Below, piece after piece: positions 1-64,000 of a stretch of 64,000 nt of DNA. This stretch comes from an uncultured Oligoflexia bacterium. GTDB taxonomy: Bacteria; Bdellovibrionota; Bacteriovoracia; Bacteriovoracales; Bacteriovoracaceae. Each line of letters begins with the position of its first letter. Position 1 is the first letter of the stretch. The notes below the pieces were generated by a model. It searched no databases and had not been told where the DNA came from. It saw only the letters and a program-made list of their open reading frames with translations. Location: NCBI GenBank assembly GCA_937120495.1, contig CAKZJW010000086.1:1-64000 (forward strand). Reading direction: 5' to 3'. Both the position numbers and the translations under genes were made by a program.

Positions 1-59
1 TTATTTTTGCCAGTCGATAAGCTGATTATAACAACAACTAACAGCGACAAGGATAAATC

Positions 60-926
60 ATGGAAGGATTTAAACTACTAAAGAGACTCTCACTTATTAC
101 TCTCATTTTATGTTTTTCAACATCGGCGTTTGCAAAGCGCTGGGGCTTAGCTAAGAAGTATGCAATCTTACCTATGGCAGAGTCACATGAAGTAATTGGA
201 CAAGCAAGTGATGGTGAATTAGATGCAAACTCAATCAAAGTGCTAGTTTGGAATTTATATAAAGGTGACAAGAAAACTTGGGCCAGAGATTTTAAAAAGT
301 TGACTAAGGGGCAAGATATCTTATTACTTCAAGAGGGATATTTAAATAATAAAATGGTTTCAGTATTTGAAGAAATGCCAAATTTTCAATTTGATATGGG
401 TGTAAGTTTTATATACAAAAAAGATCATAATACAAGAACAGGGTCTCTGATTGGTTCGAGTATTAAGCCTTCAGAAGTTTACTTCACTAGAACTAAAGAC
501 TATGAACCATTTATCAAAACTCCAAAGACAACGACTTATGCTTATTATCCTGTTAGTGGATCAGATAAAGAGCTTTTAGTTATAAATATTCATGGGATTA
601 ACTTAGCTAATCACAGATCATTTGTTAATCATGTTGATCAAGCTGTAGAATTAATTGAGAAGCATGATGGGCCAATTGTTTTTGGTGGGGATTTCAACAC
701 AAGAACAAAGAAAAGGACAAGACACCTAAAAAGAGTAATGAAAGCTCTTGGGATGACTGAAGTAGGCTTTAGAAATGACAAAAGAATGAGAGCTCTTAAA
801 GTAGGGCAAATCCTTGACCATGTCTTTATCAAGGGGCTTCTGGTAAGAGATGCCAATGTCCAAAAAGATATAAAAGGCTCTGATCACAAGGCGATGGAGC
901 TGGACTTAGTAGTAGATAATAAATAA
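60..926 (+). CDS. Secreted endonuclease/exonuclease/phosphatase (EEP) family protein
   Basis: Predicted exported phosphodiesterase or nuclease of the EEP (DNase I-like) fold, 288 aa. An N-terminal signal peptide ends near residue 25 (SAFA before KRW). The EEP motifs appear in order: WNLYKG near residue 64, LLQEGY (metal-binding Glu), NIHGIN, GGDFNT (Asp/Asn pair), LDHVF and the C-terminal SDHKAM (catalytic Asp-His). The ATG follows an AAGGA ribosome site. It is monocistronic as far as visible; a GC-rich hairpin lies just after the stop. It is one of three exported EEP proteins in this window. The substrate (DNA, RNA, phospholipid or phosphoinositide) cannot be told from sequence. Family call is firm; export is inferred. 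Confidence 0.85.
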   Translation: MEGFKLLKRLSLITLILCFSTSAFAKRWGLAKKYAILPMAESHEVIGQASDGELDANSIKVLVWNLYKGDKKTWARDFKKLTKGQDILLLQEGYLNNKMVSVFEEMPNFQFDMGVSFIYKKDHNTRTGSLIGSSIKPSEVYFTRTKDYEPFIKTPKTTTYAYYPVSGSDKELLVINIHGINLANHRSFVNHVDQAVELIEKHDGPIVFGGDFNTRTKKRTRHLKRVMKALGMTEVGFRNDKRMRALKVGQILDHVFIKGLLVRDANVQKDIKGSDHKAMELDLVVDNK

Positions 927-938
927 ATCAATAACTTA

Positions 939-961
939 GGGTGTCCATTTCTTGGACACCC
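939..961 (+). terminator. Hairpin after the EEP gene, probable terminator
   Basis: A perfect 8-bp stem GGGTGTCC/GGACACCC with a 7-nt ATTTCTT loop starts 13 nt after the stop codon of the upstream gene. No T-tract follows, so it may be a weak or factor-assisted terminator or an RNA 3'-end protector. Confidence 0.45.
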
Positions 962-1043
962 CTCTGAATCAATTACACAATCAATTCATTCAAATTCAAA
1001 AATATGGTTTTATATAGAGATAACTCTACTTTAAAGGAACCAT

Positions 1044-2573
1044 ATGAAGTTGTTTTTGAGCATTTTCTTACTATCATCACTTCTCTATACAGTAAGTGCC
1101 CAGAGCTATCAAAGCTTTGAATATATAGTTAAGAAGTCAATTGACCACAGACAGAGTGTTATTGATGCCTTCTCTCATATGGAGAAATTAAATAAAAAAG
1201 ATTACGTACTAAAAGAAAAAGATATTTCATTTTTAAATGAGAAGATTGTCAAAACAGTAAAATTTGAAGATGCAGTTTTTCATTTTATGAATGATGTAAG
1301 CCATTTAGTTAAAAAAAGAGTTAAAAAGAAAAAGCCTGTAAAGCATTCTGATTTGATTGATACTATGACTTATCTTGGAGTTGCTTTAACGATCTATGAT
1401 ACATTTTTAGCAACTCATATGAGAATAAATAAACTTAAAAAAGTTAGACGTTTTTTAAATACTAAAGATCAAGCAATTGGAAAAAAGAAGAATCTTTTTA
1501 GAAAAACAATTAAAAGGTATATTAGTTTCAAATTCAGAAGACATATGAAAAGAGCGATGAGAGTTTTTGAAAGAAACTATATTGCAAAGAAAAACAAACA
1601 TGAAGGCGACCATGAGTTAGAGGCAATTGCTGCTGTAATTCAAAATAGCTATAGTTATCAAAAATTAGTTGGACAATCATTCTGGGGTAGTTTTAAAGAT
1701 TTCTTTAAAACTTTAAAGAGAAAATGGTCTGTTAATGGGGCTACTGCTGTAGACTTTATTAATAGACTTGGTAAAAAAACAGTTTTTGTTCTAAGTAGAG
1801 GTTTTGGAAATACTGCGGGTATGTTTCAATCAAGAAGAGGTAAGTTATTTAATGATCATGACTTTGTTGAGCTAGCACGTTCTTATTCTAGACCTCTTGA
1901 TATTATTTTAGAAAAAACACCATTTAGACTTACTGATAAATTCATTCCAGGTTATTGGGGCCATGCTGCGATTTATATTGGAAACCAAGTTCAGCTAATG
2001 GAGCTTGGTGTATGGGACCATCCAGTAGTTGTGAAATTTCATGAAGAAATAAAATTAGGTAGGACTATTGTTGAAGCTTTAAGGCCAGGTGTTGAAATCA
2101 ATAGCTTTAAGAGATTTTCAGACATTGATGACTTTGTTCTTCTTCGCCAAAGAAAGGACTGGGATGAGACTGAAGCTAAAGAGCATATTCTACGAGCGTT
2201 AAGGCAAGTTGGAAAAACATATGACTTTGGATTTGATGTTGAAACTCCAGACTCAATTGTTTGTTCAGAACTTCACTATACAGTATTTAGAAATTTAACT
2301 TTTAATACTACTAAGATTTTAGGGCGCTATACTATCAATGTAGACCAAGTGTCACAACAAGGTCTGGCTTCTAGGGAGTTTGCACCTCATATCTTATTCA
2401 TTGATGGAAAAAGAATAACGAAAAAAATTCAAGAAACTTATGATGCTATTTTTGACAATGCAAATGACAACAAAAAATTAAAGAGTGTATTAAAAGAAAT
2501 TCAGTCTGAAAATGAAGACGAAAATCTAGAAAAAGAAAGCAAACTAGCTAAGCTTGATCTTGCTTTGATGTAA
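1044..2573 (+). CDS. Secreted YiiX/YebB-like permuted NlpC/P60 hydrolase
   Basis: Exported protein of 509 aa with a signal peptide ending near residue 19 (TVSA-Q) and a good AAAGGA ribosome site before the ATG. Residues 30-240 are charged, helical and of unknown role. The C-terminal half resembles the YiiX/YebB (peptidase C92) group of permuted NlpC/P60 papain-like enzymes. GHAAIYIG carries the candidate catalytic His307 and SIVCSEL the candidate nucleophile Cys407, in His-then-Cys order. Members act on peptide, amide or lipid ester bonds, so substrate is open. The 3' end overlaps the convergent ceramidase-like gene by 30 bp. The last 60 residues are very acidic and basic. Confidence 0.7.
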   Translation: MKLFLSIFLLSSLLYTVSAQSYQSFEYIVKKSIDHRQSVIDAFSHMEKLNKKDYVLKEKDISFLNEKIVKTVKFEDAVFHFMNDVSHLVKKRVKKKKPVKHSDLIDTMTYLGVALTIYDTFLATHMRINKLKKVRRFLNTKDQAIGKKKNLFRKTIKRYISFKFRRHMKRAMRVFERNYIAKKNKHEGDHELEAIAAVIQNSYSYQKLVGQSFWGSFKDFFKTLKRKWSVNGATAVDFINRLGKKTVFVLSRGFGNTAGMFQSRRGKLFNDHDFVELARSYSRPLDIILEKTPFRLTDKFIPGYWGHAAIYIGNQVQLMELGVWDHPVVVKFHEEIKLGRTIVEALRPGVEINSFKRFSDIDDFVLLRQRKDWDETEAKEHILRALRQVGKTYDFGFDVETPDSIVCSELHYTVFRNLTFNTTKILGRYTINVDQVSQQGLASREFAPHILFIDGKRITKKIQETYDAIFDNANDNKKLKSVLKEIQSENEDENLEKESKLAKLDLALM

Positions 2574-3299
2574 ATATACCTTTTTAAGCATTAGAGCTAG
2601 AATAAGAGGCGCAAGTGAAGCACTTAGGTGTTTTATTGTGTGCCCACTTATGAAGTCTTGTGTGAATCCAAATATTTTAGAATCGTTACTCTCAACAAGT
2701 TTTGCAATGATATAAAAGTTTAAACCTGCAGCAAGATAAAGTGGTTTAATCTGAGAGCTTCTAAAAAGCGTAATAACTACTGGTATTAAAACTAGTGGTG
2801 CAACTTGAACAAATGCGTACATTCTCAAATCGTCAGTTAAGTGCCAAATTACTACACTCGCAAAACCAAAAAATATTGAAAACGGTAAAAGAAACTTTTC
2901 GTATCCTTCGTTGATATAGGTTGAAATCATTGCTGTGAACAATCCCATAAAGGCAATAGTCATTGGAAGTCTATCCCATACTAAAGTTATGTTGTTTGGG
3001 TTTAAGTGGTACCACGCTGAGCCGGGAGCCACGAGAGTAACCCCAATAAAGAAAACAGACCATGACTTACTAGCAACACTTGGAGGGTAGTTCTTTAAAG
3101 TTAAAAGTCCAAATAATCCTGTAAAGATAAAGGGGAGGTTCGAAATGACATCTCCAAAATTATTTATATTCCACAGTCCTCTTTGATCAGCAAAATTATG
3201 ATACTCAACAGATTGAGGCATTGGGCCTTTTAAAAATATTAATATAAAAGTTATTGTTACTATTAAGAACAAGATTGTTTTTTTTATTTTATCGCTCAT
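2544..3299 (-). CDS. Alkaline-ceramidase-like integral membrane hydrolase (CREST superfamily)
   Basis: Seven-helix membrane protein of 251 aa resembling the alkaline ceramidase/CREST hydrolases, which use a zinc held by three His with a nearby Ser and Asp. Visible family features are NFADQRG near residue 37, NFGDVISNLPF, GSAWYHLNP (first His), LVWDRLPM (Asp), TDDLRMYAFVQ, and SGHTIKHL near residue 222 (His-x-x-x-His). These fit a hydrolase cleaving an amide in a lipid within the membrane. Bacterial members are usually annotated only as ceramidase-domain or hypothetical; the substrate is not known here. It overlaps its convergent neighbour by 30 bp. Confidence 0.65.
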   Translation of the reverse strand: MSDKIKKTILFLIVTITFILIFLKGPMPQSVEYHNFADQRGLWNINNFGDVISNLPFIFTGLFGLLTLKNYPPSVASKSWSVFFIGVTLVAPGSAWYHLNPNNITLVWDRLPMTIAFMGLFTAMISTYINEGYEKFLLPFSIFFGFASVVIWHLTDDLRMYAFVQVAPLVLIPVVITLFRSSQIKPLYLAAGLNFYIIAKLVESNDSKIFGFTQDFISGHTIKHLSASLAPLILALMLKKVYLHQSKIKLS

Positions 3300-3392
3300 T
3301 TTTTCGCCTTTGATATTAATATTATAATTTAGGATATTAAATTCTGGTGCATGGTAAATGTTGCCTTAAATAAAGCGTTGAGCTACAAGTAT

Positions 3393-3421
3393 TTGAACAA
3401 TCAGGTCACTTACTTTATTAT
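3393..3421 (+). promoter_or_regulatory. Sigma-70-like promoter of the parvulin gene, near-leaderless
   Basis: TTGAAC (3393-3398), 17-nt spacer, TATTAT (3416-3421). Transcription would begin about 3428, at or next to the ATG at 3430, which lacks a Shine-Dalgarno sequence. The match is by eye only. Confidence 0.4.
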
Positions 3422-3429
3422 TATTTTTG

Positions 3430-3717
3430 ATGAGTACCTATTATAAAGCTAGACATATTTTATTAGAAGATGAAGAGGATGCACTTGAGATGCTTGAGCT
3501 TTTAGCACAAGGGGAGAGTTTTGAAGCCTTGGCGTTAGAATATTCTGAGTGTGAGTCCTCCGTAAAAGGTGGGGATCTTGGACGTTTTAAAAGTGGAACA
3601 ATGTTGCCGGAGTTTGAAAGAGCTCTTTATCATCTAGAAATTGATGAAGTTTCAAAGCCTGTAAAAACAAAATTTGGATATCATATTATCAAAAGAAAAA
3701 AGCTTGGAGAGAAATAG
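3430..3717 (+). CDS. Small parvulin-type peptidyl-prolyl isomerase (PpiC-like)
   Basis: Single-domain rotamase of 95 aa, the size of E. coli PpiC, with no signal peptide, so probably cytoplasmic. It catalyses cis-trans isomerisation of prolyl bonds. Parvulin motifs are KARHILLE at the N-terminus, [31 protein letters not shown], and [10 protein letters not shown] at the C-terminus (catalytic His). I chose the ATG at 3430 rather than the TTG one codon earlier; neither has a ribosome site, and a promoter-like sequence ends 9 nt before the ATG. No functional partner is evident among its neighbours. Confidence 0.85.
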
Positions 3718-4059
3718 GGAGGAAATCTCTTGCTCCAAGCTAGTATTTAAACTTAAAGTGAGCAAAAGAAATTAATCTTTGCTTAAAGCCCTCCATCCAT
3801 ATTGAAAATATAAATGACAGTAAGTGAGATTCAACTCAACTTCCCAACACTTGTTTGCCACACAAGTATTTCGGCAGAAAATTCCTGGGTATGTTTCAAC
3901 GACTTTGGCAGTCTTCGCATACTTACAAACTTCCGCACCTCTTTAAGTTACTTAAATTATATTACGAGTTTTAAAAATATCAACAGAGTGGTTCCCTCGG
4001 TTTATTTGAGTCAGGATTTCATCTATAATATTTATGTAATGAATGATGGTGGAGAGTTC
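3718..4059. other. 342-bp region without a supported gene
   Basis: An open frame runs from 3814 into the start of the next gene, but it has no ribosome site, no recognisable protein content and only becomes protein-like at the signal peptide beginning at 4060. The segment holds a perfect TATAAT near its right end. Otherwise I see nothing identifiable. Confidence 0.5.
4024..4029 (+). promoter_or_regulatory. Candidate -10 box for the frameshifted lipoprotein gene
   Basis: A perfect TATAAT lies 30 nt before the ATG at 4060. The matching -35 region (TTTATT at 4001-4006, 17-nt spacer) is weak. Confidence 0.35.
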
Positions 4060-5090
4060 ATGAAGTATTTTATATTATTAGTTTTATTGTTTTCTTGTTT
4101 TCTTGTAATGCTCTAGAAGTAATAGAAGGAATAGAATCCAGGGTTGAAAGTAGTAAGGATGAAGAAAATATTCCTTACATGGATGCATACTGGATGGAAG
4201 GTAATCTTAGTAACTCAACAAATCTAAATGCCTCGTGGAGTTCACTGACTACGGCAGGAGCGACTACAATAGATATTACAGTATATGACCAAGCAAATTG
4301 TGTCGGTTCTGTAGAGGACTCTATGACTGGCCAACCTGTTACTCTTACTTCACATACTTTTAATCCATCTAGCGAGGGATATTACTCATTCTCGCTAGAG
4401 TTGCTTGATGATCTTGGCATAAGCATGAGCTCTTTTTGTTCGGACCAAATTGAATGGGATGTAACTAATCCGCTTAATCCTTCGAATATTGGTTGGGGGA
4501 CTCCGACAACTCCAGGTTCAGATTCTAATCAATCATCTCAGACAATAGCTTGGGATGCTTCGGGGTCAGGAGATACTGCTAGTTATTCAATTCATTTATT
4601 TTCAGATGCAATTTGTGCATCTCCGTTTGGGACAGACACCTTGGTTGATGTCCCAACAACAAATCTGCCAGTAAACGGTTTGCCTCCAGGGGATTATACT
4701 TTTACGATAACTACAACAGACTCTGCTGGTAACTCTAATGTGTCAGTGTGTTCTAGTGTTATGTCGTTGGATTTCACTCCTCCTGCACAAATTGCGGGGC
4801 TTTCTTGGACTGAAGGCGCATCAACTTCAAGTGCTGGAATAACAGGAAACTGGACAGCATCAGCTGATGCTTCATCTTATTTAATAGAGTTCTATAAAAA
4901 TACAAATTCAACGCCATGTACAGGGACGCTTTTAGGAACAACTGAAGAAGTAGTTCACCCGGACAACTTTGTTGCTTACCCAGATACTTTGATTAGTGGT
5001 GAGTATTACTCATTTGTAGTTACGGCAAAGGATGCTGCTGGTAATGAATCTATTGCATCGGGGTGTTCTCCAGTGATACTGAAAAACTAA
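4060..5090 (+). pseudogene. Frameshifted, possibly phase-variable, lipoprotein with Ig/Fn3-like repeats
   Basis: A strong ribosome site (GGTGGAG) precedes ATG 4060, which opens a lipoprotein signal (MKYFILLVLLFSC). An 8-bp tandem duplication at 4088-4106 shifts the frame and gives a stop at 4114-4116. Removing one copy joins LLFSC directly to NALEVIEG and yields an intact 340-aa lipoprotein. The downstream frame is open to 5090 and encodes three beta-rich repeats of about 95 aa, each with a Cys pair, Gly/Ser/Thr-rich strands and a DSAGN or DAAGN motif, like Fn3/Ig-type surface domains. A TTG at 4095 could start the second frame but would drop most of the signal. It may be a phase-off surface protein, a recent mutation, or a sequencing error. 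Confidence 0.6.
4088..4106 (+). repeat. 8-bp tandem repeat in a lipoprotein signal-peptide region
   Basis: Two complete copies of TGTTTTCT followed by a partial TGT. The unit is not a multiple of three, so copy number decides whether the lipoprotein signal is in frame with the body of the protein. Confidence 0.85.
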
Positions 5091-5731
5091 GCATTCTTTT
5101 TGTTCTTTCTCCTATATCCCGAAAGATTTGGATTATTCTCATATTCAATTTGAAGCTCAACTAATCTTTTAAACGGATTAAGAAAATTTTCTAGTTTTTC
5201 TTTTTGTATATTTTCAATTTTCGCCTTATCTAATTTTTCAAGTACAACCTGCGTCGATTCAATCGTTGAAAGGTAGGCCTCTTTTGGCTGGCGCTTGAAA
5301 GTATAGATCGATTTTTTCTCAGTTTGAAAAGAGATCTTTGGTAGTTTTTGAAGATTAGGACTAAGCTTTAGCATCTTTCTAGAACACGGCCAAGTTGCAT
5401 CGAGAATAAAGATAGTAATATTTTCTTTTTCTTTGGAGTTTGAGTTTATTGTTTCTATTTCTTTCGACTCAACTCCTGGGTAAAGAATAAAAGAACTTGT
5501 TGTAGAGATTAATTCATTCACTCGTCTATTCTCTTTGAAAGATTCTTCCATAATGAGTTCAGAATTTTTAAGAGAAAGGTGAGTAATTCGACCTGTATTA
5601 TTTTTTACTTTTTTGCACTCCATAGGGTGTATTAGAATTACAAAACGGATAATCGTATCTATTGGTTCAATATAAGAACAAAGACATGTGGCTTTAGGCC
5701 TTAGACATTTGAGACAAATCTCTCTCATCAA
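5087..5731 (-). CDS. DTW-domain protein, tRNA-uridine aminocarboxypropyltransferase-like
   Basis: Cytoplasmic protein of 214 aa of the DTW family. Characterised members (TapT/YfiP type) transfer the 3-amino-3-carboxypropyl group of SAM to uridine in tRNA to make acp3U. The N-terminal CxxC-type cluster (CLKCLRPKATCLC) is typical, as are HPMECKKVKNNTGR, the signature DATWPCSRKM, and a C-terminal STIESTQVVLEKL. The C-terminal tail is basic. It overlaps the convergent lipoprotein gene by 4 bp, and the upstream gene on the same strand is a small membrane protein 13 bp away. Family call is firm; the tRNA position modified is not determinable. Confidence 0.8.
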   Translation of the reverse strand: MMREICLKCLRPKATCLCSYIEPIDTIIRFVILIHPMECKKVKNNTGRITHLSLKNSELIMEESFKENRRVNELISTTSSFILYPGVESKEIETINSNSKEKENITIFILDATWPCSRKMLKLSPNLQKLPKISFQTEKKSIYTFKRQPKEAYLSTIESTQVVLEKLDKAKIENIQKEKLENFLNPFKRLVELQIEYENNPNLSGYRRKNKKNA

Positions 5732-5744
5732 TTAATCTCTTTGG

Positions 5745-6083
5745 TCACTGATTGAAAATATAGGTGAATAAAATTAAAAGGCCAGAGGTAACGAGACAAA
5801 AATCATAGCCATTTTGAATATCAATTCCTCTATTTATAGTTTCTTGTTTAGAGGGAGTACTATTTTTGAATGAGGCCCTAGCAATATTTAATATCTTCTT
5901 GCTTGACGCATTGCTCTTAATGACAAAGATTTTTAAAGAGAAAAGAAAAATTAAAAAGAAGTAAAGTAGGTATGGAATATTAAACTCTAGTTTAAAGTTT
6001 AGAAAATATGGTGTGTTTATAAACAATATCAATAAGATAATAAACTTGTATTGGAGTTTTAAGTAGAGAGCTATTTTTTTCAT
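5745..6083 (-). CDS. Small membrane protein of unknown function
   Basis: 112 aa, with hydrophobic segments near residues 10-25, 35-52 and 93-110 and a short polar region between the second and third. I do not recognise a family. It starts at an ATG and stops 13 bp before the DTW-domain gene on the same strand, so the two may be cotranscribed. The 157-bp region upstream is shared with the divergent EEP nuclease gene and contains a 17-bp inverted repeat. Confidence 0.5.
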   Translation of the reverse strand: MKKIALYLKLQYKFIILLILFINTPYFLNFKLEFNIPYLLYFFLIFLFSLKIFVIKSNASSKKILNIARASFKNSTPSKQETINRGIDIQNGYDFCLVTSGLLILFTYIFNQ

Positions 6084-6128
6084 TAAGCTAAAATATAATT
6101 GTTATGACATTGCGTCAATGAGTTTTAG

Positions 6129-6145
6129 TATTAGCATCGCTAATA
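6129..6145. promoter_or_regulatory. 17-bp inverted repeat, candidate operator
   Basis: TATTAGC-ATC-GCTAATA is a perfect 7-3-7 inverted repeat in the divergent region between the small membrane protein gene and the EEP nuclease gene. It lies upstream of a possible promoter for the latter. No regulator is identified. Confidence 0.35.
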
Positions 6146-6172
6146 GTTGAGTGAAATACTACTAAAAAGTCT

Positions 6173-6200
6173 TAGACATATTAGAAAGCACCTGTAAAAA
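6173..6200 (+). promoter_or_regulatory. Possible sigma-70-like promoter of the EEP nuclease gene
   Basis: TAGACA (6173-6178), 16-nt spacer, TAAAAA (6195-6200). It sits 40 nt before the start codon, which has a GAGAGGA ribosome site. The match is weak. Confidence 0.25.
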
Positions 6201-6240
6201 TACCACATCTATTATAGGCATTACTTTTGAGAGGAAAATA

Positions 6241-7296
6241 ATGAAACTTGCACTTATACTTTCTTTTGTTTTTACAACAACTTTACTGCACGCTAAATCT
6301 TTTACAATTATGTCTTACAATGTAGAAAATCTTTTTGATACTCTTCATGATGATGGTAAAAATGATTACACTTGGCTTCCTCTTAAGTTAAAACAATCAT
6401 CAATTGAAATTCAACAGTACTGTTCTTCTATGAGAAGTTCTCACTACAGAAGAAACTGTCTTGAGCTTGATTGGAGTATGAATACTTATAAAGCAAAAAT
6501 AAAAAATTTAGCAAAAGTTATTTTATCTTTTAATAAAGGTAAGGGGGCTGACATACTTGTGTTTCAAGAGGTTGAAAATAAAAATGCCCTTAAAGATCTA
6601 ATTAAATTTGGACTTTCTACAAGTGGGTATAAATATATTTCTCTAATCGAAGGACCAGATACGAGAGGAATTGATGTTGGAATGATTTCAAGGTATCCAA
6701 TAAAAAGTGAAACTCTTCATAAGGTAGATATATCACAATATTCGCGAGGAAGAACAACAAGAGGAATCCTTGAGACAAAGTTTAAAATAGGATCGAAGGT
6801 TGTTTCAGTTTTTGGTAACCACTGGCCAAGCCAAGGAAATAGTGACAAAACTCGACTGATAGCTTCTGAGGTATTGGCTAAAAAAGCACTTGCTTCAAAT
6901 GCTGATCTCGTTATGGCCATGGGAGACTTCAATCAAACTCATAGCGATAAACCACATGGAATTAATCAAAATATTTTACCAATTTTTGAAGACGTTGAAG
7001 TTCTAGGAAGAAAATTCTCAAGAGAGACAGCTTTGGGAACTCATTGGTACAGAGGAGAGTGGGAATCACTTGATCGTATTTTTGTATTAAAAAAATCATT
7101 AGAAAAAAACCTAGCGTACGTGGATTATAGCTCATTTGATATTGTGAATAAAAATTTTATGGTTAGAGATTTTGAATGGACTGACTTTGATACAGGCGCT
7201 CTAAATTATGATGAAAATATACCTTGGAGATTCGATGCGAGAGCATACGAGGGATTTTCTGATCACCTACCAGTAGGTGTTAAGATTAATCTTTAA
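6241..7296 (+). CDS. Secreted EEP-family endonuclease
   Basis: Exported nuclease-like protein of 351 aa with a signal peptide ending near residue 18 (LLHA-K) and a GAGAGGA ribosome site. Motifs of large bacterial extracellular EEP nucleases are complete: SYNVENLFDT near residue 25, FQEVEN (metal-binding Glu), GNHWPSQG (catalytic His), AMGDFNQT (Asp/Asn), LDRIF and FSDHLPV (Asp-His). This form is often annotated as an endonuclease or extracellular nuclease and is a good candidate for degrading DNA outside the cell or in the periplasm. Its end overlaps the convergent GIY-YIG gene by 11 bp. Confidence 0.85.
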   Translation: MKLALILSFVFTTTLLHAKSFTIMSYNVENLFDTLHDDGKNDYTWLPLKLKQSSIEIQQYCSSMRSSHYRRNCLELDWSMNTYKAKIKNLAKVILSFNKGKGADILVFQEVENKNALKDLIKFGLSTSGYKYISLIEGPDTRGIDVGMISRYPIKSETLHKVDISQYSRGRTTRGILETKFKIGSKVVSVFGNHWPSQGNSDKTRLIASEVLAKKALASNADLVMAMGDFNQTHSDKPHGINQNILPIFEDVEVLGRKFSRETALGTHWYRGEWESLDRIFVLKKSLEKNLAYVDYSSFDIVNKNFMVRDFEWTDFDTGALNYDENIPWRFDARAYEGFSDHLPVGVKINL

Positions 7297-7531
7297 TCAA
7301 CTCAAGTTTTTTCGTTTTAGATAGCTTTTTGATTGCAATCTCTCTTTTAAGAGCAGAGCTTTTTGATTCAACCCTCTCTGTATAGACTACCTTGGAAGGA
7401 GGATCAGTTCTAAAAAACTTTGCACCACCACCTTCTAGGTGTTTTTGAAATCTCGCTTCAACATCCTTTGTAATACCCGTATAGAGCTTCTTGTTTTTCG
7501 TCTCTATAATATAAATATACCAAGTATCCAA
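7286..7531 (-). CDS. GIY-YIG nuclease-domain protein (UPF0213/YhbQ-like)
   Basis: 81-aa single-domain protein of the GIY-YIG superfamily. WYIYIIETKNKKLYTGIT carries the two-part YIY...YTG core, with Arg in VEARFQKH and Glu near residue 60 (KREIAIKKL) at the expected active-site positions. Small stand-alone members of this type are common; some are reported to nick DNA, but most have no known role. It overlaps the convergent EEP nuclease gene by 11 bp. Confidence 0.85.
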   Translation of the reverse strand: MDTWYIYIIETKNKKLYTGITKDVEARFQKHLEGGGAKFFRTDPPSKVVYTERVESKSSALKREIAIKKLSKTKKLELIKD

Positions 7532-7551
7532 TGTTTAATGCCTTCTATTTA

Positions 7552-7581
7552 TTGCAAAATGCTTTTAATTAAAGGTATATT
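7552..7581 (+). promoter_or_regulatory. Sigma-70-like promoter of the desaturase gene, leaderless geometry
   Basis: TTGCAA (7552-7557), 18-nt spacer, TATATT (7576-7581). The -10 box ends 7 nt before the ATG at 7588, and no Shine-Dalgarno sequence is present. Confidence 0.4.
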
Positions 7582-7587
7582 GTCCTT

Positions 7588-8718
7588 ATGAAAAACACAA
7601 GAAACGTAAAAAAATACTCATTTGAAAATATTGATTTTATCAATTCTGCTTTTTTAGTATTAACACCGATCTTATTATTAATTTTTGGTGCCTTATGGAT
7701 TGAAATTGAAGGGTTTAACATCACAGTAGTAGCTTTCTCTGTAATAACTTATATATTGTCGGGAATTTCAATCACTGCTGGTTATCATCGCCTTTTTGCT
7801 CATAAAACTTATGACTCTCATCCTGTAGTAAAAATTTTATTTTTGATCTTTGGAGCTACAGCTTTCCAGAATTCTGTTTTAAAGTGGGCTAGTGATCATA
7901 GACAACATCATTCAAAAGTGGATACGAATGATGATCCATACAATATAAATGAAGGTTTCTTTTTTGCACATATGGGCTGGATTCTTTTAGAAAAAAACTC
8001 TCATGTAAAAGAGAGATACGCTAAAGATATGATGAAAGACAAGCTAATCATGTGGCAGCATAATAACTATCTTGCAATAGCTGTTGTTTTTGGTGTTATT
8101 CTTCCAATTGCTATTTGTTATCTACTTACAGGTGGTCTTTATGGAGCGATTGCAGCCTGTTTATTTAGAATAGTATTTGTTCACCACTGTACATTTTTTA
8201 TCAATTCGCTTTGTCATTGTTTCGGTTCAAGACCATATACTGATACAAATACGGCAAAAGATAATTGGTTTATGGCATTTTTAACTTTTGGAGAAGGATA
8301 TCACAACTTTCACCATTTCTTTCAAACAGACTTTAGGAATGGAATTCGTTGGTACCATTTTGATCCAACAAAGTGGCTTATTAATATTCTTTCTTGGGCC
8401 CGTTTGGCATCTAACTTAAAGGTTACATCAGCTAAAAGAATTCTTGATGCAAAGCTGAGCATGAGTATTAAAAGAATCGAGAATAAAAGTATATTTAATC
8501 AATACCAAACGGAGTTTGATGAAATTAAATTAAAGATAATGGAAGCTTTCAAGGAAATTGAAAACTTTAAAAATGAATTGAAGACTAAAAAGTCTAATTT
8601 AGATAAGCTTTCACTAAAATTAGCAAAGCTAAAAGTTCAAGAGGCTAAGAAAGTGTTGCGAATACAACTCGTTTTATGGCAACTGAGCATTCAAAAAGTC
8701 GAACAAAACTATGCTTAA
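7588..8718 (+). CDS. Acyl-CoA/acyl-lipid desaturase with C-terminal coiled-coil extension
   Basis: Integral membrane di-iron fatty acid desaturase, 376 aa, probably introducing a double bond (delta-9 type) into membrane fatty acids. All three His boxes are present: HRLFAH (67-72), HRQHH (104-108) and HNFHH near residue 238, together with DPYN and NSLCHCFGSRPY typical of the stearoyl-CoA desaturase group. Hydrophobic segments flank the boxes. From about residue 280 the protein continues as roughly 95 residues of Lys/Glu/Leu-rich coiled coil, which the core enzyme does not need. The end overlaps the ABC-F gene by 8 bp, implying translational coupling. Confidence 0.85.
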   Translation: MKNTRNVKKYSFENIDFINSAFLVLTPILLLIFGALWIEIEGFNITVVAFSVITYILSGISITAGYHRLFAHKTYDSHPVVKILFLIFGATAFQNSVLKWASDHRQHHSKVDTNDDPYNINEGFFFAHMGWILLEKNSHVKERYAKDMMKDKLIMWQHNNYLAIAVVFGVILPIAICYLLTGGLYGAIAACLFRIVFVHHCTFFINSLCHCFGSRPYTDTNTAKDNWFMAFLTFGEGYHNFHHFFQTDFRNGIRWYHFDPTKWLINILSWARLASNLKVTSAKRILDAKLSMSIKRIENKSIFNQYQTEFDEIKLKIMEAFKEIENFKNELKTKKSNLDKLSLKLAKLKVQEAKKVLRIQLVLWQLSIQKVEQNYA

Positions 8719-10330
8719 TATTTCTAATGTCTCAAAAATCCAAGGTGGAGAAGTTCTCTACAGTGGTGCTACTTTTCAAATTAATCCCGGTGAAAAAGTT
8801 GGTCTTGTTGGACCAAATGGTAGTGGTAAGTCTACTTTGTTTAGGATGATAATTGGAGAGGACAAAAATTTTGAAGGACAAGTTAGTTTTCCTGAAAAAT
8901 TAAGGCTCGCATATTTCTCTCAGAATGTTGGTGAGATGAAAGGAAGATCTGCTCTTCAAGAAGTAGTTGAAGGTGATGAGAAAATTAAAATTCTTAGTCA
9001 AAAACTTAAAGAATTTGAAGTGAAGCTTTGTGAGCCTATGTCTGATGAGGAAATGAATAACGTCTTAATGAAGATGGGAGAAGTTCAAACCGAATTTGAA
9101 AAACGTGGCGGTTACGATATTGAAACTAGAGCTGAAGAGGTACTCACTGGCCTTGGTATAGCCCCAGAGGATCATCATAAAGACTGTGGTGAGTTCTCAG
9201 GTGGATGGAAGATGAGAATCGCTCTCGCTAAAGTCTTAGTCCTAAGCCCTGATTTGATTGTTATGGATGAGCCAACAAATTATCTAGATATGGAAACAAT
9301 TCTATGGCTTGAAAATTGGTTACAAACATTTTCCGGTGCTATCTTTATGACGACTCACGATCGTGATTTCATGAATAATGTATGTAAAAAAATAGTCGAT
9401 ATTTCTAATCGAAAAATGACAAGTTACTCTGGAAACTATGATTTTTATTTAAAAGAAAAAAAGATTAGGCTAGATCAACTTAAAGCCGAATTTGCTCGCC
9501 AACAAGAGATGCTCTCGAAAGAAGAAGATTTTATAGCAAAATTTAAAGCACGTGCATCACATGCAGCTCAAGTTCAATCTCGAGTTAAAAAATTAGAGAA
9601 AATTGATAGAATTGAACTACCACCAGAAGATGATGTTATGAGCTTTGATTTTCAATCGCCTCCTAGAGGTGGAGATGATGTCGTTGTGTTTAAAAACCTT
9701 GGTAAAGAATGGTCTAAACCTTCAGGTGAGACTCATTCAGTATTTAAAGGCTTAAGTGGAACAATTAAGCGCCTAGACAAAATTGCACTTGTTGGAGTTA
9801 ACGGTGCTGGAAAATCGACATTACTAAAAGTAATTTGTGACCGAACAGAGCAAACTGAAGGTGAGTATAAGGTTGGGCCAAGTATAAAAGTTGGTTACTT
9901 CTCTCAGTATTCATTTGATGTGCTTAATCCTGAAAATGCAGTTTATGATGAGCTTCGTGATAACCTTCCTGAAGCAAGTGATGGTTTTTTAAGAAACTTG
10001 CTGGCAGCCTTTTTATTTAAAGGGGATGATGTTAAGAAAAAAGTGAAACATTTATCTGGTGGTGAAAAAAGTCGTTTAATTATGGCTTCTTTATTATCTC
10101 AGAATAATAATTTCTTAGTTCTTGATGAGCCTACAAACCATCTTGATATTGCATCAAGGGATATTTTGTTAAGTGCGCTTAAGGGTTTTGATGGCACAAT
10201 TTTAATTGTATCTCATGATAGACATTTTCTTCATGGCCTAGCTGAGAAAGTTTACGAAATTGATAAAGGTGAGATTCGTGTTTACCCAGGTAACTATGAT
10301 TACTACTTAAACAAAACTACATCTCTTTAA
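8711..10330 (+). CDS. ABC-F family ATPase (ribosome-associated type)
   Basis: Cytoplasmic tandem ABC ATPase, 539 aa, with no membrane segments. Two nucleotide-binding domains: first Walker A GPNGSGKST near residue 35, signature FSGGW, Walker B LIVMDEPTNYLD; second Walker A GVNGAGKST near residue 365, signature LSGGEKS, Walker B FLVLDEPTNHLD. The charged linker around residues 245-310 is the P-site tRNA-interaction motif region of ABC-F factors. Members of this family act on stalled or initiating ribosomes. I cannot assign EttA, Uup or YbiT type with confidence. It is coupled to the desaturase gene and ends 1 bp from the convergent PilZ gene. Confidence 0.85.
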   Translation: MLNISNVSKIQGGEVLYSGATFQINPGEKVGLVGPNGSGKSTLFRMIIGEDKNFEGQVSFPEKLRLAYFSQNVGEMKGRSALQEVVEGDEKIKILSQKLKEFEVKLCEPMSDEEMNNVLMKMGEVQTEFEKRGGYDIETRAEEVLTGLGIAPEDHHKDCGEFSGGWKMRIALAKVLVLSPDLIVMDEPTNYLDMETILWLENWLQTFSGAIFMTTHDRDFMNNVCKKIVDISNRKMTSYSGNYDFYLKEKKIRLDQLKAEFARQQEMLSKEEDFIAKFKARASHAAQVQSRVKKLEKIDRIELPPEDDVMSFDFQSPPRGGDDVVVFKNLGKEWSKPSGETHSVFKGLSGTIKRLDKIALVGVNGAGKSTLLKVICDRTEQTEGEYKVGPSIKVGYFSQYSFDVLNPENAVYDELRDNLPEASDGFLRNLLAAFLFKGDDVKKKVKHLSGGEKSRLIMASLLSQNNNFLVLDEPTNHLDIASRDILLSALKGFDGTILIVSHDRHFLHGLAEKVYEIDKGEIRVYPGNYDYYLNKTTSL

Positions 10331-10331
10331 T

Positions 10332-11045
10332 TTATACAGTTGCTTTTGCTAACTCTAGATCATATTGATATCTTTTTGTCGTAGCCTCTGTAAATTGAAT
10401 TCCAATCCCTGCAGGATATTTTCCCCTTGAAAAACTTTTTCTAATAATCACAGCTTCGAGAGGAATATATTTATCTGTTCCAATAAATAACTTTATCTTT
10501 ATAGTTGAGTTTCCTGGAATCTTATAGAGATGCTCTAAGTTTTCATCCACGATAAACATTCCCGTCTTTGATATATCATATGTTTTAGACCATATGTTTT
10601 GATCTTCATACTCGACGAGTACAATTATTTCTTTATTAAATCTTTTTGAACTTAGCCAGTATCTATAGCGTAAATCATGAAATACTTTGTAAATATCCTT
10701 TTGATAGAATCCAAGTGTTGAAACAAGAAAGATTAAGCTTGCACTAAGTGTTTGTGTTGACGAATAGGTACTTCCATATTCAGAGACAATAAAATTATTG
10801 AAAAAAATAAAAAAGTTTAATATTGGTAAGGCATAAAAAATACGTTTGTTTATTTGCATTGTAAGTATGCTCGCTGCGAATAACATAACCATTGTGCTAA
10901 TATTTATAAAAGTAAGCTTGCTTAGAATTCCTAGAATATCAAATAATTCAATTCTATATATGATTGATATTTGTATAGGGAAGGATGCAGCTATTAAAAA
11001 GAAAATAGCACTCATCAAAGGAATATAGAAAGGAACTTTTTTCAT
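10332..11045 (-). CDS. Membrane-anchored PilZ-domain protein
   Basis: 237 aa, with about four hydrophobic segments in residues 5-120 and a C-terminal PilZ-like beta-barrel at about 135-230. The DxSxxG motif of c-di-GMP-binding PilZ domains is clear (DISKTGMF, near residue 165), followed by strands ending in YPAGIGIQF. The upstream RxxxR motif is not clean (RYRYWLSSKR), so binding of c-di-GMP is likely but not assured. It lies 2 bp downstream of a lytic transglycosylase and downstream of the Pel-like operon, so it may belong to the same c-di-GMP-controlled surface programme; that is inference from position. Confidence 0.7.
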   Translation of the reverse strand: MKKVPFYIPLMSAIFFLIAASFPIQISIIYRIELFDILGILSKLTFINISTMVMLFAASILTMQINKRIFYALPILNFFIFFNNFIVSEYGSTYSSTQTLSASLIFLVSTLGFYQKDIYKVFHDLRYRYWLSSKRFNKEIIVLVEYEDQNIWSKTYDISKTGMFIVDENLEHLYKIPGNSTIKIKLFIGTDKYIPLEAVIIRKSFSRGKYPAGIGIQFTEATTKRYQYDLELAKATV

Positions 11046-11047
11046 AA

Positions 11048-12109
11048 TTAATCCTCGAAGTGATTACAATAACTTTTAATATTATTTACATATTTTCTCG
11101 CTTCACCAAGTTCTTTTGAATAAAGCCATTTGTTTTTGTGTCTTATAATATTTCTTTTCACGCGATATGCACCAGAGTTATAGCTGGCTAAAATAATATC
11201 GGTTTTTTTTACATTATCTAAATTTGTGTTTAGAAATTTTTGATTAGATTGGTTACCCCAGTAGTTTTCAAGTTGTGAAAGATAGAGGCTTCCACCTTGT
11301 AAACTTTTTAGTTCGTTTAATCTCCAGTCATTTTTTTCATTGATAATACCTCTGAATATTTTGTATTTTAAATCGATATAAGAGAGTTTTTCTAAGTTGG
11401 GATATGATTGAAAAGATGGATCAAGGCTTCTTATATCTTTGTCTGCAATCGGAGTTACTTGTGTTAGACCAACTGCCCTTGCAATACTCACTGCCTTTGG
11501 ATTAAAACTAGATTCTTGCGCAACGAGAGAGGCAAGAAGAATTGGATTTATTAAGTGCTTTTTTGCAATTGAATTCATTTGTTTAATTAAATAATTCTTT
11601 TTATCAAAAGGCTTTAAATGCTTTATTCTATTTTGATTTGTAAATGAGCATTCAGGCTCTTCAAGTTCATAGTAGAGAGGAGCATGATTCTCTTTATCAT
11701 AATAGAGAAATGTAATATCATGTTTTTTTATTGGGTTTAGAGCTAAGTTTTTAAATATTACTTTCGCTTTTGTATGTTCTTTATTGAACTCTAGGCTTTC
11801 TGTTTTTAACCAGCGGTGAACAATTTGACCATTATATAAAATATTGTATTGGAATGGTTCTCTTAGACCTTTTGGGTTCTCTACGGTAAATGTTAAATTA
11901 AAATTATCATGAAATAATTTAGACTTTGGAAATGAACTTATTTTTATGATGTCCTTTTTCTTTACAGCTGATGCAATAGTTCTAGAGCTAGAATTTGTAA
12001 GCTTTGTAAACAAAGACTCTGCTCCAAACGGAGTTGATGGGCCAGCACAACTACACAGAGAGTGAAGAGCTAAAATTGTAATAGTTCTTTTTACGATAAA
12101 AAAATCCAT
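11048..12109 (-). CDS. Lytic transglycosylase (SLT-type), probable lipoprotein
   Basis: 353 aa. The N-terminus has a hydrophobic segment ending in HSLCSCAG, a plausible lipobox, placing it in the periplasm on a membrane. Residues 195-345 form an SLT/lysozyme-like domain: LVAQESSFNPKAVS (catalytic Glu), AVGLTQVTP, and ASYNSGAYRVKR. It would cleave the MurNAc-GlcNAc bond of peptidoglycan with 1,6-anhydro product. The N-terminal 150 residues are beta-rich and unassigned. It lies 124 bp after the last Pel-like gene and 2 bp before the PilZ gene. No strong ribosome site is visible. Confidence 0.8.
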   Translation of the reverse strand: MDFFIVKRTITILALHSLCSCAGPSTPFGAESLFTKLTNSSSRTIASAVKKKDIIKISSFPKSKLFHDNFNLTFTVENPKGLREPFQYNILYNGQIVHRWLKTESLEFNKEHTKAKVIFKNLALNPIKKHDITFLYYDKENHAPLYYELEEPECSFTNQNRIKHLKPFDKKNYLIKQMNSIAKKHLINPILLASLVAQESSFNPKAVSIARAVGLTQVTPIADKDIRSLDPSFQSYPNLEKLSYIDLKYKIFRGIINEKNDWRLNELKSLQGGSLYLSQLENYWGNQSNQKFLNTNLDNVKKTDIILASYNSGAYRVKRNIIRHKNKWLYSKELGEARKYVNNIKSYCNHFED

Positions 12110-12233
12110 GGCGAATATTAACAGTTTTCTTTAATTGAAATTATTTATTTTATTCTCTTTTAAAATTGAATACTTGAGGGACTTAGCATTTGTTCAATTT
12201 GGGATAATATGTAAGATATTATTGGCGAAGACG

Positions 12234-13070
12234 TTATTCTGATGACTTATGTATATAGTATAAACCTTTTAGTTTTGGATCTGTGACTAAAGGTAAAATA
12301 TTAAATTGTTTTGTATAGTTAAAGAACTTTTTTTGCTCATGACTGCTTTTAAGATATTCAATGGCAAATAATTGCTTATTGTTTCTATTGTAGTATCGAA
12401 AATGTTTTTCAAAGAATGTAGTATGCTTGAACTTATTCCTCTCACTTAAGTGCGCTTCAAGTGATGCCCCGTAAATCGAATGAAGAAAGTTTTTAGCTAT
12501 TTTAGGTTGCAGGTAATCAATAATATCTAAACCATTTTGAATAATTAACTTGAAGTTTTTATTATGTTTTTTAGCATAATTATTTATTTCTATAATTAAT
12601 AAGGCCATTCTTTTTGCATACAGTTTCTTATCTTCAAAACGATGAAAGCAGTCGACTATATCAAGGTAGGCTCCATCAAATCCATTTTTGATGATTTCCT
12701 TTGTATAGTTAAATATTATTTTCTTCCACTCTGACTTCCAGTACTTAACAGTGTAGTTCCCTTGCCATTGAGAATTTTCTGAAAGTATAAGATCTTTACC
12801 TATATTCTTATAATAAGGTCGATATGTTTCGGCTTCACCTATGCTCATATAGGATATAATTAGATTATTATTTTCTTTAAGTGCTTTAATTCTTTGTTTG
12901 CTTTGCTTAACTTTAGGAGCGGAGTTATAGAGGTCTATAACTATTGTTGAATCCTTTACGTCTTCAAAATCAAACTCTTGATAGTTTTGTAATTTAAAGA
13001 ATAACTTGCTTGATTCCTGGTGCTTAACGGTTGAGCAGCTAAAAAGTAGTAGTAATAGAAGGTATCTCAT
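12234..13070 (-). CDS. GH114 endo-alpha-1,4-polygalactosaminidase-like lipoprotein (separate PelA hydrolase domain)
   Basis: 278-aa lipoprotein (MRYLLLLLLFSC) made almost entirely of a GH114 TIM-barrel domain. Family motifs are ISYMSIGEAETYRPY (72-86), the W-rich GNYTVKYWKSEW (104-115), GFDGAYLDIVD (130-140) and later acidic residues (GASLEAH). This is the domain found at the N-terminus of PelA in Pseudomonas, where it hydrolyses Pel polysaccharide. Here it is its own gene at the end of the operon, overlapping pelG by 4 bp. Likely role: trimming or releasing Pel-like polymer in the periplasm or at the outer membrane. Family and context calls are strong; activity is inferred. Confidence 0.8.
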   Translation of the reverse strand: MRYLLLLLLFSCSTVKHQESSKLFFKLQNYQEFDFEDVKDSTIVIDLYNSAPKVKQSKQRIKALKENNNLIISYMSIGEAETYRPYYKNIGKDLILSENSQWQGNYTVKYWKSEWKKIIFNYTKEIIKNGFDGAYLDIVDCFHRFEDKKLYAKRMALLIIEINNYAKKHNKNFKLIIQNGLDIIDYLQPKIAKNFLHSIYGASLEAHLSERNKFKHTTFFEKHFRYYNRNNKQLFAIEYLKSSHEQKKFFNYTKQFNILPLVTDPKLKGLYYIHKSSE

Positions 13071-14449
13071 CGTTCTTCACCTATAGGTTGTCCCATGAAT
13101 GTATAGAAGTTGATGTCTTTCAACTTTTTGTCTAAAGAGAAAAATGAAAGTACAAAAACAAGCATAGTGCTGAGTAAATATCCTAGGCCTTGGTAGCGGT
13201 AATCAGCAAACTGAATAGTATATGTGAAAATCAGATTACTAATAAAAAAGATGAAGTAGTGAAGAAGAACTCTCTTATGATTTAAAAAATAAAGTAAAAT
13301 AATATTAATAATTAAAAATAAAACTTGTAAAAAAGCCCCTATTAATCCGTATTTAAAACTAGATAGCATTAATGAAGGGAGATAGAGTAGTTCTAAGATT
13401 TCTTCTGCAAAATACCAAATAACTAGAGTTACTCCTGTCTGTATTTTGATAAGTTTATAAATACTATCCTTTATACTCAAAATTATTTGTTGTGTGTTTT
13501 CTTCAAGAATGTCTAGTGGTTGTTTATTCTGTATAGCCTTGAAGTAGTATAGATATTTAGTATAAAAATTTGTCTCTACTTGAACTAGAAATATGGCAAG
13601 GCTTGGAACAATACTTAGGTATGCAAAAAACATTGCAGTGTCGTAGTATTGATTTGTATAAAATAGTCCAGAAACCTGTTTACCATTTGGGCCGAACCAA
13701 AAAATGAATTTATCAACCCATATTCCCAAATAATAAAACAGACCTACAAAGACTAATGTTTTATGTCGTTTGAAGTAGCGCGTAAATTCGAGTGAAGAAT
13801 AATCTAACCCTTGAAATTCACCAAAAAGATTTAAGCTCAGAAGGAGTGCAATTAATATTTGTCCAATTGAATAGCCAATTATATAGCCACTTAATTGAAA
13901 ATAACTACCTAATAGAGCACTTAGAAAAGCCGATGTTAATCCACCAACTAAGAAACTTAAGATAATTTGATGATAGTTCTTTGCGGCAGAAAGAAAAATC
14001 ATTGTTAGCCATACAATCATCACAGAACAGAAAAAGGCTATGCAAAATAATTTTTCGTAAACTGTTAATGCATCAATATAGCTATAAAAAATTGCGCCGA
14101 TAATTGCGCCTACGAAAACGAATAGAGTTGATAGATATAAAAAAGTACTTCTAAAGGTAGTGAAATCTTTATTGTAGAGCTGGTCTGCAATATACCTAGT
14201 TATGGGCATTTCAATTGCCCCAAATAAGATAAGACTAACTGCATATGAATAACATATTACTGATTTGAAAATATAAAGGTCATCAACGCCAATTTCACCT
14301 CTCGCTGCATAGGAAACGACAGCAATGGTTAGGACTGAGATAAGCCAAGGTCCTGAGGATATAATTATGGAGTATAGAGTTCCTTGTATACTTCCAAGTA
14401 TACCACCTTCATTAAAATAATTTTTTAAACGAAATCCAATTCCGGCCAT
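13067..14449 (-). CDS. pelG: PelG, polysaccharide membrane transporter
   Basis: 460-aa membrane protein with about 12 transmembrane helices. The N-terminal MAGIGFRLKNYF and the following SGPWLISV stretch are characteristic of PelG, a Wzx/MOP-like inner-membrane protein. In Pseudomonas it forms the Pel synthase/transport complex with PelD, PelE and PelF. The length matches the family (about 455 aa). It lies 2 bp after pelF and overlaps the GH114 gene by 4 bp, so all three are probably translated together. Confidence 0.88.
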   Translation of the reverse strand: MAGIGFRLKNYFNEGGILGSIQGTLYSIIISSGPWLISVLTIAVVSYAARGEIGVDDLYIFKSVICYSYAVSLILFGAIEMPITRYIADQLYNKDFTTFRSTFLYLSTLFVFVGAIIGAIFYSYIDALTVYEKLFCIAFFCSVMIVWLTMIFLSAAKNYHQIILSFLVGGLTSAFLSALLGSYFQLSGYIIGYSIGQILIALLLSLNLFGEFQGLDYSSLEFTRYFKRHKTLVFVGLFYYLGIWVDKFIFWFGPNGKQVSGLFYTNQYYDTAMFFAYLSIVPSLAIFLVQVETNFYTKYLYYFKAIQNKQPLDILEENTQQIILSIKDSIYKLIKIQTGVTLVIWYFAEEILELLYLPSLMLSSFKYGLIGAFLQVLFLIINIILLYFLNHKRVLLHYFIFFISNLIFTYTIQFADYRYQGLGYLLSTMLVFVLSFFSLDKKLKDINFYTFMGQPIGEER

Positions 14450-14451
14450 AG

Positions 14452-15954
14452 TTACCTATTCATTAAGTATTTGTTATAAAGTTTTAAGTATTTATTTATA
14501 GTAAATTTTTCTTGATAAAAGTTTAGAAATCTTTTCTTTGCAACTTCGCCCATCTGTTCTCTTAATTCATCATTTTCTAGTAGCTCTATTATTGATTCAC
14601 CTAATAGGTCACTTAAGCCAAAAGGAATTGTTCTTCCGCATGAGCCAAGAGCAATGTCTTCAGAACTTGTCCCATATATCAGTTCTTTACAGCTACCAAC
14701 ATCTGTCGCTACGGCTGGAATCCCAAAAGCGAACGCTTCTAGTAAAACTAGTGGTTGTCCTTCACTGATACTTGAAAGAACAATGATGTCGAGGTGTTCG
14801 TAGTAATATTTTAAATTGACCTTGCCAGTGAATTTAATAAAGTTCTTCAAGTCTAATAATTTTATAAGTGTTTTACATTCTTCAAAGTACTCTTCATCTT
14901 CATCGGTTGGCCCCATTATTAGAACTTCAATATTGGGTATTTTCTTTGAGATGTAGGCTATAGACTTGATAAACGTTTTTATATCCTTTATAGGTACAAC
15001 TCTTCCGACAAGGCCGATAATAAATGTATCATCTGGTTTCTTGTATAGGTTGCGATTTGGATCATCTTCTTCATATTGTAACTTTTTATAATTGATACCA
15101 TTTGGTATTATCTCAATTCTTTTCTCTTCAGCTCCAAGTTGAATTTGTTTTTGTTTGTTTCCATTGTAGAGTGTAGTGATTTTATCTGAGTGATTATAAG
15201 TTAGTTCGCCAAGGACTTTGAACTTTTGATACCACCAGTCTTTGAAGTAGGACATCTTCTTTTTAGCTTTGATTTCTTTATTGTTAGAATAGAGCCACTG
15301 ACTTTGCGATATTTCAATCTTCCTTTCGTGAGTGTAGATTCCGTGCTCTGTTAACAGTAGAGGCTTGTGGTATTTTTCTTTGGCAACAACTCCTAGTAAT
15401 CCTGCATAACCTGTACACATTGTGTGATAAATATTTGCCTTGGGTAGGTCCATAGAAAGAATTTTAAAAATAGGGAAGTTTGTGAACCTCCAGGTATAAA
15501 AGAAGTCTATGAACGATGGCGACTCATTATTTTTAAAGGTATTTTTATATTCCTTTTCCACAATATCCCACGACTCTTTACTAAAGAAGAGTTTTTCGGG
15601 ATCACAAACTCTAGTGTTTGGATCGAAGAAGGTTGTATATAGTTGGTGAATACTCTCTTCCCGTTTGAATAATAAGCTTTTTTCCAGAATTGATATTTGT
15701 TCTTGTGTTAAGCCTATTTCATGAGGTTCTGTCGAGTTCTCGCTAAAACTATCAAAAAGATACAGCTCTTTTATTAGTCTGACATTTCCAGGTACTGGGT
15801 ATTTATATTCTTGGTTTGGATCTTTCTTTGGGCCAATATAAACGATTGTATATGTAAGGTGAGGAGTTTCCTCAATCAGCTGGTGTACACATGAAGAAAC
15901 ACCACCTGTTATGTATGGATATGTTCCCTCTAATATTAGACAGACGTCACTCAT
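14452..15954 (-). CDS. pelF: PelF, cytoplasmic GT4 glycosyltransferase
   Basis: 500 aa. The N-terminal domain begins with LILEGTYPYITGGVSSCVHQ, the PelF signature (DUF3492 region). The C-terminal half is a GT-B, GT4-family domain with GLVGRVVPIKDIKTF near residue 310, the E-x7-E motif in SEGQPLVLLEAFAFGIP, and GSCGRTIPFG. PelF polymerises UDP-GalNAc/GlcNAc into Pel in the species studied. It starts 4 bp inside the HEAT-repeat gene and ends 2 bp before pelG. The donor sugar in this organism is inferred from family. Confidence 0.88.
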   Translation of the reverse strand: MSDVCLILEGTYPYITGGVSSCVHQLIEETPHLTYTIVYIGPKKDPNQEYKYPVPGNVRLIKELYLFDSFSENSTEPHEIGLTQEQISILEKSLLFKREESIHQLYTTFFDPNTRVCDPEKLFFSKESWDIVEKEYKNTFKNNESPSFIDFFYTWRFTNFPIFKILSMDLPKANIYHTMCTGYAGLLGVVAKEKYHKPLLLTEHGIYTHERKIEISQSQWLYSNNKEIKAKKKMSYFKDWWYQKFKVLGELTYNHSDKITTLYNGNKQKQIQLGAEEKRIEIIPNGINYKKLQYEEDDPNRNLYKKPDDTFIIGLVGRVVPIKDIKTFIKSIAYISKKIPNIEVLIMGPTDEDEEYFEECKTLIKLLDLKNFIKFTGKVNLKYYYEHLDIIVLSSISEGQPLVLLEAFAFGIPAVATDVGSCKELIYGTSSEDIALGSCGRTIPFGLSDLLGESIIELLENDELREQMGEVAKKRFLNFYQEKFTINKYLKLYNKYLMNR

Positions 15955-17888
15955 AAAATAGCCTCCATATATGAAGGGTAGTGATTAGAAAGATTATTGG
16001 ATTTCATTATAAAGTCATGTTGATTTAAAAGAAAGTTATAGAATATATCTTTATTGCTTAAAAGAAGCATTTTAATAACATAAGTTTTAACTACATCATC
16101 TAGTTCTTTAAAATGAAAATCTGTAATAAGACTAAGAGTTTTGACATCTAGAGTGACATTTTTATTATATAGGAATGTTACATATACGATATAGTCCGGC
16201 AAACCTAGCTTTGATTCTTGCATTAAGTGGTTGATTCGTTGAGGGACTTTTTCTTTATTATCTTCAAAATAGTTATCTAATGCTAAATTTTTTGCAGTCT
16301 GATTTAGTCTTAAAAGATGAGTTAAGAGTAAATATTTAATTGCATAAATATCTAGCGAGGAAGTGAAATCCTTTGTGATATAAACAAGGTTTCTCTCTGA
16401 CAAATAGAAAGGATTGAAGTTGATAATATGTATTAATGACTCAATGAGAAGACTTCTTGTTAGCTCATTTTCGTGATGAGCAGAGTCTTCAAGTAATTTA
16501 TCCACAACCTTTTGGTGATGATTTGTTTTATATGCTCTTATTGCTGCATAATGAATGCTTTCAGATGAACTTTCATAGCAATAGGTTAAGAATTTATCAA
16601 TGGGTTTAGAGTGTCTCTTGATTGCATAAAAGCTTAAGTGGTTTAATATTAGTAGTAATAAATTTTCGGACAATGCTTCTTTCTGTTCTAATAGCTTTAG
16701 AAGATGAGGCTGTGAGATATTTCTTTTATTGTTTAAAAGTGATCTATAGGCGTAAAACTGTACATGCTTGTCATCTGATGATGTGAGTTCTTCTAATTTC
16801 ATCAAAGACATTTTGTCGTTATAAGACTGTAAGTTAATAAGTGCCATTTTTCTTATCATTTGGTTATCTGTCTTTTTAATTATTTCCATAAAATGGTCTC
16901 TACAGCGGTCATCTTGAAAATCAGAAAGTATGGATAGTATATAGTATTGAGTTCGTTTGTTTCTTTTGTAAAAATTTTTAATTAGTGTTGATATTTTTTT
17001 CTTAGTTGCAATATTATAAATACTCCATTGTGCATGTCTTACTTGATCTTGATTGCTTTCACTGTCCATAATATTTATTAGAAACTCAAGCGCTTTTGGA
17101 GATTTTAAGTATGCTAGTTCATCTATAAGGTGTTTACGACTTTGTTTTGTACAGCTCTTGTATGATTTCTTGTAGACTGGTATTACTAGGTTTTCTAAGT
17201 TCTTTCTGGCAGATGTAATTGCAGCATTTGCAATTTTTTCATCAGTAGAGGTGATTTTGTTTTTGTATAATAAGTAATCAAAGGCAGTTCCCGTTGTCCC
17301 AATTGCCTCAATAGCTCTTTTTTGCAAAGAGTGTCCTTCTGTGCGAATTATTTTTCTAAGCTCCTTATTTCCTCTGGACTCGACAAGAGCTTGAAGTGTG
17401 TCTATAGCTTTTTCTTTTAGTGGTAGACTTGATTCAGAGAAAACAGTTAAAACTAAGTTTATCAAAGAATGAAACTTATAATGGGAAATAATTCCAATTA
17501 TGTATTCTTTTTCTTTGAGGGATATTTGATTCCATACTTTTTGAATAGTAAATGCTTTATGGCTGTTAATAATATTTGAGTTTTTGAAGTAATTATCTAG
17601 GGCCGTATCTGCACGATGAACAATAGGTATATTTTCTGAATTTCTTAAAGTACATAAGATAAGGAGTGCGTAGTGTGAATTTACAAGGCTATTTCTCTTT
17701 AAGAGAGTTTCACAAAGTGAGATCGCAAGCATGTTCGAGTCACTATTTTTATTGGAAGTGATTCTTTTGAATAAAGAATTTAGATCAGCTGAATTACTTA
17801 GATTCATAAGATCATTGATAGCCTTCTCTCTGATAGAAAACTGTCTTTGACTGAGAGCTTGGAATATATTTTCTATTTTATTCTGCAA
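15951..17888 (-). CDS. HEAT-repeat protein embedded in the Pel-like operon
   Basis: 645 aa, helical throughout, with no signal peptide or membrane segment, so cytoplasmic. The sequence is built of HEAT/armadillo-type helical pairs (for example residues 170-200, 260-300, 330-400, 440-500), with recurring Leu and Ala-Ile patterns such as AIEAIGTTG and ALINLQSYND. No enzymatic motif is visible. It overlaps pelE by 11 bp and pelF by 4 bp, so it is very probably made with them. I know of no HEAT-repeat member in the standard pelABCDEFG operon. A scaffold role for PelE/PelF at the inner membrane is my inference. Confidence 0.75.
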   Translation of the reverse strand: MQNKIENIFQALSQRQFSIREKAINDLMNLSNSADLNSLFKRITSNKNSDSNMLAISLCETLLKRNSLVNSHYALLILCTLRNSENIPIVHRADTALDNYFKNSNIINSHKAFTIQKVWNQISLKEKEYIIGIISHYKFHSLINLVLTVFSESSLPLKEKAIDTLQALVESRGNKELRKIIRTEGHSLQKRAIEAIGTTGTAFDYLLYKNKITSTDEKIANAAITSARKNLENLVIPVYKKSYKSCTKQSRKHLIDELAYLKSPKALEFLINIMDSESNQDQVRHAQWSIYNIATKKKISTLIKNFYKRNKRTQYYILSILSDFQDDRCRDHFMEIIKKTDNQMIRKMALINLQSYNDKMSLMKLEELTSSDDKHVQFYAYRSLLNNKRNISQPHLLKLLEQKEALSENLLLLILNHLSFYAIKRHSKPIDKFLTYCYESSSESIHYAAIRAYKTNHHQKVVDKLLEDSAHHENELTRSLLIESLIHIINFNPFYLSERNLVYITKDFTSSLDIYAIKYLLLTHLLRLNQTAKNLALDNYFEDNKEKVPQRINHLMQESKLGLPDYIVYVTFLYNKNVTLDVKTLSLITDFHFKELDDVVKTYVIKMLLLSNKDIFYNFLLNQHDFIMKSNNLSNHYPSYMEAIL

Positions 17889-18948
17889 TTTCCACCTCTG
17901 CCCAATATTCTGATCTTTCCTTTATTAATCCAATTGGTGTCTTGGTTCTTTTTATCATATTACAAAGTTGTACAACTTTATCGTATTGGCCTAGTTCATA
18001 AAATGCTTCTGCTTCGTAAAATGAAATTTTAGCTATATCCTCATCTTCTAGATTTAATTTTTTTGCTTGAGAAGCAAGTAAAAGCATTTCTTCTTGGAGC
18101 CCTAGTTTAAGATAACAATTTGCTATACTTGTATAAAGAGAGAAGTTCTCTGGCTGCTTTACTAGCAAGTGCCTAAAATCTGACAGTGCTTTTTCTAAAA
18201 ATAAATTTGATAAAGACTTATCTAAAAGGTTTAGCCATACAATACTTGTGTAACTATGCGCTCTCTTTAAATAGTTCTGAAGTTGATTAGGATACTTCTC
18301 TATATTTTCACTAAGAATATCTATTCTAGATAATAGTTCTTGCTCTAATTTCCCTAGAGCATTATTCGCCATATACCTTACTTCATACTCATCATCTTGT
18401 AGGGCTAGTCTTAATAGCTTTATAGAGTTTACTGTCTGAAACTTTGAAAGCATGATACAAGCATTTACCTTCGTATCAGTTTCATCACCTTGAATAATAT
18501 CGACATATGCTTGTAGCTGAGCAGAGCTTAGTAGTAGTTCATGATAATCGAGATCTCTTTCGTGATTTAGTTTAGCTGACTGGTACAGCATCGTTTGCTC
18601 AAAGTTTTTATCTCGAGAAATATCTCCAGAATCAAGCAGTAAATTTTCTTCCTCTTCTTTTATTTCTTCAATTAAATCAATTTCTCTTTTCTTATAGGCA
18701 TTTCGATAAAAAGGCTTGAGCAAATTAAAGGTGATAAATGCGCAAGTAAAAAGGATTGGTACCGCGATATCCATTATACATATAGCTAGCACCCAAGAGG
18801 TAATTTTTAATTTTTGCTTAAGTCCATAATACAATATTCCAGTAGAGAAAATATTGATTAAATAAAACCAATATAAAGAAGTTTCGTACTTTAAAAAAAG
18901 AAAAACCGAAAAAGATTTAAATAGGATTGAAAGAAGTATCAAGACCAA
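17878..18948 (-). CDS. pelE: PelE-like membrane-anchored TPR protein
   Basis: 356 aa. Residues 1-80 hold three hydrophobic segments; residues 85-130 are charged, 140-215 look like HEAT-type helices, and 220-356 are TPR-like (for example SLYTSIANCYLKLGLQEE and FYEAEAFYELGQYDKV). This matches PelE, which has N-terminal membrane helices and cytoplasmic TPRs and bridges PelD and PelG. It overlaps pelD by 10 bp and the HEAT gene by 11 bp. Assignment rests on architecture and operon position more than on motifs. Confidence 0.75.
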   Translation of the reverse strand: MVLILLSILFKSFSVFLFLKYETSLYWFYLINIFSTGILYYGLKQKLKITSWVLAICIMDIAVPILFTCAFITFNLLKPFYRNAYKKREIDLIEEIKEEEENLLLDSGDISRDKNFEQTMLYQSAKLNHERDLDYHELLLSSAQLQAYVDIIQGDETDTKVNACIMLSKFQTVNSIKLLRLALQDDEYEVRYMANNALGKLEQELLSRIDILSENIEKYPNQLQNYLKRAHSYTSIVWLNLLDKSLSNLFLEKALSDFRHLLVKQPENFSLYTSIANCYLKLGLQEEMLLLASQAKKLNLEDEDIAKISFYEAEAFYELGQYDKVVQLCNMIKRTKTPIGLIKERSEYWAEVEIAE

Positions 18949-20321
18949 GCAGTATCTCCAAATTTATTTAAAAACTCTTGGGATGTTTCTTCTTCTGAGT
19001 AGTCTAAGTAGCTAATCTGAGTTTTGAAAAGTTCTTTTAGTTTTCCACTTTGTGAGAAAAATTCTAGTTCTGCCTCTATTCGTGAGCCAACCTTTTGAAG
19101 ATATTCACTTTTTCCTATTGTAGTGAGTACAATAAAACTATTGTTCTGATTGGATTCAGCAACAACATCCATCTTTCTAGTGGATGAAAGTATTATCTTT
19201 GTAATTAGTTTCTTAATATCTTTTTGTTGTATTGGGTTAAGTTTATCTAAAAAGGGAACATTTATCGACATAGCGGCCAAAGGATTGGGATTTCGCTTGT
19301 TTTGGTCGATAATTTCATCGATTCTTTCAAGCAAGTAGTTATATGTATAAATACCATATGTTTGATTGAAGATTGAATTTGAATTCAATTGATCAAATTC
19401 AGATGCATGCTCTAATGATTTTCCAAGCCACTGTCCATAAAGTTGTATTAGTTGAAAGTTATGAGGGGTGTATTCTAGAAAAGGCATTTTTGTTACTGCG
19501 ATAATACCAAAGAATTCCTCACTTTGATAAACTGGAGAGGCAATAACAGAAACATTATTATCTAGGGCCTTCTTTTGATTAAATATATCTTTTATTGTTG
19601 TTAGCTTTTTACTGACAAAGCATTCTCGTATAATAGGGTCTTCAATGTAAGTGCAGTTTAAGTTGCTCGGTAGAGAAAGGTCGGAGCGACTACTGAAAGC
19701 TAAAATCAAAGAATGAGTACCTTTGTCATATTTATATATCGCCATTTCATCAACTGAAATTTGGTCGTTCAAAACATTGAAAAAGTTTTGAAATAAAGAA
19801 GAAGATTCAAGGGTGTTTAATTGTTGAATCATTCTGAAAATATTAGAAGTCGTATCTATCTTGTTTACGAGCTGCTTTTTTAATTCAAAGGATTCCTTGT
19901 CCAAAAAATCTACTTTCTTAATTAGAGTGTCTGTAAGGTTTTGTTTTTCTTCTGATGAACTCTTAAACATTTCAAGTTTATTTATTAGACTTGTTCTGAA
20001 TTCACCTATAAGTGTTGAAAGTATAACTAGAGTAATTGGAATTGAAAGGTATTGAAAGGTGAGAATTGTTTCTACTGCCTGGTAGTCAACACTTTGATTT
20101 AGCAAGAATAGATATTGGATCGTTAGGATAAATGAAATTACTATTGAAAATCGCAATCCGTAATACGCTGATAGTAAGATACTTGTAACTAAATATGGAT
20201 GTGGGGCCATCCCCATGAATGAAGGGTTGTTTGTAGTCAGAAAACTTCCAGCTAGAAATAGTATGATCGGAGTAGCTATATAGAATATTCTTCTTTGAAT
20301 AGTCTCTGTAAAAAAAGTCAT
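18939..20321 (-). CDS. pelD: PelD-like c-di-GMP receptor with GAF and degenerate GGDEF domains
   Basis: 460 aa, in the family order: about four transmembrane helices (9-115), a coiled linker (115-160), a GAF domain (about 165-310) and a degenerate GGDEF domain (about 325-450). The c-di-GMP inhibitory site is intact: RKMD at 382-385, exactly five residues before the position of GGDEF, which reads NQNNS (391-395) and so cannot be catalytic. This is the known PelD logic, in which c-di-GMP binding switches on Pel synthesis. It overlaps the receiver-like gene by 4 bp and pelE by 10 bp. Confidence 0.87.
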   Translation of the reverse strand: MTFFTETIQRRIFYIATPIILFLAGSFLTTNNPSFMGMAPHPYLVTSILLSAYYGLRFSIVISFILTIQYLFLLNQSVDYQAVETILTFQYLSIPITLVILSTLIGEFRTSLINKLEMFKSSSEEKQNLTDTLIKKVDFLDKESFELKKQLVNKIDTTSNIFRMIQQLNTLESSSLFQNFFNVLNDQISVDEMAIYKYDKGTHSLILAFSSRSDLSLPSNLNCTYIEDPIIRECFVSKKLTTIKDIFNQKKALDNNVSVIASPVYQSEEFFGIIAVTKMPFLEYTPHNFQLIQLYGQWLGKSLEHASEFDQLNSNSIFNQTYGIYTYNYLLERIDEIIDQNKRNPNPLAAMSINVPFLDKLNPIQQKDIKKLITKIILSSTRKMDVVAESNQNNSFIVLTTIGKSEYLQKVGSRIEAELEFFSQSGKLKELFKTQISYLDYSEEETSQEFLNKFGDTAWS

Positions 20322-20659
20322 GCAATAATCCTATTAAAAAGGTCAGCCTCAATAAGAGGTAATGACATTACTGATACTTTGTTTGTATTTATTGTTTCTT
20401 CCTCTTTCTTTGTAAAGTCTCTACTAGACAATAAATACATACTTGCAGTCTTATTTGTTGTACGTAATTTCTCGAGAAAAGAGGTTGAGCTTATACCATT
20501 TAGAAATTGATCTATTAATATTACTTTGTAGTTCATTGATTCTTCAATTTTTGTAGATAGTGAGACTTCTCTTTGATGAAAAGACATCGTCTGCATTATT
20601 TCTTGGATCGTTTGGTCGCCTCGATCTCTACTGCTTAAAATTAAAATATCTAAACTCAT
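20318..20659 (-). CDS. Stand-alone receiver-like protein in the Pel-like operon
   Basis: 113 aa with the alternating strand-helix pattern of a response-regulator receiver and no output domain. An Asp at the phospho-acceptor position is present (VILIDQFLNG, Asp50) and a Ser pair follows strand 4 (YLLSS, 78-79). The paired acidic residues after strand 1 are altered (LILSSRD) and the conserved Lys before Pro is missing (MSLPL, about 98-102). It is therefore a degenerate or atypical receiver. It overlaps pelD by 4 bp and starts 1 bp after the pelB-like gene. A regulatory role in the Pel complex is inferred from position. Confidence 0.6.
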   Translation of the reverse strand: MSLDILILSSRDRGDQTIQEIMQTMSFHQREVSLSTKIEESMNYKVILIDQFLNGISSTSFLEKLRTTNKTASMYLLSSRDFTKKEEETINTNKVSVMSLPLIEADLFNRIIA

Positions 20660-20660
20660 A

Positions 20661-23414
20661 TTAAAACCAATTGTTAAAACCTAGTGATATAGTTGTTGTT
20701 TTATTGTTTGGAAGCTCACTTTTTTCTGATGATATTCCTGCCCTTATAAAAATCTTACTTGATCGATTATAGTTGTATTCTAAACCTTCCTGAATATTAT
20801 AAAAATCACCAAAGTTAATCTCTCTAGCAGAATCTCCGCCTAGATAAAAATCAAACTGATGTGAATATTTATTAAAGACTTTATTTCTGTGTCTCAGGTT
20901 TAAAGCGTATCCGAAACCGTTTTTTGCAAATATGTTTTCATACAAAAAGTCCCGTTGAGCTGATTGTGGAGCCACTCTTAAACCGTAAGTCCAATTTTCA
21001 TAGAGCTTCTTGTTGTACTGTAGATTAAGAGTTTGAATTGTTGCTTCATCCTTAGAGCTGTGGTTCTCAGCATGAAATACACTGTATTTTGCAAACAACT
21101 CAATATAGTGCTGTGTTTCTATGTAATATTCAAAATAAGCTGAGATAGTATCTTTTTTTGATTCATCTAGTTTGTTTAGATTTTCAAATTCATAAACGGC
21201 TTTGTTGAGCTGAGAAGATAGTCTGTAGAATAATTTCTGAGACGGCGAGTGATTAAGGCTTGCACTTAAATAAGTCGATTTTGTTCTACCTTGATTTATT
21301 CCGGCCATGAATTCTATATTTTTATTCTGGCTTAGATTTGCCCCGAGAACGATGGATGTCTCAAATGAGCCTTCAGCTAAATTGCTTGCATAGTAATTTG
21401 AACGATTGATACCAGCATAAAACGAAGTTGATTTTTTGATTAATTGGTAATCATGAGAAATAAAGCTGAAACCAAGATCATTTGATGTGTAGTTAAGGCT
21501 ATACTGTTGCTCCCACGCAAGTTTTCTACTTAAATAAATTTCTTTTTCATGATAGTCGCTCTCTAACTGCAATAGCCTCTGTTCATTTAAGTTTGAGTTG
21601 CTTTTTAGTGATGTAACTATTTTTTTTGCTCTTTGAATTTTGTTCATATCAAGGAGCAAGTATGCCAACTTAAACTTTGCATCTCTGTGTTTCGGATGTT
21701 TGCGTATAAACTTGTAAAGAATATTTGCGGCATCTTGCATTTGCTTTTCATCAATTAAGCAATTTGTTTTTAAGTCAGTATGAGTAAAGCTTTTCAGGTT
21801 GTTTTTACTTCTAATCATTTCTTTGCACAGAGCACGAGCCTTATTTAAATCTGTTTTTAGATATACTTGATAGAGAAGTGCTTTTTTATATACTGTATTT
21901 CTTTTGATTCTTTTTGCGTAATCTAGTGCTAATGCATAGTTCTGCTCGGTGAGTTCTAGTTCACTAAGAGTCATGTTTAAGTCTTGATGGTAAGGATTTT
22001 GTTCAATAAGTTCGCGGAACAAGATGTTTGCTGCGTCAGTTTTTTTATTTTTTTGAAGTAGAAGTGCATATTGATATTTTATATCGAAGTTGTAAGGGTT
22101 TTTCTTATAAAATTTTTCAAGTTCCTTCTCATAAGACTTGTGTCTTTTTAGTTTTTGAAGAAGATATAAAATCTTTTTTTGAACTTGAGAAATAATTTTG
22201 TTGGACTTGAGCTTTCCTTTGTTTTGGACAAAAAGAGTCTCAAACTGATTAACATTAAAGGTAGACCTTCTTTTGAACGTTTTTAATATTCGGTACTGAA
22301 TATTAAGCGCCTTTTGCGTATACCCTAATCGCTCATAAAGATTTGAGAGTGACTGGTAGTACTGGATTCGCCTTTTGTTTAATCTTATCGAATTTTCATA
22401 GTGTTTTATTGCTAGCTCAAAGTTCTCTATACGTTCGTAGATTAAGGCCGCACGGTATTGACGACTTGCCGATCTAATAGTTGATAGCTTTGCGAGTATG
22501 GAAAGTGTTTTTTTCTTGTTGGGCACGTACGAGTAGTATTCTGCAGCATCATAAGCTCTGTCATACTCATTGGGATTAAAATCAAATAGACGCTCGTTGA
22601 TTTGAGCATTACTTTTTTTATCATTGAGTTCAGCGTAAAGGTATTGTATCTTTTCGAGTTCTTTGTATTTGTTATCAATCGACTTAGCTGTATGGTTTTC
22701 AAGAAAACGTGGATTTTGATAAAATTGTTGGCCATCTCGAGAGTTTGCAAAATATGCTAAGTAGCTTATAAGGGCATTTTTAGTTTCACCCTTGATTTCA
22801 TAGGCTTGAGCAAGATACTTTTTTAGGTGAATTTTCTCTGGATTAACTTTTTCAATCTTTCTAATATTGTTGATTACACCATCAACATTTTGCACACTCA
22901 GAAGGTAGGCTAAATTTACTTCAAGCACTTTGGGGCTTTTAGATTCGAAAAGCAATCGGCCAATTCTTTTTGCATCGGGGTATTTTTTTAGCCATAGGTA
23001 GCCATTTAATATACGGATTAATTCATCGTAATAACTTTTATTATCTTTATTTAAAGAGATAATTTCCTCGTCAACTTTTAAGGCTTTATATGTAAAACCT
23101 CCCCATGTGTAGAGCTGAGAGAGATCCTTTTTAAACTCAATGTTTTTAGGTAAAACCTGCGTAAGCTTTAATTGTATATTTGTAGCTTTGGAAATATTCC
23201 CATGTATAACGAAATAGTCTTTTAGTTTTTTTAGTACAGGTATTGAAGCAATGTTTTGGCTTTTCGACTTATCAAAATAGTAAAGAGCCTCGTCATACTT
23301 AAAACTATTAAAGTAAATAATACCCATTTTTGCATCATTTGGAATGCTAAGAATCGTAAGCACTGTGATCAAAGTTAAGAAAAGGATTACTTTTGGTAAT
23401 TCAGTTAGAGTCAT
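20661..23414 (-). CDS. pelB: PelB-like TPR / outer-membrane beta-barrel export protein
   Basis: 917 aa. An N-terminal hydrophobic segment (about 8-24) leads to a long periplasmic array of TPR-type helices (about 28-630; for example ALIYERIENFELAIKHYE and LAYLLLDMNKIQRA). Residues about 640-917 are alternating aromatic beta-strands ending in the outer-membrane signal FNNWF. This is the PelB arrangement, where TPRs guide the polymer to the barrel; Pseudomonas PelB is longer (about 1190 aa). It overlaps the deacetylase gene by 14 bp. No separate PelC lipoprotein, which crowns PelB in Pseudomonas, is seen nearby. Confidence 0.82.
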   Translation of the reverse strand: MTLTELPKVILFLTLITVLTILSIPNDAKMGIIYFNSFKYDEALYYFDKSKSQNIASIPVLKKLKDYFVIHGNISKATNIQLKLTQVLPKNIEFKKDLSQLYTWGGFTYKALKVDEEIISLNKDNKSYYDELIRILNGYLWLKKYPDAKRIGRLLFESKSPKVLEVNLAYLLSVQNVDGVINNIRKIEKVNPEKIHLKKYLAQAYEIKGETKNALISYLAYFANSRDGQQFYQNPRFLENHTAKSIDNKYKELEKIQYLYAELNDKKSNAQINERLFDFNPNEYDRAYDAAEYYSYVPNKKKTLSILAKLSTIRSASRQYRAALIYERIENFELAIKHYENSIRLNKRRIQYYQSLSNLYERLGYTQKALNIQYRILKTFKRRSTFNVNQFETLFVQNKGKLKSNKIISQVQKKILYLLQKLKRHKSYEKELEKFYKKNPYNFDIKYQYALLLQKNKKTDAANILFRELIEQNPYHQDLNMTLSELELTEQNYALALDYAKRIKRNTVYKKALLYQVYLKTDLNKARALCKEMIRSKNNLKSFTHTDLKTNCLIDEKQMQDAANILYKFIRKHPKHRDAKFKLAYLLLDMNKIQRAKKIVTSLKSNSNLNEQRLLQLESDYHEKEIYLSRKLAWEQQYSLNYTSNDLGFSFISHDYQLIKKSTSFYAGINRSNYYASNLAEGSFETSIVLGANLSQNKNIEFMAGINQGRTKSTYLSASLNHSPSQKLFYRLSSQLNKAVYEFENLNKLDESKKDTISAYFEYYIETQHYIELFAKYSVFHAENHSSKDEATIQTLNLQYNKKLYENWTYGLRVAPQSAQRDFLYENIFAKNGFGYALNLRHRNKVFNKYSHQFDFYLGGDSAREINFGDFYNIQEGLEYNYNRSSKIFIRAGISSEKSELPNNKTTTISLGFNNWF

Positions 23415-25479
23415 TTATTAACTCCATGTATACTTTTTGTTTTAACTTTTTAAGTTTTAATTTGTATGTGTTTGGTTTTGTCTTTGTAATGTTAAAACCT
23501 TTTGTTTTTTTTATTTTTTTATTGCTTACAATAACCAGTTCTTTTCCATAAAGAGAGTTAAATTGAAAGCTTATTTTATTATCTTTTGATTTATAGTTAC
23601 TAATAAGCCCTTGACTTGATTCAATGAATGTTTGCTCTGTTGGCTTATTGTCTATTTTTATTTGTGCATCTTTCTTTGATTGATCAAGATGGATGTAGGT
23701 ACTTCCGTTTTTGTGATTAAATCCTACAATATTTTTTGACTCTAGCATGTTTGGATATACTACCTTATCGTATCGAAAAGTTTTAATCTCATCAGCATTT
23801 GTGATTTTGAAAGAGTTGTTTTTAGTTTTGAAAACATTCACTTTCGTGAAATTTTGTGCAAGCTTTATATAGTGGGATGTTTTAATCGGAATTATTTGTT
23901 GAGTTAGTGACCATTCATACAGTGATTGTAGAGCAATTAGTGCACTTCTTTTTTCAGCACTATAAAAATGATAGTAAATATTGATTGGCTTAATTCGAGT
24001 CGGAACTTCTGTATTTCTAAAAGTTTCAATAGCTTTACTAAATCCACTAAAAGGGCCCTGCCAAAGATTGGTGTAAGTATTTTCATTGGACATTGATGAA
24101 TATATTTGTAGGTAGGGTCCAACTTTTCTATAGAGCGGATACAGGTGTGTTAAGCTTGGGTATCGACTATCAAACCTTGAGTCACCACCATTCATATTTA
24201 AAAAACCATTTTTATAAATGACTTTAAGGGCTTCTTCTTCTGGACGACAAGAACCTGACCAGAAAAGAACATTTGTTATATTTTTTTCTGTCGCAAACTT
24301 ATTAACAAAGTCCATTGAGTCTTCAATTTCAAATTTATAATCTAGTTTTTCATAATTAGGTATATCGTAAGCTACAATAATTTTACTTTTTTTAGCTTTC
24401 TTTATATCGGCATAAATTTCTAGCTCTGCTTTGTCTGGGATTTGCATCCAGCTTAGTGGGTGTGAGTAGGTATGTGATGCGAGCTCTATATAAGGTGACT
24501 TGTAAAAATCTTTTACTATCTTAGTTATTCTTTTACTTCCTAGAAGGGCTTCGTCAATTTCAGCCGCAACTATTGATGCCGTCACAGGGAGTTTGAACTT
24601 ATTGATTACTCTGTTGAGGATTATTTCTCCGCACAGAGACTTTCTATCTATGAGAGATACACTTATAAATGAATCACCGTCAATATGAGAATAAAAAATT
24701 CGATTACCAAAAAGAGTAGTTGTATCTGGAATTGGGTAAAGTTCTTTCTCGAAAAGCCAATCGATTAGAAGGTGAGGGTTTATTCTCCATTGAGTTACAT
24801 CGTTAAAGTCATTCTGGTAAATCTCATAGCCGCTAGCTACAAAAAATATTTTTTTGTTTTTGAATATAACGTCACTTGAAGTCTTTTCAAACTTATTTCT
24901 CAGTCTAAGAAGAACTGAGGTTCCCTTAAGTGCTTTAAGACCTTTGTATGGAGATATTTCATTTTTTAAGCTTCTTTCATACTCTATATTTGAACTTGGT
25001 GTAAGCATCTCTAGGCTAAGTGCAAGTGGATTTTCAAGATAGTAGTTACTAAGCGAAAAGCCTAATGGCTTTATAGCCTTATTAATATAATTTAAGCTGA
25101 CATCTTTTTTCTTGTCCGTTGTTATAAACGGCAGGTGACCGAGAATAAGAACCTTTTTATTCTTTTTAGAAAACTCAGTGATAAGCCTTAGTACATTCTT
25201 GGGTTGAAAGTTTGATTCGTCAGCAACCCAACTTATTAAAGCTTTGAAGTTTTTAATATTTGAAAATATTGATTTTGGAATTTTTTTTCCAATATCAAGG
25301 TACTTTGCCTTTACACCGTGATGATTTAATAGGACTTCAAGTTTTTGATGGGTAAGGCTTTGGATATAATCTTTTGAAGGTGTTTCTGTGCTGTCCCATA
25401 AAACAAGAACTTCTCTTTGGATAGGTTGAGCTGCTGCAACTTGTAGAAGGCATAGAGTTAATAGTAAAATCCTGATCAT
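23401..25479 (-). CDS. pelA: PelA-like periplasmic polysaccharide deacetylase (without hydrolase domain)
   Basis: 692 aa with a signal peptide ending near residue 17 (VAAA-Q). Residues 22-245 form an alpha/beta region of Rossmann-like character. Residues 255-500 form a carbohydrate-esterase fold: HIDGD (265-269) with the catalytic/metal Asp pair, and ASHTYSH with His336 and His340 as metal ligands. The C-terminal 150 residues are beta-rich. This matches the middle and C-terminal part of PelA, which de-N-acetylates Pel. The GH114 hydrolase domain is absent here and encoded separately at 12234-13070. It is the first gene of the tight operon, 41 bp after the pseudo-protease gene. Confidence 0.8.
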   Translation of the reverse strand: MIRILLLTLCLLQVAAAQPIQREVLVLWDSTETPSKDYIQSLTHQKLEVLLNHHGVKAKYLDIGKKIPKSIFSNIKNFKALISWVADESNFQPKNVLRLITEFSKKNKKVLILGHLPFITTDKKKDVSLNYINKAIKPLGFSLSNYYLENPLALSLEMLTPSSNIEYERSLKNEISPYKGLKALKGTSVLLRLRNKFEKTSSDVIFKNKKIFFVASGYEIYQNDFNDVTQWRINPHLLIDWLFEKELYPIPDTTTLFGNRIFYSHIDGDSFISVSLIDRKSLCGEIILNRVINKFKLPVTASIVAAEIDEALLGSKRITKIVKDFYKSPYIELASHTYSHPLSWMQIPDKAELEIYADIKKAKKSKIIVAYDIPNYEKLDYKFEIEDSMDFVNKFATEKNITNVLFWSGSCRPEEEALKVIYKNGFLNMNGGDSRFDSRYPSLTHLYPLYRKVGPYLQIYSSMSNENTYTNLWQGPFSGFSKAIETFRNTEVPTRIKPINIYYHFYSAEKRSALIALQSLYEWSLTQQIIPIKTSHYIKLAQNFTKVNVFKTKNNSFKITNADEIKTFRYDKVVYPNMLESKNIVGFNHKNGSTYIHLDQSKKDAQIKIDNKPTEQTFIESSQGLISNYKSKDNKISFQFNSLYGKELVIVSNKKIKKTKGFNITKTKPNTYKLKLKKLKQKVYMELINDSN

Positions 25480-25520
25480 TTTAGAATTCTACTTGAATAA
25501 TTTTAAGAAGTTAAATCTTT

Positions 25521-26345
25521 TTAGGGGATAATTATGTCGGTTCGCGTTATGTATTCATATCCACTTTTACCATTGTATTTTGAGGGAACGAGACAATCTC
25601 CTCGAGTAGAACTTTGGCTTGGACCGTGGGAGTAAACGCCTATGACTTGTGACTTTGAATTGAAAACAGGAGATCCTGAATTACTCTTAGCAGCATCGAC
25701 TGTCGCTTTAAAGAAGCTTTTATAGATCTTCTTAATATTTGCTTCTGTTGATAGTTTTAATGGCAAACCATGTGGAGAGCCAATCATATAAATATTATCA
25801 TTTAGTTCAGGTGATGCAGCAGCTAATTCTAGTGGCTGTATGTCTAGAACTTCTTTTGTTAGTTCTATTAGAGCAAAGCTTGTTTTGTATTTTGTAGAGT
25901 ATTTTCTTTTTAAGATCTGCTTACACTTATAAACATGTTCCTTCTTGCTAGTTATTGGATTGTGATATTTAGATTTTTTTGTGTAATTAAAGACCCATGA
26001 ATTATTGTCACAATCGAATTGGTTTTTAACACATGTCGCACTTGTTAGTAGTTTGTTTTTATTTACTAAGAAACCTGTGCATTTACCCACGCTATATTGA
26101 TTTGAAAATTTAAAGCTTGAGCAATAATTAAAAGCTCGAAGACTTTGAGTCTGTAAACGATAGTAATCGCCTTTGTCGAGAAGTGCCTTTTTATCAACTT
26201 GAATTGCAATTGCTTTTGATTGGTCTTTGATAAGGTTATCATCTATTTCAAAATAATCTTTGCGGGAATCTTCAGCGTATACTGACTTATTTTGTGCACA
26301 AACATACGAGGATAAAACAATACTAAAGAGAATAAAAAATTTCAT
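25521..26345 (-). CDS. Secreted trypsin-fold protein lacking catalytic His and Asp
   Basis: 274 aa from the ATG at 26345, chosen because it has an AAGGAA ribosome site and begins the signal peptide (MKFFILFSIVLSSYVCA). The fold is trypsin/S1-like: KCTGFLVNKNKLLTSATC, FALIEL, YMIGSPHGLPL, and SNSGSPVFN with Ser223 intact. The usual AAHC reads SATC (Thr104 instead of His) and the Asp before FALIEL is Ser156. Two of the three catalytic residues are missing, so it is probably a non-proteolytic binding protein or has unusual chemistry. It starts 7 bp after the Nramp-like gene. Confidence 0.75.
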   Translation of the reverse strand: MKFFILFSIVLSSYVCAQNKSVYAEDSRKDYFEIDDNLIKDQSKAIAIQVDKKALLDKGDYYRLQTQSLRAFNYCSSFKFSNQYSVGKCTGFLVNKNKLLTSATCVKNQFDCDNNSWVFNYTKKSKYHNPITSKKEHVYKCKQILKRKYSTKYKTSFALIELTKEVLDIQPLELAAASPELNDNIYMIGSPHGLPLKLSTEANIKKIYKSFFKATVDAAKSNSGSPVFNSKSQVIGVYSHGPSQSSTRGDCLVPSKYNGKSGYEYITRTDIIIP

Positions 26346-26352
26346 AATTTCC

Positions 26353-27576
26353 TTAAATTTTAAGACTGATAAAATATAGACTAAAACACGTGAAAAAGAC
26401 AAGACCGATATAACATAGAACGATTTCAGGCCTTTTGTAGCGGTGTTTCTCTGGAATTTCATCACTAATTATGACTTTGAAATTTAGATACGCGTATATA
26501 GGGGCAGCAACAAATGAGACACTCGTCGCTATATCAACTAGAAGTTTCATGTTTTTAATATAGAAACTAAGTATTACACTTGCACCAATTGAAGTTAGCA
26601 TCACCCAAAGCGTTTGAGACTTTAATACATTATAAACTCCAAATTCTTTAAAGCTCTCGCTTGTAATTCTACCAAATGCATCTAGGCAAGTTATAGTTGT
26701 GCTAAGCATTGTTGTAAATGCCGCAGCTGCGATAAGAATATATGCCCAACTGCCTAAAGAGTTTGTGTAAAGTGAGATTAATTGAGAAGAAAATCCTGTT
26801 GCACTTGCTGCAAATTTCTCTCCTGTTGGGTGCATGATTATTGCTCCAAGCGAAAGGAAAGCTATTGCTAAAATCGCAGTTCCAATAAAACCGATATTAA
26901 AATCTAGGAGAGAGTCCTTTATTGAAATTTTAGAATCTTTTAATTTTGCTACTGTCCAAAGAGAGTGCCATACGGGGATATCCATTGGTGCAGGCATCCA
27001 GCCTATAAGTGCGATAAAGAAAAATATATCTGCTGTATTTAAAAATGAAAATGATCTTGTTGGCGTTTCACTAGGTGTAATTGTTGTAAAGGATGCGATA
27101 ACTGAAAAAAGAGTTGTTACTGTTAGAAGAATTATAACAAACTTAATAAAGCTATCTAGAATTTGATATTTGCCTATAATAATCAACAAAGCAGAAAAAG
27201 TTAAAATGATATATGCTTGAGAAATTAAATTGATGGGTAGGCCAAATATTTCAGAGAATAAACCTGCACTCACTATCGTTACGGCGGCTTGAATGGTGAA
27301 CATAGTTGTTAAAGTCATTATTAGAAAAGTTGCTACGGCCCAGCGACCTTGTTTTCTGTATGCTGAAAGTAAGCTTTTACCTGTAAGTGTCGTGTAGAGA
27401 GGGCCGATTTTATAAAATGGATATTTTAATACATTGGCCAAGAGGATTACCCAGACTAATTCAAAGCCGTAGTTAGCACCTGCTCTAGTGGATTGGACAA
27501 GGTGGCTTACTCCAATTGCAGCAGCAGCATAGAGAAGACCAGGGCCAAGTTTATTAATGGTACTGCGAAGCGACAT
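26353..27576 (-). CDS. Divergent Nramp-family membrane transporter
   Basis: 407 aa with about 11 transmembrane helices and the overall Nramp fold sequence (LGPGLLYAAAAIGVSH at the start, FGRI, and TTTITCLDAFGR). Canonical Mn/Fe transporters have DPGN in helix 1 and a Met-Pro-His motif in helix 6. Here the helix-1 position reads GVSH and helix 6 reads WMPAPMDIPVWHS. It therefore belongs to a non-canonical branch whose substrate may not be Mn2+ or Fe2+. An AGGA ribosome site precedes the ATG. A 17-bp inverted repeat lies 15 bp upstream of the start. Confidence 0.75.
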   Translation of the reverse strand: MSLRSTINKLGPGLLYAAAAIGVSHLVQSTRAGANYGFELVWVILLANVLKYPFYKIGPLYTTLTGKSLLSAYRKQGRWAVATFLIMTLTTMFTIQAAVTIVSAGLFSEIFGLPINLISQAYIILTFSALLIIIGKYQILDSFIKFVIILLTVTTLFSVIASFTTITPSETPTRSFSFLNTADIFFFIALIGWMPAPMDIPVWHSLWTVAKLKDSKISIKDSLLDFNIGFIGTAILAIAFLSLGAIIMHPTGEKFAASATGFSSQLISLYTNSLGSWAYILIAAAAFTTMLSTTITCLDAFGRITSESFKEFGVYNVLKSQTLWVMLTSIGASVILSFYIKNMKLLVDIATSVSFVAAPIYAYLNFKVIISDEIPEKHRYKRPEIVLCYIGLVFFTCFSLYFISLKI

Positions 27577-27590
27577 ACTAATATCCTAAT

Positions 27591-27607
27591 TAAGTTACAA
27601 TAACTTA
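27591..27607. promoter_or_regulatory. 17-bp inverted repeat upstream of the Nramp-like gene
   Basis: TAAGTTA-CAA-TAACTTA is a perfect 7-3-7 inverted repeat between the Nramp-like gene and the divergent serine hydrolase gene. Its place just upstream of a transporter start suggests an operator. It is not a recognisable Fur or MntR box. Confidence 0.4.
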
Positions 27608-27628
27608 TGATTTATAAAAAAGATTAAG

Positions 27629-27657
27629 TTGTCAATTTTAGACAAGTATTGAACAAT
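27629..27657 (+). promoter_or_regulatory. Possible promoter of the serine hydrolase gene, near-leaderless
   Basis: TTGTCA (27629-27634), 17-nt spacer, AACAAT (27652-27657). The -10 box ends 6 nt before the ATG at 27663. Confidence 0.3.
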
Positions 27658-27662
27658 TTGGA

Positions 27663-28799
27663 ATGTTTAGATTTGCGATTTTATTTTTAATGCTTTCAGC
27701 ATCTTCTTTTGCCAATTGTTTTGATGTTAGGCCATCAAGTTTATCTATCGAGCCAAAGTTAAAGCTTAAAATTGAAAAATTAATTCAAAATACAATTGAT
27801 TCAACGAACTTAACTTCACTTTCTATTTTAATTGGAACTTCAAGCAAGAGTGTCTATGCAAAGGCCTTTGGTTATGTTTCAAAAACTAAGCCAAACTCTT
27901 TAGATATGATTTATGACCTAGCATCTATAACAAAAGTGTTTACGGCATCAGCACTATTAAAAGAGTTAGAATCAAAAGATATTGATATTTCTACTAAGAT
28001 GAATAAATTATTAGACCCTAAAAACACAAACTCTTTAAAAGATAAGATATCTATTGAGGATCTTCTTCGCCACGAGTCTGGATTTAAGTCAGGGCTGTTA
28101 AATAGAGAGTTTGGACAAAATACTGAAGAGAGTTGGAATAATATTGTAAATTTAATACCGACAAAAAAATACAAAAGATTTCTATATTCAGATATCAACT
28201 ATTTACTTCTTGGTAAAATCTTGGAAAAAGTCAGCTCTGAGACCCTACATAAATCAATCGAAAGACTATTGTTAAAACCTCTAAATCTAGAAAATACATA
28301 CTTTGCACCTAAGGGAGTTTTGTGTGGGGATTGCGCACCTACTTCGAAGGGGCAAGTTGTGATGAAGACACATGATCCTACGGCCCATAAGCTTGGTGGA
28401 GGAGTTGGAAGTGCTGGAATATTTTCAAATCTTTATGATCTTGGAAAGTTTGCCTCTATCTTCTTAAACAAAGGAAAGTTTTGCGGTAAAAGAATTCTTT
28501 CGTCAAAACAAGTAAGAGAGATGACATTAAAGAAGCATAACTCTTCTCGAGGACTTGGTTTTGATATATCGAGTGCCTACTCTAATAGACCCAGAGGAGA
28601 TTATTTTAACTTGAATAAATCTTTTGGACATACTGGATATACGGGAACTAGTTTGTGGATAGATCCAGTGTTTGATGTGTTCGTCGTTGTTTTAACTAAC
28701 TCGGTAATTAATCCAAAAGCAAAAAAAATATTTTTAGATCTTAATAAGAGTATTTCTACTTTAATTGGTAAGTCTTTCTCGAATAACAAATCTTTTTGA
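27663..28799 (+). CDS. Secreted serine beta-lactamase-family hydrolase
   Basis: 378 aa with a signal peptide ending near residue 17 (SSFA-N). Class C beta-lactamase/esterase motifs are present: SITK (SxxK, Ser88 and Lys91), YSDINY (Tyr of the YxN motif), and GHTGYTG (KTG equivalent). Such proteins include esterases, peptidases and peptidoglycan-remodelling enzymes, so resistance to beta-lactams should not be assumed. The 3' end overlaps the convergent transglutaminase gene by 44 bp, the largest tail overlap in the window. Confidence 0.85.
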   Translation: MFRFAILFLMLSASSFANCFDVRPSSLSIEPKLKLKIEKLIQNTIDSTNLTSLSILIGTSSKSVYAKAFGYVSKTKPNSLDMIYDLASITKVFTASALLKELESKDIDISTKMNKLLDPKNTNSLKDKISIEDLLRHESGFKSGLLNREFGQNTEESWNNIVNLIPTKKYKRFLYSDINYLLLGKILEKVSSETLHKSIERLLLKPLNLENTYFAPKGVLCGDCAPTSKGQVVMKTHDPTAHKLGGGVGSAGIFSNLYDLGKFASIFLNKGKFCGKRILSSKQVREMTLKKHNSSRGLGFDISSAYSNRPRGDYFNLNKSFGHTGYTGTSLWIDPVFDVFVVVLTNSVINPKAKKIFLDLNKSISTLIGKSFSNNKSF

Positions 28800-30630
28800 A
28801 TCGTTCTATTTCAACTGTTCTTTTTGAATACTTTAGTTCTTCGTAATGTGTAATTAAGCCTTTCGCTCTTGGATAAGGACTCGTCTTTTTTCTTATTGTG
28901 GAAAGATTGTCAGTGCTTAGGATTTGAGCACCCTTCTTATTCATTTTTTCAATAAAGTAATTAAAGTATTTGTCATATTTGTTAGAGAATTGTTTTTTTG
29001 ATTTTGGTAAAAAAAGATAAAGGATAACGAAAAATAGAAGTAAAAAAACTCCAATTATAAAAAATGACTTCCTGTTTATCTTTAGCTTTTGAGATAAGCT
29101 TTCTTGTTCATTAATATCGTAATTATCTAAAAGAAGACTGAGTTTGTAGTTTGCAAAGCTCCAAGCTTTTTGTAGATCTCGCAAAATATTAGAATCCGAA
29201 TCAAATGCGTTCATAAGGTCGGATTCATTGGTCGTAAAATATGTTTCTCCACCTAAATTAATTCTTGTCGGATTTATAAAAGACGTTGGATCTAGTCGAA
29301 CCCATCTTTTATTATCAAGAACTTCAACCCACGCATGAGCATCATTTGAGCTAACTGTATAGTATCCACCTAGTTCGTTAAAGATACCACCTTGAAAACC
29401 TGACACTAATCTAGTTTGAAAGCCTAGGTATCGAAGTGTGATACCTAAAAAACTAGCATAGTGAGAGCAGTAACCAGTTTTTCTATTCATAAACTTAGTT
29501 AATGTTGTCACATCTCCTGGTGACAATGAATATGAGTATTTATTTTTAATTAAATACGACTTAAATTTTCTAATTATCTTTGGAAGACTACTATCTTTAA
29601 GTTCTAGTTGCTCTACAAATAGTCTCATCTTCTTTGGTATAAATGGTGGGAGTTGAGTATACGCTTTCTTGTTTCTACTTTTGTTGTGAATCTGGTAGCC
29701 ATTAAGTGAACTGACAGCACTAACTATACTCTTTCTGCCTTTTTGATAAAAAAAGTATGAGTTTGATGTTTTATCTCTGTAGTATCTCAGATTACTCGAC
29801 TCTACTTTGTAAGGTGTATCGAGTAAAATTAAATCTTGCCCTAAGTCTTGTTCATATTTTATTTTGTAATGCAGTGGATTTCTAAGTTTTATCTTATGCC
29901 TTTTTGGGGTTAAGTTTTTGCTACTCCAGTTAAATCCATCGGTATATGTATGTATTCTGCCTCGCCAATATAGATTTCTAGGGGATAACCTTTTATTTGT
30001 TTCTGCAATAAAAGCTGTTTGTCCTGATTGTTGAAGGTTAAGGACAGAAGAGTTGTCTATCGTTTTGCTGTAACCAATTTTGCCTTTTTGGGGAGAGTGT
30101 CTTCTAGGAAAGAAGCCGTTAAACCTTGGGAAGAATAAAAATAAAATGGAAATGATAACTAAACTTATAAGAGATTCTGTTCCAGCAATTTTTTTAATTT
30201 TTATAAAACGAAGAGGATGAGTTTGGCTTGAGTCGTCTTTGTCAAAAGTTAAAAATATAAAAGCTACTGAATAAATCATAACGAAAAAATAGCTTAAATT
30301 GGTTTTAAGTAAGCTAAAGCTTGCTATCCACAATATACCGAGTATTCTTGCTGTTTTATCATTTTTAATCTTTGAAAAATGAATTCTTAGCATGCAACTC
30401 AGGGCCAAAAAACTAATCATGGGTTCAGGTAAAAAATAAGAGTTAAAATCTTGTTTTAGTTGAATGACGATCGCTAGCGCTATTGCGATAGAGATATATT
30501 TTCCTATCTTAGGTATAAAACCACAAAGAACAAGTAAAAATAAAAGTATCGATAGAAGAGGTGTAAGAAACTCGAGACTGAGAAGGGGAAATGGCATCAA
30601 AACGATCAGAAAAAGTTGTGAGACTTTCAT
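28756..30630 (-). CDS. TgpA-like membrane transglutaminase (DUF3488 / transglutaminase core)
   Basis: 624 aa. Residues 1-185 hold about six transmembrane helices (DUF3488 region). A periplasmic transglutaminase core follows, with TGYCSHYASF (nucleophile Cys), SSNDAHAWVEV (His) and VRLDPTSF (Asp). A further membrane helix lies near residue 530, then a short cytoplasmic tail like DUF4129. Such proteins occur beside DUF58 and MoxR, as here, and TgpA is essential in Pseudomonas aeruginosa. The start overlaps the DUF58 gene by 4 bp. The substrate is unknown. Confidence 0.85.
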   Translation of the reverse strand: MKVSQLFLIVLMPFPLLSLEFLTPLLSILLFLLVLCGFIPKIGKYISIAIALAIVIQLKQDFNSYFLPEPMISFLALSCMLRIHFSKIKNDKTARILGILWIASFSLLKTNLSYFFVMIYSVAFIFLTFDKDDSSQTHPLRFIKIKKIAGTESLISLVIISILFLFFPRFNGFFPRRHSPQKGKIGYSKTIDNSSVLNLQQSGQTAFIAETNKRLSPRNLYWRGRIHTYTDGFNWSSKNLTPKRHKIKLRNPLHYKIKYEQDLGQDLILLDTPYKVESSNLRYYRDKTSNSYFFYQKGRKSIVSAVSSLNGYQIHNKSRNKKAYTQLPPFIPKKMRLFVEQLELKDSSLPKIIRKFKSYLIKNKYSYSLSPGDVTTLTKFMNRKTGYCSHYASFLGITLRYLGFQTRLVSGFQGGIFNELGGYYTVSSNDAHAWVEVLDNKRWVRLDPTSFINPTRINLGGETYFTTNESDLMNAFDSDSNILRDLQKAWSFANYKLSLLLDNYDINEQESLSQKLKINRKSFFIIGVFLLLFFVILYLFLPKSKKQFSNKYDKYFNYFIEKMNKKGAQILSTDNLSTIRKKTSPYPRAKGLITHYEELKYSKRTVEIERFKKICYSRKTYQLK

Positions 30631-31478
30631 TGTGATGCCTCACTAAGTAGTTTTAACGAGTTTATAAAATGTTCATGCCCAAAAGAGCTTTGTAGGTAAA
30701 TTCCATTTATTTCTAAACTCCACGAAATTTTATATTTATGATAATGATGTACTAAATAGCTAATTTTTTTTATTTTTAGTTCAAAATCACCTTTTACTAA
30801 ATTTAAGTCTAAGTGTTTAATTTCCAAGCTATCAGATTCAAATTTTTTCCATAATAATGCATTGTTTTTTGCATAGATTTTCCAGTTTATTCTACTGGAG
30901 GGAAGATCATTAGTGTATAGTATATGTTCTTTAAAATCTTCATCCTGATTATCCTTCATGTTCGATCTATTTAAAATGTCTTCAAGTTTAAAGCTATCTT
31001 TTTGAGGATAGATATATAATTTTTTATTTATTTTGATGAATCTCCAACAATAAAAGAGTTTGAAGTGACCTGTTGTGTACACCTTAAGCTTTTTAAACTG
31101 ATAAACGCCTCTTGCTAAGGAAAGAGTGTTGATAGGTAACGTCTCTTTATCAGCATTAACGAGTTCAAAATTTAAATTTTCAGTGTCTCTATTATTATTT
31201 ACCGAGGCTTCAATCTTTTCTTGAGCATATGAATTTTCTATTTCTATTTTTGAGAATTTAAACTTATCAATTAATGAGTGAGTTTTAAGCATTTGGATTA
31301 AAAAAACTGTTAGCATCCAAAACGCGATAATTAATGTTTGATTATTTGTATAGGTTAAACCAATTAAAAAAATTGTAAAAAGAATGCCCGTATAGATAAA
31401 ACCTAATTTTGTAGGAATAATATAAACTCTACTTCTATTGAGAGTATAGGTGTTTATTCTCTCCAGTAGAAATTGCAA
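30627..31478 (-). CDS. DUF58-family membrane protein
   Basis: 283 aa, with two transmembrane helices at about 22-60 and then a beta-rich region leading into the DUF58 domain. The usual REY..GD..R.I.W motif appears in altered form as YTNDLPSSRINWKIYAKN near residue 190. DUF58 proteins usually lie between MoxR and a transglutaminase-like protein, and this is the same arrangement. It starts 1 bp after the MoxR gene. Function is unknown; in other bacteria such clusters affect envelope integrity. Confidence 0.78.
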   Translation of the reverse strand: MQFLLERINTYTLNRSRVYIIPTKLGFIYTGILFTIFLIGLTYTNNQTLIIAFWMLTVFLIQMLKTHSLIDKFKFSKIEIENSYAQEKIEASVNNNRDTENLNFELVNADKETLPINTLSLARGVYQFKKLKVYTTGHFKLFYCWRFIKINKKLYIYPQKDSFKLEDILNRSNMKDNQDEDFKEHILYTNDLPSSRINWKIYAKNNALLWKKFESDSLEIKHLDLNLVKGDFELKIKKISYLVHHYHKYKISWSLEINGIYLQSSFGHEHFINSLKLLSEASQ

Positions 31479-31479
31479 G

Positions 31480-32391
31480 TTAAGGCCTTAAATCAACATT
31501 GGCCAATAGTTCATTGGATTTAGTATGTTCGGCAGTAATAGATGCGTTTGAAGATGATACAAGCCTGTGACCTGCAATATACGGAAATAAAAACTGTAAA
31601 TCGTCAGGAGTTACATAATCTCTATTTTGTAGATATGCATAGGCTTTTGAGGACTTTACAAGGTCTAAGCCACAGCGATTACTAAGAGGTTGATACGAGG
31701 CACTTGTTCGCGAAAAGTCGAGTAGTCTATAAATATAATCATAAAGAGAGTCATCGATATGAATCTTTTCTATTTGAGTTCTAATTTTTGTTAGATCTGA
31801 AGAATTTAATTCTGAGCTAATTTCTACAAACTTTTTACCTAAGTTTGATTTGAACATATTTATTGACGAACTTTTATCTGGATAACCAATATTAAATTTA
31901 AAACAAAAGCGATCAAGTTGAGACTCAGGTAAGTCAAATGTACCTATTTGTGAGCTTGGATTTTGAGTAGCAAAAACAATAAAGTTATTGGATAGTTGAT
32001 AATTTTCACCATCAACTGTAACTTTCTTTTCTTCCATTGCCTGTAATAGGGCACTTTGAGTTTTTGCAGGGGCTCTGTTTAATTCGTCAGCAAGAATAAT
32101 GTCGCCAAATATTGGACCTTGGTGAAAGTTAAAACTTCCCTCTTCTTTACTAAAAATACTTGTGCCGACAATATCAGAGGGTAGGATGTCATTTGTAAAT
32201 TGAACTCTATTTAGACGGAGTTCAAATAGAGAGCCTATTGTTTTTGCTAGTGTTGTTTTTCCAACACCAGGTAGGTCTTCTATAAGAACATGACCTTGAG
32301 CAAGAACTGCACATAATGCAAGTGTTACTTTATCATCTTTTCCAACAAGATTCTGGCGTGCTTTCTTTAGTAGCTTTTCTAAATCGATCAT
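31480..32391 (-). CDS. MoxR-family AAA+ ATPase
   Basis: 303 aa cytoplasmic ATPase. Walker A is DLPGVGKTTLAKT near residue 39, Walker B is IILADELNRAPAKTQ near residue 100, sensor 1 is FVIFATQNP, and the MoxR features SQLDRF and the C-terminal lid are present. MoxR proteins act as chaperone-like ATPases that assemble or activate membrane or secreted partners. It sits in the order LolA-like, MoxR, DUF58, transglutaminase. The start codon overlaps the stop of the LolA-like gene by 1 nt. Confidence 0.9.
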   Translation of the reverse strand: MIDLEKLLKKARQNLVGKDDKVTLALCAVLAQGHVLIEDLPGVGKTTLAKTIGSLFELRLNRVQFTNDILPSDIVGTSIFSKEEGSFNFHQGPIFGDIILADELNRAPAKTQSALLQAMEEKKVTVDGENYQLSNNFIVFATQNPSSQIGTFDLPESQLDRFCFKFNIGYPDKSSSINMFKSNLGKKFVEISSELNSSDLTKIRTQIEKIHIDDSLYDYIYRLLDFSRTSASYQPLSNRCGLDLVKSSKAYAYLQNRDYVTPDDLQFLFPYIAGHRLVSSSNASITAEHTKSNELLANVDLRP

Positions 32392-33131
32392 TATTTAAGC
32401 TTTGATGATTTAAACTGTGAATTGTTAAACTTTAAACCGAGTTTTCTATCGCTCCATTCCAAGATTGATTTTTTCTTAGTAAGCTTATTCGTCATTTCAA
32501 TTCTGTCTGCAAGAAAAAAGTCTTTTTTGTTCGCCTTGTAAGTGGTGTATTCTCCAAGAGTAGAAACTTTTAACAGGTCTCCACGTCTGTTGTAATACTC
32601 TATATTTTTCACACTAAAATCTTTTCTTATTATGGTTGTGATCATTTTTGAATAACCACTCTTACTTTTTGGAATTGACTGAACAATATATTCAGTAGCA
32701 GTTTCTTTTAGCAGTTTATAATCGTATTTATCTAGGACTTGCCCTCCGATATCTTCGTAACTAAATTCACTACCCATAAAAGAGCCAGATTGATTTTTAG
32801 AATTAATCTTTTTTATTCTTTTGAATTTGGGAAGGTAGAGCCACTGCTTATTTGTATCGGACTTTGATGTCCAAGTGAGAAGCTTTGTTCCTTTGATATC
32901 CTTAGGCTTAATGAACTCAGAGATCGATTTGTCACCTTCTTTTATATTCTCTAATGCCTTAGATTTAAGAACTCTCTCAACACTTGTTCCGTGTGCATCG
33001 ATTAGGGTCATTACCATCTTGGATTCTGAACCAATATAGCCTTGGCTTTTCTTTTCAACTTTTTGCATAACTTCTAGACCAGAGATTGCAAAACATGTTG
33101 TGCTAATCAATGCTAAGATTAAATATTTCAT
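32391..33131 (-). CDS. Outer-membrane lipoprotein-sorting (LolA-like) protein
   Basis: 246 aa with a signal peptide ending near residue 16 (CFA-I) and an AAGGAG ribosome site. The fold is LolA/LppX-like (the PF17131 group): GSESKMVMTLID, the central WLYLPKFKRIKKI near residue 98, SGSFMGSEFSYEDI near residue 116 and YEYNRR-type late strands. This family is commonly encoded beside an RND-like exporter and an outer-membrane barrel. Here a barrel gene lies 13 bp upstream, but no RND gene is in the window. It probably carries a hydrophobic ligand across the periplasm. Confidence 0.8.
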   Translation of the reverse strand: MKYLILALISTTCFAISGLEVMQKVEKKSQGYIGSESKMVMTLIDAHGTSVERVLKSKALENIKEGDKSISEFIKPKDIKGTKLLTWTSKSDTNKQWLYLPKFKRIKKINSKNQSGSFMGSEFSYEDIGGQVLDKYDYKLLKETATEYIVQSIPKSKSGYSKMITTIIRKDFSVKNIEYYNRRGDLLKVSTLGEYTTYKANKKDFFLADRIEMTNKLTKKKSILEWSDRKLGLKFNNSQFKSSKLK

Positions 33132-33144
33132 ATATGCTCCTTAT

Positions 33145-34431
33145 TTAAAAAAATCTTGTTAATTCTATATTAAGAGAATCCCCATTTGCAATAGATCTTA
33201 AACCTTCAAAATTTGACAGGCTAAGTGTTGAACTTGGGTTTTGCGCTTCTATAATGCGAATTCCCCCTTCAAATTTCCAATCGCTCCATAGTCTAAATGA
33301 GTGGCTTAGGGAGTATATTCTTTCTTCTCCATGATCAACGTCACTTATGATAAAAGCAACTGTTTCGTTACCGTTAAAATCGTTGTAGTTATGTCTATAA
33401 CCGATGGCCATATCTCTTTGAAAAGGTGAAAGAATTCTTGCCTCTTCTATAGTTGTACCAAGGATCGTTTGATACTCGATAAATAGTGTACCCTCATGAT
33501 CATTTTTATATGTAAAGGTTCTTTCAAGACCAATCGCTGTAAGAGAAAAGTCTTCTTTTGAATTTTCAATTAAGCTGATAGGTGGAATGAAAAGGTCTAC
33601 AGAGTCATCATCATAATCAAAATGAGCATGCTCAATTTTTAATAAGTAGGCATCATAGTTTGCTTGCACAGTTAAACCGTATTGCTGCATTCTCATAAAA
33701 TAAGGAGTAATCTCTAGCTGTTCGATTGTCGGAGAAGTGTTCTTTGTTACAGGCGAAGAAATTAGAGGGTTATTGGTGTCATACTTTCTTGCATAGTGAA
33801 AATCGATATCTGCAAAATCAAAGCTGTGTTGATATCTTAGAACATATTGAAGCATATCTGATCTGCTTGATACGTCTTTGTTGCCGTTTACAAATTTTGG
33901 ATTTCTAAATTCAATTAAGGCTCCATTACGATTTGATTCTCCTGGCATAATTGATTTTTGACTAGAGATAAATAATATTCCTTCAAAGAATGAATTTTCA
34001 AATTCATATTTCAAAATTAATGAAGACTGGCCAAGTCTTTCTGCAAGATCACCGTTTGAATCAAAGTTTTTAGAATTGATTGTATCTACAGGGTGAAAAA
34101 TCTCCATCACTGACCAGTTAAAAATATTATTTCCAACATTTACTGAGAAGTTATTAAACGTTCTCAAAAGATACAGTTCATCGAAATTGATGATATTTCT
34201 TTGAGAGTCATTCTGATCAACTCGAGCAAAAAAACCAATATGAAGTCTATATTGATCAACTTCATAGTCAGCTTGCAGCTTACTTTTTAAGTCTAGTTGG
34301 TAGTCGTTTGAATATGATTTTTCATCGTCTTCAAATAATCTTAACTTTGTTCCAATTTCTGCTGAGTAATCGAACTCAGCAAAAGTAGGAGTAGAAAAAA
34401 AGAATAAAATTGCACAGATATAAAATATCAT
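33145..34431 (-). CDS. Outer-membrane beta-barrel protein (DUF1302-like)
   Basis: 428 aa with a signal peptide ending near residue 18 (TFA-E) and alternating amphipathic strands to a C-terminal Phe (ELTRFF), the usual outer-membrane insertion signal. NNIFNWSVMEIFHPVDTINS near residue 110 resembles the conserved W-plus-PvD segment of DUF1302-type barrels, which pair with LolA-like proteins as they do here. The gene starts directly at the end of the DUF2608 gene. Function is unknown; lipid transfer with its neighbour is a reasonable inference. Confidence 0.65.
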   Translation of the reverse strand: MIFYICAILFFFSTPTFAEFDYSAEIGTKLRLFEDDEKSYSNDYQLDLKSKLQADYEVDQYRLHIGFFARVDQNDSQRNIINFDELYLLRTFNNFSVNVGNNIFNWSVMEIFHPVDTINSKNFDSNGDLAERLGQSSLILKYEFENSFFEGILFISSQKSIMPGESNRNGALIEFRNPKFVNGNKDVSSRSDMLQYVLRYQHSFDFADIDFHYARKYDTNNPLISSPVTKNTSPTIEQLEITPYFMRMQQYGLTVQANYDAYLLKIEHAHFDYDDDSVDLFIPPISLIENSKEDFSLTAIGLERTFTYKNDHEGTLFIEYQTILGTTIEEARILSPFQRDMAIGYRHNYNDFNGNETVAFIISDVDHGEERIYSLSHSFRLWSDWKFEGGIRIIEAQNPSSTLSLSNFEGLRSIANGDSLNIELTRFF

Positions 34432-35307
34432 CTATTTAAAAGATTTCTCTTTTAAGGATTTAAAGTTTTTCCAAGCTTCAATCACTTCTTTTTTATTTCC
34501 ATTTTTGAATGCCTTTACTTGAGGATCAATTGCACCGTATCTATAGGTCACAAGATCTATGTTTTTCTTGTCTCCTAAAATTTGTTGCATTCTTTTAGTG
34601 TGCTTAATATGGTCATCAGCAAAGATGATTGACTTAAACTTAGAGCCTGTTTTGTGTAAAAGAGCTTTAAGCATAAGGCCTTTATTCATACCAGAAGTCA
34701 TAAATAGTCCATTCATGTAACTGGCTTTTCTTGATTTTTTATTACCTGATTTATTTAAGTCAGCTTTAGTAAGACCAAACTTTTTGGGAGATTTTAAGTT
34801 GTATGGTTTAAATACACCTGGATATCCTTTTTTAGGTCCAATAGCAGAAGATTCAAAATTCATTTTGTTCATCTTCAATGCTCTTTGTGTTGCATTTCTA
34901 AAGTCAGGTCCTCGAGAAGTTAGTAGGATAACTTTATATCCCTTCTTTTGTAGAGATTTAATAACTCTTGGTGTTTCTTTTTCACTTGGCATCATTCCAG
35001 ACATAGCAAATATTTGTCCTTGTATATCGAGTAGAGTCCCAAAACTATTAGTTACACAAAAGCTCGGTGCTTTCTTTTTTAAACAATTACTTGTTTGCCA
35101 TCCCCACCACTGGTCTGACCCAAAGTCTTGGTTCATTGCCATTAGGGTATTATCAATATCAAAAACAACAAGAACATTTTTAGTTCCGTGTTTTTTACCT
35201 TTTTCTAAAACTTTTTTTTCAATTTCTAAAACAGAGTTTGTCTCTAGTGCTTCGCCTGAAAATGAAAGTGAACTGATAAGTAGTAACGTAATAATTAAAA
35301 ACTTCAT
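34432..35307 (-). CDS. Exported HAD-like DUF2608 protein
   Basis: 291 aa with a signal peptide ending near residue 17 (LSFS-G). The HAD motifs are complete: VVFDIDNTLMAM (DxDxT, near residue 48), LLTSRG (motif II Ser/Thr), a Lys later in the chain, and FADDHIKH (motif IV acidic pair). DUF2608 proteins are HAD-fold and often secreted in intracellular or host-associated bacteria. A phosphatase activity is expected. It lies between a lipoprotein gene and the barrel gene on the same strand. Confidence 0.78.
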   Translation of the reverse strand: MKFLIITLLLISSLSFSGEALETNSVLEIEKKVLEKGKKHGTKNVLVVFDIDNTLMAMNQDFGSDQWWGWQTSNCLKKKAPSFCVTNSFGTLLDIQGQIFAMSGMMPSEKETPRVIKSLQKKGYKVILLTSRGPDFRNATQRALKMNKMNFESSAIGPKKGYPGVFKPYNLKSPKKFGLTKADLNKSGNKKSRKASYMNGLFMTSGMNKGLMLKALLHKTGSKFKSIIFADDHIKHTKRMQQILGDKKNIDLVTYRYGAIDPQVKAFKNGNKKEVIEAWKNFKSLKEKSFK

Positions 35308-35333
35308 GATCTAACCCTTTAAGTTAATTTATA

Positions 35334-35933
35334 TTAAAATCTAAACATTGCTGTCGTTGCTGCTGAAAAACTTTCTTCTGTTTCTAGCCCGTGGCCATTC
35401 ACATAAATGGTATAAATAGATAATCCAAATGTATCAGTCATCCATAGATTCATACCAGCTGATAAATATATATAAGATAAGTCATATTCCGTTACGGTTA
35501 CATTTCCTACTGCATCTCCAAGCTCAACATCTTTTTCATCTGTTTCAACTTTTACTAGCCTTGGATTGATAAAGACTTCAAAGTACTCTGAAAAAGCCAG
35601 TGAGCTTACAAGCCCGGCGTAGTAGTAAGTAGAGGACTCAGTCCCACCATAGCCAAATTCGGTTGCATGAGAAGCTCCCTTGTCGCTATTTACCAATGAG
35701 TATTTTAAGAAAATACCAGATGTTGGAAAACCACCAAATTCCATTACATATCCAAAATCAAGATTTTGAGATGCACCGTAACCAAGTTTTAGGTAATAGC
35801 CTGAGTTGGCAGAACCAAGTTCAAATCGTGTATTACCAGCACCGTAGCTTTTACCACTTTTATTTGATGAAAACGGAGCTAGTGAACAACTTGTTAAAAT
35901 GGATAGAAATAGTATAGGTAAAAGAGTCTTCAT
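35334..35933 (-). CDS. Lipoprotein with outer-membrane barrel-like strands, unknown function
   Basis: 199 aa with a lipoprotein signal (LFLSILTSC, Cys16). The rest is Gly/Ser/Tyr-rich alternating beta-strands (for example FELGSANSGYYLKLGYGAS and YIYLSAGMNLW) ending in TAMFRF, which looks like a small barrel with a C-terminal Phe. I do not recognise a family. It overlaps the EEP nuclease stop by 1 nt, so coupled expression is likely. Confidence 0.6.
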   Translation of the reverse strand: MKTLLPILFLSILTSCSLAPFSSNKSGKSYGAGNTRFELGSANSGYYLKLGYGASQNLDFGYVMEFGGFPTSGIFLKYSLVNSDKGASHATEFGYGGTESSTYYYAGLVSSLAFSEYFEVFINPRLVKVETDEKDVELGDAVGNVTVTEYDLSYIYLSAGMNLWMTDTFGLSIYTIYVNGHGLETEESFSAATTAMFRF

Positions 35934-37123
35934 TATTTAAGCCTGAATTTTCCGTAGAGAGGGTAATGATCACTTGCAGCTTTGAACACCTTGTCTGACG
36001 GATCAACTAGTGCATAACAAGTTTTTCCCTTTTCGCTCCAACTAACAAGAACTTCTGTGTTTGAGGTAGGAGTTGGTCTTTTTTTACATCCCAATTGGGT
36101 ACGCTTGAATACAGGATGTATGATGTTTGCTTCTAAAACTTCTATATTTTTACTAACAAGGATATAGTCTAGCATTAATCGAAGTGGCTTTTTACCAAAA
36201 CCACCGCCTTCATTTGTGAAGCTGAAGCTTTTTGGATCTTTCCAGAATTTTGCTTTCAAATCAAGCCTTCTTAAAATTTCACTTCCAGGGTTTTCTATGG
36301 ATGAAAAGGCTGTGTTCCAGTCTCCTGCTGCAATAAAGTATGCATCTTTTTTCAAAGGAGTAACTCCGGGTAGACTTACTTTGATATCTGTTGAACCCGT
36401 CAGGTACCATTCTAAAAATCGCAATTGATCTTTGTTTCTTTGGTAGTTTGGAGTGCTCATATTCCCAAAGTGAAAAGAGGGAACTGTGTGAAGAATAATT
36501 ATATGAACTTCTTTTGAATTTAAGCTGATTGTTATATCGGAAAAGTTTTTGTCAAATAATTCAGCATCTTCAGGGTAGGGCTTTCCTTGAGCTGTTCTAA
36601 ACTTTGAAAAGTCCGCTTGAGGATTAAAGTCTTTCCATTTTATCTTTGAAAATACTTTCTTTCCAATGATTTTTTTCTTCGATAGGAGTCCACTTGAGTA
36701 CTGTCCAGGTAAAGTTCCAAAATTAATTTGATCTGCGTTCTTTCTGGCCTCTGGAGTATTTGGTTTTATAAAGTATTCACCATTGTGATTTGGTTTCGCA
36801 TTTAATCCAGTATTTGCTGGATCAAAGCTCGAAAAGTTATGTTTGTGTAGATTGAGAAGTGATTTTATTTTATGTAAATTTTTACCTTTAGTTTTAAATG
36901 ATGAATCTGGTACTGAAGGAAAGTCATATTGAACTTCGTTTAAAGAAAAAAGATCGAAGTCATATTTATTGATGATTTCTTTTACAGCTTTAATCTGCTC
37001 ATTGGATTTATTTAGCTTTGTGCTATCGAGCTCTTTTATGTTGTAGTGGAAAAAAGAGATCTCATCTTTTGCCATTAAAGTTCCTGCAATTAAAAAAGTA
37101 AGCAATAGTGTAGTAATTTTCAT
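35933..37123 (-). CDS. Secreted EEP-family nuclease/phosphodiesterase
   Basis: 396 aa with a signal peptide ending near residue 18 (LMA-K) and a GAGAGG ribosome site. EEP motifs are FHYNIKEL, FSLNEVQ (metal-binding Glu), IILHTVPSF, AAGDWNTAF (Asp/Asn), LDYILVS and the final ASDHYPLYG (Asp-His). A long insert between residues 90 and 200 distinguishes it from the two other EEP proteins here. It heads a minus-strand run that continues through the lipoprotein and DUF2608 genes. The substrate is unknown. Confidence 0.82.
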   Translation of the reverse strand: MKITTLLLTFLIAGTLMAKDEISFFHYNIKELDSTKLNKSNEQIKAVKEIINKYDFDLFSLNEVQYDFPSVPDSSFKTKGKNLHKIKSLLNLHKHNFSSFDPANTGLNAKPNHNGEYFIKPNTPEARKNADQINFGTLPGQYSSGLLSKKKIIGKKVFSKIKWKDFNPQADFSKFRTAQGKPYPEDAELFDKNFSDITISLNSKEVHIIILHTVPSFHFGNMSTPNYQRNKDQLRFLEWYLTGSTDIKVSLPGVTPLKKDAYFIAAGDWNTAFSSIENPGSEILRRLDLKAKFWKDPKSFSFTNEGGGFGKKPLRLMLDYILVSKNIEVLEANIIHPVFKRTQLGCKKRPTPTSNTEVLVSWSEKGKTCYALVDPSDKVFKAASDHYPLYGKFRLK

Positions 37124-37350
37124 AATTTACCTCTCAGAAGTAGTATCAAAGTCTATATAATTTGACGAGAGTTCATCCAAATTTAAATAAAGACTACAAG
37201 GCCATTCTGATCGAGATTTCAGTAGTTTAGTGTGTAGGTTTATGGTTTTTTCCAAGGAGTGTTATAGAAATTACATAGGAGAAGCTAATTTATTGTTCAT
37301 TGTGAAGCAACGTGTTAAAAACATAAAAAATAATCCCCGAAGGAGAAGCT

Positions 37351-39285
37351 ATGAAGTTTAATAAAGCTTTGAAATTAATTGTATTGGTAAGTTTATCATC
37401 TGGAGCATTCGCTAACGATGATTTAATTGAGAATGATCTAAAAAGAAAATTCAGTCCGCCAAAAAATCAATTTGGAAAAAGTATATATCCATTTGTACCT
37501 GTATCTACTGCACACCTTAAACAGCGTGTAAGAATCATGTCTGAAGATAAAAACTTTATTCAAAACTTCAATGAGATTATTTCTAGAAAGCTAAGTAAAA
37601 GAAATACACAAAATGCTGTAACTCCTGGTGCAAAACCGTGGATGAGTACTTATTGGCCACTGCAAAAAGGCCTTGTTGCTGATCCATATAAGTCAGGTGG
37701 GAGTCTTAGACGGCTTGATAAAGAACTTCTTTGGAAAGGTAACTATAAACGACTTATTAAAAGACAAAACACTGTTCAAAAAAATTGGCGTGAGCTTGAT
37801 AATGAACAACTAGAAACTCTAGCGCCTTCGGAGAAATACGATATTCTTCTTGGAGATGAGAACTTTACACTTACAAAAAAAGTTGTGAAATACATGCATG
37901 ACTGGGGAACGAAAAAAGAAAATGCGTTCCTTTCTAAAATGGATAAAGTTGGAGCTAATACTTGGCAACTAGCAAATAATTATATGCAATGGGGATGGCT
38001 AAATGGTGACAATATTCCATACCAAACAGCTGATGAAGCCTATCCACTAGCAAGCCGTCTTAGAGGTGGATTAACTGATGAGATTGCAAAACATCTTTTA
38101 AAGAAAGGTCAGGCAAATTCTCTTGAGTCTGCACTTTCTATGGCAAAACCCATGGCAATTGCTGAACAAAAGAATTATATCTTAAAACCAGCAAGTAAAA
38201 CGATTGCTACTTGGGAAGGTATATGTCATGGATGGTCTACAGCGGCTGGAAATGTTCCTCGTCCAAGAAAAACGGTTACTTTTACATTAGATAACGGGAA
38301 GACTTTAAAGTTTTACCCAGATGATTTAAAAGCACTTGCTTCATATATGTGGGCTAACTCACTTATTCAAGATTCAAGAAATTACGATGCTAAGACAGAT
38401 TCATTCTCTGGCGGTGGTATTTTAATGGAAGGTCTTAGATGTAATGATAGAAATGCAGACCATGATCCTTGGGGAAGAGTATATGATAAAACTCCAGATG
38501 ATTATTCAAAAGAGCTTGAGCCAAGATGTGTTGGGGTTCACCCTGCTATTTGGCACCTTGGTCTAGTAAATATTATTGGTAAGCAAGGTAGAAGTTTTAT
38601 TGTTGAAAGAAAAATTTCTGAAGCAGTAGATAATCATCCAATGTATGGATATAAGGCAACTTACTTTAATCCATATACTGGTGAGTATGATGGAAGTGTT
38701 CAATCAAAAGTAAAAAAAATAACAGCTGCAGATCAATTTAAAGCTTTTAGGAATCCAGAAGCTACTCATATTGTTGGTGTAAAACTTTCGATGACGTATA
38801 TCAATTGGAAAAGACCAACGAGAGCAGCAACTGATAGTGAGTCTAAAGACAGTGAAAAGACAATTGATATGCTATACGATCTTGAACTAGATGCTTCTGG
38901 AAATATTGTTGGTGGACAATGGCGTACAATTGAATCTGGTAAGCCTAAATTCTTAATTAATAAGAAAAACAGAAAGCAGCCAGATTTTTTCTGGTCAGTT
39001 ACTAAGACTTGGAAAAACTATTTTAGAGGAAGAACAGATCTTCCAGAATGGAAAGATGGTCTGCCACCAAGTGAATATAAGGCGGCATCTGTAGCTGCAG
39101 CAAATCAGCTATACTACTCGACACCTCAGTATAATTGGTATGATAGATGTACGATAAAAAGAGATAAAAAAACGAAGCTAAACAAAAAGCTTCCAAAAGA
39201 AATTCGTGTTAACTGTGAGCATATTTATGAAAAGCCACAGCCACTGATTCAAGTCGTTAACAAACTAATTGATATGGCAAAATAA
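37351..39285 (+). CDS. Secreted transglutaminase-elicitor-like protein
   Basis: 644 aa with a signal peptide ending near residue 22 (GAFA-N) and a GAAGGAGAAG ribosome site. The sequence resembles the transglutaminase-elicitor family (PF16683 type, known from oomycete cell-wall transglutaminases): PWMSTYWPL near residue 97, WEGICHGWSTAA with candidate nucleophile Cys292, and HPAIWHLGLVN with candidate His402. A protein cross-linking or amide-exchange role outside the cytoplasm is possible. It stands alone, with a 227-bp upstream region and its own terminator. Family call is from memory of motifs and needs a profile search. Confidence 0.6.
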   Translation: MKFNKALKLIVLVSLSSGAFANDDLIENDLKRKFSPPKNQFGKSIYPFVPVSTAHLKQRVRIMSEDKNFIQNFNEIISRKLSKRNTQNAVTPGAKPWMSTYWPLQKGLVADPYKSGGSLRRLDKELLWKGNYKRLIKRQNTVQKNWRELDNEQLETLAPSEKYDILLGDENFTLTKKVVKYMHDWGTKKENAFLSKMDKVGANTWQLANNYMQWGWLNGDNIPYQTADEAYPLASRLRGGLTDEIAKHLLKKGQANSLESALSMAKPMAIAEQKNYILKPASKTIATWEGICHGWSTAAGNVPRPRKTVTFTLDNGKTLKFYPDDLKALASYMWANSLIQDSRNYDAKTDSFSGGGILMEGLRCNDRNADHDPWGRVYDKTPDDYSKELEPRCVGVHPAIWHLGLVNIIGKQGRSFIVERKISEAVDNHPMYGYKATYFNPYTGEYDGSVQSKVKKITAADQFKAFRNPEATHIVGVKLSMTYINWKRPTRAATDSESKDSEKTIDMLYDLELDASGNIVGGQWRTIESGKPKFLINKKNRKQPDFFWSVTKTWKNYFRGRTDLPEWKDGLPPSEYKAASVAAANQLYYSTPQYNWYDRCTIKRDKKTKLNKKLPKEIRVNCEHIYEKPQPLIQVVNKLIDMAK

Positions 39286-39293
39286 GATAAAAG

Positions 39294-39318
39294 GGGAGCT
39301 AATTAGCTCCCTTTTTTT
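39294..39318. terminator. Rho-independent terminator, shared by convergent genes
   Basis: Stem GGGAGCT/AGCTCCC with an AATT loop, followed by seven T on the plus strand. A-rich sequence on the left gives a weaker T-tract on the minus strand. It ends the transglutaminase-elicitor-like gene and overlaps the stop of the minus-strand gene. Confidence 0.85.
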
Positions 39319-39689
39319 ATGTCTTTTCTCTTTTTAGATTTTGATGCGTATTCTTCTTTATCCATAGTAATCAATTTACAAGGAAGCTCACCATTACAAT
39401 TTTCAAACTGCTTTAATAAAAAATCATAATCATAATTCGCGAGTAATCTCTTTGTTGGAGTCAAAAGAACGATAACAATATGCTTCCCCTCTTTACTCCT
39501 TTCAACAAGTTTAGAAAGAGGAGGATTGAGCTCAGACTCCTTGTAGAAAAACTCTAACGACTCACCCTGACCATTTGATTCGATAACTATCTTTTGAGGT
39601 CTAATAAGCAATATATAGATAATTCCGACACTTATAATAATGCATACAGCTATAAAAAGTTTAAATACTGAGTTTTCTTTCGTTTCCAT
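39303..39689 (-). CDS. Single-pass membrane protein of unknown function
   Basis: 128 aa. One transmembrane helix (about residues 11-30) follows a short N-terminus, so the 95-residue remainder is probably periplasmic. That part has a hydrophobic strand (HIVIVLLTP) and two Cys in a short loop (CNGELPC, about 93-99) that may form a disulfide. It ends in a very basic tail. I do not recognise a family. The stop codon lies within the terminator hairpin. Confidence 0.55.
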   Translation of the reverse strand: METKENSVFKLFIAVCIIISVGIIYILLIRPQKIVIESNGQGESLEFFYKESELNPPLSKLVERSKEGKHIVIVLLTPTKRLLANYDYDFLLKQFENCNGELPCKLITMDKEEYASKSKKRKDIKKGS

Positions 39690-39704
39690 TTTAATCCTAA
39701 TACC

Positions 39705-39732
39705 TTGACTCTTAAGAAATAGATATTATCTT
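39705..39732 (+). promoter_or_regulatory. Sigma-70-like promoter of htpX
   Basis: TTGACT (39705-39710), 16-nt spacer, TATCTT (39727-39732). It precedes an AAGGAG ribosome site and the ATG at 39774, leaving a leader of about 35 nt. Confidence 0.4.
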
Positions 39733-39773
39733 TAAATATGTATTCAGACAAAACAAACTTTAAGGAGTTTTAA

Positions 39774-40673
39774 ATGTTTAAACGAGTTGGGCTTTTCATA
39801 ATTACAAATATTGCAATTATGGCCATGATCACAATTGTTATTAATGTATTTGGTCTTGAGCCTTATATGAGTCAGTATGGACAAAACTATCAATCATTAC
39901 TTATATTCTGTGCGATTTTTGGTATGGGGGGATCTTTTATATCTCTTCAGATCAGCCGTTGGATGGCCAAAAGATCAATGGGCGTTCAGCTAATTGAAGG
40001 AAATGGTCAGTTCTCTGGTTTATACAACACTGTTCAAAGACTCTCTAATTCAGCAAATCTTCCAAAGATGCCTGAAGTTGGAATTTATAACTCACCAGAG
40101 GTAAATGCTTTTGCAACGGGTCCCTCAAAATCAAAAGCTCTTGTTGCTGTTTCTACTGGTCTTCTCGATAGTATGACTCAAGATGAAGTCGAAGGTGTAC
40201 TGGCCCACGAGATTGCTCACATCGCAAACGGTGATATGGTTACTCTTACTCTTATTCAAGGGGTAGTTAATACATTTGTTATGTTCTTTGCTAGGATTGC
40301 GGCTTTTGCAGTTCAGAATGCCTTGAGATCAGATGATGATGAGGGTGAGGGAATGGGATTCTTCTTAAACTTCGCTCTTATAATGGTTTTTCAAATGGTG
40401 TTTGGCTTACTTGGCTCAATTGTTGTGGCTTTCTTTTCTCGCTATAGAGAATACAGAGCAGATTCAGGAGCAGCGAGACTGGCAGGTAGGGAAAAAATGA
40501 TTGCAGCTTTAAAAAGATTAGAAGCTCAACATAGTGCTGGAAGATTTGTTAAGAATGAAGACCAAGCTATTAATGCAATGAAGATCTCATCTAAAGATGG
40601 TCTTATGGCATTACTCTCAACTCACCCTCCACTTAGTTCAAGAATTAAAGCACTCGAGATGAATGCTAGATAA
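39774..40673 (+). CDS. htpX: HtpX, membrane zinc metalloprotease
   Basis: 299 aa, the usual HtpX length. Two N-terminal membrane helices (about 7-27 and 42-60) precede the M48 catalytic domain with HEIAH (His145, Glu146, His149), and further hydrophobic segments lie at about 155-180 and 195-222. The third zinc ligand is the Glu of EYRADSGAA. HtpX removes damaged inner-membrane proteins with FtsH. The gene has its own promoter-like sequence, ribosome site and terminator, so it is probably monocistronic. Confidence 0.93.
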   Translation: MFKRVGLFIITNIAIMAMITIVINVFGLEPYMSQYGQNYQSLLIFCAIFGMGGSFISLQISRWMAKRSMGVQLIEGNGQFSGLYNTVQRLSNSANLPKMPEVGIYNSPEVNAFATGPSKSKALVAVSTGLLDSMTQDEVEGVLAHEIAHIANGDMVTLTLIQGVVNTFVMFFARIAAFAVQNALRSDDDEGEGMGFFLNFALIMVFQMVFGLLGSIVVAFFSRYREYRADSGAARLAGREKMIAALKRLEAQHSAGRFVKNEDQAINAMKISSKDGLMALLSTHPPLSSRIKALEMNAR

Positions 40674-40677
40674 TAAA

Positions 40678-40705
40678 AAAGGGAGCAAAAAAGCTCCCTT
40701 TATTT
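40678..40705. terminator. Bidirectional Rho-independent terminator after htpX
   Basis: Stem GGGAGC/GCTCCC (extended by three A-T pairs) with an A6 loop, followed by TTTATTTT on the plus strand and preceded by an A-run giving a T-tract on the minus strand. It separates htpX from the convergent small secreted protein gene. Confidence 0.88.
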
Positions 40706-40728
40706 TATCTATTAATTAAAACTTTAAA

Positions 40729-41052
40729 TTAGTTTTCAACACATTTTAAAACCGAAGAAGTTTCAGAACACTCATCAGCAGCAGTTAAAATAAAGTCCTC
40801 AGAATCAAAGTCTAAAGTTCTTACATAACCATTCCACTCACTTAGCTCAACACTAAATGCATTAGTGATATCTGTTGTAACAACTGATAAAGCCTCAGTT
40901 CCATCAGAAGCAACTTCAGTAATAAATGCATCACCGTGATAAATATTAATCTCAAGCTTTTGAATATCTCCAAATTGAGTTTCACAAGTATAGCTATTTG
41001 CGAAAGAGAATGCTGAGAATGACATAAGCGCTAAAACAATTAGTTTTTTCAT
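40729..41052 (-). CDS. Small secreted protein of unknown function
   Basis: 107 aa from the ATG at 41052, chosen because it begins the signal peptide (MKKLIVLALMSFSAFSFA) and has a GGAGA site upstream; a start five codons earlier is possible. The mature part is about 90 aa, acidic, and has four Cys (in YTCETQ, ADECSETSSVLKCVE), so disulfides in the periplasm are likely. The sequence is beta-rich with Thr/Glu/Asp. I do not recognise a family. Confidence 0.6.
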   Translation of the reverse strand: MKKLIVLALMSFSAFSFANSYTCETQFGDIQKLEINIYHGDAFITEVASDGTEALSVVTTDITNAFSVELSEWNGYVRTLDFDSEDFILTAADECSETSSVLKCVEN

Positions 41053-41156
41053 AGTATTGATCTCCAAGATTTAATTATTTTAGTGGCTTATACCTCAAAA
41101 TGGCACGGAATGTGTTTTTTATTGAACAAAAGGGAAAAATACTGAAAAATATACAT

Positions 41157-41621
41157 ATGAATCAAGCAATTATCTGTTCATTTACTCTTTTGGCTATCTT
41201 ACTAATTGGTAGTGACGCTAAATCTGCTGAGCTAAAACCCTTTGAGACAGATTATTGTACACTTTTTCCAGAGGGTCCTCCATCTAAGCCTGGAGCGTGG
41301 AAAGACTGCTGCCTAAAGCATGACTTAGTTTACTGGGCGGGTGGTATAAAATCTCAACAGAAACTAGCAGATATAGAGCTTAGAAAGTGTGTTGAACAAA
41401 AGAGCTCAAAGTTCTATGGAAGTATGATGTATCACGGAGTAAGGTTTGGTCACTATTCTCCAATAAAGGCAAAGACCAGATGGGGGCATGGTTGGTCTGA
41501 TAAAAGAAAATTCAAAGCTTTGAGTTCTAAAGAAAAACTCATTGTTAGAGATCTTCTTAATCAAAGTAATATTAATCCCTTATATATTGAAAATTATATA
41601 TTCTTATATATAGATGATTAA
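41157..41621 (+). CDS. Secreted phospholipase-A2-like protein
   Basis: 154 aa from the ATG at 41157, which opens a signal peptide ending near residue 24; an upstream in-frame ATG at 41100 would bury it. The mature N-terminus has the phospholipase A2 active-site helix: DCCLKHDLVYWAGG, with His55-Asp56 after the Cys pair 51-52. The preceding CTLFPEGPP segment is at the place of the calcium loop but lacks the usual GxGxP. Family resemblance is therefore to the bacterial PLA2-like group. A lipase role in the periplasm or outside the cell is plausible; it has no evident partner nearby. Confidence 0.6.
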   Translation: MNQAIICSFTLLAILLIGSDAKSAELKPFETDYCTLFPEGPPSKPGAWKDCCLKHDLVYWAGGIKSQQKLADIELRKCVEQKSSKFYGSMMYHGVRFGHYSPIKAKTRWGHGWSDKRKFKALSSKEKLIVRDLLNQSNINPLYIENYIFLYIDD

Positions 41622-41660
41622 ATAGCTCAAGTTATTGTCTAAAGTTTCCGAAGAGCATTT

Positions 41661-42308
41661 ATGAAAAAATATCTAATAATGCTACTTACTCTAATTATTA
41701 CTCAATCTGTATTTGCTGATAGCGACTGCTTATTAAAATACAAATCAAAGTTTTTCAAAAAGAATGAAAAATATGACAAAGCAGTTCATCGTTATAATAG
41801 AAGATATAAAAAATATAAAGAGAAGAAAAAAAGAAGTATTGAAGCCGCCTTTCATTCAAATCCGCTCGTGGCTGCAGTTGGAGTTTCATCATACAAAAGT
41901 ATTGACCCACCAGTGAAGCCCAAAATTGAAGATTATAAGATGTTTGAAAAAAGTATTATTCGAGCCTATGAGGTTAATCTTTCTTCAGACTCAAGTGAAG
42001 AGTCTAAACTATTAACTAAGATCTATGACAAGGCCTCTATAATTGCTCCGGGTGTAAGCCAAGCTGCAGTTCAAAAAGTAATACGAACTCAGATGGATAG
42101 TGGAGAGTACTGTGGTTGGTTTAGTAGTGTTAAAAAACCACAAGGTGTAATGGATATTGTTTTAAATAAAATTAAAAAAGATAGAAAGAACATTGTTCTT
42201 GCCAGTGAAGCAAATATTAATGACGTTTCTATTAATCAAAGACAATTATCATTTGGAGAAGGCGAGTCTAAAGCGAGAAAAGATACTAGCTCTGCAAACG
42301 AGCAATAG
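41661..42308 (+). CDS. Secreted basic protein of unknown function
   Basis: 215 aa with a signal peptide ending near residue 19 (SVFA-D) and a GAAGAG ribosome site. The mature N-terminus is strongly Lys/Arg/Tyr-rich (for example YNRRYKKYKEKKKRS), followed by a helical middle and a polar tail. Two Cys are present (CLL near residue 23 and YCGW near 150). I do not recognise a family. Its 3' end overlaps the convergent flavin enzyme gene by 23 bp. Confidence 0.55.
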   Translation: MKKYLIMLLTLIITQSVFADSDCLLKYKSKFFKKNEKYDKAVHRYNRRYKKYKEKKKRSIEAAFHSNPLVAAVGVSSYKSIDPPVKPKIEDYKMFEKSIIRAYEVNLSSDSSEESKLLTKIYDKASIIAPGVSQAAVQKVIRTQMDSGEYCGWFSSVKKPQGVMDIVLNKIKKDRKNIVLASEANINDVSINQRQLSFGEGESKARKDTSSANEQ

Positions 42309-43227
42309 ATTCTCGGTACTCATCAACTAGTTTACTAATCATCTGATCGGTAGAGGGTATATCCTTAATTGATGAACACACTTGTCCAATTTCAAGCTCA
42401 CCTTCGTCAATATCACCTTCGAGCATTCCAAGTTTAGCGCGTCCCTTTCCAAGAAGTTCAGTAAGTTCTTCATCGCTTGCACAAGAATTTTCTAGACTTT
42501 GAACTTCATTAAAAAATTTATTTTTCAAAAGCCTAACGGGAACTAAATTTTTCATCATAAGCTTAGTTGAAGCACTTGTGGCTTTTAAAATTTCATTCTT
42601 GTAGTTATCGTGAGCGCTACTTTCTTTGGTCATCAAAAATCGAGTACCCATCTGAATACCTTCTGCACCAAGGGCAAAGCCCGCAACAATTGATTGACCA
42701 GAAGCAAATCCACCAGCAGCAATAACGGGAATACTAACTGCAGATACGACTTGAGGAATTAGGGCCATAGTTGTAATTTCATCTCGACCATTATGCCCTC
42801 CGGCTTCAAAACCTTCAGCAACGATTGCATCCACGCCAGCTTTTTCACACTTTATTGCAAGTTCTGGACTAGAAGTTACATGGATAACAGTGCAGCCTTT
42901 TTCTTTTAAAAATGAAGTGTATTTTTTTGGACTTCCGGCACTTGTTATAAATATTTTAATTCCAGCTTCAAGTGCAATTTTTATTTGCTCATCAACTTTT
43001 GAATAAAGAAGAGGGATATTAATAGCGAGAGGTTTTGAGGTTAAGCTTAGTGCTTTATCAAGATGGGTCTTTAAAAGATCTGGTTTCATTGAACCGGCTC
43101 CTATAACTCCAAGGCATCCTGCTTCAGATGCTGCTGCCGCAAGCTTTGCTCCAGAAACCCAAACCATTCCACCTTGAATAATAGGGTATTTTATATTGAG
43201 AAGTTTTGTGATTTTAGTTTGTTTCAT
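42286..43227 (-). CDS. FMN-dependent nitronate monooxygenase / FabK-like oxidoreductase
   Basis: 313 aa TIM-barrel flavoenzyme of the 2-nitropropane dioxygenase superfamily. Motifs are PIIQGGMVWVSGAKLAAA near residue 15, VIGAGS, AEGFEAGGHNGRDE near residue 138, and IPVIAAGGFASGQS (FMN phosphate site) near residue 170. Length and the EGFEAGGH motif fit both nitronate monooxygenases and the enoyl-ACP reductase FabK. No fatty-acid synthesis genes are nearby, so I leave the reaction open. It overlaps the upstream MnmD-like gene by 4 bp. Confidence 0.8.
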   Translation of the reverse strand: MKQTKITKLLNIKYPIIQGGMVWVSGAKLAAAASEAGCLGVIGAGSMKPDLLKTHLDKALSLTSKPLAINIPLLYSKVDEQIKIALEAGIKIFITSAGSPKKYTSFLKEKGCTVIHVTSSPELAIKCEKAGVDAIVAEGFEAGGHNGRDEITTMALIPQVVSAVSIPVIAAGGFASGQSIVAGFALGAEGIQMGTRFLMTKESSAHDNYKNEILKATSASTKLMMKNLVPVRLLKNKFFNEVQSLENSCASDEELTELLGKGRAKLGMLEGDIDEGELEIGQVCSSIKDIPSTDQMISKLVDEYRESIARLQS

Positions 43228-43991
43228 TTTTCATCCATTACGTATTGTTTGTAATTTTCATCAGTGATCATTCCTACGGGAGATTTTTGTAGGTGAGATA
43301 AAATATCTTCATCGGATTCACCATGAGTCTTTGCAAGAGTTGAAGATCTTTTCTTTCCAAATTGATCTCCACTGTAAAGAGACCAACCAGCTGCCACCAT
43401 GGATTTTCTTATGGAAGAAGAAGCACTATATGTGCTCATGATGCAATCTTTATTTGAGTAAGAAAAGAGTTCATCAAACCATTCTTTAGTCCAAAGAATT
43501 GAATTTCTTTTAGGGCTAAAAGCATCTTGGTAGATACAATTAAATTTAAAGTTTTTGCTTTTTTGAAAAGTGGAGAGTGTTTCTCTGGCATCACCAATAA
43601 TAATATAGAGCTCAAATTCTTTTGTTATTAGCTTGTAATAGTTATCAATGAATTCAAATTTTCCTAATGATTTGTTTTTTTGGACCCAGTACTCAACAAG
43701 GTCTTTATCTATTTCGACAGAGATAAAGGTAAAGAAGGCTTTATTTTTTTGCAATGTTCTTAAAGTTAACTCAAACCCCATGCCTGTTCCAAAACCAACT
43801 TCCAAAATTTTAATAGCTGATAGTTTTGATTTTTCTTCAACTTGGCAGCCCTTAATATAATAAGTAAGTGTTTCAGTTTCAGCTCCCGCTTGTGAATGAC
43901 AAGTTTCATTATAAAGTTTAGAAAAAGCGGTTAGTGATCCATCAGAAGTTTTGATAAAATCATAGTTTTTTAAATTCATATGGATTATCAT
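43224..43991 (-). CDS. mnmD: MnmD-like tRNA methyltransferase (MnmC N-terminal domain type)
   Basis: 255 aa stand-alone version of the MnmC methyltransferase half, which makes mnm5(s2)U at tRNA position 34 using SAM. Motifs: SLTAFSKLYNETCHSQAGAETET at the N-terminus of the domain, EVGFGTGMGFE (SAM-binding, near residue 66), IYQDAFSPKRN near residue 155, and STYSASSSIRKSMVAAGW. The FAD-dependent oxidase half of MnmC is absent. An ATG at 43979 is an alternative start; neither start has a clear ribosome site. The divergent gene begins only 10 bp away. Confidence 0.78.
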   Translation of the reverse strand: MIIHMNLKNYDFIKTSDGSLTAFSKLYNETCHSQAGAETETLTYYIKGCQVEEKSKLSAIKILEVGFGTGMGFELTLRTLQKNKAFFTFISVEIDKDLVEYWVQKNKSLGKFEFIDNYYKLITKEFELYIIIGDARETLSTFQKSKNFKFNCIYQDAFSPKRNSILWTKEWFDELFSYSNKDCIMSTYSASSSIRKSMVAAGWSLYSGDQFGKKRSSTLAKTHGESDEDILSHLQKSPVGMITDENYKQYVMDEK

Positions 43992-44001
43992 AACAAGACT
44001 T

Positions 44002-44754
44002 ATGCAAAAATATTATCATTATTACGACAAAGCTTATGAAAAATTTACTCCAGATTGGTTTGGCGAAGAGAACTTGGCCGTAGTTAATGATTTTTTAACT
44101 CATAACAGCGAAAGTATAATTAAGTTTATTGAAAAGTATGAAGATCACTTTGAGTGGCCATCTTCAATATTTAAAAACAAAAAGGTTCTTGTAACTGGCT
44201 GTGGTCTAGGTGGTGTTTGCCATTATCTTGCACAAAGAGGAGCCCGTGTTACGGGCATAGACGTTTCTAAGCTTGCAATTATGGGGGCGCAAGAGATTCT
44301 TCAAAACAAAGACTTTTATATAGATTTTAAAAACATGGATTGCGCTGAAGATATTGATCTTGGAGAAAGCTTTGACTTTATTGTTGATGATCATCTTTTT
44401 CATTGTTTAGCTGATCAGAAAGATAGAATCACATATCTAAAAAATTTAAAAAATCACTTAAGTGATGATGGACTTGTGTTGATAGAAACCATGGCTTTTC
44501 ACTCGGAAATTCAAGTTCCAGTTAATTACAGATTTGATGATAATAATATCTTATTTAAAGATCTTGGTGATGAAGAAATTATGATACGAAAAGTTGCGAG
44601 TTCTATTGATATAGAAAACGAAGTTAAAAACTCAGGTTTTAGTATTAATTACTTATTCTTTCACTCAGAGCTTGCTATGAATACCTTTCCAGAATATGAA
44701 GATTACCCATTTAATTTCCTTCCAAAAACATTGAGACTTACTTTTAAAAAGTAG
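44002..44754 (+). CDS. Class I SAM-dependent methyltransferase, substrate unknown
   Basis: 250 aa. The SAM-binding core is clear: KVLVTGCGLGGVCHYLAQRGARVTGIDVS (residues 62-90) with the GxGxG loop and the acidic residue ending strand 2, then FIVDDHLFHCL at strand 4 and LIETMAF at strand 5. About 55 residues precede the core. Sequence does not identify the substrate. It starts 10 bp from the divergent MnmD-like gene, so their promoters must overlap or lie in coding sequence. Confidence 0.78.
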   Translation: MQKYYHYYDKAYEKFTPDWFGEENLAVVNDFLTHNSESIIKFIEKYEDHFEWPSSIFKNKKVLVTGCGLGGVCHYLAQRGARVTGIDVSKLAIMGAQEILQNKDFYIDFKNMDCAEDIDLGESFDFIVDDHLFHCLADQKDRITYLKNLKNHLSDDGLVLIETMAFHSEIQVPVNYRFDDNNILFKDLGDEEIMIRKVASSIDIENEVKNSGFSINYLFFHSELAMNTFPEYEDYPFNFLPKTLRLTFKK

Positions 44755-44805
44755 TTTCAAAATCCCACGCATGACACATTGCAGATAGGAAAAAACGATT
44801 TATGT

Positions 44806-44833
44806 TTCAAAGTTCTAAATTCCAGATTATTAT
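44806..44833 (+). promoter_or_regulatory. Sigma-70-like promoter of fadD
   Basis: TTCAAA (44806-44811), 16-nt spacer, TATTAT (44828-44833), followed by an AAGG ribosome site and ATG at 44869. Confidence 0.38.
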
Positions 44834-44868
44834 ATCTATTGTTTAACTTTTTTAATTAAGGATTATTT

Positions 44869-46536
44869 ATGAACCGCGAATGGTATTCGAGTTATCAAGA
44901 GGGTGTTCCCCACGAAATTAATATGGACGAGTACAATAGTATTCCACATATTCTAGAGGAATCTTTTAAGAATTTTAAAGACAGACCTTCATTTCATTGT
45001 ATGGGAAAATCTTTTACTTTTGGTGAAATGGATTATCTATCAAAAAAGTTTGGTTCGTTTCTACAAAATGAGCTTGGATTAACTAAGGGGTCAAGAGTTG
45101 CATTGATGATGCCAAATATTCTTCAGTATCCAGTAGCTTTGTTTGGAATTTTAAGAGCAGGTATGATCGCTGTTAATGTTAACCCTCTTTATACTGATAG
45201 AGAGTTAGAGCATCAGCTTAAAGATTCTGGGGCTGATGCAATTATTATTTTTGAAAACTCAGCTCAAATACTTCAAAAAGTAATTAGTAAAACTCAAGTT
45301 AAACACGTTATTACGACAAGTATCGGAGATATGCTTCCATTCCCAAAATCACTTCTAGTAAATTTTGTAATTAAGCATGTAAAAAAGATGGTTCCTACTT
45401 GGTCACTTCCAGGAAGTATTAAGTTTAATGATGCTCTTGCAAAAGGTGATGATTCAACTTTTAAAAAAGCAGATCTGACTAAAGAGGATACAGCGTTTTT
45501 ACAATATACTGGTGGTACAACAGGAGTTTCAAAGGGGGCGGAGCTTACGCACGGAAATATTGTTGCAAATATGCTTCAAGCTCGTGCTTGGATTCAAAAA
45601 GACCTTGTTGATGGTCAAGAAATAATCGTTACCCCTCTTCCTCTTTATCATATCTTCTCACTCACTGCGAACTGTATAATCTTTAGCTCAATTGGAGCTC
45701 TTAATGTTCTTGTTACTAATCCAAGAGATATACCTGGTTTTGTAAAAGAACTTAGTAAGTGGAAATTCTCTGCTATCACAGGTGTTAACACTTTGTTTAA
45801 TGCACTTTTAAATAATGAAGAGTTCAAAAAGTTAGACTTCTCATCACTAAAGGTTACTCTTGGTGGTGGAATGGCCGTTCAAAGAGCTGTAGCAGAAAAC
45901 TGGAAAGAAGTAACGGGGAAACCTCTGATTGAGGCTTACGGGCTTACTGAGACTTCACCGGCGGCATCTATAAACCCAATTAATATCCCTGAATATAATG
46001 GAAAAATTGGTATTCCAATTCCTTCAACAGACATCAAAGTTATTGATGATGATGAAAATGAAGTTGCTGTTGGTGAACGCGGTGAAATCGCGATTAAAGG
46101 GCCTCAGGTTATGAAAGGTTATTGGAACCGACCAGATGAAACTGCCAAGGTAATGACAAAAGATGGTTATTTTAAAACTGGAGATATAGCGACTAAAGAT
46201 GAGAAAGGATATTTTCAAATTGTTGACCGTAAAAAAGACATGATTCTTGTGTCTGGATTCAATGTTTATCCAAATGAAATTGAAGATGTTGTTGTATCTC
46301 ATGAGAAAGTTTTAGAGGTTGCTGCAATTGGTGTTCCTCATGAAAAATCTGGTGAAATCGTAAAAATATTTGTTGTTAAAAAAGATCCTTCATTAGATAA
46401 AGATGAACTTATTAAATTTTGTAAGGAAGAACTTACAGGTTATAAAGTTCCAAAGCTTGTTGAGTTTAGAGATGAACTTCCAAAAAGTAATGTTGGAAAA
46501 ATTCTTCGAAAAGATCTTAGGGAGCCAGCTAAGTAA
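44869..46536 (+). CDS. fadD: Long-chain fatty acid-CoA ligase
   Basis: 555 aa adenylate-forming enzyme that activates long-chain fatty acids to acyl-CoA with ATP. Motifs: P-loop [14 protein letters not shown] near residue 203, [17 protein letters not shown] near residue 345, YFKTGDIA near residue 430, and the fatty-acyl-CoA synthetase signature around [20 protein letters not shown]. The C-terminal [14 protein letters not shown] carries the catalytic Lys. Length agrees with E. coli FadD (561 aa). A glutamate symporter gene follows after 4 bp, suggesting cotranscription. Confidence 0.92.
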
Positions 46537-46540
46537 ATAA

Positions 46541-47755
46541 ATGCTTATTGATTTTTTTATATATGGTGGGGCATTTCTTTTGGCATTTTTGCTTAAAAGA
46601 AGTGCCTCTCGTTTTTTATGGCTAATACCATCTTCACTTATTGCTGGGTTGATTTCATTTTTAGGATCATCGGAAGTCTTTAAGCTTTATAGTCTCTCTG
46701 ATAATTACAGCCTTTATATTGAAATACTTCTTTCTTTGACCTTTGCCTGTTTTCCATTATCAATAACAAGAATTAATAGAAATTTCTTTTCTAAAGTTAA
46801 AAGACTTTGGCAGTATTCAGCTCTTCAGTATTTAACTCAATGGGGATTGTCACTAGCTCTTTGTATTTTTGTTTTAAAACATATTTTTGATTTTCTAGAT
46901 GATAGCTTTGGTGTTGTGTTACCTGTAGGTTTCGCTGGAGGACACGGAAGTGCTGCAGTTGTTGGGGATCTTCTATTTCGACTTGGTCATGATGAGGCTT
47001 TGACGCTTACAATGACCATGGCTACAGCGGGGGCAATATTCGCAATCACCGGCGGTATCTTTTGGATCCACTGGGGAAGAAAGAAAGGATACTTAGAAAA
47101 AACAAGTGATAAAGATAAGAAAGAGACTTTTGATTTTAAACTTGATGTTAAAACAACCTTCCTTCTATTTATCATTGTTACTTGCTCGTATTTTTTAAAG
47201 CCATTTTTTATAAACATATTTAAATTTGAAATACCATTTTTTGCAATAGCTACAGTTCTTTCAGGATTAGTTAGAGTGATAAAGCCAAATATCTCAATCT
47301 CTAAAACGACTCTCGAAAGAGTAACTAATCTATCAACGGACATTTTGGTTTGCGTTGGAATTGCTTCGATAAAATTGAAAATACTTGAGATGTACATTGC
47401 TCCTTTAGCAATTATGATGATTGTAGGTTTATGTGTTTGTATTTTATATTTTAAAAAAATAGGAATGAGAGTCTTCGATGAAGATTCATACTCAAAAGCT
47501 GTCTTTACTTGGGGATGGTCTGTCGGTGGCTTGGTTTTTGGTTTGGCACTAGTAAAAATGATTAAACGCGAGAAAAATATGGAGATGCTTGAGCAATTTG
47601 CATTTACATACCTAATGCTCGCTCCGATTGAGATAACCCTTCTTTTAACAATGCCATATCTGGTTCATAATGGTTATGCCCTTTATATGGCCATCCCACT
47701 GATTTTATTGTCACTTCTTCTTATAAAGTTACTGGCTAAAGCAACCGATAAGTAG
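46541..47755 (+). CDS. gltS: Sodium/glutamate symporter family protein (GltS-like)
   Basis: 404 aa integral membrane protein with about 11 helices, matching GltS in length. The GltS signature is near residue 130: PVGFAGGHGSAAVVGDLLFRLG. A second half-repeat contains TWGWSVGGLVFGLALVKM near residue 325. GltS takes up glutamate with Na+. The canonical GGHGT motif reads GGHGS, so specificity could differ. It is 4 bp downstream of fadD; the two are probably one operon supporting use of lipid and amino-acid nutrients. Confidence 0.82.
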   Translation: MLIDFFIYGGAFLLAFLLKRSASRFLWLIPSSLIAGLISFLGSSEVFKLYSLSDNYSLYIEILLSLTFACFPLSITRINRNFFSKVKRLWQYSALQYLTQWGLSLALCIFVLKHIFDFLDDSFGVVLPVGFAGGHGSAAVVGDLLFRLGHDEALTLTMTMATAGAIFAITGGIFWIHWGRKKGYLEKTSDKDKKETFDFKLDVKTTFLLFIIVTCSYFLKPFFINIFKFEIPFFAIATVLSGLVRVIKPNISISKTTLERVTNLSTDILVCVGIASIKLKILEMYIAPLAIMMIVGLCVCILYFKKIGMRVFDEDSYSKAVFTWGWSVGGLVFGLALVKMIKREKNMEMLEQFAFTYLMLAPIEITLLLTMPYLVHNGYALYMAIPLILLSLLLIKLLAKATDK

Positions 47756-47807
47756 TTGAAATAACTTATATCTGGCTAATAGCTATTTTTACTAGTCCTA
47801 AAGGGTT

Positions 47808-47813
47808 TAAAAT
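47808..47813 (+). promoter_or_regulatory. Candidate -10 box, leaderless geometry
   Basis: TAAAAT ends 8 nt before the ATG at 47821. A good -35 is not seen and no properly spaced ribosome site is present. Confidence 0.25.
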
Positions 47814-47820
47814 ATACTTT

Positions 47821-49932
47821 ATGAAAAACTTAATACTAATTTTCCTATTATCGTTTAGCGCTATGGCCAAGGATGAAGATAAAGCTCCAAGTGCCAATAC
47901 AAAAGAGAATGATCTTCTTGTTGCAACGATTAAGGAGAAGGATGTAGAGCAGCAAATTTTAGCTTCTGAGCAGTTTAAAGAGTGTAAAGAGGGAATTGCT
48001 CAAGAGAGTGATGTTAAAAAAAGAGAGGCATCCCTTGAAACATGTTTAAAAGACAAGTTTAAGTCTCTATCTGATGAAGAATTAGAAGAATTATCTGGCA
48101 AGCTTGAACTTGGAGCCTACGATCCTAATGCTAACAAAAGTACAAAGAGTATTAAAAGCTACCTTACTGACAGAGTAACTAAAGCTCTTAGAGGTGATAC
48201 GAAAAAAGACGCTAAAGAAATTACACTTAAAGATATGAAGTATGTTGATCATTCTTTGTATTCAAAAATCTATAGATCTCAAATCGGTAAAAATATTCTT
48301 TTAGAGACAGCAAACTATTGTCTTGAAAATCTTGGTTTGAAAGATGAAGCAACTGCACTAGTAAATTACTGTGCCATTCCTGGAGTAGGGGATCAAGAAA
48401 CAGGTCTTGGGAAAAACTGCAAGATTAAGGGAGAAGTTAGGGTTAAAGATATTACTGAGAGTGTATTGAGGTCTTCTCACTTGAAAGTTGGAAGGATGAA
48501 TGGAAATAAATTTAAAAAATTTGGAACAGATAATAATTGGGATAAACAAAGTTTAATTTCCGTTATGAAAAAGTCAGATAATTCATCTAGTTTTTGGAAA
48601 GATGATGCGTTTGAATATAGAGTTTGCGATCCAATGAAAAAAGCAGATGGAAGCTTTGATTCTAATTGTAAAACTGACACAACTCGAACTTCTTCCGCAA
48701 TTAGTGAGATGAAGCGGTTAGAGTTTGATCTTGGTGTTAACTATATGAAAGGTAAAATAGCATTTTGTACTCAAGTAGCAATAAAAAATATGTGTGAAGT
48801 GTATAAGTGTAGAAATGTTTATGACTCTTCAAAGCTCGACGAGCATTCAAAGAAAAAATGTAAAGAGCTAGGATTTTCTCAAATTGAAATTGGTAGGAAA
48901 GTCGAAGGAAAAAAAGAAATTGGTCTAAAAGCGTGTGGAGTACTTGATAGGTTAAAAGAGTATAGACGCGTAATTGCAGCTCTTGATAAAATTGATAGTG
49001 TGAATGATAAAAGTAAAGGGACTGGTAAAGGCTTTAGAGTTAAAGATGTATTTGCTGGTAAATATACAGGTGGCAAAGGTGAAAAGTCGATAGAGGAAAT
49101 TACTACAATTGCCTCTTCTGAACTGTCAGGTTTATCGATTAATGATGAATCAGAAATAGAAAAATTAAAGGGTGAGTGTTTTAGTAATGGAGAGTTTAAT
49201 AAGGATGCGAATAAAGAATGTGAAAAACTAATTGCAAACGAGTTAGATTATAAAAAAGCTCAAGATATATCAGCGGAAATGGAAGCTGAAAAAGCGGCTT
49301 ATTTGGCTCGCGTAGATAAACTCGCATCAGAAGGTGAGGGTGGTAAAGAAGGGCTTAAAAAGTATTTAGAGAAGCAAGGTTTAGGGCATCTTGCAGATGA
49401 GGAGTCACTATCTGCAGATAAACTTGCTACGATAATTAAAGATGATTACAAGGCACAAAGAGCAGCATTAAAAAAATCTATGGAAGAGAAATTTGCTCGA
49501 ACAAAAGATCTAAAGGATGCTGAAGGGAATGTTAAAGAGGCTCAAGAAGATAACTTTCAAAAAGAAATTGGAAATATAGCAAAAGAAAATATAGTTAATA
49601 TGGAAAAAGAAAAAGAAAGAATCCAAACACTAATCCAGTATAGTAATGTACTCTCCTCTTACCTTGGAGCTCAGATAAGCGGAGGGGATGAAGAGGATAA
49701 TACAGAAACAACTCTTGCCTACCAAAGACAAATCGAGCTTGAGCATGCTAAAAACGACAAGAGTGAAGCTAATCAGCAATTCGCTACGGATGAAGAATAT
49801 TTTAATGGCGAAGAAGTATCTCAATCTACAGAGAATGCAAACCTTCAGGTTGACCTCGCATTTATTGATTCTCTTTTAGGTAATACGGAAAAATCAGAAA
49901 ATATTTTAAAGTTAAAAGAAGAAAATAAGTAA
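47821..49932 (+). CDS. Large secreted protein, charged and helical, unknown function
   Basis: 703 aa with a signal peptide ending near residue 16 (SAMA-K). The mature protein is very Lys/Glu-rich. Residues 40-130 are helical; 160-385 hold about a dozen Cys (for example CAIPGVGDQETGLGKNC and CEVYKC), suggesting a disulfide-stabilised domain in the periplasm or outside. Residues 460-600 are predicted coiled coil, and the tail is acidic. I do not recognise any domain. It is monocistronic as far as visible, and a sigma-54-like promoter for the next gene follows its stop. Confidence 0.6.
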   Translation: MKNLILIFLLSFSAMAKDEDKAPSANTKENDLLVATIKEKDVEQQILASEQFKECKEGIAQESDVKKREASLETCLKDKFKSLSDEELEELSGKLELGAYDPNANKSTKSIKSYLTDRVTKALRGDTKKDAKEITLKDMKYVDHSLYSKIYRSQIGKNILLETANYCLENLGLKDEATALVNYCAIPGVGDQETGLGKNCKIKGEVRVKDITESVLRSSHLKVGRMNGNKFKKFGTDNNWDKQSLISVMKKSDNSSSFWKDDAFEYRVCDPMKKADGSFDSNCKTDTTRTSSAISEMKRLEFDLGVNYMKGKIAFCTQVAIKNMCEVYKCRNVYDSSKLDEHSKKKCKELGFSQIEIGRKVEGKKEIGLKACGVLDRLKEYRRVIAALDKIDSVNDKSKGTGKGFRVKDVFAGKYTGGKGEKSIEEITTIASSELSGLSINDESEIEKLKGECFSNGEFNKDANKECEKLIANELDYKKAQDISAEMEAEKAAYLARVDKLASEGEGGKEGLKKYLEKQGLGHLADEESLSADKLATIIKDDYKAQRAALKKSMEEKFARTKDLKDAEGNVKEAQEDNFQKEIGNIAKENIVNMEKEKERIQTLIQYSNVLSSYLGAQISGGDEEDNTETTLAYQRQIELEHAKNDKSEANQQFATDEEYFNGEEVSQSTENANLQVDLAFIDSLLGNTEKSENILKLKEENK

Positions 49933-49952
49933 TTCCCCCATATTCATTTGTT

Positions 49953-49968
49953 TGGCATCACGTTTGCT
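49953..49968 (+). promoter_or_regulatory. Sigma-54 (RpoN)-type -24/-12 promoter of the metzincin gene
   Basis: TGGCATCACGTTTGCT matches the consensus TGGCACGNNNNTTGCW at all but two positions, with the GG and GC doublets separated by exactly 10 nt. Expected start of transcription is near 49979, about 75 nt before the ATG at 50054. Confidence 0.6.
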
Positions 49969-49972
49969 TTAT

Positions 49973-49991
49973 AAGTAGCTAAATACTACTT
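49973..49991 (+). promoter_or_regulatory. Inverted repeat at the predicted transcription start
   Basis: AAGTAG-CTAAATA-CTACTT has perfect 6-bp arms with a 7-nt loop. It lies at the start site predicted from the sigma-54 motif, so it could be a 5' stem-loop or a protein-binding site. Confidence 0.35.
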
Positions 49992-50053
49992 ACTGGCAAA
50001 TTTGTGCATGTTTTATGTTTAAACTTTGTACAGATGTCATTTATAGGGGATAT

Positions 50054-51163
50054 ATGAAGTCTTTATCTACGTTTTTAATTTGCTTAGTTCTTGGGGCTCA
50101 GTTGAGTTTTGCACAAAGCACTTCTTCTAGAAGTGCTAATGTCGAGCCACAAAGATCGAAAATTGAACAATTCTTATATAATCTTTTTGGGTCAGGCGAC
50201 GCTGCTTCTCAAGAGAGAAAGAGAGTGCGTAAAGAAAAAAGAGCATATAGAAAAAAAATGCGACTTATTAGAAACAAACAAAGAGCAATGCAGGCACAGC
50301 GAAGAACTATTTCGCCACAAAAAAGACCTGTTGTTTCAACTGAGCCGGTAAAGCCTGTTGTGAAAAAAATAGTTCCTGATTGTTCACTTTATAATCATAT
50401 TCTACCTCAGTGTTATTATAAAAGAGATAAAAGTGTTCTTAATATAGCATTAGTCTTTTATGGAACAGAGATGAAGTTATCAGATTTAGATCGATTAGAG
50501 CCAATCTTACTAGACCGATTTGAAAGAGCAACTAAAGGCTTAGTGACTTTAAATATTGCAGAGAAAAAAATAATTCCATATAAGCACAAAATTTCTCCTG
50601 AATATAAGTTTAAAAATATTAAGGACAAAAAAAGACTTCAAAGAATTTGGTATTATGACAACGTTAATAGCAAGATTATGAATGAGGTTTATACTGAGTA
50701 TATAAAAACATCTACAAAAGAGAAAGTTGATAAGATTGATGTTATTGCAGCAATCACGGGAGCTCAATTTGATGGACTTGGATATGCAAGTGGAAGATTG
50801 ACAGTGACGGAGTATCCAAGAGAAATAGCTTGGAATTTAGACGATGGTGGTAGGGTTGATTATATTTCAGACTACGATATTGTTGATGAGCTCATTCATG
50901 AAATTGGACATAATCTTGGACTTGGACATGTTAGTGATCAATGCCAAAAAAGAGGCCTGACTCTAGAGCAAAAAGAAGCTTGTTGTGCAAATTCACCTGG
51001 AAAGGACGATGTACTTAGTTACTGTAGAAGTAGATCAGATGTAAATGAAAACTATATGCACGGATTTGAAAGTTGTAATCTTGAGATGATCAGGGAATCA
51101 ATTGTTCCGGCTCTTTTAGATGGTAAAAGTTGGCATATTGAAAACAGGTTAGAGTGTAAATAA
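50054..51163 (+). CDS. Secreted metzincin-type zinc metalloprotease
   Basis: 369 aa from the ATG at 50054, chosen for its GGGGAT ribosome site and its signal peptide (ending LSFA-Q). Residues 45-100 form a very basic propeptide-like region. The catalytic motif HEIGHNLGLGH (282-292) is a complete HExxHxxGxxH with Glu283, and a Met-turn candidate follows in NYMHG (Met335). Several Cys near 287-345 (QCQK, ACCA, YCRS, SCNLE) suggest disulfides. The protease is expected to act outside the cytoplasm. A sigma-54-type promoter lies upstream. Confidence 0.82.
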   Translation: MKSLSTFLICLVLGAQLSFAQSTSSRSANVEPQRSKIEQFLYNLFGSGDAASQERKRVRKEKRAYRKKMRLIRNKQRAMQAQRRTISPQKRPVVSTEPVKPVVKKIVPDCSLYNHILPQCYYKRDKSVLNIALVFYGTEMKLSDLDRLEPILLDRFERATKGLVTLNIAEKKIIPYKHKISPEYKFKNIKDKKRLQRIWYYDNVNSKIMNEVYTEYIKTSTKEKVDKIDVIAAITGAQFDGLGYASGRLTVTEYPREIAWNLDDGGRVDYISDYDIVDELIHEIGHNLGLGHVSDQCQKRGLTLEQKEACCANSPGKDDVLSYCRSRSDVNENYMHGFESCNLEMIRESIVPALLDGKSWHIENRLECK

Positions 51164-51193
51164 TTAGTTTCAAATATATAAGGAAAGTCAATT

Positions 51194-51580
51194 ATGAAAA
51201 AATTTATTCTATTATCTCTAGCTTTTGCTAGCTCATTTGCATTTGGTGCAGACAAAATCTTAGAGTGCGAAGCTGTCGCAATAAAGAAAAATAAAGTTTT
51301 ATTTGAAATAAATGCAGATGTTCATGATAGGAGAGTTAAGTCCCAAGGAACTGTTATCTCAAATCATACGGGAAGAAAAAGTTCTGTTACAAAACTTATC
51401 ATTAATTCAAATGATTTATTTGAAGATAATTTCAGTATTTCTATTTCTCATAAAGTTGGAAAAAAGATGATTGAAAAAGAAACGTTAAAAAACCTTTCGT
51501 TGAAAAGAAACCTTAAAGAGTATGGCATCCTTAAAGATTTTGGCGATTATAAACTTGATGTTGTCTGTAAAAAGATTTAG
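51194..51580 (+). CDS. Small secreted protein of unknown function
   Basis: 128 aa with a signal peptide ending near residue 19 (SFAFG-A) and an AAGGAA ribosome site. The mature protein is about 108 aa, beta-rich and basic, with one Cys near each end (LECE and VVCKK) that could form a disulfide. I do not recognise a family. It starts 30 bp after the metzincin gene on the same strand and may share its transcript. An AT-rich hairpin follows the stop. Confidence 0.55.
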   Translation: MKKFILLSLAFASSFAFGADKILECEAVAIKKNKVLFEINADVHDRRVKSQGTVISNHTGRKSSVTKLIINSNDLFEDNFSISISHKVGKKMIEKETLKNLSLKRNLKEYGILKDFGDYKLDVVCKKI

Positions 51581-51609
51581 TTTTTTAATGTATCAAATGC
51601 ATTAAAAAA
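51581..51609 (+). terminator. AT-rich hairpin between the small secreted gene and pdxY
   Basis: A perfect 10-bp stem TTTTTTAATG/CATTAAAAAA with a 9-nt loop. It is low in GC and has no following T-tract, so it could at most attenuate transcription. Confidence 0.25.
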
Positions 51610-51621
51610 GGGCGTCATACT

Positions 51622-52467
51622 ATGGCCATATTATCTATCCAGTCTCATGTAAGTTATGGGCATGCAGGAAATAGTGCATCAGTATTTCCTCTCATGCGTT
51701 TAGGAGTTGAAGTATGGCCAGTACATACGGTTTGTTTTGCTCATCATACAGGTTATGGAGAACCAAAAGGTCATGTCTTTACTGGAGATGATGTTAAACA
51801 GATTATTGATGGTGTAAAAAGTGTTGCCAACATAAATGAATGCCATGCTGTGATGACTGGCTATTTGGGGGCTGGTTCAATAGGGCGAGAAATACTATCT
51901 GAGCTCAAGCAATTAAGAGAACTTAATCCCGATATGATTTATTCATGTGACCCAGTTATGGGCGATATTGAAAAAGGTTTTTTTACCACTAAAGATGTAC
52001 AAGATTTCTTTAAAAACGATCTACTGGATCACTTCGATATATTAACTCCAAATCTATTTGAACTAGAACAACTATCCAATACTAATATAACGAGCATTGA
52101 TGGAGCGATAAAAGCAGCAAAGAGTCTAATTTCTCGTGACGATCAGCTTGTCGTTGTTACGAGTTTTCAGACCGAGAAAGAAAATTTGTCAGTTTTGTTA
52201 ATATCGAACAATGAATGTCTTTCTGTGACTACACCTGAGATTCAACTAAACAGGGCCGCTGTTGGTACAGGAGATTTATTTCATTCTTTATTTCTTGGTA
52301 ATTATATAAATTCCAAAGATACGAAATCATCTCTAGAAAAGGCTGTGAATTCAACTTTTGATATAATCAATATAACTAAGAAAAGTGGAAGTTATGAGCT
52401 TGAAATAGTAGCGAATCAGGAGTTATTAGTAACACCAATTTCAAGGTACGAAGCTATTGTTATTTAG
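51622..52467 (+). CDS. pdxY: Pyridoxal kinase (PdxY/PdxK family)
   Basis: 281 aa ribokinase-fold enzyme that phosphorylates pyridoxal to PLP in vitamin B6 salvage. Family motifs: ILSIQSHVSYGHAGNSASVF at the N-terminus, HTGYG near residue 49, TGYLGAGS near residue 81, CDPVMGD near residue 111, TPNLFELEQL, and RAAVGTGDLFHSLFLG (the GTGD catalytic motif near residue 214). Length fits PdxY (about 287 aa). PdxY and PdxK cannot be separated by eye with certainty. Confidence 0.88.
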   Translation: MAILSIQSHVSYGHAGNSASVFPLMRLGVEVWPVHTVCFAHHTGYGEPKGHVFTGDDVKQIIDGVKSVANINECHAVMTGYLGAGSIGREILSELKQLRELNPDMIYSCDPVMGDIEKGFFTTKDVQDFFKNDLLDHFDILTPNLFELEQLSNTNITSIDGAIKAAKSLISRDDQLVVVTSFQTEKENLSVLLISNNECLSVTTPEIQLNRAAVGTGDLFHSLFLGNYINSKDTKSSLEKAVNSTFDIINITKKSGSYELEIVANQELLVTPISRYEAIVI

Positions 52468-52473
52468 TGGATA

Positions 52474-52497
52474 GCACGATAATGTTTCTTATCGTGC
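52474..52497. terminator. Hairpin between pdxY and the convergent small gene
   Basis: A perfect 9-bp stem GCACGATAA/TTATCGTGC with a 6-nt TGTTTC loop, 7 nt after the pdxY stop. No T-tract follows. It probably serves as a terminator for pdxY. Confidence 0.5.
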
Positions 52498-52540
52498 GGT
52501 GCGTTGTGAGTGGTACTAAGCTTATTATCCCTAGGCCTAA

Positions 52541-52744
52541 CTATGGACAAAGCTGAGCTGGGCCACCATTATCACAGTTTTGACCACCGTAACTATCTCC
52601 GCCACCATCATTTAATCCAGTGTCTGGCGGAGCGATTCTAGCATATGCCCTAAGAAGTAAGTTTTCTTCTTGTTCATCTTGTTCAGCTTCAAAGCTCATG
52701 GCCTGTAATTGCTCAAATTTGTACTCTTTTTTTGCAGATTTCAC
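52541..52744 (-). CDS. Small protein with Gly/Asn/Cys-rich tail, unknown function
   Basis: 67 aa from a GTG start (an in-frame stop lies directly upstream; an ATG 15 codons later is possible, and neither has a strong ribosome site). The N-terminal 45 residues are charged and helical (QDEQEENLLLRAYARIAPP). The C-terminus switches to DGGGDSYGGQNCDNGGPAQ and ends in LCP, with two Cys. This leader-then-Gly/Cys pattern is like precursors of modified peptides, but no maturation enzyme is adjacent. It has no signal peptide. It may also be a simple small cytoplasmic protein. Confidence 0.5.
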   Translation of the reverse strand: MKSAKKEYKFEQLQAMSFEAEQDEQEENLLLRAYARIAPPDTGLNDGGGDSYGGQNCDNGGPAQLCP

Positions 52745-52906
52745 TCACATAAAATATCACTTGTTGTGTCATTTCAAAAGCTAATAAATCCTTAATAAAG
52801 CCTGTCTTTAGATAGATAGATGGATGCAGAATACCTTAGAAAAACTTAATCACTCAAGTAATTAGGATTTATGTCGATAAGGAATAGTAAAAATTAAGGA
52901 GATTCT

Positions 52907-53818
52907 ATGTTTAAGTATTTGTTACTCTCATCACTTTTAAGTAGTGTTGCTTTTGCTCAAGTTGACTATGATCACTGCACAGAATCTACAAAAAATCTAT
53001 TCCAGGTTGCAAAAATTGAAGGACATTCCCTACCCAATTTATTCACTATAAATGATGAGGGAAAACTAATAGCAAACCCAAAACATGTAAAACTGATATC
53101 TTTTGAAGAAACGGGTAAAGTTCAAAGGTACAAGTTTAGCACTTCAACTGAAAAGAGATCTCTTTTGAGATTATTTAGGAAAAAAGGGGTAAGCGTTTCA
53201 GACTTAAAATATACCTTTGAAGTTCATAGAGACTCTAAAGGAAGAGTAAAGTCTGTCACCAAAGTGCCTGAGTGTGAAAACTGTAAAAATACCTCTGCTC
53301 TAGAATTCACCTATATAAAGGATGACTGTATTCCAAGCCAGCTTGTTACAAAAAATCTCGATGGAGAAAGTACTATTGCTGTTGATAGCTTAGTTTGTAG
53401 AGCTGCCGTTCAAAGAGAGAAAGACCTTATTAGCTCGATGAGACGAGGCTTTAAGTGTATTGATGAGCTAAGCAATTATTATAATAAAACTATAGAGTCA
53501 TCACAAAAAGCGCTCGATCATTTAAATGATGAAGAATCCAAGCTTTCTGATTCTGTGGAATCACAGCTTGTTTCTAGATTAGAAAAAACAATTAAAATGA
53601 GTAAGAAGCTAGCAAAGCCACTCGCAAATTACGCATCAATGGAAAATGAACAGTTTGAAATTCGAACTGAAAATGCAAAAACAATTGGAGAATGTTTCAA
53701 GAGTCTTGGTGAAGATTATATAAAGGAAAACAAATATTTCTCCAAAACTGGTGGCTATAAAAAAGAAGACAGGCCACAGTTACCGAAAAAAGATGATGCA
53801 GTAGCTGTTGAATTATAA
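52907..53818 (+). CDS. Secreted protein of unknown function
   Basis: 303 aa with a signal peptide ending near residue 17 (VAFA-Q) and an AAGGAG ribosome site. Residues 20-150 look like a beta-rich domain with Cys at 23, 124, 127 and about 143 (including CENC). Residues 165-280 are helical, with CIDEL and ECFKSL Cys. The tail is Lys/Asp-rich. I do not recognise a family. A short GATA tandem repeat lies in its 162-bp upstream region, and its last 6 bp overlap the convergent gene. Confidence 0.58.
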   Translation: MFKYLLLSSLLSSVAFAQVDYDHCTESTKNLFQVAKIEGHSLPNLFTINDEGKLIANPKHVKLISFEETGKVQRYKFSTSTEKRSLLRLFRKKGVSVSDLKYTFEVHRDSKGRVKSVTKVPECENCKNTSALEFTYIKDDCIPSQLVTKNLDGESTIAVDSLVCRAAVQREKDLISSMRRGFKCIDELSNYYNKTIESSQKALDHLNDEESKLSDSVESQLVSRLEKTIKMSKKLAKPLANYASMENEQFEIRTENAKTIGECFKSLGEDYIKENKYFSKTGGYKKEDRPQLPKKDDAVAVEL

Positions 53819-54157
53819 AAGAAATTTGGAAATATTCTGAGTTTTGCACCCTACCATCTGTGCTAGATTCTCGCCCCCAACATATGTATATGCCAGGTCT
53901 ATACTAGAGCCATTTATCTTAATTCCAGCGTATCCTTTAACTTGAAAAGGAGAAACTTCGACTCTATCAATGACAATTGGTTTAGGATTAGCATCAAGGC
54001 ATGATTCACAATAATGATCCACTATGGGGATTTCGCCTTTGATTTGTTCAATAATCTTAAGTGCAGAATCTATCTTTGCTTTTGGCAAGTACTTGCACTG
54101 ACCTCCATAGGCCTTAGACATTGTTATAATAGTAAATAATATCCATGCAATTCTCAT
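53813..54157 (-). CDS. Small secreted Cys-containing protein of unknown function
   Basis: 114 aa from the ATG at 54157, which begins a signal peptide (MRIAWILFTIITMSKAYG); an upstream start would add 28 residues without export features. The mature part holds Cys in GQCKY, HYCESC and GCKTQ, and beta-strands such as VIDRVEVSPFQVKGYAGIK. It is probably periplasmic with disulfides. No family is recognised. It overlaps its convergent neighbour by 6 bp. Confidence 0.5.
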   Translation of the reverse strand: MRIAWILFTIITMSKAYGGQCKYLPKAKIDSALKIIEQIKGEIPIVDHYCESCLDANPKPIVIDRVEVSPFQVKGYAGIKINGSSIDLAYTYVGGENLAQMVGCKTQNISKFLL

Positions 54158-54293
54158 AATGCGTTGCAATATACAGCATTCATCTCCTTTTTTCCACTCA
54201 GCCTGTAATAATTCAACACCAATAAATATCTTTGTTTTCAATAACTTAGATCAATATTTTGACTTTTAAATACAAATTTATATACTTTAATCT

Positions 54294-54995
54294 ATGAAAT
54301 ACAGAAACCTACTAAATTTAGTAATACTACTTTGCTCAATACCTTTGGCGAATGCAGATATTTATAAAGAATGGAGCTCACCAGTTAATAATAAAGAGTC
54401 TCAAAAAGTTCTTATTTACGGCTCTATTGCTACAGGTCTATTAGTTGCTAGCAGAGACTCAACTATTGAAAAATTTCAAGACTATGCTCAACAGCACGGT
54501 TTAATGAGTGAAGACATGGCGAGCTTTGGTGATATCATGGGGCAAACAGTTCCAAACATTCTTTATATTGCTGGAAATTACTATGTTGATAATAAAAAGT
54601 CAGAGGCCAGAATGAAACTTATGGCCAAAGCTACAATGTATGCTGGTGTCACGACAATGATTCTTAAAAGAATAGTAAATCAAAGACGTCCAAATAGTAA
54701 AAACAGACATTCATTCCCTTCTGGACATACAACGACAGCATTTGCTTTCGCTTCTGTAGTAGCAAAAGAGCACGAGTGGTACTGGGGCGCAAGTGCCTAT
54801 TCCCTAGCGACTCTTGTTGCGCTTTCAAGGATCCACGATAATGCTCACTATATTCATGATGTTGTTTTTGGAGCGGCGATAGGAACAGCATTTGGTTTAT
54901 CTTTATCGAGTTTAAATGATGATGCCAGTGAGAATATTTCTCTTGTACCCACTGCAGGTGGAGCCTATTTTAATTACAAGTATAGCTTTAATTAA
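54294..54995 (+). CDS. PAP2-superfamily phosphatase
   Basis: 233 aa membrane phosphatase, probably acting on lipid phosphates at the periplasmic face. All three motifs are present: KRIVNQRRP (Lys125 to Pro133), PSGH (142-145) and SRIHDNAHYIHD (Ser178 to Asp189, with His185 nucleophile). The N-terminus looks like a signal peptide or first helix (ending NADIYKEW). The C-terminus continues into a short polar tail. Substrates in the family include undecaprenyl pyrophosphate, phosphatidate and lipid A. The 3' end overlaps the convergent gene by 4 bp. Confidence 0.85.
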   Translation: MKYRNLLNLVILLCSIPLANADIYKEWSSPVNNKESQKVLIYGSIATGLLVASRDSTIEKFQDYAQQHGLMSEDMASFGDIMGQTVPNILYIAGNYYVDNKKSEARMKLMAKATMYAGVTTMILKRIVNQRRPNSKNRHSFPSGHTTTAFAFASVVAKEHEWYWGASAYSLATLVALSRIHDNAHYIHDVVFGAAIGTAFGLSLSSLNDDASENISLVPTAGGAYFNYKYSFN

Positions 54996-55225
54996 AAAGT
55001 GAATTCCATCTTTGCTAGGGTTATTTCAAGGTTGAATAATTGTTCTTGAGATCTGTAGAGATTTGAATGAAAAATTTTAAAACCATTTGTTATAAGTTCT
55101 GATTCGATATCATCAGCCTGAGTCTGAGTAATATTTAAATACTCATAAATATAAGCAGTATAACCTTGGTTTATATTGTATTTCTCATAATTTTCAAACT
55201 TTAAAGGATGTTTAGAAAAGTGCAT
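54992..55225 (-). CDS. Small cytoplasmic protein of unknown function
   Basis: 77 aa, with no signal or membrane segment, rich in Tyr, Asn and Glu. A helix is likely in the middle (TQTQADDIESELITNGF). It starts 2 bp after the small membrane protein gene and is at the end of the minus-strand run from the pseudo-receiver gene, which supports it being real. No family is recognised. Confidence 0.5.
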   Translation of the reverse strand: MHFSKHPLKFENYEKYNINQGYTAYIYEYLNITQTQADDIESELITNGFKIFHSNLYRSQEQLFNLEITLAKMEFTF

Positions 55226-55227
55226 AA

Positions 55228-55395
55228 CTAGTCTTTAAGTACTGTGTATTCAGCATCAACAATATCTTCATTTGTATTAGTGTCTTTATTATTTGGATCT
55301 TGTTTTTGGTTGTGTTCATTTACAATTTTTGATGCTTTTAAAACAGTTTTGATACCAAAAAATACGGCGATAACTACAAGAATTTTAAGTAGCAT
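55228..55395 (-). CDS. 55-residue single-pass membrane protein
   Basis: A short gene that begins with MLLKILVVIAVFFGIKTVLK, a single hydrophobic helix, and continues as a 35-residue polar tail rich in Asn, Asp and Lys. Its ATG overlaps the stop of the upstream gene (TAATG), and the next gene starts 2 bp after its stop, so it looks translationally coupled. It probably anchors in the inner membrane with the tail in the cytoplasm or periplasm. The function is unknown. Confidence 0.6.
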   Translation of the reverse strand: MLLKILVVIAVFFGIKTVLKASKIVNEHNQKQDPNNKDTNTNEDIVDAEYTVLKD

Positions 55396-57116
55396 TATAT
55401 ATCCTCTTGGAGAGTTTTATCCCTCTTTTGTTGTTCTTCTTTTTCCTGTTCTTTTTTATTTTCTTTTTCTTCTTTTTGCTGATCGACTGCCTTTTGTTGC
55501 TCAACTTGCTTTTTCTCAATTACCTGCTGCTTAAGGTTTTCAACCTCTTCTCTTTCCGCGGATTTCTTTTCTTCTAATTTTCTAAAGAAAACAGAGTTTA
55601 TAAACTGTCTAAGTTCAGCTCTTTCAACCTCTCCTATCGTGTGAATAACAGCATAGTATTTTGAACTTGATTTTGCAGAATTAGGTGCTGGTGCGATAGC
55701 AATATACATATTAACAGGATTACTAATTCTCAAAACAGTCCTAAGAGGTAAATCGATATCACAATCAAAATAAAGATCGTTCTCACTCACGGCTCTTAGA
55801 TCTACATCTATTTCAAGTTCTGCGTATGTTGCAGGATGATCTTTTTTAAGAAAGATTGTATCATCATCATAAGTCACAACGTTTTCAAGAAGTTTCTCTT
55901 CAAGCATGCTAGACATCTTTAAAACTAGCTCACTTGTCATTGCTTCCGAATAAGCGATTAAATTCTTATATCCTAAATGACCTTGAAGTTTTGCAGTATT
56001 ATAGGCATGCATATTAAAGATAATAATATAGGGTTCATAGTTAGAGATTGTCTTTACTTGCGTAACGATATTTTTAAGAGCTTTAAAGTCATTAAAGGTA
56101 AAAGCAATCTCTTCATTTGCTTCAAGTTCTTCCGGTGAGATTTCCTCAGTGTTAAAAACAATTAGTTGAGGATAAATTCTCTTTATGTCCATTTTGGGAT
56201 TTTGCAAATAAGGCTGACACCTTAGAACAAAAGGAAATTCATCAGTAAGCTTATCACCTTGATAAAATTGAAGCTCTTTATCTATGACTAAAGTCTTTAG
56301 AGACTTTGGATGTGAAAACTCTTGATTAGATTCTATCCATTTAGATAAAAGATTTTTGGACTGTTCGGCTTCTTGAGCTTTTAACTGCTCTATATTTACA
56401 ATTTCTTCTTCACTTAATTCTTCAGTTGATTCATCTTCTTCAACAAAGTTAAAGCCAAGCTCTTGAGTGTATTTATAATTATAGTAAAGATCTTCATCTG
56501 TGGAAGATCCACATTGTACTGAAGGTGTTTTTACTATTTTCTTGTCACTCCAGCGCGTATGAAGTGAGTAGGACTCACCAATTGTTAAAGAAAGATTTGA
56601 TTCAATTCTTATTCCATCAGGAGAAAGAATACTTACCATACAAGGAATTTTTGCACTAATTGGGTCTGATAGCTCTGCTGTTGCGAATCCGTGTGGAGTT
56701 GCCTTGTCTGGATAAACATAACACATACAATTATAGACAACTGAGCTTAGCTCTACGCTTTTAATATGAACGCAAGTCGCACCTGCCAAAACAGCTCTTT
56801 GAGGAGCAACGTCGCCCTGACTTTGATCTACTAAACCCACAACAAATGGCTTAAATATTCCATTTAGCCTGGTAAGTACACGGACAATATGAAGCATTTG
56901 CGAGGTATTTTGTGAAAAATCAACAAAGACCATTTTGGGTTTGTGTGAACGAACGACACTAATAAGTTTTTGGAGTTCTGACCCAGTATCTTCATACAAG
57001 TGTATAGCTTCGAAGGCCGTACTTTGAACCAGCTCTCCAAACTTTGCACTCAATGCCTTCCAATAACTTAAATCTGAGCCGATATAAATTATTTTTGGAA
57101 TGTTTTTTTCATTCAT
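55395..57116 (-). CDS. Multi-domain pseudo-receiver / PilZ-like protein with charged coiled-coil tail
   Basis: 573 aa cytoplasmic protein. Residues 6-125 have a receiver-like pattern, with Asp66 (MVFVDFS) at the phospho-site position but no clear acidic pair or Lys. Residues 140-215 are beta-rich and may be PilZ-like. A second alpha/beta unit at about 270-410 (LIVFNTEEI, IIIFNMHAY) and a second beta-rich unit at 430-515 suggest the pair is repeated. The last 55 residues are an extreme Gln/Lys/Glu coiled coil. It overlaps trmK by 8 bp and the small membrane gene by 1 nt. Domain calls are from pattern only. Confidence 0.5.
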   Translation of the reverse strand: MNEKNIPKIIYIGSDLSYWKALSAKFGELVQSTAFEAIHLYEDTGSELQKLISVVRSHKPKMVFVDFSQNTSQMLHIVRVLTRLNGIFKPFVVGLVDQSQGDVAPQRAVLAGATCVHIKSVELSSVVYNCMCYVYPDKATPHGFATAELSDPISAKIPCMVSILSPDGIRIESNLSLTIGESYSLHTRWSDKKIVKTPSVQCGSSTDEDLYYNYKYTQELGFNFVEEDESTEELSEEEIVNIEQLKAQEAEQSKNLLSKWIESNQEFSHPKSLKTLVIDKELQFYQGDKLTDEFPFVLRCQPYLQNPKMDIKRIYPQLIVFNTEEISPEELEANEEIAFTFNDFKALKNIVTQVKTISNYEPYIIIFNMHAYNTAKLQGHLGYKNLIAYSEAMTSELVLKMSSMLEEKLLENVVTYDDDTIFLKKDHPATYAELEIDVDLRAVSENDLYFDCDIDLPLRTVLRISNPVNMYIAIAPAPNSAKSSSKYYAVIHTIGEVERAELRQFINSVFFRKLEEKKSAEREEVENLKQQVIEKKQVEQQKAVDQQKEEKENKKEQEKEEQQKRDKTLQEDI

Positions 57117-57771
57117 AACTTTTCAGTCTTTCTTGATATAAACTTAGAAGCTCCTCATTAGTTTTATGTTCCTTATTGAACCTAAGCTTTACTTTGTAAT
57201 AATCAATATTCTTTTTAAAATAACTAAGTTTAACTTCTTTATCTGAGCTTTCAAATTTACCTACAAGACCAATATTAGATTCCACTTTGGCTTGTTTTCT
57301 AATCTCAAGCACTTCATAGAATTTTTGTCGCTCCCTGATCAGGTGTTCATCTTCACAATAATACTTATTTTGAGATAAATAACATCTAACCTCTTCTAAG
57401 TTATTATGAGGACTTAGGATTATTATATCATCATGAGTGAGCTGGGGCATAATATTTTCGAGAATTCGTATACTTAGCTTACCTCCTATACCAGCAATAA
57501 CTATAATTTTACTTAATTTATTGGAGAATTCGAGTTTTGTGCAATCTTTTAATAAAATTGAGAGCTCGCTCTCTGGAATATCCGAACATATGTCTTTAAG
57601 CTTATTTATTATTGATGGTACAACATCTATTAAATATGAATGTATAAAATGATTACTTTCATATGCTTTGATACCCAGTTGACCATGATCGCAGCAAAGA
57701 TCATAGAAATGCCCATTGTATTTCAATGCAGTGTTAAGAAGAAAATTTAACCTTTCACTAAGGTGATTCAT
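57109..57771 (-). CDS. trmK: TrmK-like tRNA (adenine-N1)-methyltransferase
   Basis: 220 aa. The Rossmann core begins with FYDLCCDHGQLGIKAYES (SAM-binding, with Asp-x-x-x-Asp-His-Gly in place of the usual GSDHAY) near residue 22. TrmK-specific features follow: IVIAGIGGKLSIRIL near residue 90, ILSPHNNLEEVRCYL, and a C-terminal helical region with IRERQKFYEVLEIR. TrmK methylates A22 of tRNA in Bacillus. It starts 7 bp after the winged-helix gene, apparently in one operon with it. Confidence 0.75.
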   Translation of the reverse strand: MNHLSERLNFLLNTALKYNGHFYDLCCDHGQLGIKAYESNHFIHSYLIDVVPSIINKLKDICSDIPESELSILLKDCTKLEFSNKLSKIIVIAGIGGKLSIRILENIMPQLTHDDIIILSPHNNLEEVRCYLSQNKYYCEDEHLIRERQKFYEVLEIRKQAKVESNIGLVGKFESSDKEVKLSYFKKNIDYYKVKLRFNKEHKTNEELLSLYQERLKSYE

Positions 57772-57778
57772 TTAAAGA

Positions 57779-58201
57779 TTATAGAAAGTTATCGTAAGAT
57801 TGTCCGTACTTTTTATCTAAATCTTCAGTGAAGTACTTTCTAACGAAGTATTGACCAGATCTAATAGTCTCTATAAAACCAAAGGCTTCTAAACGCCTAA
57901 CTGTAGAGTGAAGAGTATCCATAGCTATATCAAGATTTTTAGCTAGCTCTGAGTGGCTTACTATAGGAGCTATTCCATACTTTCTATGTAGATTCGGTTT
58001 ACACCAAGTAAGTCTATAGAAGTACATAAGCATAATTATCTCAACTCTAGTCAGTTTAAAGCTAATCAATATATCATCGAAGAATAAATCAGGTATCTCG
58101 GAAGTTGAAGCAAGGATTTCATTTTCAACTTCACCAGTGCTATCAGCAGCTGAGAAAGCCTTTGGATTATGAGCAGAAATAATATCTCTAATATTTTCCA
58201 T
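57779..58201 (-). CDS. Winged-helix DNA-binding protein, unknown target
   Basis: 140 aa from the ATG at 58201, chosen because a strong GGAGG site lies 5 nt upstream; earlier TTG and ATG codons at 58219 and 58213 would place that site inside the gene. The N-terminal 40 residues are polar. A winged-helix domain follows: FKLTRVEIIMLMYFYRL, then VSHSELAKNLDIAMDTLHSTVRRLEAFGFIE, a typical helix-turn-helix with wing (IRSGQYFVRKYF). It could regulate the proC/putA or trmK genes around it, but no operator is identified. Confidence 0.7.
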   Translation of the reverse strand: MENIRDIISAHNPKAFSAADSTGEVENEILASTSEIPDLFFDDILISFKLTRVEIIMLMYFYRLTWCKPNLHRKYGIAPIVSHSELAKNLDIAMDTLHSTVRRLEAFGFIETIRSGQYFVRKYFTEDLDKKYGQSYDNFL

Positions 58202-58206
58202 AAACA

Positions 58207-58211
58207 CCTCC
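58207..58211 (-). promoter_or_regulatory. Ribosome-binding site that decides the winged-helix start
   Basis: GGAGG on the minus strand, 5 nt before ATG 58201. It lies within the longer version of the reading frame and argues against the upstream TTG and ATG starts. Confidence 0.7.
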
Positions 58212-58292
58212 ATGGACAATAGTCCTTATTTATATTGTGCTGTTTATAGAATAAAAAATCAACTACATTTTATTTAGGAAAAATATTCTATA

Positions 58293-59096
58293 TTATTTAT
58301 TTATTTCTTGATTGATTTGCTCAGTTCTAGCAATAGCTTTATCGATAGCTCTAGATGTAATCTCATTTAAAGAAGAACTTCTATACTCATTTATGGCCTC
58401 AATAGTAACACCGGCCTTACTTGTAACTTGATCAAGAAGTTCATTAAAACTTAAATTCTGAGCCATCATTAAACTTGAGCTTCCCATAAAAAGATCTTTA
58501 ATAAGTTTAGTCGCAAGTTCATTGTCAAAACCAAGGCCTTGCATTTTTTGAAAAAGAGTATCAGCAAATAGGTAAATATAAGCCGGACCGCAACCAGAAA
58601 ATGTAGTCAAAAGATCAAGTTGCTTTTCGTCTTTTGCTTTAATTAAACCTGAATTTGAAAATAATTTTTGAGCCGCTTTTTCAATATTTTTATCCGTATC
58701 TGTATCAGAATAAAAAAGTGTTATACCGCTATTAACTCGAATTGGTGTGTTTGGCATAATACGAATAATATTTTTTGATCTTAAAGAATGACTTAACGAA
58801 CTAACACTAGTTGCTGCAAGCATTGAAATAATTGTTTGGTCTTTGAAGTTTTGTGAAAACTCTAAAGAAAAATCTTTCAATTGTTGAGGCTTAAACCCTA
58901 ATAACCAAAAATCAATATCAACATCTTTAAATAGTTCTAAAGAATCAAGAGCCTTACCATCAACCTTAGTTGCCAGATCAATTGCTCTAGTTTTACTGGG
59001 GGTATAAGTATAGAAATTTACGTTTTTATTGTTTAAATATAAATTCTCAACAACAGCACTTGCCATATTTCCACAGCCAATTACAGCGATATTCAT
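58293..59096 (-). CDS. proC: Pyrroline-5-carboxylate reductase
   Basis: 267 aa, matching ProC (about 270 aa), which reduces P5C to proline with NAD(P)H as the last step of proline synthesis. The N-terminal Rossmann motif is MNIAVIGCGNMASAVV; later motifs are IRIMPNTPIRVNSG near residue 112, FSGCGPAYIYLFAD near residue 166, and TSKAGVTIEAINEYR (the TSPGGTT-type signature in altered form, near residue 230). Its ATG overlaps the putA stop (ATGA), so the two are almost certainly cotranscribed and coupled. Confidence 0.9.
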   Translation of the reverse strand: MNIAVIGCGNMASAVVENLYLNNKNVNFYTYTPSKTRAIDLATKVDGKALDSLELFKDVDIDFWLLGFKPQQLKDFSLEFSQNFKDQTIISMLAATSVSSLSHSLRSKNIIRIMPNTPIRVNSGITLFYSDTDTDKNIEKAAQKLFSNSGLIKAKDEKQLDLLTTFSGCGPAYIYLFADTLFQKMQGLGFDNELATKLIKDLFMGSSSLMMAQNLSFNELLDQVTSKAGVTIEAINEYRSSSLNEITSRAIDKAIARTEQINQEINK

Positions 59097-62000
59097 ATGT
59101 CTAGCTCCAAAGGTGCACCATGTCTCATGGTATTAACTGCAAAAGAGCGTGGTATAGAATACTCTTTTACAAATCTTTCCCAAGAATCAAAGGCTATCTC
59201 TTCACCACTTATAAATAGTTTTTTTAGTTTTATTTGATCCGGTTGAACCTCAAAGAAATTCTTTTGAATAATACTGATAAGAGTATCCTCATTTTCTGTC
59301 ACTATGAATTCACACTCATCTTTTTTGAGCCTTGCTGCAATACTTTGTTCGTTAAATTGAAAAATACCAAGATTAAATTTTGAAAAGCCAACGTTGTAAC
59401 AAAGATTAACAATCTCAAACCAGTTGTTATAAGAGGCTTGATTAGCACAACCAATATTTACTGCATTTCCAATAGCTAGATTAAAAATCATATCAACTAA
59501 AACTTTGAAGTTAATCTTCTCAGAGCCGACCAAGAAAATGCCCCTACCATATTTTAAATTTCTTATATCAAAATTTAACTGTCCAGGTATTTTTCTATTT
59601 TGAAATTCTTTAGTTTCTAAAAGATTAGAATCATCTTTTAAATAATCAAATATCTCAAAAAGAAAATCTTTTTGTTTTTGATTAATACCTTGAAAGAAAG
59701 ATTCATATCTGTTTAGAAGTCTATCAACAAGTTCAATTGTTAAATCAAATCTCTTTCTTTCTAAAAGATTCGAAGGTCCAATTTTTGTATTTGAATCCTC
59801 TACTACATCTTCAATTAATACTTTTTCTATTTTCTCATTTGAAACCTTCATAAAACTATAAAGATAATCACAAGAGCCTGCCTTTGGTCCAGTCCCACTC
59901 ATTTTAAAGCCACCAAATGGCTCTATAGCAACCCTTGCACCTGTATTTGGTCTATTTATATACAAATTTCCCGCTAAGAGTTTTGGGCTTAAATAATCAA
60001 TATCGTCTTGGGACTGACAGTATATCCCTCCAGTTAAAGCGTATTGAGTTGAGTTAAATATATCTATCGCCTCATCTAAGTCTTTGTAAGCAATTATATG
60101 AATTAATGGTCCAAAAGCTTCTCTTTGGGCCATACTTGATTTATCAAAAGACCTGGCCATAGGAATTTCATACACACTTGGTCCCACACAATTCCCTGGG
60201 TACTCGCCAGCTGAAAGATCCAAATGAACGACACCACCAAACATATTAACTTCATCCAGCGCTTCTTTATTCAAGTTCTTGAGTCTAATTTTATCTTCGT
60301 GACTCGCAAGAGGATTCAAGAAAGTATCTAATTTATAACTTTCACCGATTTTAATATCAGCTACTGCATCTATAAAGCGCTCAATAAATGCATCTTTAAC
60401 TTTTTCATCAATAATAATACGACTTGCAGCCGAACACTTTTGCCCTCCATGGGCAAAGGCTGCATAAATAATTCCAGAAACAGTTTCATCTAGTTCGCAG
60501 TTATTCGTTACAATAATTGCATTTTTACCACCCATCTCAGTAATAGCAGTTTTAGTTTTTCCACTACAATTATTAACTTTTAATTTTGTGTAAATTTTTT
60601 GCCCAACTTCTTTGCTTCCAGTAAAGACAATTCCTTCAATTTTTTCATTATCGACAATACTAGCTCCAATATCACCTTCACCAAGAGCTATATCAAATAC
60701 ATCGGCTGGTATACCTGCTTCTAAAGCCAATCTGTGAAACTCCATTGCGATCAGTGGTGTTTGTTCTGCTGGTTTTAAAATAGCGCAATTACCGCATACC
60801 AAAGCTGCTGTCGTCATTCCAACTGGAATTGCCAATGGAAAATTCCAAGGAGCAATAACACCAAAAACGCCCTTCGCCTCATACGCTCCACTATTCATTT
60901 GGATATCAAAGTACTCTTTAACGTAGAATTGAATAAAATCTATAGCTTCATCTACATCAGCAATCGCCTCTTCAAGTGTTTTACCCGACTCAAGCATAAT
61001 TAAACTTGTAAGAGATTCTCTATTAATCAACATGAGATCTGATAGCTTTATAAGTGATGCATGCCTAAGACTTGAATCATTGCTCCACTTGTTAGATAAA
61101 AAAGATTTATGTAATTTATCTATTTTCGATAAAGTCGTATCAACTGAGTCATAATTCACACACCCAATAACTTTGTGATCTGATGGTGATTTAACCAAAA
61201 TTTTATTTTCATCATCGCAATCAAAAGTATCTACCTGCTCTTGTTTGACATTGAACGCACTTAGCATAGGACGTAATTGATAATCTAGATAAGTTCTAAT
61301 TGGATAAATATTTCGGAAGTCTCTTCTCAGTTTTAAGATACTCTCGTCATACACAAGTTCCTTTTTTAAGAATTTATCCTTAATTATCGACTCTGGTGTT
61401 TGTGTATTCATTTTCTTTTTATGGGATCTCATTATTGTTAAAATTCCAACTTGTGAGCTATTTTCCATAATTCTGCGTACTAGATAAGCCATTCCAACGA
61501 GTAAATTCCCTACTGGTATATAGTTTCTCGTAGGCCAATTCATAAGGGATAAACCATATGAGAGAGCTTCATATGTCATATGTAAACACTGATGTTCAAT
61601 AATAGGTGCTTCTGGATATTTTTCTTGCCTCAGAGCTTCTGAAAAACAGTGATCTTGTATATTGTGCGAAGCAATTGCTAACTGTATATATTCTGAGTTT
61701 TCTAAACATAGACTTACAATTTGTCTAAAGTGAATGTCAGTTTCTTCTTTATTTAGAAACTGAGGAGCTTCAAAGTTAAATGCTCGAGCCTCAACAGTTT
61801 CTACATCCCAATAAGCTCCCTTTACAAGACGAATTGGCATTCTTAGATTTCTTTTTTTAGCAACTTCTAAAACGTCATAGAAGTGCTTATGCCCGTCTCT
61901 AAGATACGCCTGAATTACGATTCCAGTATCGGCATATTGATTAAGCTCATCATTATCGATAAGAACTTTTTCATAGATTTTTAAAACAATGTCCCTGTAG

Positions 62001-63196
62001 TGATAGTGTTCGGCATCTATATTTATAAAGACTTCATTTTGTTTAGCTGTAAGAAGAATATTTTTAAGCCTTGGAGCAATACTACTATAAGTTGTCTCAA
62101 AACTATAAGGCTTGAAATTATGAGTAAGAGCTGAAACCTTAATTGAAACGTGAGCCATATTTATTCCAGCAGCATTTCTTTTACCGGCAGGAATATGTTG
62201 CTTTAAACCTTTAATGATTTCAATTACTTTTTGCTCGTAAATATCAGCTTCTTTTTTTGAAACAACAAGCTCGCCAAGTTGATCGAGAGTTGCATCCCGT
62301 CCAGATGAAATTAACTCACTTAGAGACTTCTCAGCCTTATCAATACTTTCTCCCGCAATAAATCTTTTTGCCATTAAAGAAACACTAAATCGTATAGATT
62401 TTGCCAGTATATTAGCTGGTATAAATGTAGCGATATTAAATAAAAGCTTTATCAGTACTAAATATCCTTTGGGAAGACCTCTATCTTGTCCTTTCAATCT
62501 TTTTGCCTTAGCTTTTTTAGAGTCTGTAATAAGACGACGAAGAGCCTCTAGAAAGATCCTCTTTACTTCATTGCCATCTTTTTCATGATCTAACGAAGGT
62601 AGAATTGCTAAAAATTTTAAAAGGTGAATTCTAATTAACTTATAACTCGCCGTTAAATCTAGACCGACATCAGTTATTTTTTCAAAAACTGATTGGTCGT
62701 ACTCACTAATTTTATCAACTAAAAACCTTGATAACTCCTCAGATGTTTGTAAAACTTTTTCGTACTCTGGTGTATCAAAATCGACAAGGTCATATTTGTG
62801 AGTAATTTGAGAAATTACTGCAGGAGCATTTTCAACGGGAATAGTAGCTATCTTGTTAGCATGAGATTTAATTGCGCTAATTTCTTTTTCAATTTTTAAA
62901 TGCTCACACCATCTGATAATAGATAATTCGTAAGAAAGTTGTTTCGTTGCGATTAAGACAAGTTTTTCTTTAGGAAAAATAGCACAAGTAAACTGAATAC
63001 TAGAAGCTTCGATACCAAAACGAAATGGAAGATTATACTTTTTATCTATAACAAAATTAATCTTATCTAAAACTTCACTATGAAATGAACCATTAACAAG
63101 TTGATCCTTAAAAAGATCGTAGTAGTTAATTGACCATTCATTATCATCAATTTTTAATAAGTATGTATCAATCTGATACAGGTGAGCACTACTCAT
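59093..63196 (-). CDS. putA: PutA, bifunctional proline dehydrogenase / P5C dehydrogenase
   Basis: 1367 aa fused enzyme oxidising proline to P5C and then to glutamate. Residues 1-300 are a helical N-terminal region without the short DNA-binding RHH domain of E. coli PutA. The FAD proline-dehydrogenase barrel follows at about 340-600 (INIDAEHYHYRD, RLVKGAYWD at 456-464, YIPVGNLLVGMAYLVRR). The aldehyde dehydrogenase is at about 680-1160 (IAPWNFPLAIP, ITEMGG with Glu887, GGQKCSAAS with catalytic Cys921). A C-terminal extension (about 1170-1367) with Rossmann-like segments is typical of long PutA forms. An AAGGA ribosome site precedes the ATG. The gene overlaps proC by 4 bp. Confidence 0.93.
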   Translation of the reverse strand: MSSAHLYQIDTYLLKIDDNEWSINYYDLFKDQLVNGSFHSEVLDKINFVIDKKYNLPFRFGIEASSIQFTCAIFPKEKLVLIATKQLSYELSIIRWCEHLKIEKEISAIKSHANKIATIPVENAPAVISQITHKYDLVDFDTPEYEKVLQTSEELSRFLVDKISEYDQSVFEKITDVGLDLTASYKLIRIHLLKFLAILPSLDHEKDGNEVKRIFLEALRRLITDSKKAKAKRLKGQDRGLPKGYLVLIKLLFNIATFIPANILAKSIRFSVSLMAKRFIAGESIDKAEKSLSELISSGRDATLDQLGELVVSKKEADIYEQKVIEIIKGLKQHIPAGKRNAAGINMAHVSIKVSALTHNFKPYSFETTYSSIAPRLKNILLTAKQNEVFINIDAEHYHYRDIVLKIYEKVLIDNDELNQYADTGIVIQAYLRDGHKHFYDVLEVAKKRNLRMPIRLVKGAYWDVETVEARAFNFEAPQFLNKEETDIHFRQIVSLCLENSEYIQLAIASHNIQDHCFSEALRQEKYPEAPIIEHQCLHMTYEALSYGLSLMNWPTRNYIPVGNLLVGMAYLVRRIMENSSQVGILTIMRSHKKKMNTQTPESIIKDKFLKKELVYDESILKLRRDFRNIYPIRTYLDYQLRPMLSAFNVKQEQVDTFDCDDENKILVKSPSDHKVIGCVNYDSVDTTLSKIDKLHKSFLSNKWSNDSSLRHASLIKLSDLMLINRESLTSLIMLESGKTLEEAIADVDEAIDFIQFYVKEYFDIQMNSGAYEAKGVFGVIAPWNFPLAIPVGMTTAALVCGNCAILKPAEQTPLIAMEFHRLALEAGIPADVFDIALGEGDIGASIVDNEKIEGIVFTGSKEVGQKIYTKLKVNNCSGKTKTAITEMGGKNAIIVTNNCELDETVSGIIYAAFAHGGQKCSAASRIIIDEKVKDAFIERFIDAVADIKIGESYKLDTFLNPLASHEDKIRLKNLNKEALDEVNMFGGVVHLDLSAGEYPGNCVGPSVYEIPMARSFDKSSMAQREAFGPLIHIIAYKDLDEAIDIFNSTQYALTGGIYCQSQDDIDYLSPKLLAGNLYINRPNTGARVAIEPFGGFKMSGTGPKAGSCDYLYSFMKVSNEKIEKVLIEDVVEDSNTKIGPSNLLERKRFDLTIELVDRLLNRYESFFQGINQKQKDFLFEIFDYLKDDSNLLETKEFQNRKIPGQLNFDIRNLKYGRGIFLVGSEKINFKVLVDMIFNLAIGNAVNIGCANQASYNNWFEIVNLCYNVGFSKFNLGIFQFNEQSIAARLKKDECEFIVTENEDTLISIIQKNFFEVQPDQIKLKKLFISGEEIAFDSWERFVKEYSIPRSFAVNTMRHGAPLELDI

Positions 63197-63260
63197 CGAA
63201 TATATCCTTAAATTTATAGATAAAATTTATCCTATGAAACAAGCAGTGAAAAGCGTAAAA

Positions 63261-63289
63261 TTGACTGTTTAACACGGTAAAGATAAAAT
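63261..63289 (+). promoter_or_regulatory. Sigma-70-like promoter, leaderless geometry
   Basis: TTGACT (63261-63266), 17-nt spacer, TAAAAT (63284-63289); each element matches 5 of 6 consensus positions. The -10 box ends 7 nt before the ATG at 63296 and no ribosome site is present. Confidence 0.55.
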
Positions 63290-63295
63290 CTGTTT

Positions 63296-64000
63296 ATGCA
63301 TAAGAAATCACTCTTTTTTATACTATCAATCTATCTTAGTACAAGCCTGACTTGTGCATATGGTCTAAGTAATAAAACTCAGCTCTACTCAATGGCTGAT
63401 CTAAAGGTATTAAATACCAATAATGATTTTTACGAATTCTTCGCCCACGCCAAGGATGTAAGGCCTGCGAAAAGAAATGACACCTGGAACTCCGCTGTCC
63501 TAGATACGGCATCTAAATTTCTAGCTGCAAACTTCTTTAGCGAAGAGATTTCTACAAAGGACTACAAGCTATTAGTCAAAATTTCGAGTTGGAATACATT
63601 AAAAAGAGACGAGTTTTTTATAGAGAAATTTGATCTCGCGATCTCTAGATATTTTTCTCAATGTTTTCAATCAAAATCTAAAATATGTATGCCTCAATTA
63701 AATACACTTTTAAAAAAGCATAAAATGTCGAGAAAGTTAGGAGTAAAGTTAGCTGAAGCTCTTTATAAAAATAATATTGAAGGTGACATATTATTTAATT
63801 TGGTATTACCGATGAGCTCAAACACTTTGGGTGAATTCTATTGCTCAAAACATCCTACTTCACAAATCATCATAAATAAGCTCTATTCTGACAAGACAGC
63901 AATTCGCAAAATTCACAAAGATTGCTTAAAGTCACTGCTACCCACTTTAAAAGAAAAGCTCACAAAGCAGCAGAGCCCCTACACTCGCTATCAAACATAC
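63296..64000 (+). CDS. Secreted protein of unknown function, partial (runs off the window)
   Basis: 235 codons are visible with no stop before the window ends. The signal peptide is MHKKSLFFILSIYLSTSLTC followed by AYG. If the Cys is the lipobox Cys (SLTC), it is a lipoprotein; otherwise cleavage after AYG is possible. The mature part is helical and polar, with Cys residues at intervals (QCFQSKSKICM, FYCSK, DCLKS). I do not recognise a domain in the visible part. It is divergent from putA, with 99 bp between them. Confidence 0.6.
   Translation, partial: MHKKSLFFILSIYLSTSLTCAYGLSNKTQLYSMADLKVLNTNNDFYEFFAHAKDVRPAKRNDTWNSAVLDTASKFLAANFFSEEISTKDYKLLVKISSWNTLKRDEFFIEKFDLAISRYFSQCFQSKSKICMPQLNTLLKKHKMSRKLGVKLAEALYKNNIEGDILFNLVLPMSSNTLGEFYCSKHPTSQIIINKLYSDKTAIRKIHKDCLKSLLPTLKEKLTKQQSPYTRYQTY

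Follow-up and report, generated by a model that had tools for sequence, protein, structure and literature searches.

In the window, the whole stretch of 64,000 nucleotides from an uncultured Oligoflexia bacterium that was analysed, an operon of nine minus-strand genes at positions 12234-25479 encodes what we read, with a probability of roughly 0.7, as a complete and probably working machine for a Pel-type (alpha-1,4-GalNAc/GalN) exopolysaccharide of a distinct subtype, designated REC-HEAT. The window genome is a 3.3-Mb draft, 91% complete, in 150 contigs. All nine open reading frames listed in an earlier sequence-only reading were confirmed at the same coordinates (Table 1), as was their tight packing: at six of the eight junctions the neighbouring frames share 4-14 bp (PelA/PelB 14, REC/PelD 4, PelD/PelE 10, PelE/HEAT 11, HEAT/PelF 4 and PelG/GH 4), and the other two are gaps of 1-2 bp. 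When the products were checked against profiles for PelA-G, as that reading had proposed, PelD, PelF, PelG, the deacetylase and the hydrolase passed with their active-site residues kept. Its gene identities also stood for PelE and the HEAT protein, while its receiver proved to be degenerate, its "GH114" protein falls into the TM1410/GH191 branch and is relabelled here, and, apart from the TPRs, its PelB-like protein did not match canonical PelB significantly by sequence. The folds discussed below were assigned by prediction.

Table 1. Genes of the pel-type operon in the window, from the 5' end of the operon
Product	Position	Strand	Basis
PelA without hydrolase domain, 692 aa, secreted: mixed alpha/beta and CE21-type deacetylase	23401..25479	-	phmmer, family profile, catalytic residues
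PelB-like exporter, 917 aa	20661..23414	-	AlphaFold2 architecture, Foldseek
Degenerate stand-alone receiver (REC), 113 aa	20318..20659	-	orthologous slot in relatives, residue table, alignment
PelD: TM helices, GAF, degenerate GGDEF, intact I-site R382-K-M-D385	18939..20321	-	profiles
PelE: N-terminal TM segments, then HEAT/TPR cytosolic part	17878..18948	-	Pfam, family profile, hydropathy
HEAT-repeat solenoid, 645 aa, no TM segment, between pelE and pelF	15951..17888	-	HEAT_2, model, synteny
PelF, GT4 polymerase	14452..15954	-	NF038011 equivalog
PelG, inner-membrane transporter	13067..14449	-	PF16933, full length
GH191-type (TM1410-like) endo-alpha-galactosaminidase lipoprotein, the PelA hydrolase half as its own gene	12234..13070	-	profiles, catalytic pair, lipobox

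The synthase genes were identified mainly from profiles. PelG matched PF16933 over its full length with 407.7 bits (E=8.5e-122, cut-off 29), and PelF matched the NF038011 equivalog with 467 bits (cut-off 100). The match of PelD was weak by single sequence, and PDB searches with the window PelD or PelB sequence alone were uninformative. A profile made from the subtype only (A8) matched the solved PelD 4dmz with E=8.8e-10, and a profile that includes known PelDs gave E=2e-22 with the RxxD motifs aligned. The GGDEF motif of the window PelD is degenerate and its c-di-GMP I-site RxxD is intact. Pel is known to be controlled by c-di-GMP through PelD (PMC2170427, PMC7112168), and the system described here is probably c-di-GMP-responsive. 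PelE showed Pfam matches to HEAT_2/TPR and N-terminal membrane segments by hydropathy, and the family PelE profile matched canonical PelE loci, the best match being 1e-19 in Pseudoalteromonas.

The two activities that are combined in one protein in canonical PelA are encoded by separate genes at opposite ends of the operon. The deacetylase matched the solved PelA of P. thermotolerans (PtPelA, 9cgy) with E=9e-65 by phmmer, and its family profile spans only residues 256-861 of PtPelA (E=8.7e-113). It is a CE21 PelA deacetylase with its motifs: the catalytic residues H265/D267/D269, H336/H340, E466 and H504 are kept and are invariant or nearly so in the family, and the same residue set has been described for PelA (PMC12022489). 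The hydrolase is a lipoprotein of 278 aa with an invariant lipobox cysteine (Cys12). It matched GH114 (PF03537) with E=9.5e-22, and its profile matched TM1410 (9eux) with E=3e-56 and the PelA hydrolase (5tcb) with 1e-9. Its D137/E205 align with the catalytic pair D156/E225 of TmGH191, and the TM1410 family is now classified as GH191 alpha-galactosaminidases (PMC12054363). The window hydrolase shares with these enzymes the sequence family, the catalytic Asp/Glu pair and the lipoprotein form, and differs solely in the place of its gene, last in the operon.

Several variants of these two genes were observed among relatives. A locus of the same subtype carries a fused hydrolase-deacetylase PelA of 959 aa with GH114 and deacetylase parts (L116:13304-16183). 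In another, the GH191 slot after pelG holds a TPR protein of 309 aa whose N-terminus resembles that of a lipoprotein (L031:1087-2016). The deacetylase and hydrolase genes are missing from the operon in Halobacteriovorax, but their loss was ruled out, since both sit together elsewhere in the genome as a divergent head-to-head pair away from the core (L122, L123). The two halves of PelA therefore still travel together.

The window exporter fits PelB by its predicted architecture. The AlphaFold2 model (pLDDT 86.9) consists of an N-terminal membrane helix (6-22), a superhelix of TPRs (27-605), a stalk helix (611-631) and a barrel of exactly 16 beta-strands (634-916). A short helix separates strands 7 and 8, at the position that is occupied by Plug-I in P. 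aeruginosa PelB (PMC12141448). Foldseek with this model returned mostly TPR proteins, with BcsC at rank 6 (E=2.8e-11), and comparison of the barrel with the canonical PelB barrel by hhalign gave a weak probability of 25%. In the literature, the PelC ring sits on PelB (PMC12141448), and an interaction between PelA and the PelB TPRs has been reported (PMC12022489). The PelC profile used here was checked on the solved PelC and detected the independent positive control of Cupriavidus with 6e-64. No PelC hidden elsewhere was found by this profile, with no match at E<=1 in the window genome and none in 15 further family genomes, several of them 97-100% complete. One genus of the same subtype (g128) has PelC (~1e-21); in two loci of this genus the PelC gene sits immediately upstream of the receiver gene. 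Nitrosospira (L074, genome G369), which has fused PelA, PelB and PelD-G, gave no PelC match in either the operon or the genome. PelC is thus present in part of the HEAT subtype and absent from a non-HEAT locus, which indicates that the loss of PelC is separate from the gain of HEAT.

The HEAT protein matched HEAT_2 with E=1.6e-17. Its model (pLDDT 90.6) is all helical, the protein has no membrane segments, and Foldseek returned generic HEAT solenoids and scaffolds only. Among 29 aligned sequences there is no invariant polar residue, with only Leu270 and Ala380 near-invariant, so a scaffold fits better than an enzyme. The gene is the signature of the subtype: in each of the 31 related loci it immediately precedes pelF, and in all 29 that have sequence on the other side it immediately follows pelE. 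By contrast, no HEAT gene was found in the comparison pel loci (about 44 surveyed, mostly Pseudomonadota), which comprise seven on plasmids and 27 from a Pseudomonadota sample plus Nitrosospira, Spirochaetales and SZAS-1. The proposal of a distinct Pel subtype is upheld by the fixed positions of the receiver and HEAT genes in related loci and by the absence of HEAT from the comparison loci.

The receiver of the window has kept Asp50 and a Ser and has lost the acidic pair and the switch Lys, so that the full receiver residue set is not present, and Pfam ranked NARF above Response_reg. The same slot in most relatives is filled by an ordinary receiver, 22 of 25 members matching Response_reg. The decay in the window counts against the proposed reading, as it could be a sign that the regulatory layer is on its way out. 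In loci of the second phylum-level group described below (L103-L106, L108, L110, L111 and L116), a second stand-alone receiver (REC1) was observed at the 5' end of the pel operon, upstream of the hydrolase or deacetylase. Five loci (L028, L031, L034, L035 and L037) have lost the RxxD I-site of PelD and have an intact receiver; four (the window, L030, L033 and L055) have kept the I-site and have a decayed receiver; no locus has lost both. It is conceivable, if doubtful, that two interchangeable switches act on the Pel synthase of this subtype, c-di-GMP at PelD and receiver phosphorylation, of which lineages kept one or the other, with HEAT as the coupling element. The pattern of losses is suggestive only, coming from few, related and phylogenetically clustered loci (about 0.28 by simple counting).

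A rearrangement unique to one genome was ruled out by the synteny comparison called for in the sequence-only reading: the same gene order recurs in relatives, and the layout is therefore far beyond chance. The full nine-gene order is present in several genera of the window family, which includes records named Halobacteriovorax, Bacteriovoracaceae and Bdellovibrionales (L028, L029, L030, L032, L034, L035 and L037, and L033 with pelA cut at the contig end). Variants within the family are L036, without the receiver, and L031, with the TPR protein in place of the hydrolase; Halobacteriovorax (L025, L026) keeps the core pelB-REC-DE-HEAT-FG. The core REC-PelD-PelE-HEAT-PelF-PelG was also found in two other families of the phylum (L051-L055). 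A second phylum-level group comprises 46 genomes, of which two are named, in deposits as Nitrospira sp. and Deltaproteobacteria. It mostly has the order REC1-hydrolase-deacetylase-PelB-REC2-PelD-PelE-HEAT-PelF-PelG. A 23,949-residue "open frame" in genome G408 was discarded as an artefact of masked N.

A single origin of the REC-HEAT subtype is possible. In the PelF+PelG tree without alphaproteobacteria-like loci, the HEAT loci grouped together (0.996) with one changeover, and one broader analysis gave the same result (SH-aLRT 92). In the other analyses the HEAT loci did not form one group, and one of these required three changeovers.

Next to the operon, 41 bp separate pelA from the end of its upstream neighbour, a trypsin-like protease gene. 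From the GTG at which it was called, this frame (window 25521-27576) shares 113 bp with an Nramp-like transporter; a start about 40 codons later (MKFFILFS..., a signal peptide) is the better fit. On the other side, 124 bp past the hydrolase gene, the same strand encodes a lytic transglycosylase (SLT) together with a membrane PilZ protein (window 10332-12109). The PilZ protein has four TM segments and is a possible c-di-GMP effector. These two were rejected as conserved downstream partners because they do not lie beside the pel operon in relatives.

The operon was compared with three known arrangements. With pelABCDEFG of P. aeruginosa it shares the PelA deacetylase residues, the PelB plan, as predicted by the model, of TM, TPR, stalk and 16-strand barrel, a PelD with GAF and the RxxD I-site, PelE, PelF and PelG. 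However, the hydrolase of P. aeruginosa is the GH166 domain of PelA, whereas the window has a GH191-type lipoprotein with its own gene at the far end; PelB has 917 aa as compared with 1193 in the literature for P. aeruginosa; and the window operon is without PelC and has the extra HEAT and receiver genes. The pelDEADAFG operon of Bacillus cereus (PMC7112168) likewise has a deacetylase-only PelA, a separate hydrolase gene and no PelC, but it has no outer-membrane export, its hydrolase gene is divergent and outside the operon, and no HEAT or receiver gene is described. Azospirillum and similar Pseudomonadota (L087, L138-L149) have separate genes for a GH114-type hydrolase and the PelA deacetylase; among them, L145, L146 and L148 gave no PelC match, and L146 and L148 have a receiver gene upstream. 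These loci differ from the window in that HEAT is missing, the hydrolase adjoins pelA and is not at the 3' end, and many have an extra ORF between pelB and pelC/pelD.

From these comparisons, the two features that had been taken as oddities of the locus, the split PelA and the missing PelC, are real in the window but are not distinctive. A split PelA without PelC is already known from Gram-positives (PMC7112168) and was also seen in alphaproteobacteria-like loci, where split PelA is common; annotations of Azospirillum and Cetobacterium show it too, as do many Pseudomonadota loci, which rules it out as a novelty. PelC, for its part, is absent in Nitrosospira and present in one genus of the subtype. 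What appears to be new here is the pair of HEAT and receiver genes at fixed places in a pel operon, for which no paper was found in the open-licence literature. Nothing relevant on pel in Bdellovibrio or Bacteriovorax was found among open-licence papers either. The family of the window is known for predators, and a link of the operon to attachment in a predatory bacterium had been suggested. Of 129 family genomes, only about 16 have full-length pelG, and the single other genome from the genus of the window is without it; since most family genomes lack the gene, this link is unsupported.

We weighed the reading of a working Pel-type machine against other explanations of its product and state. 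The same synthase fold and export plan might serve a different polymer, with another amino sugar or acetylation pattern. The PelG of the subtype shares only about 28-31% identity with that of Pseudomonadota, the added parts could reflect another product, and a published caution is that the polymer of divergent operons may not be the same (PMC7112194). However, both modifying enzymes, the PelA deacetylase and the hydrolase of the GH191/TM1410 branch, match enzymes of alpha-1,4-galactosamine polymers with their catalytic residues kept, and we consider a different product quite unlikely. A decaying, non-functional operon in the window genome, to which the lost receiver pocket and the genus-mate without pelG might point, is very improbable against nine intact and tightly coupled frames in which all checked catalytic and I-site residues are kept.

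Two further alternatives concern single components of the Pel-type machine. HEAT and REC could be co-transcribed passengers or separate regulators that stand outside the synthase complex. The degenerate receivers of the window, L030, L033 and L055 and the missing one of L036 show that REC can be lost while the rest of the operon stays. HEAT, on the other hand, stays beside pelF in every one of the 31 loci, which span two phylum-level groups and include Halobacteriovorax, whose pelA and hydrolase gene have left the operon. The HEAT reading frame also overlaps those of both neighbours; the passenger reading is unlikely. We assign a similarly low chance to a PelC that is present but too diverged to be detected, or whose ring role is filled by another lipoprotein such as the GH191 protein. 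The incompleteness of the window draft and a weak, below-cut-off CsgG-like match elsewhere in that genome (E=0.13) leave some room for this, but the profile that detects PelC in Cupriavidus and g128 found none in the 15 further family genomes, there is no spare small ORF between pelB and the receiver, and GH191 is a (beta/alpha)8-barrel enzyme family and not the PelC fold.

In the Pel-type machine that we propose, PelF would polymerise UDP-GalNAc and PelG would carry the chain across the inner membrane, both working inside a PelD/PelE complex that is switched by c-di-GMP at the I-site of PelD. The HEAT protein may serve as a cytosolic solenoid scaffold or adaptor of this synthase complex, with a bridge between PelE and PelF as its most likely role. 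An extra input beside PelD would come from the receiver, which would depend on phosphorylation in most relatives and act as a non-phosphorylated adaptor in the window lineage. In the periplasm, the hydrolase-less PelA would deacetylate the chain on the PelB TPRs; export would then proceed through PelB with no PelC ring, and chains may be trimmed or released by the separate GH191 lipoprotein.

Pel serves as a model of c-di-GMP-controlled synthesis and export of biofilm sugars in bacteria, and PelC was formerly used as a marker gene for finding pel operons (PMC7112168). The REC-HEAT subtype would be an example of a Gram-negative Pel machine that does without PelC and includes a conserved, predicted cytosolic solenoid. 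With this subtype, two questions become testable, namely for what purpose PelC is truly required and whether a polysaccharide synthase can be the direct target of a receiver.
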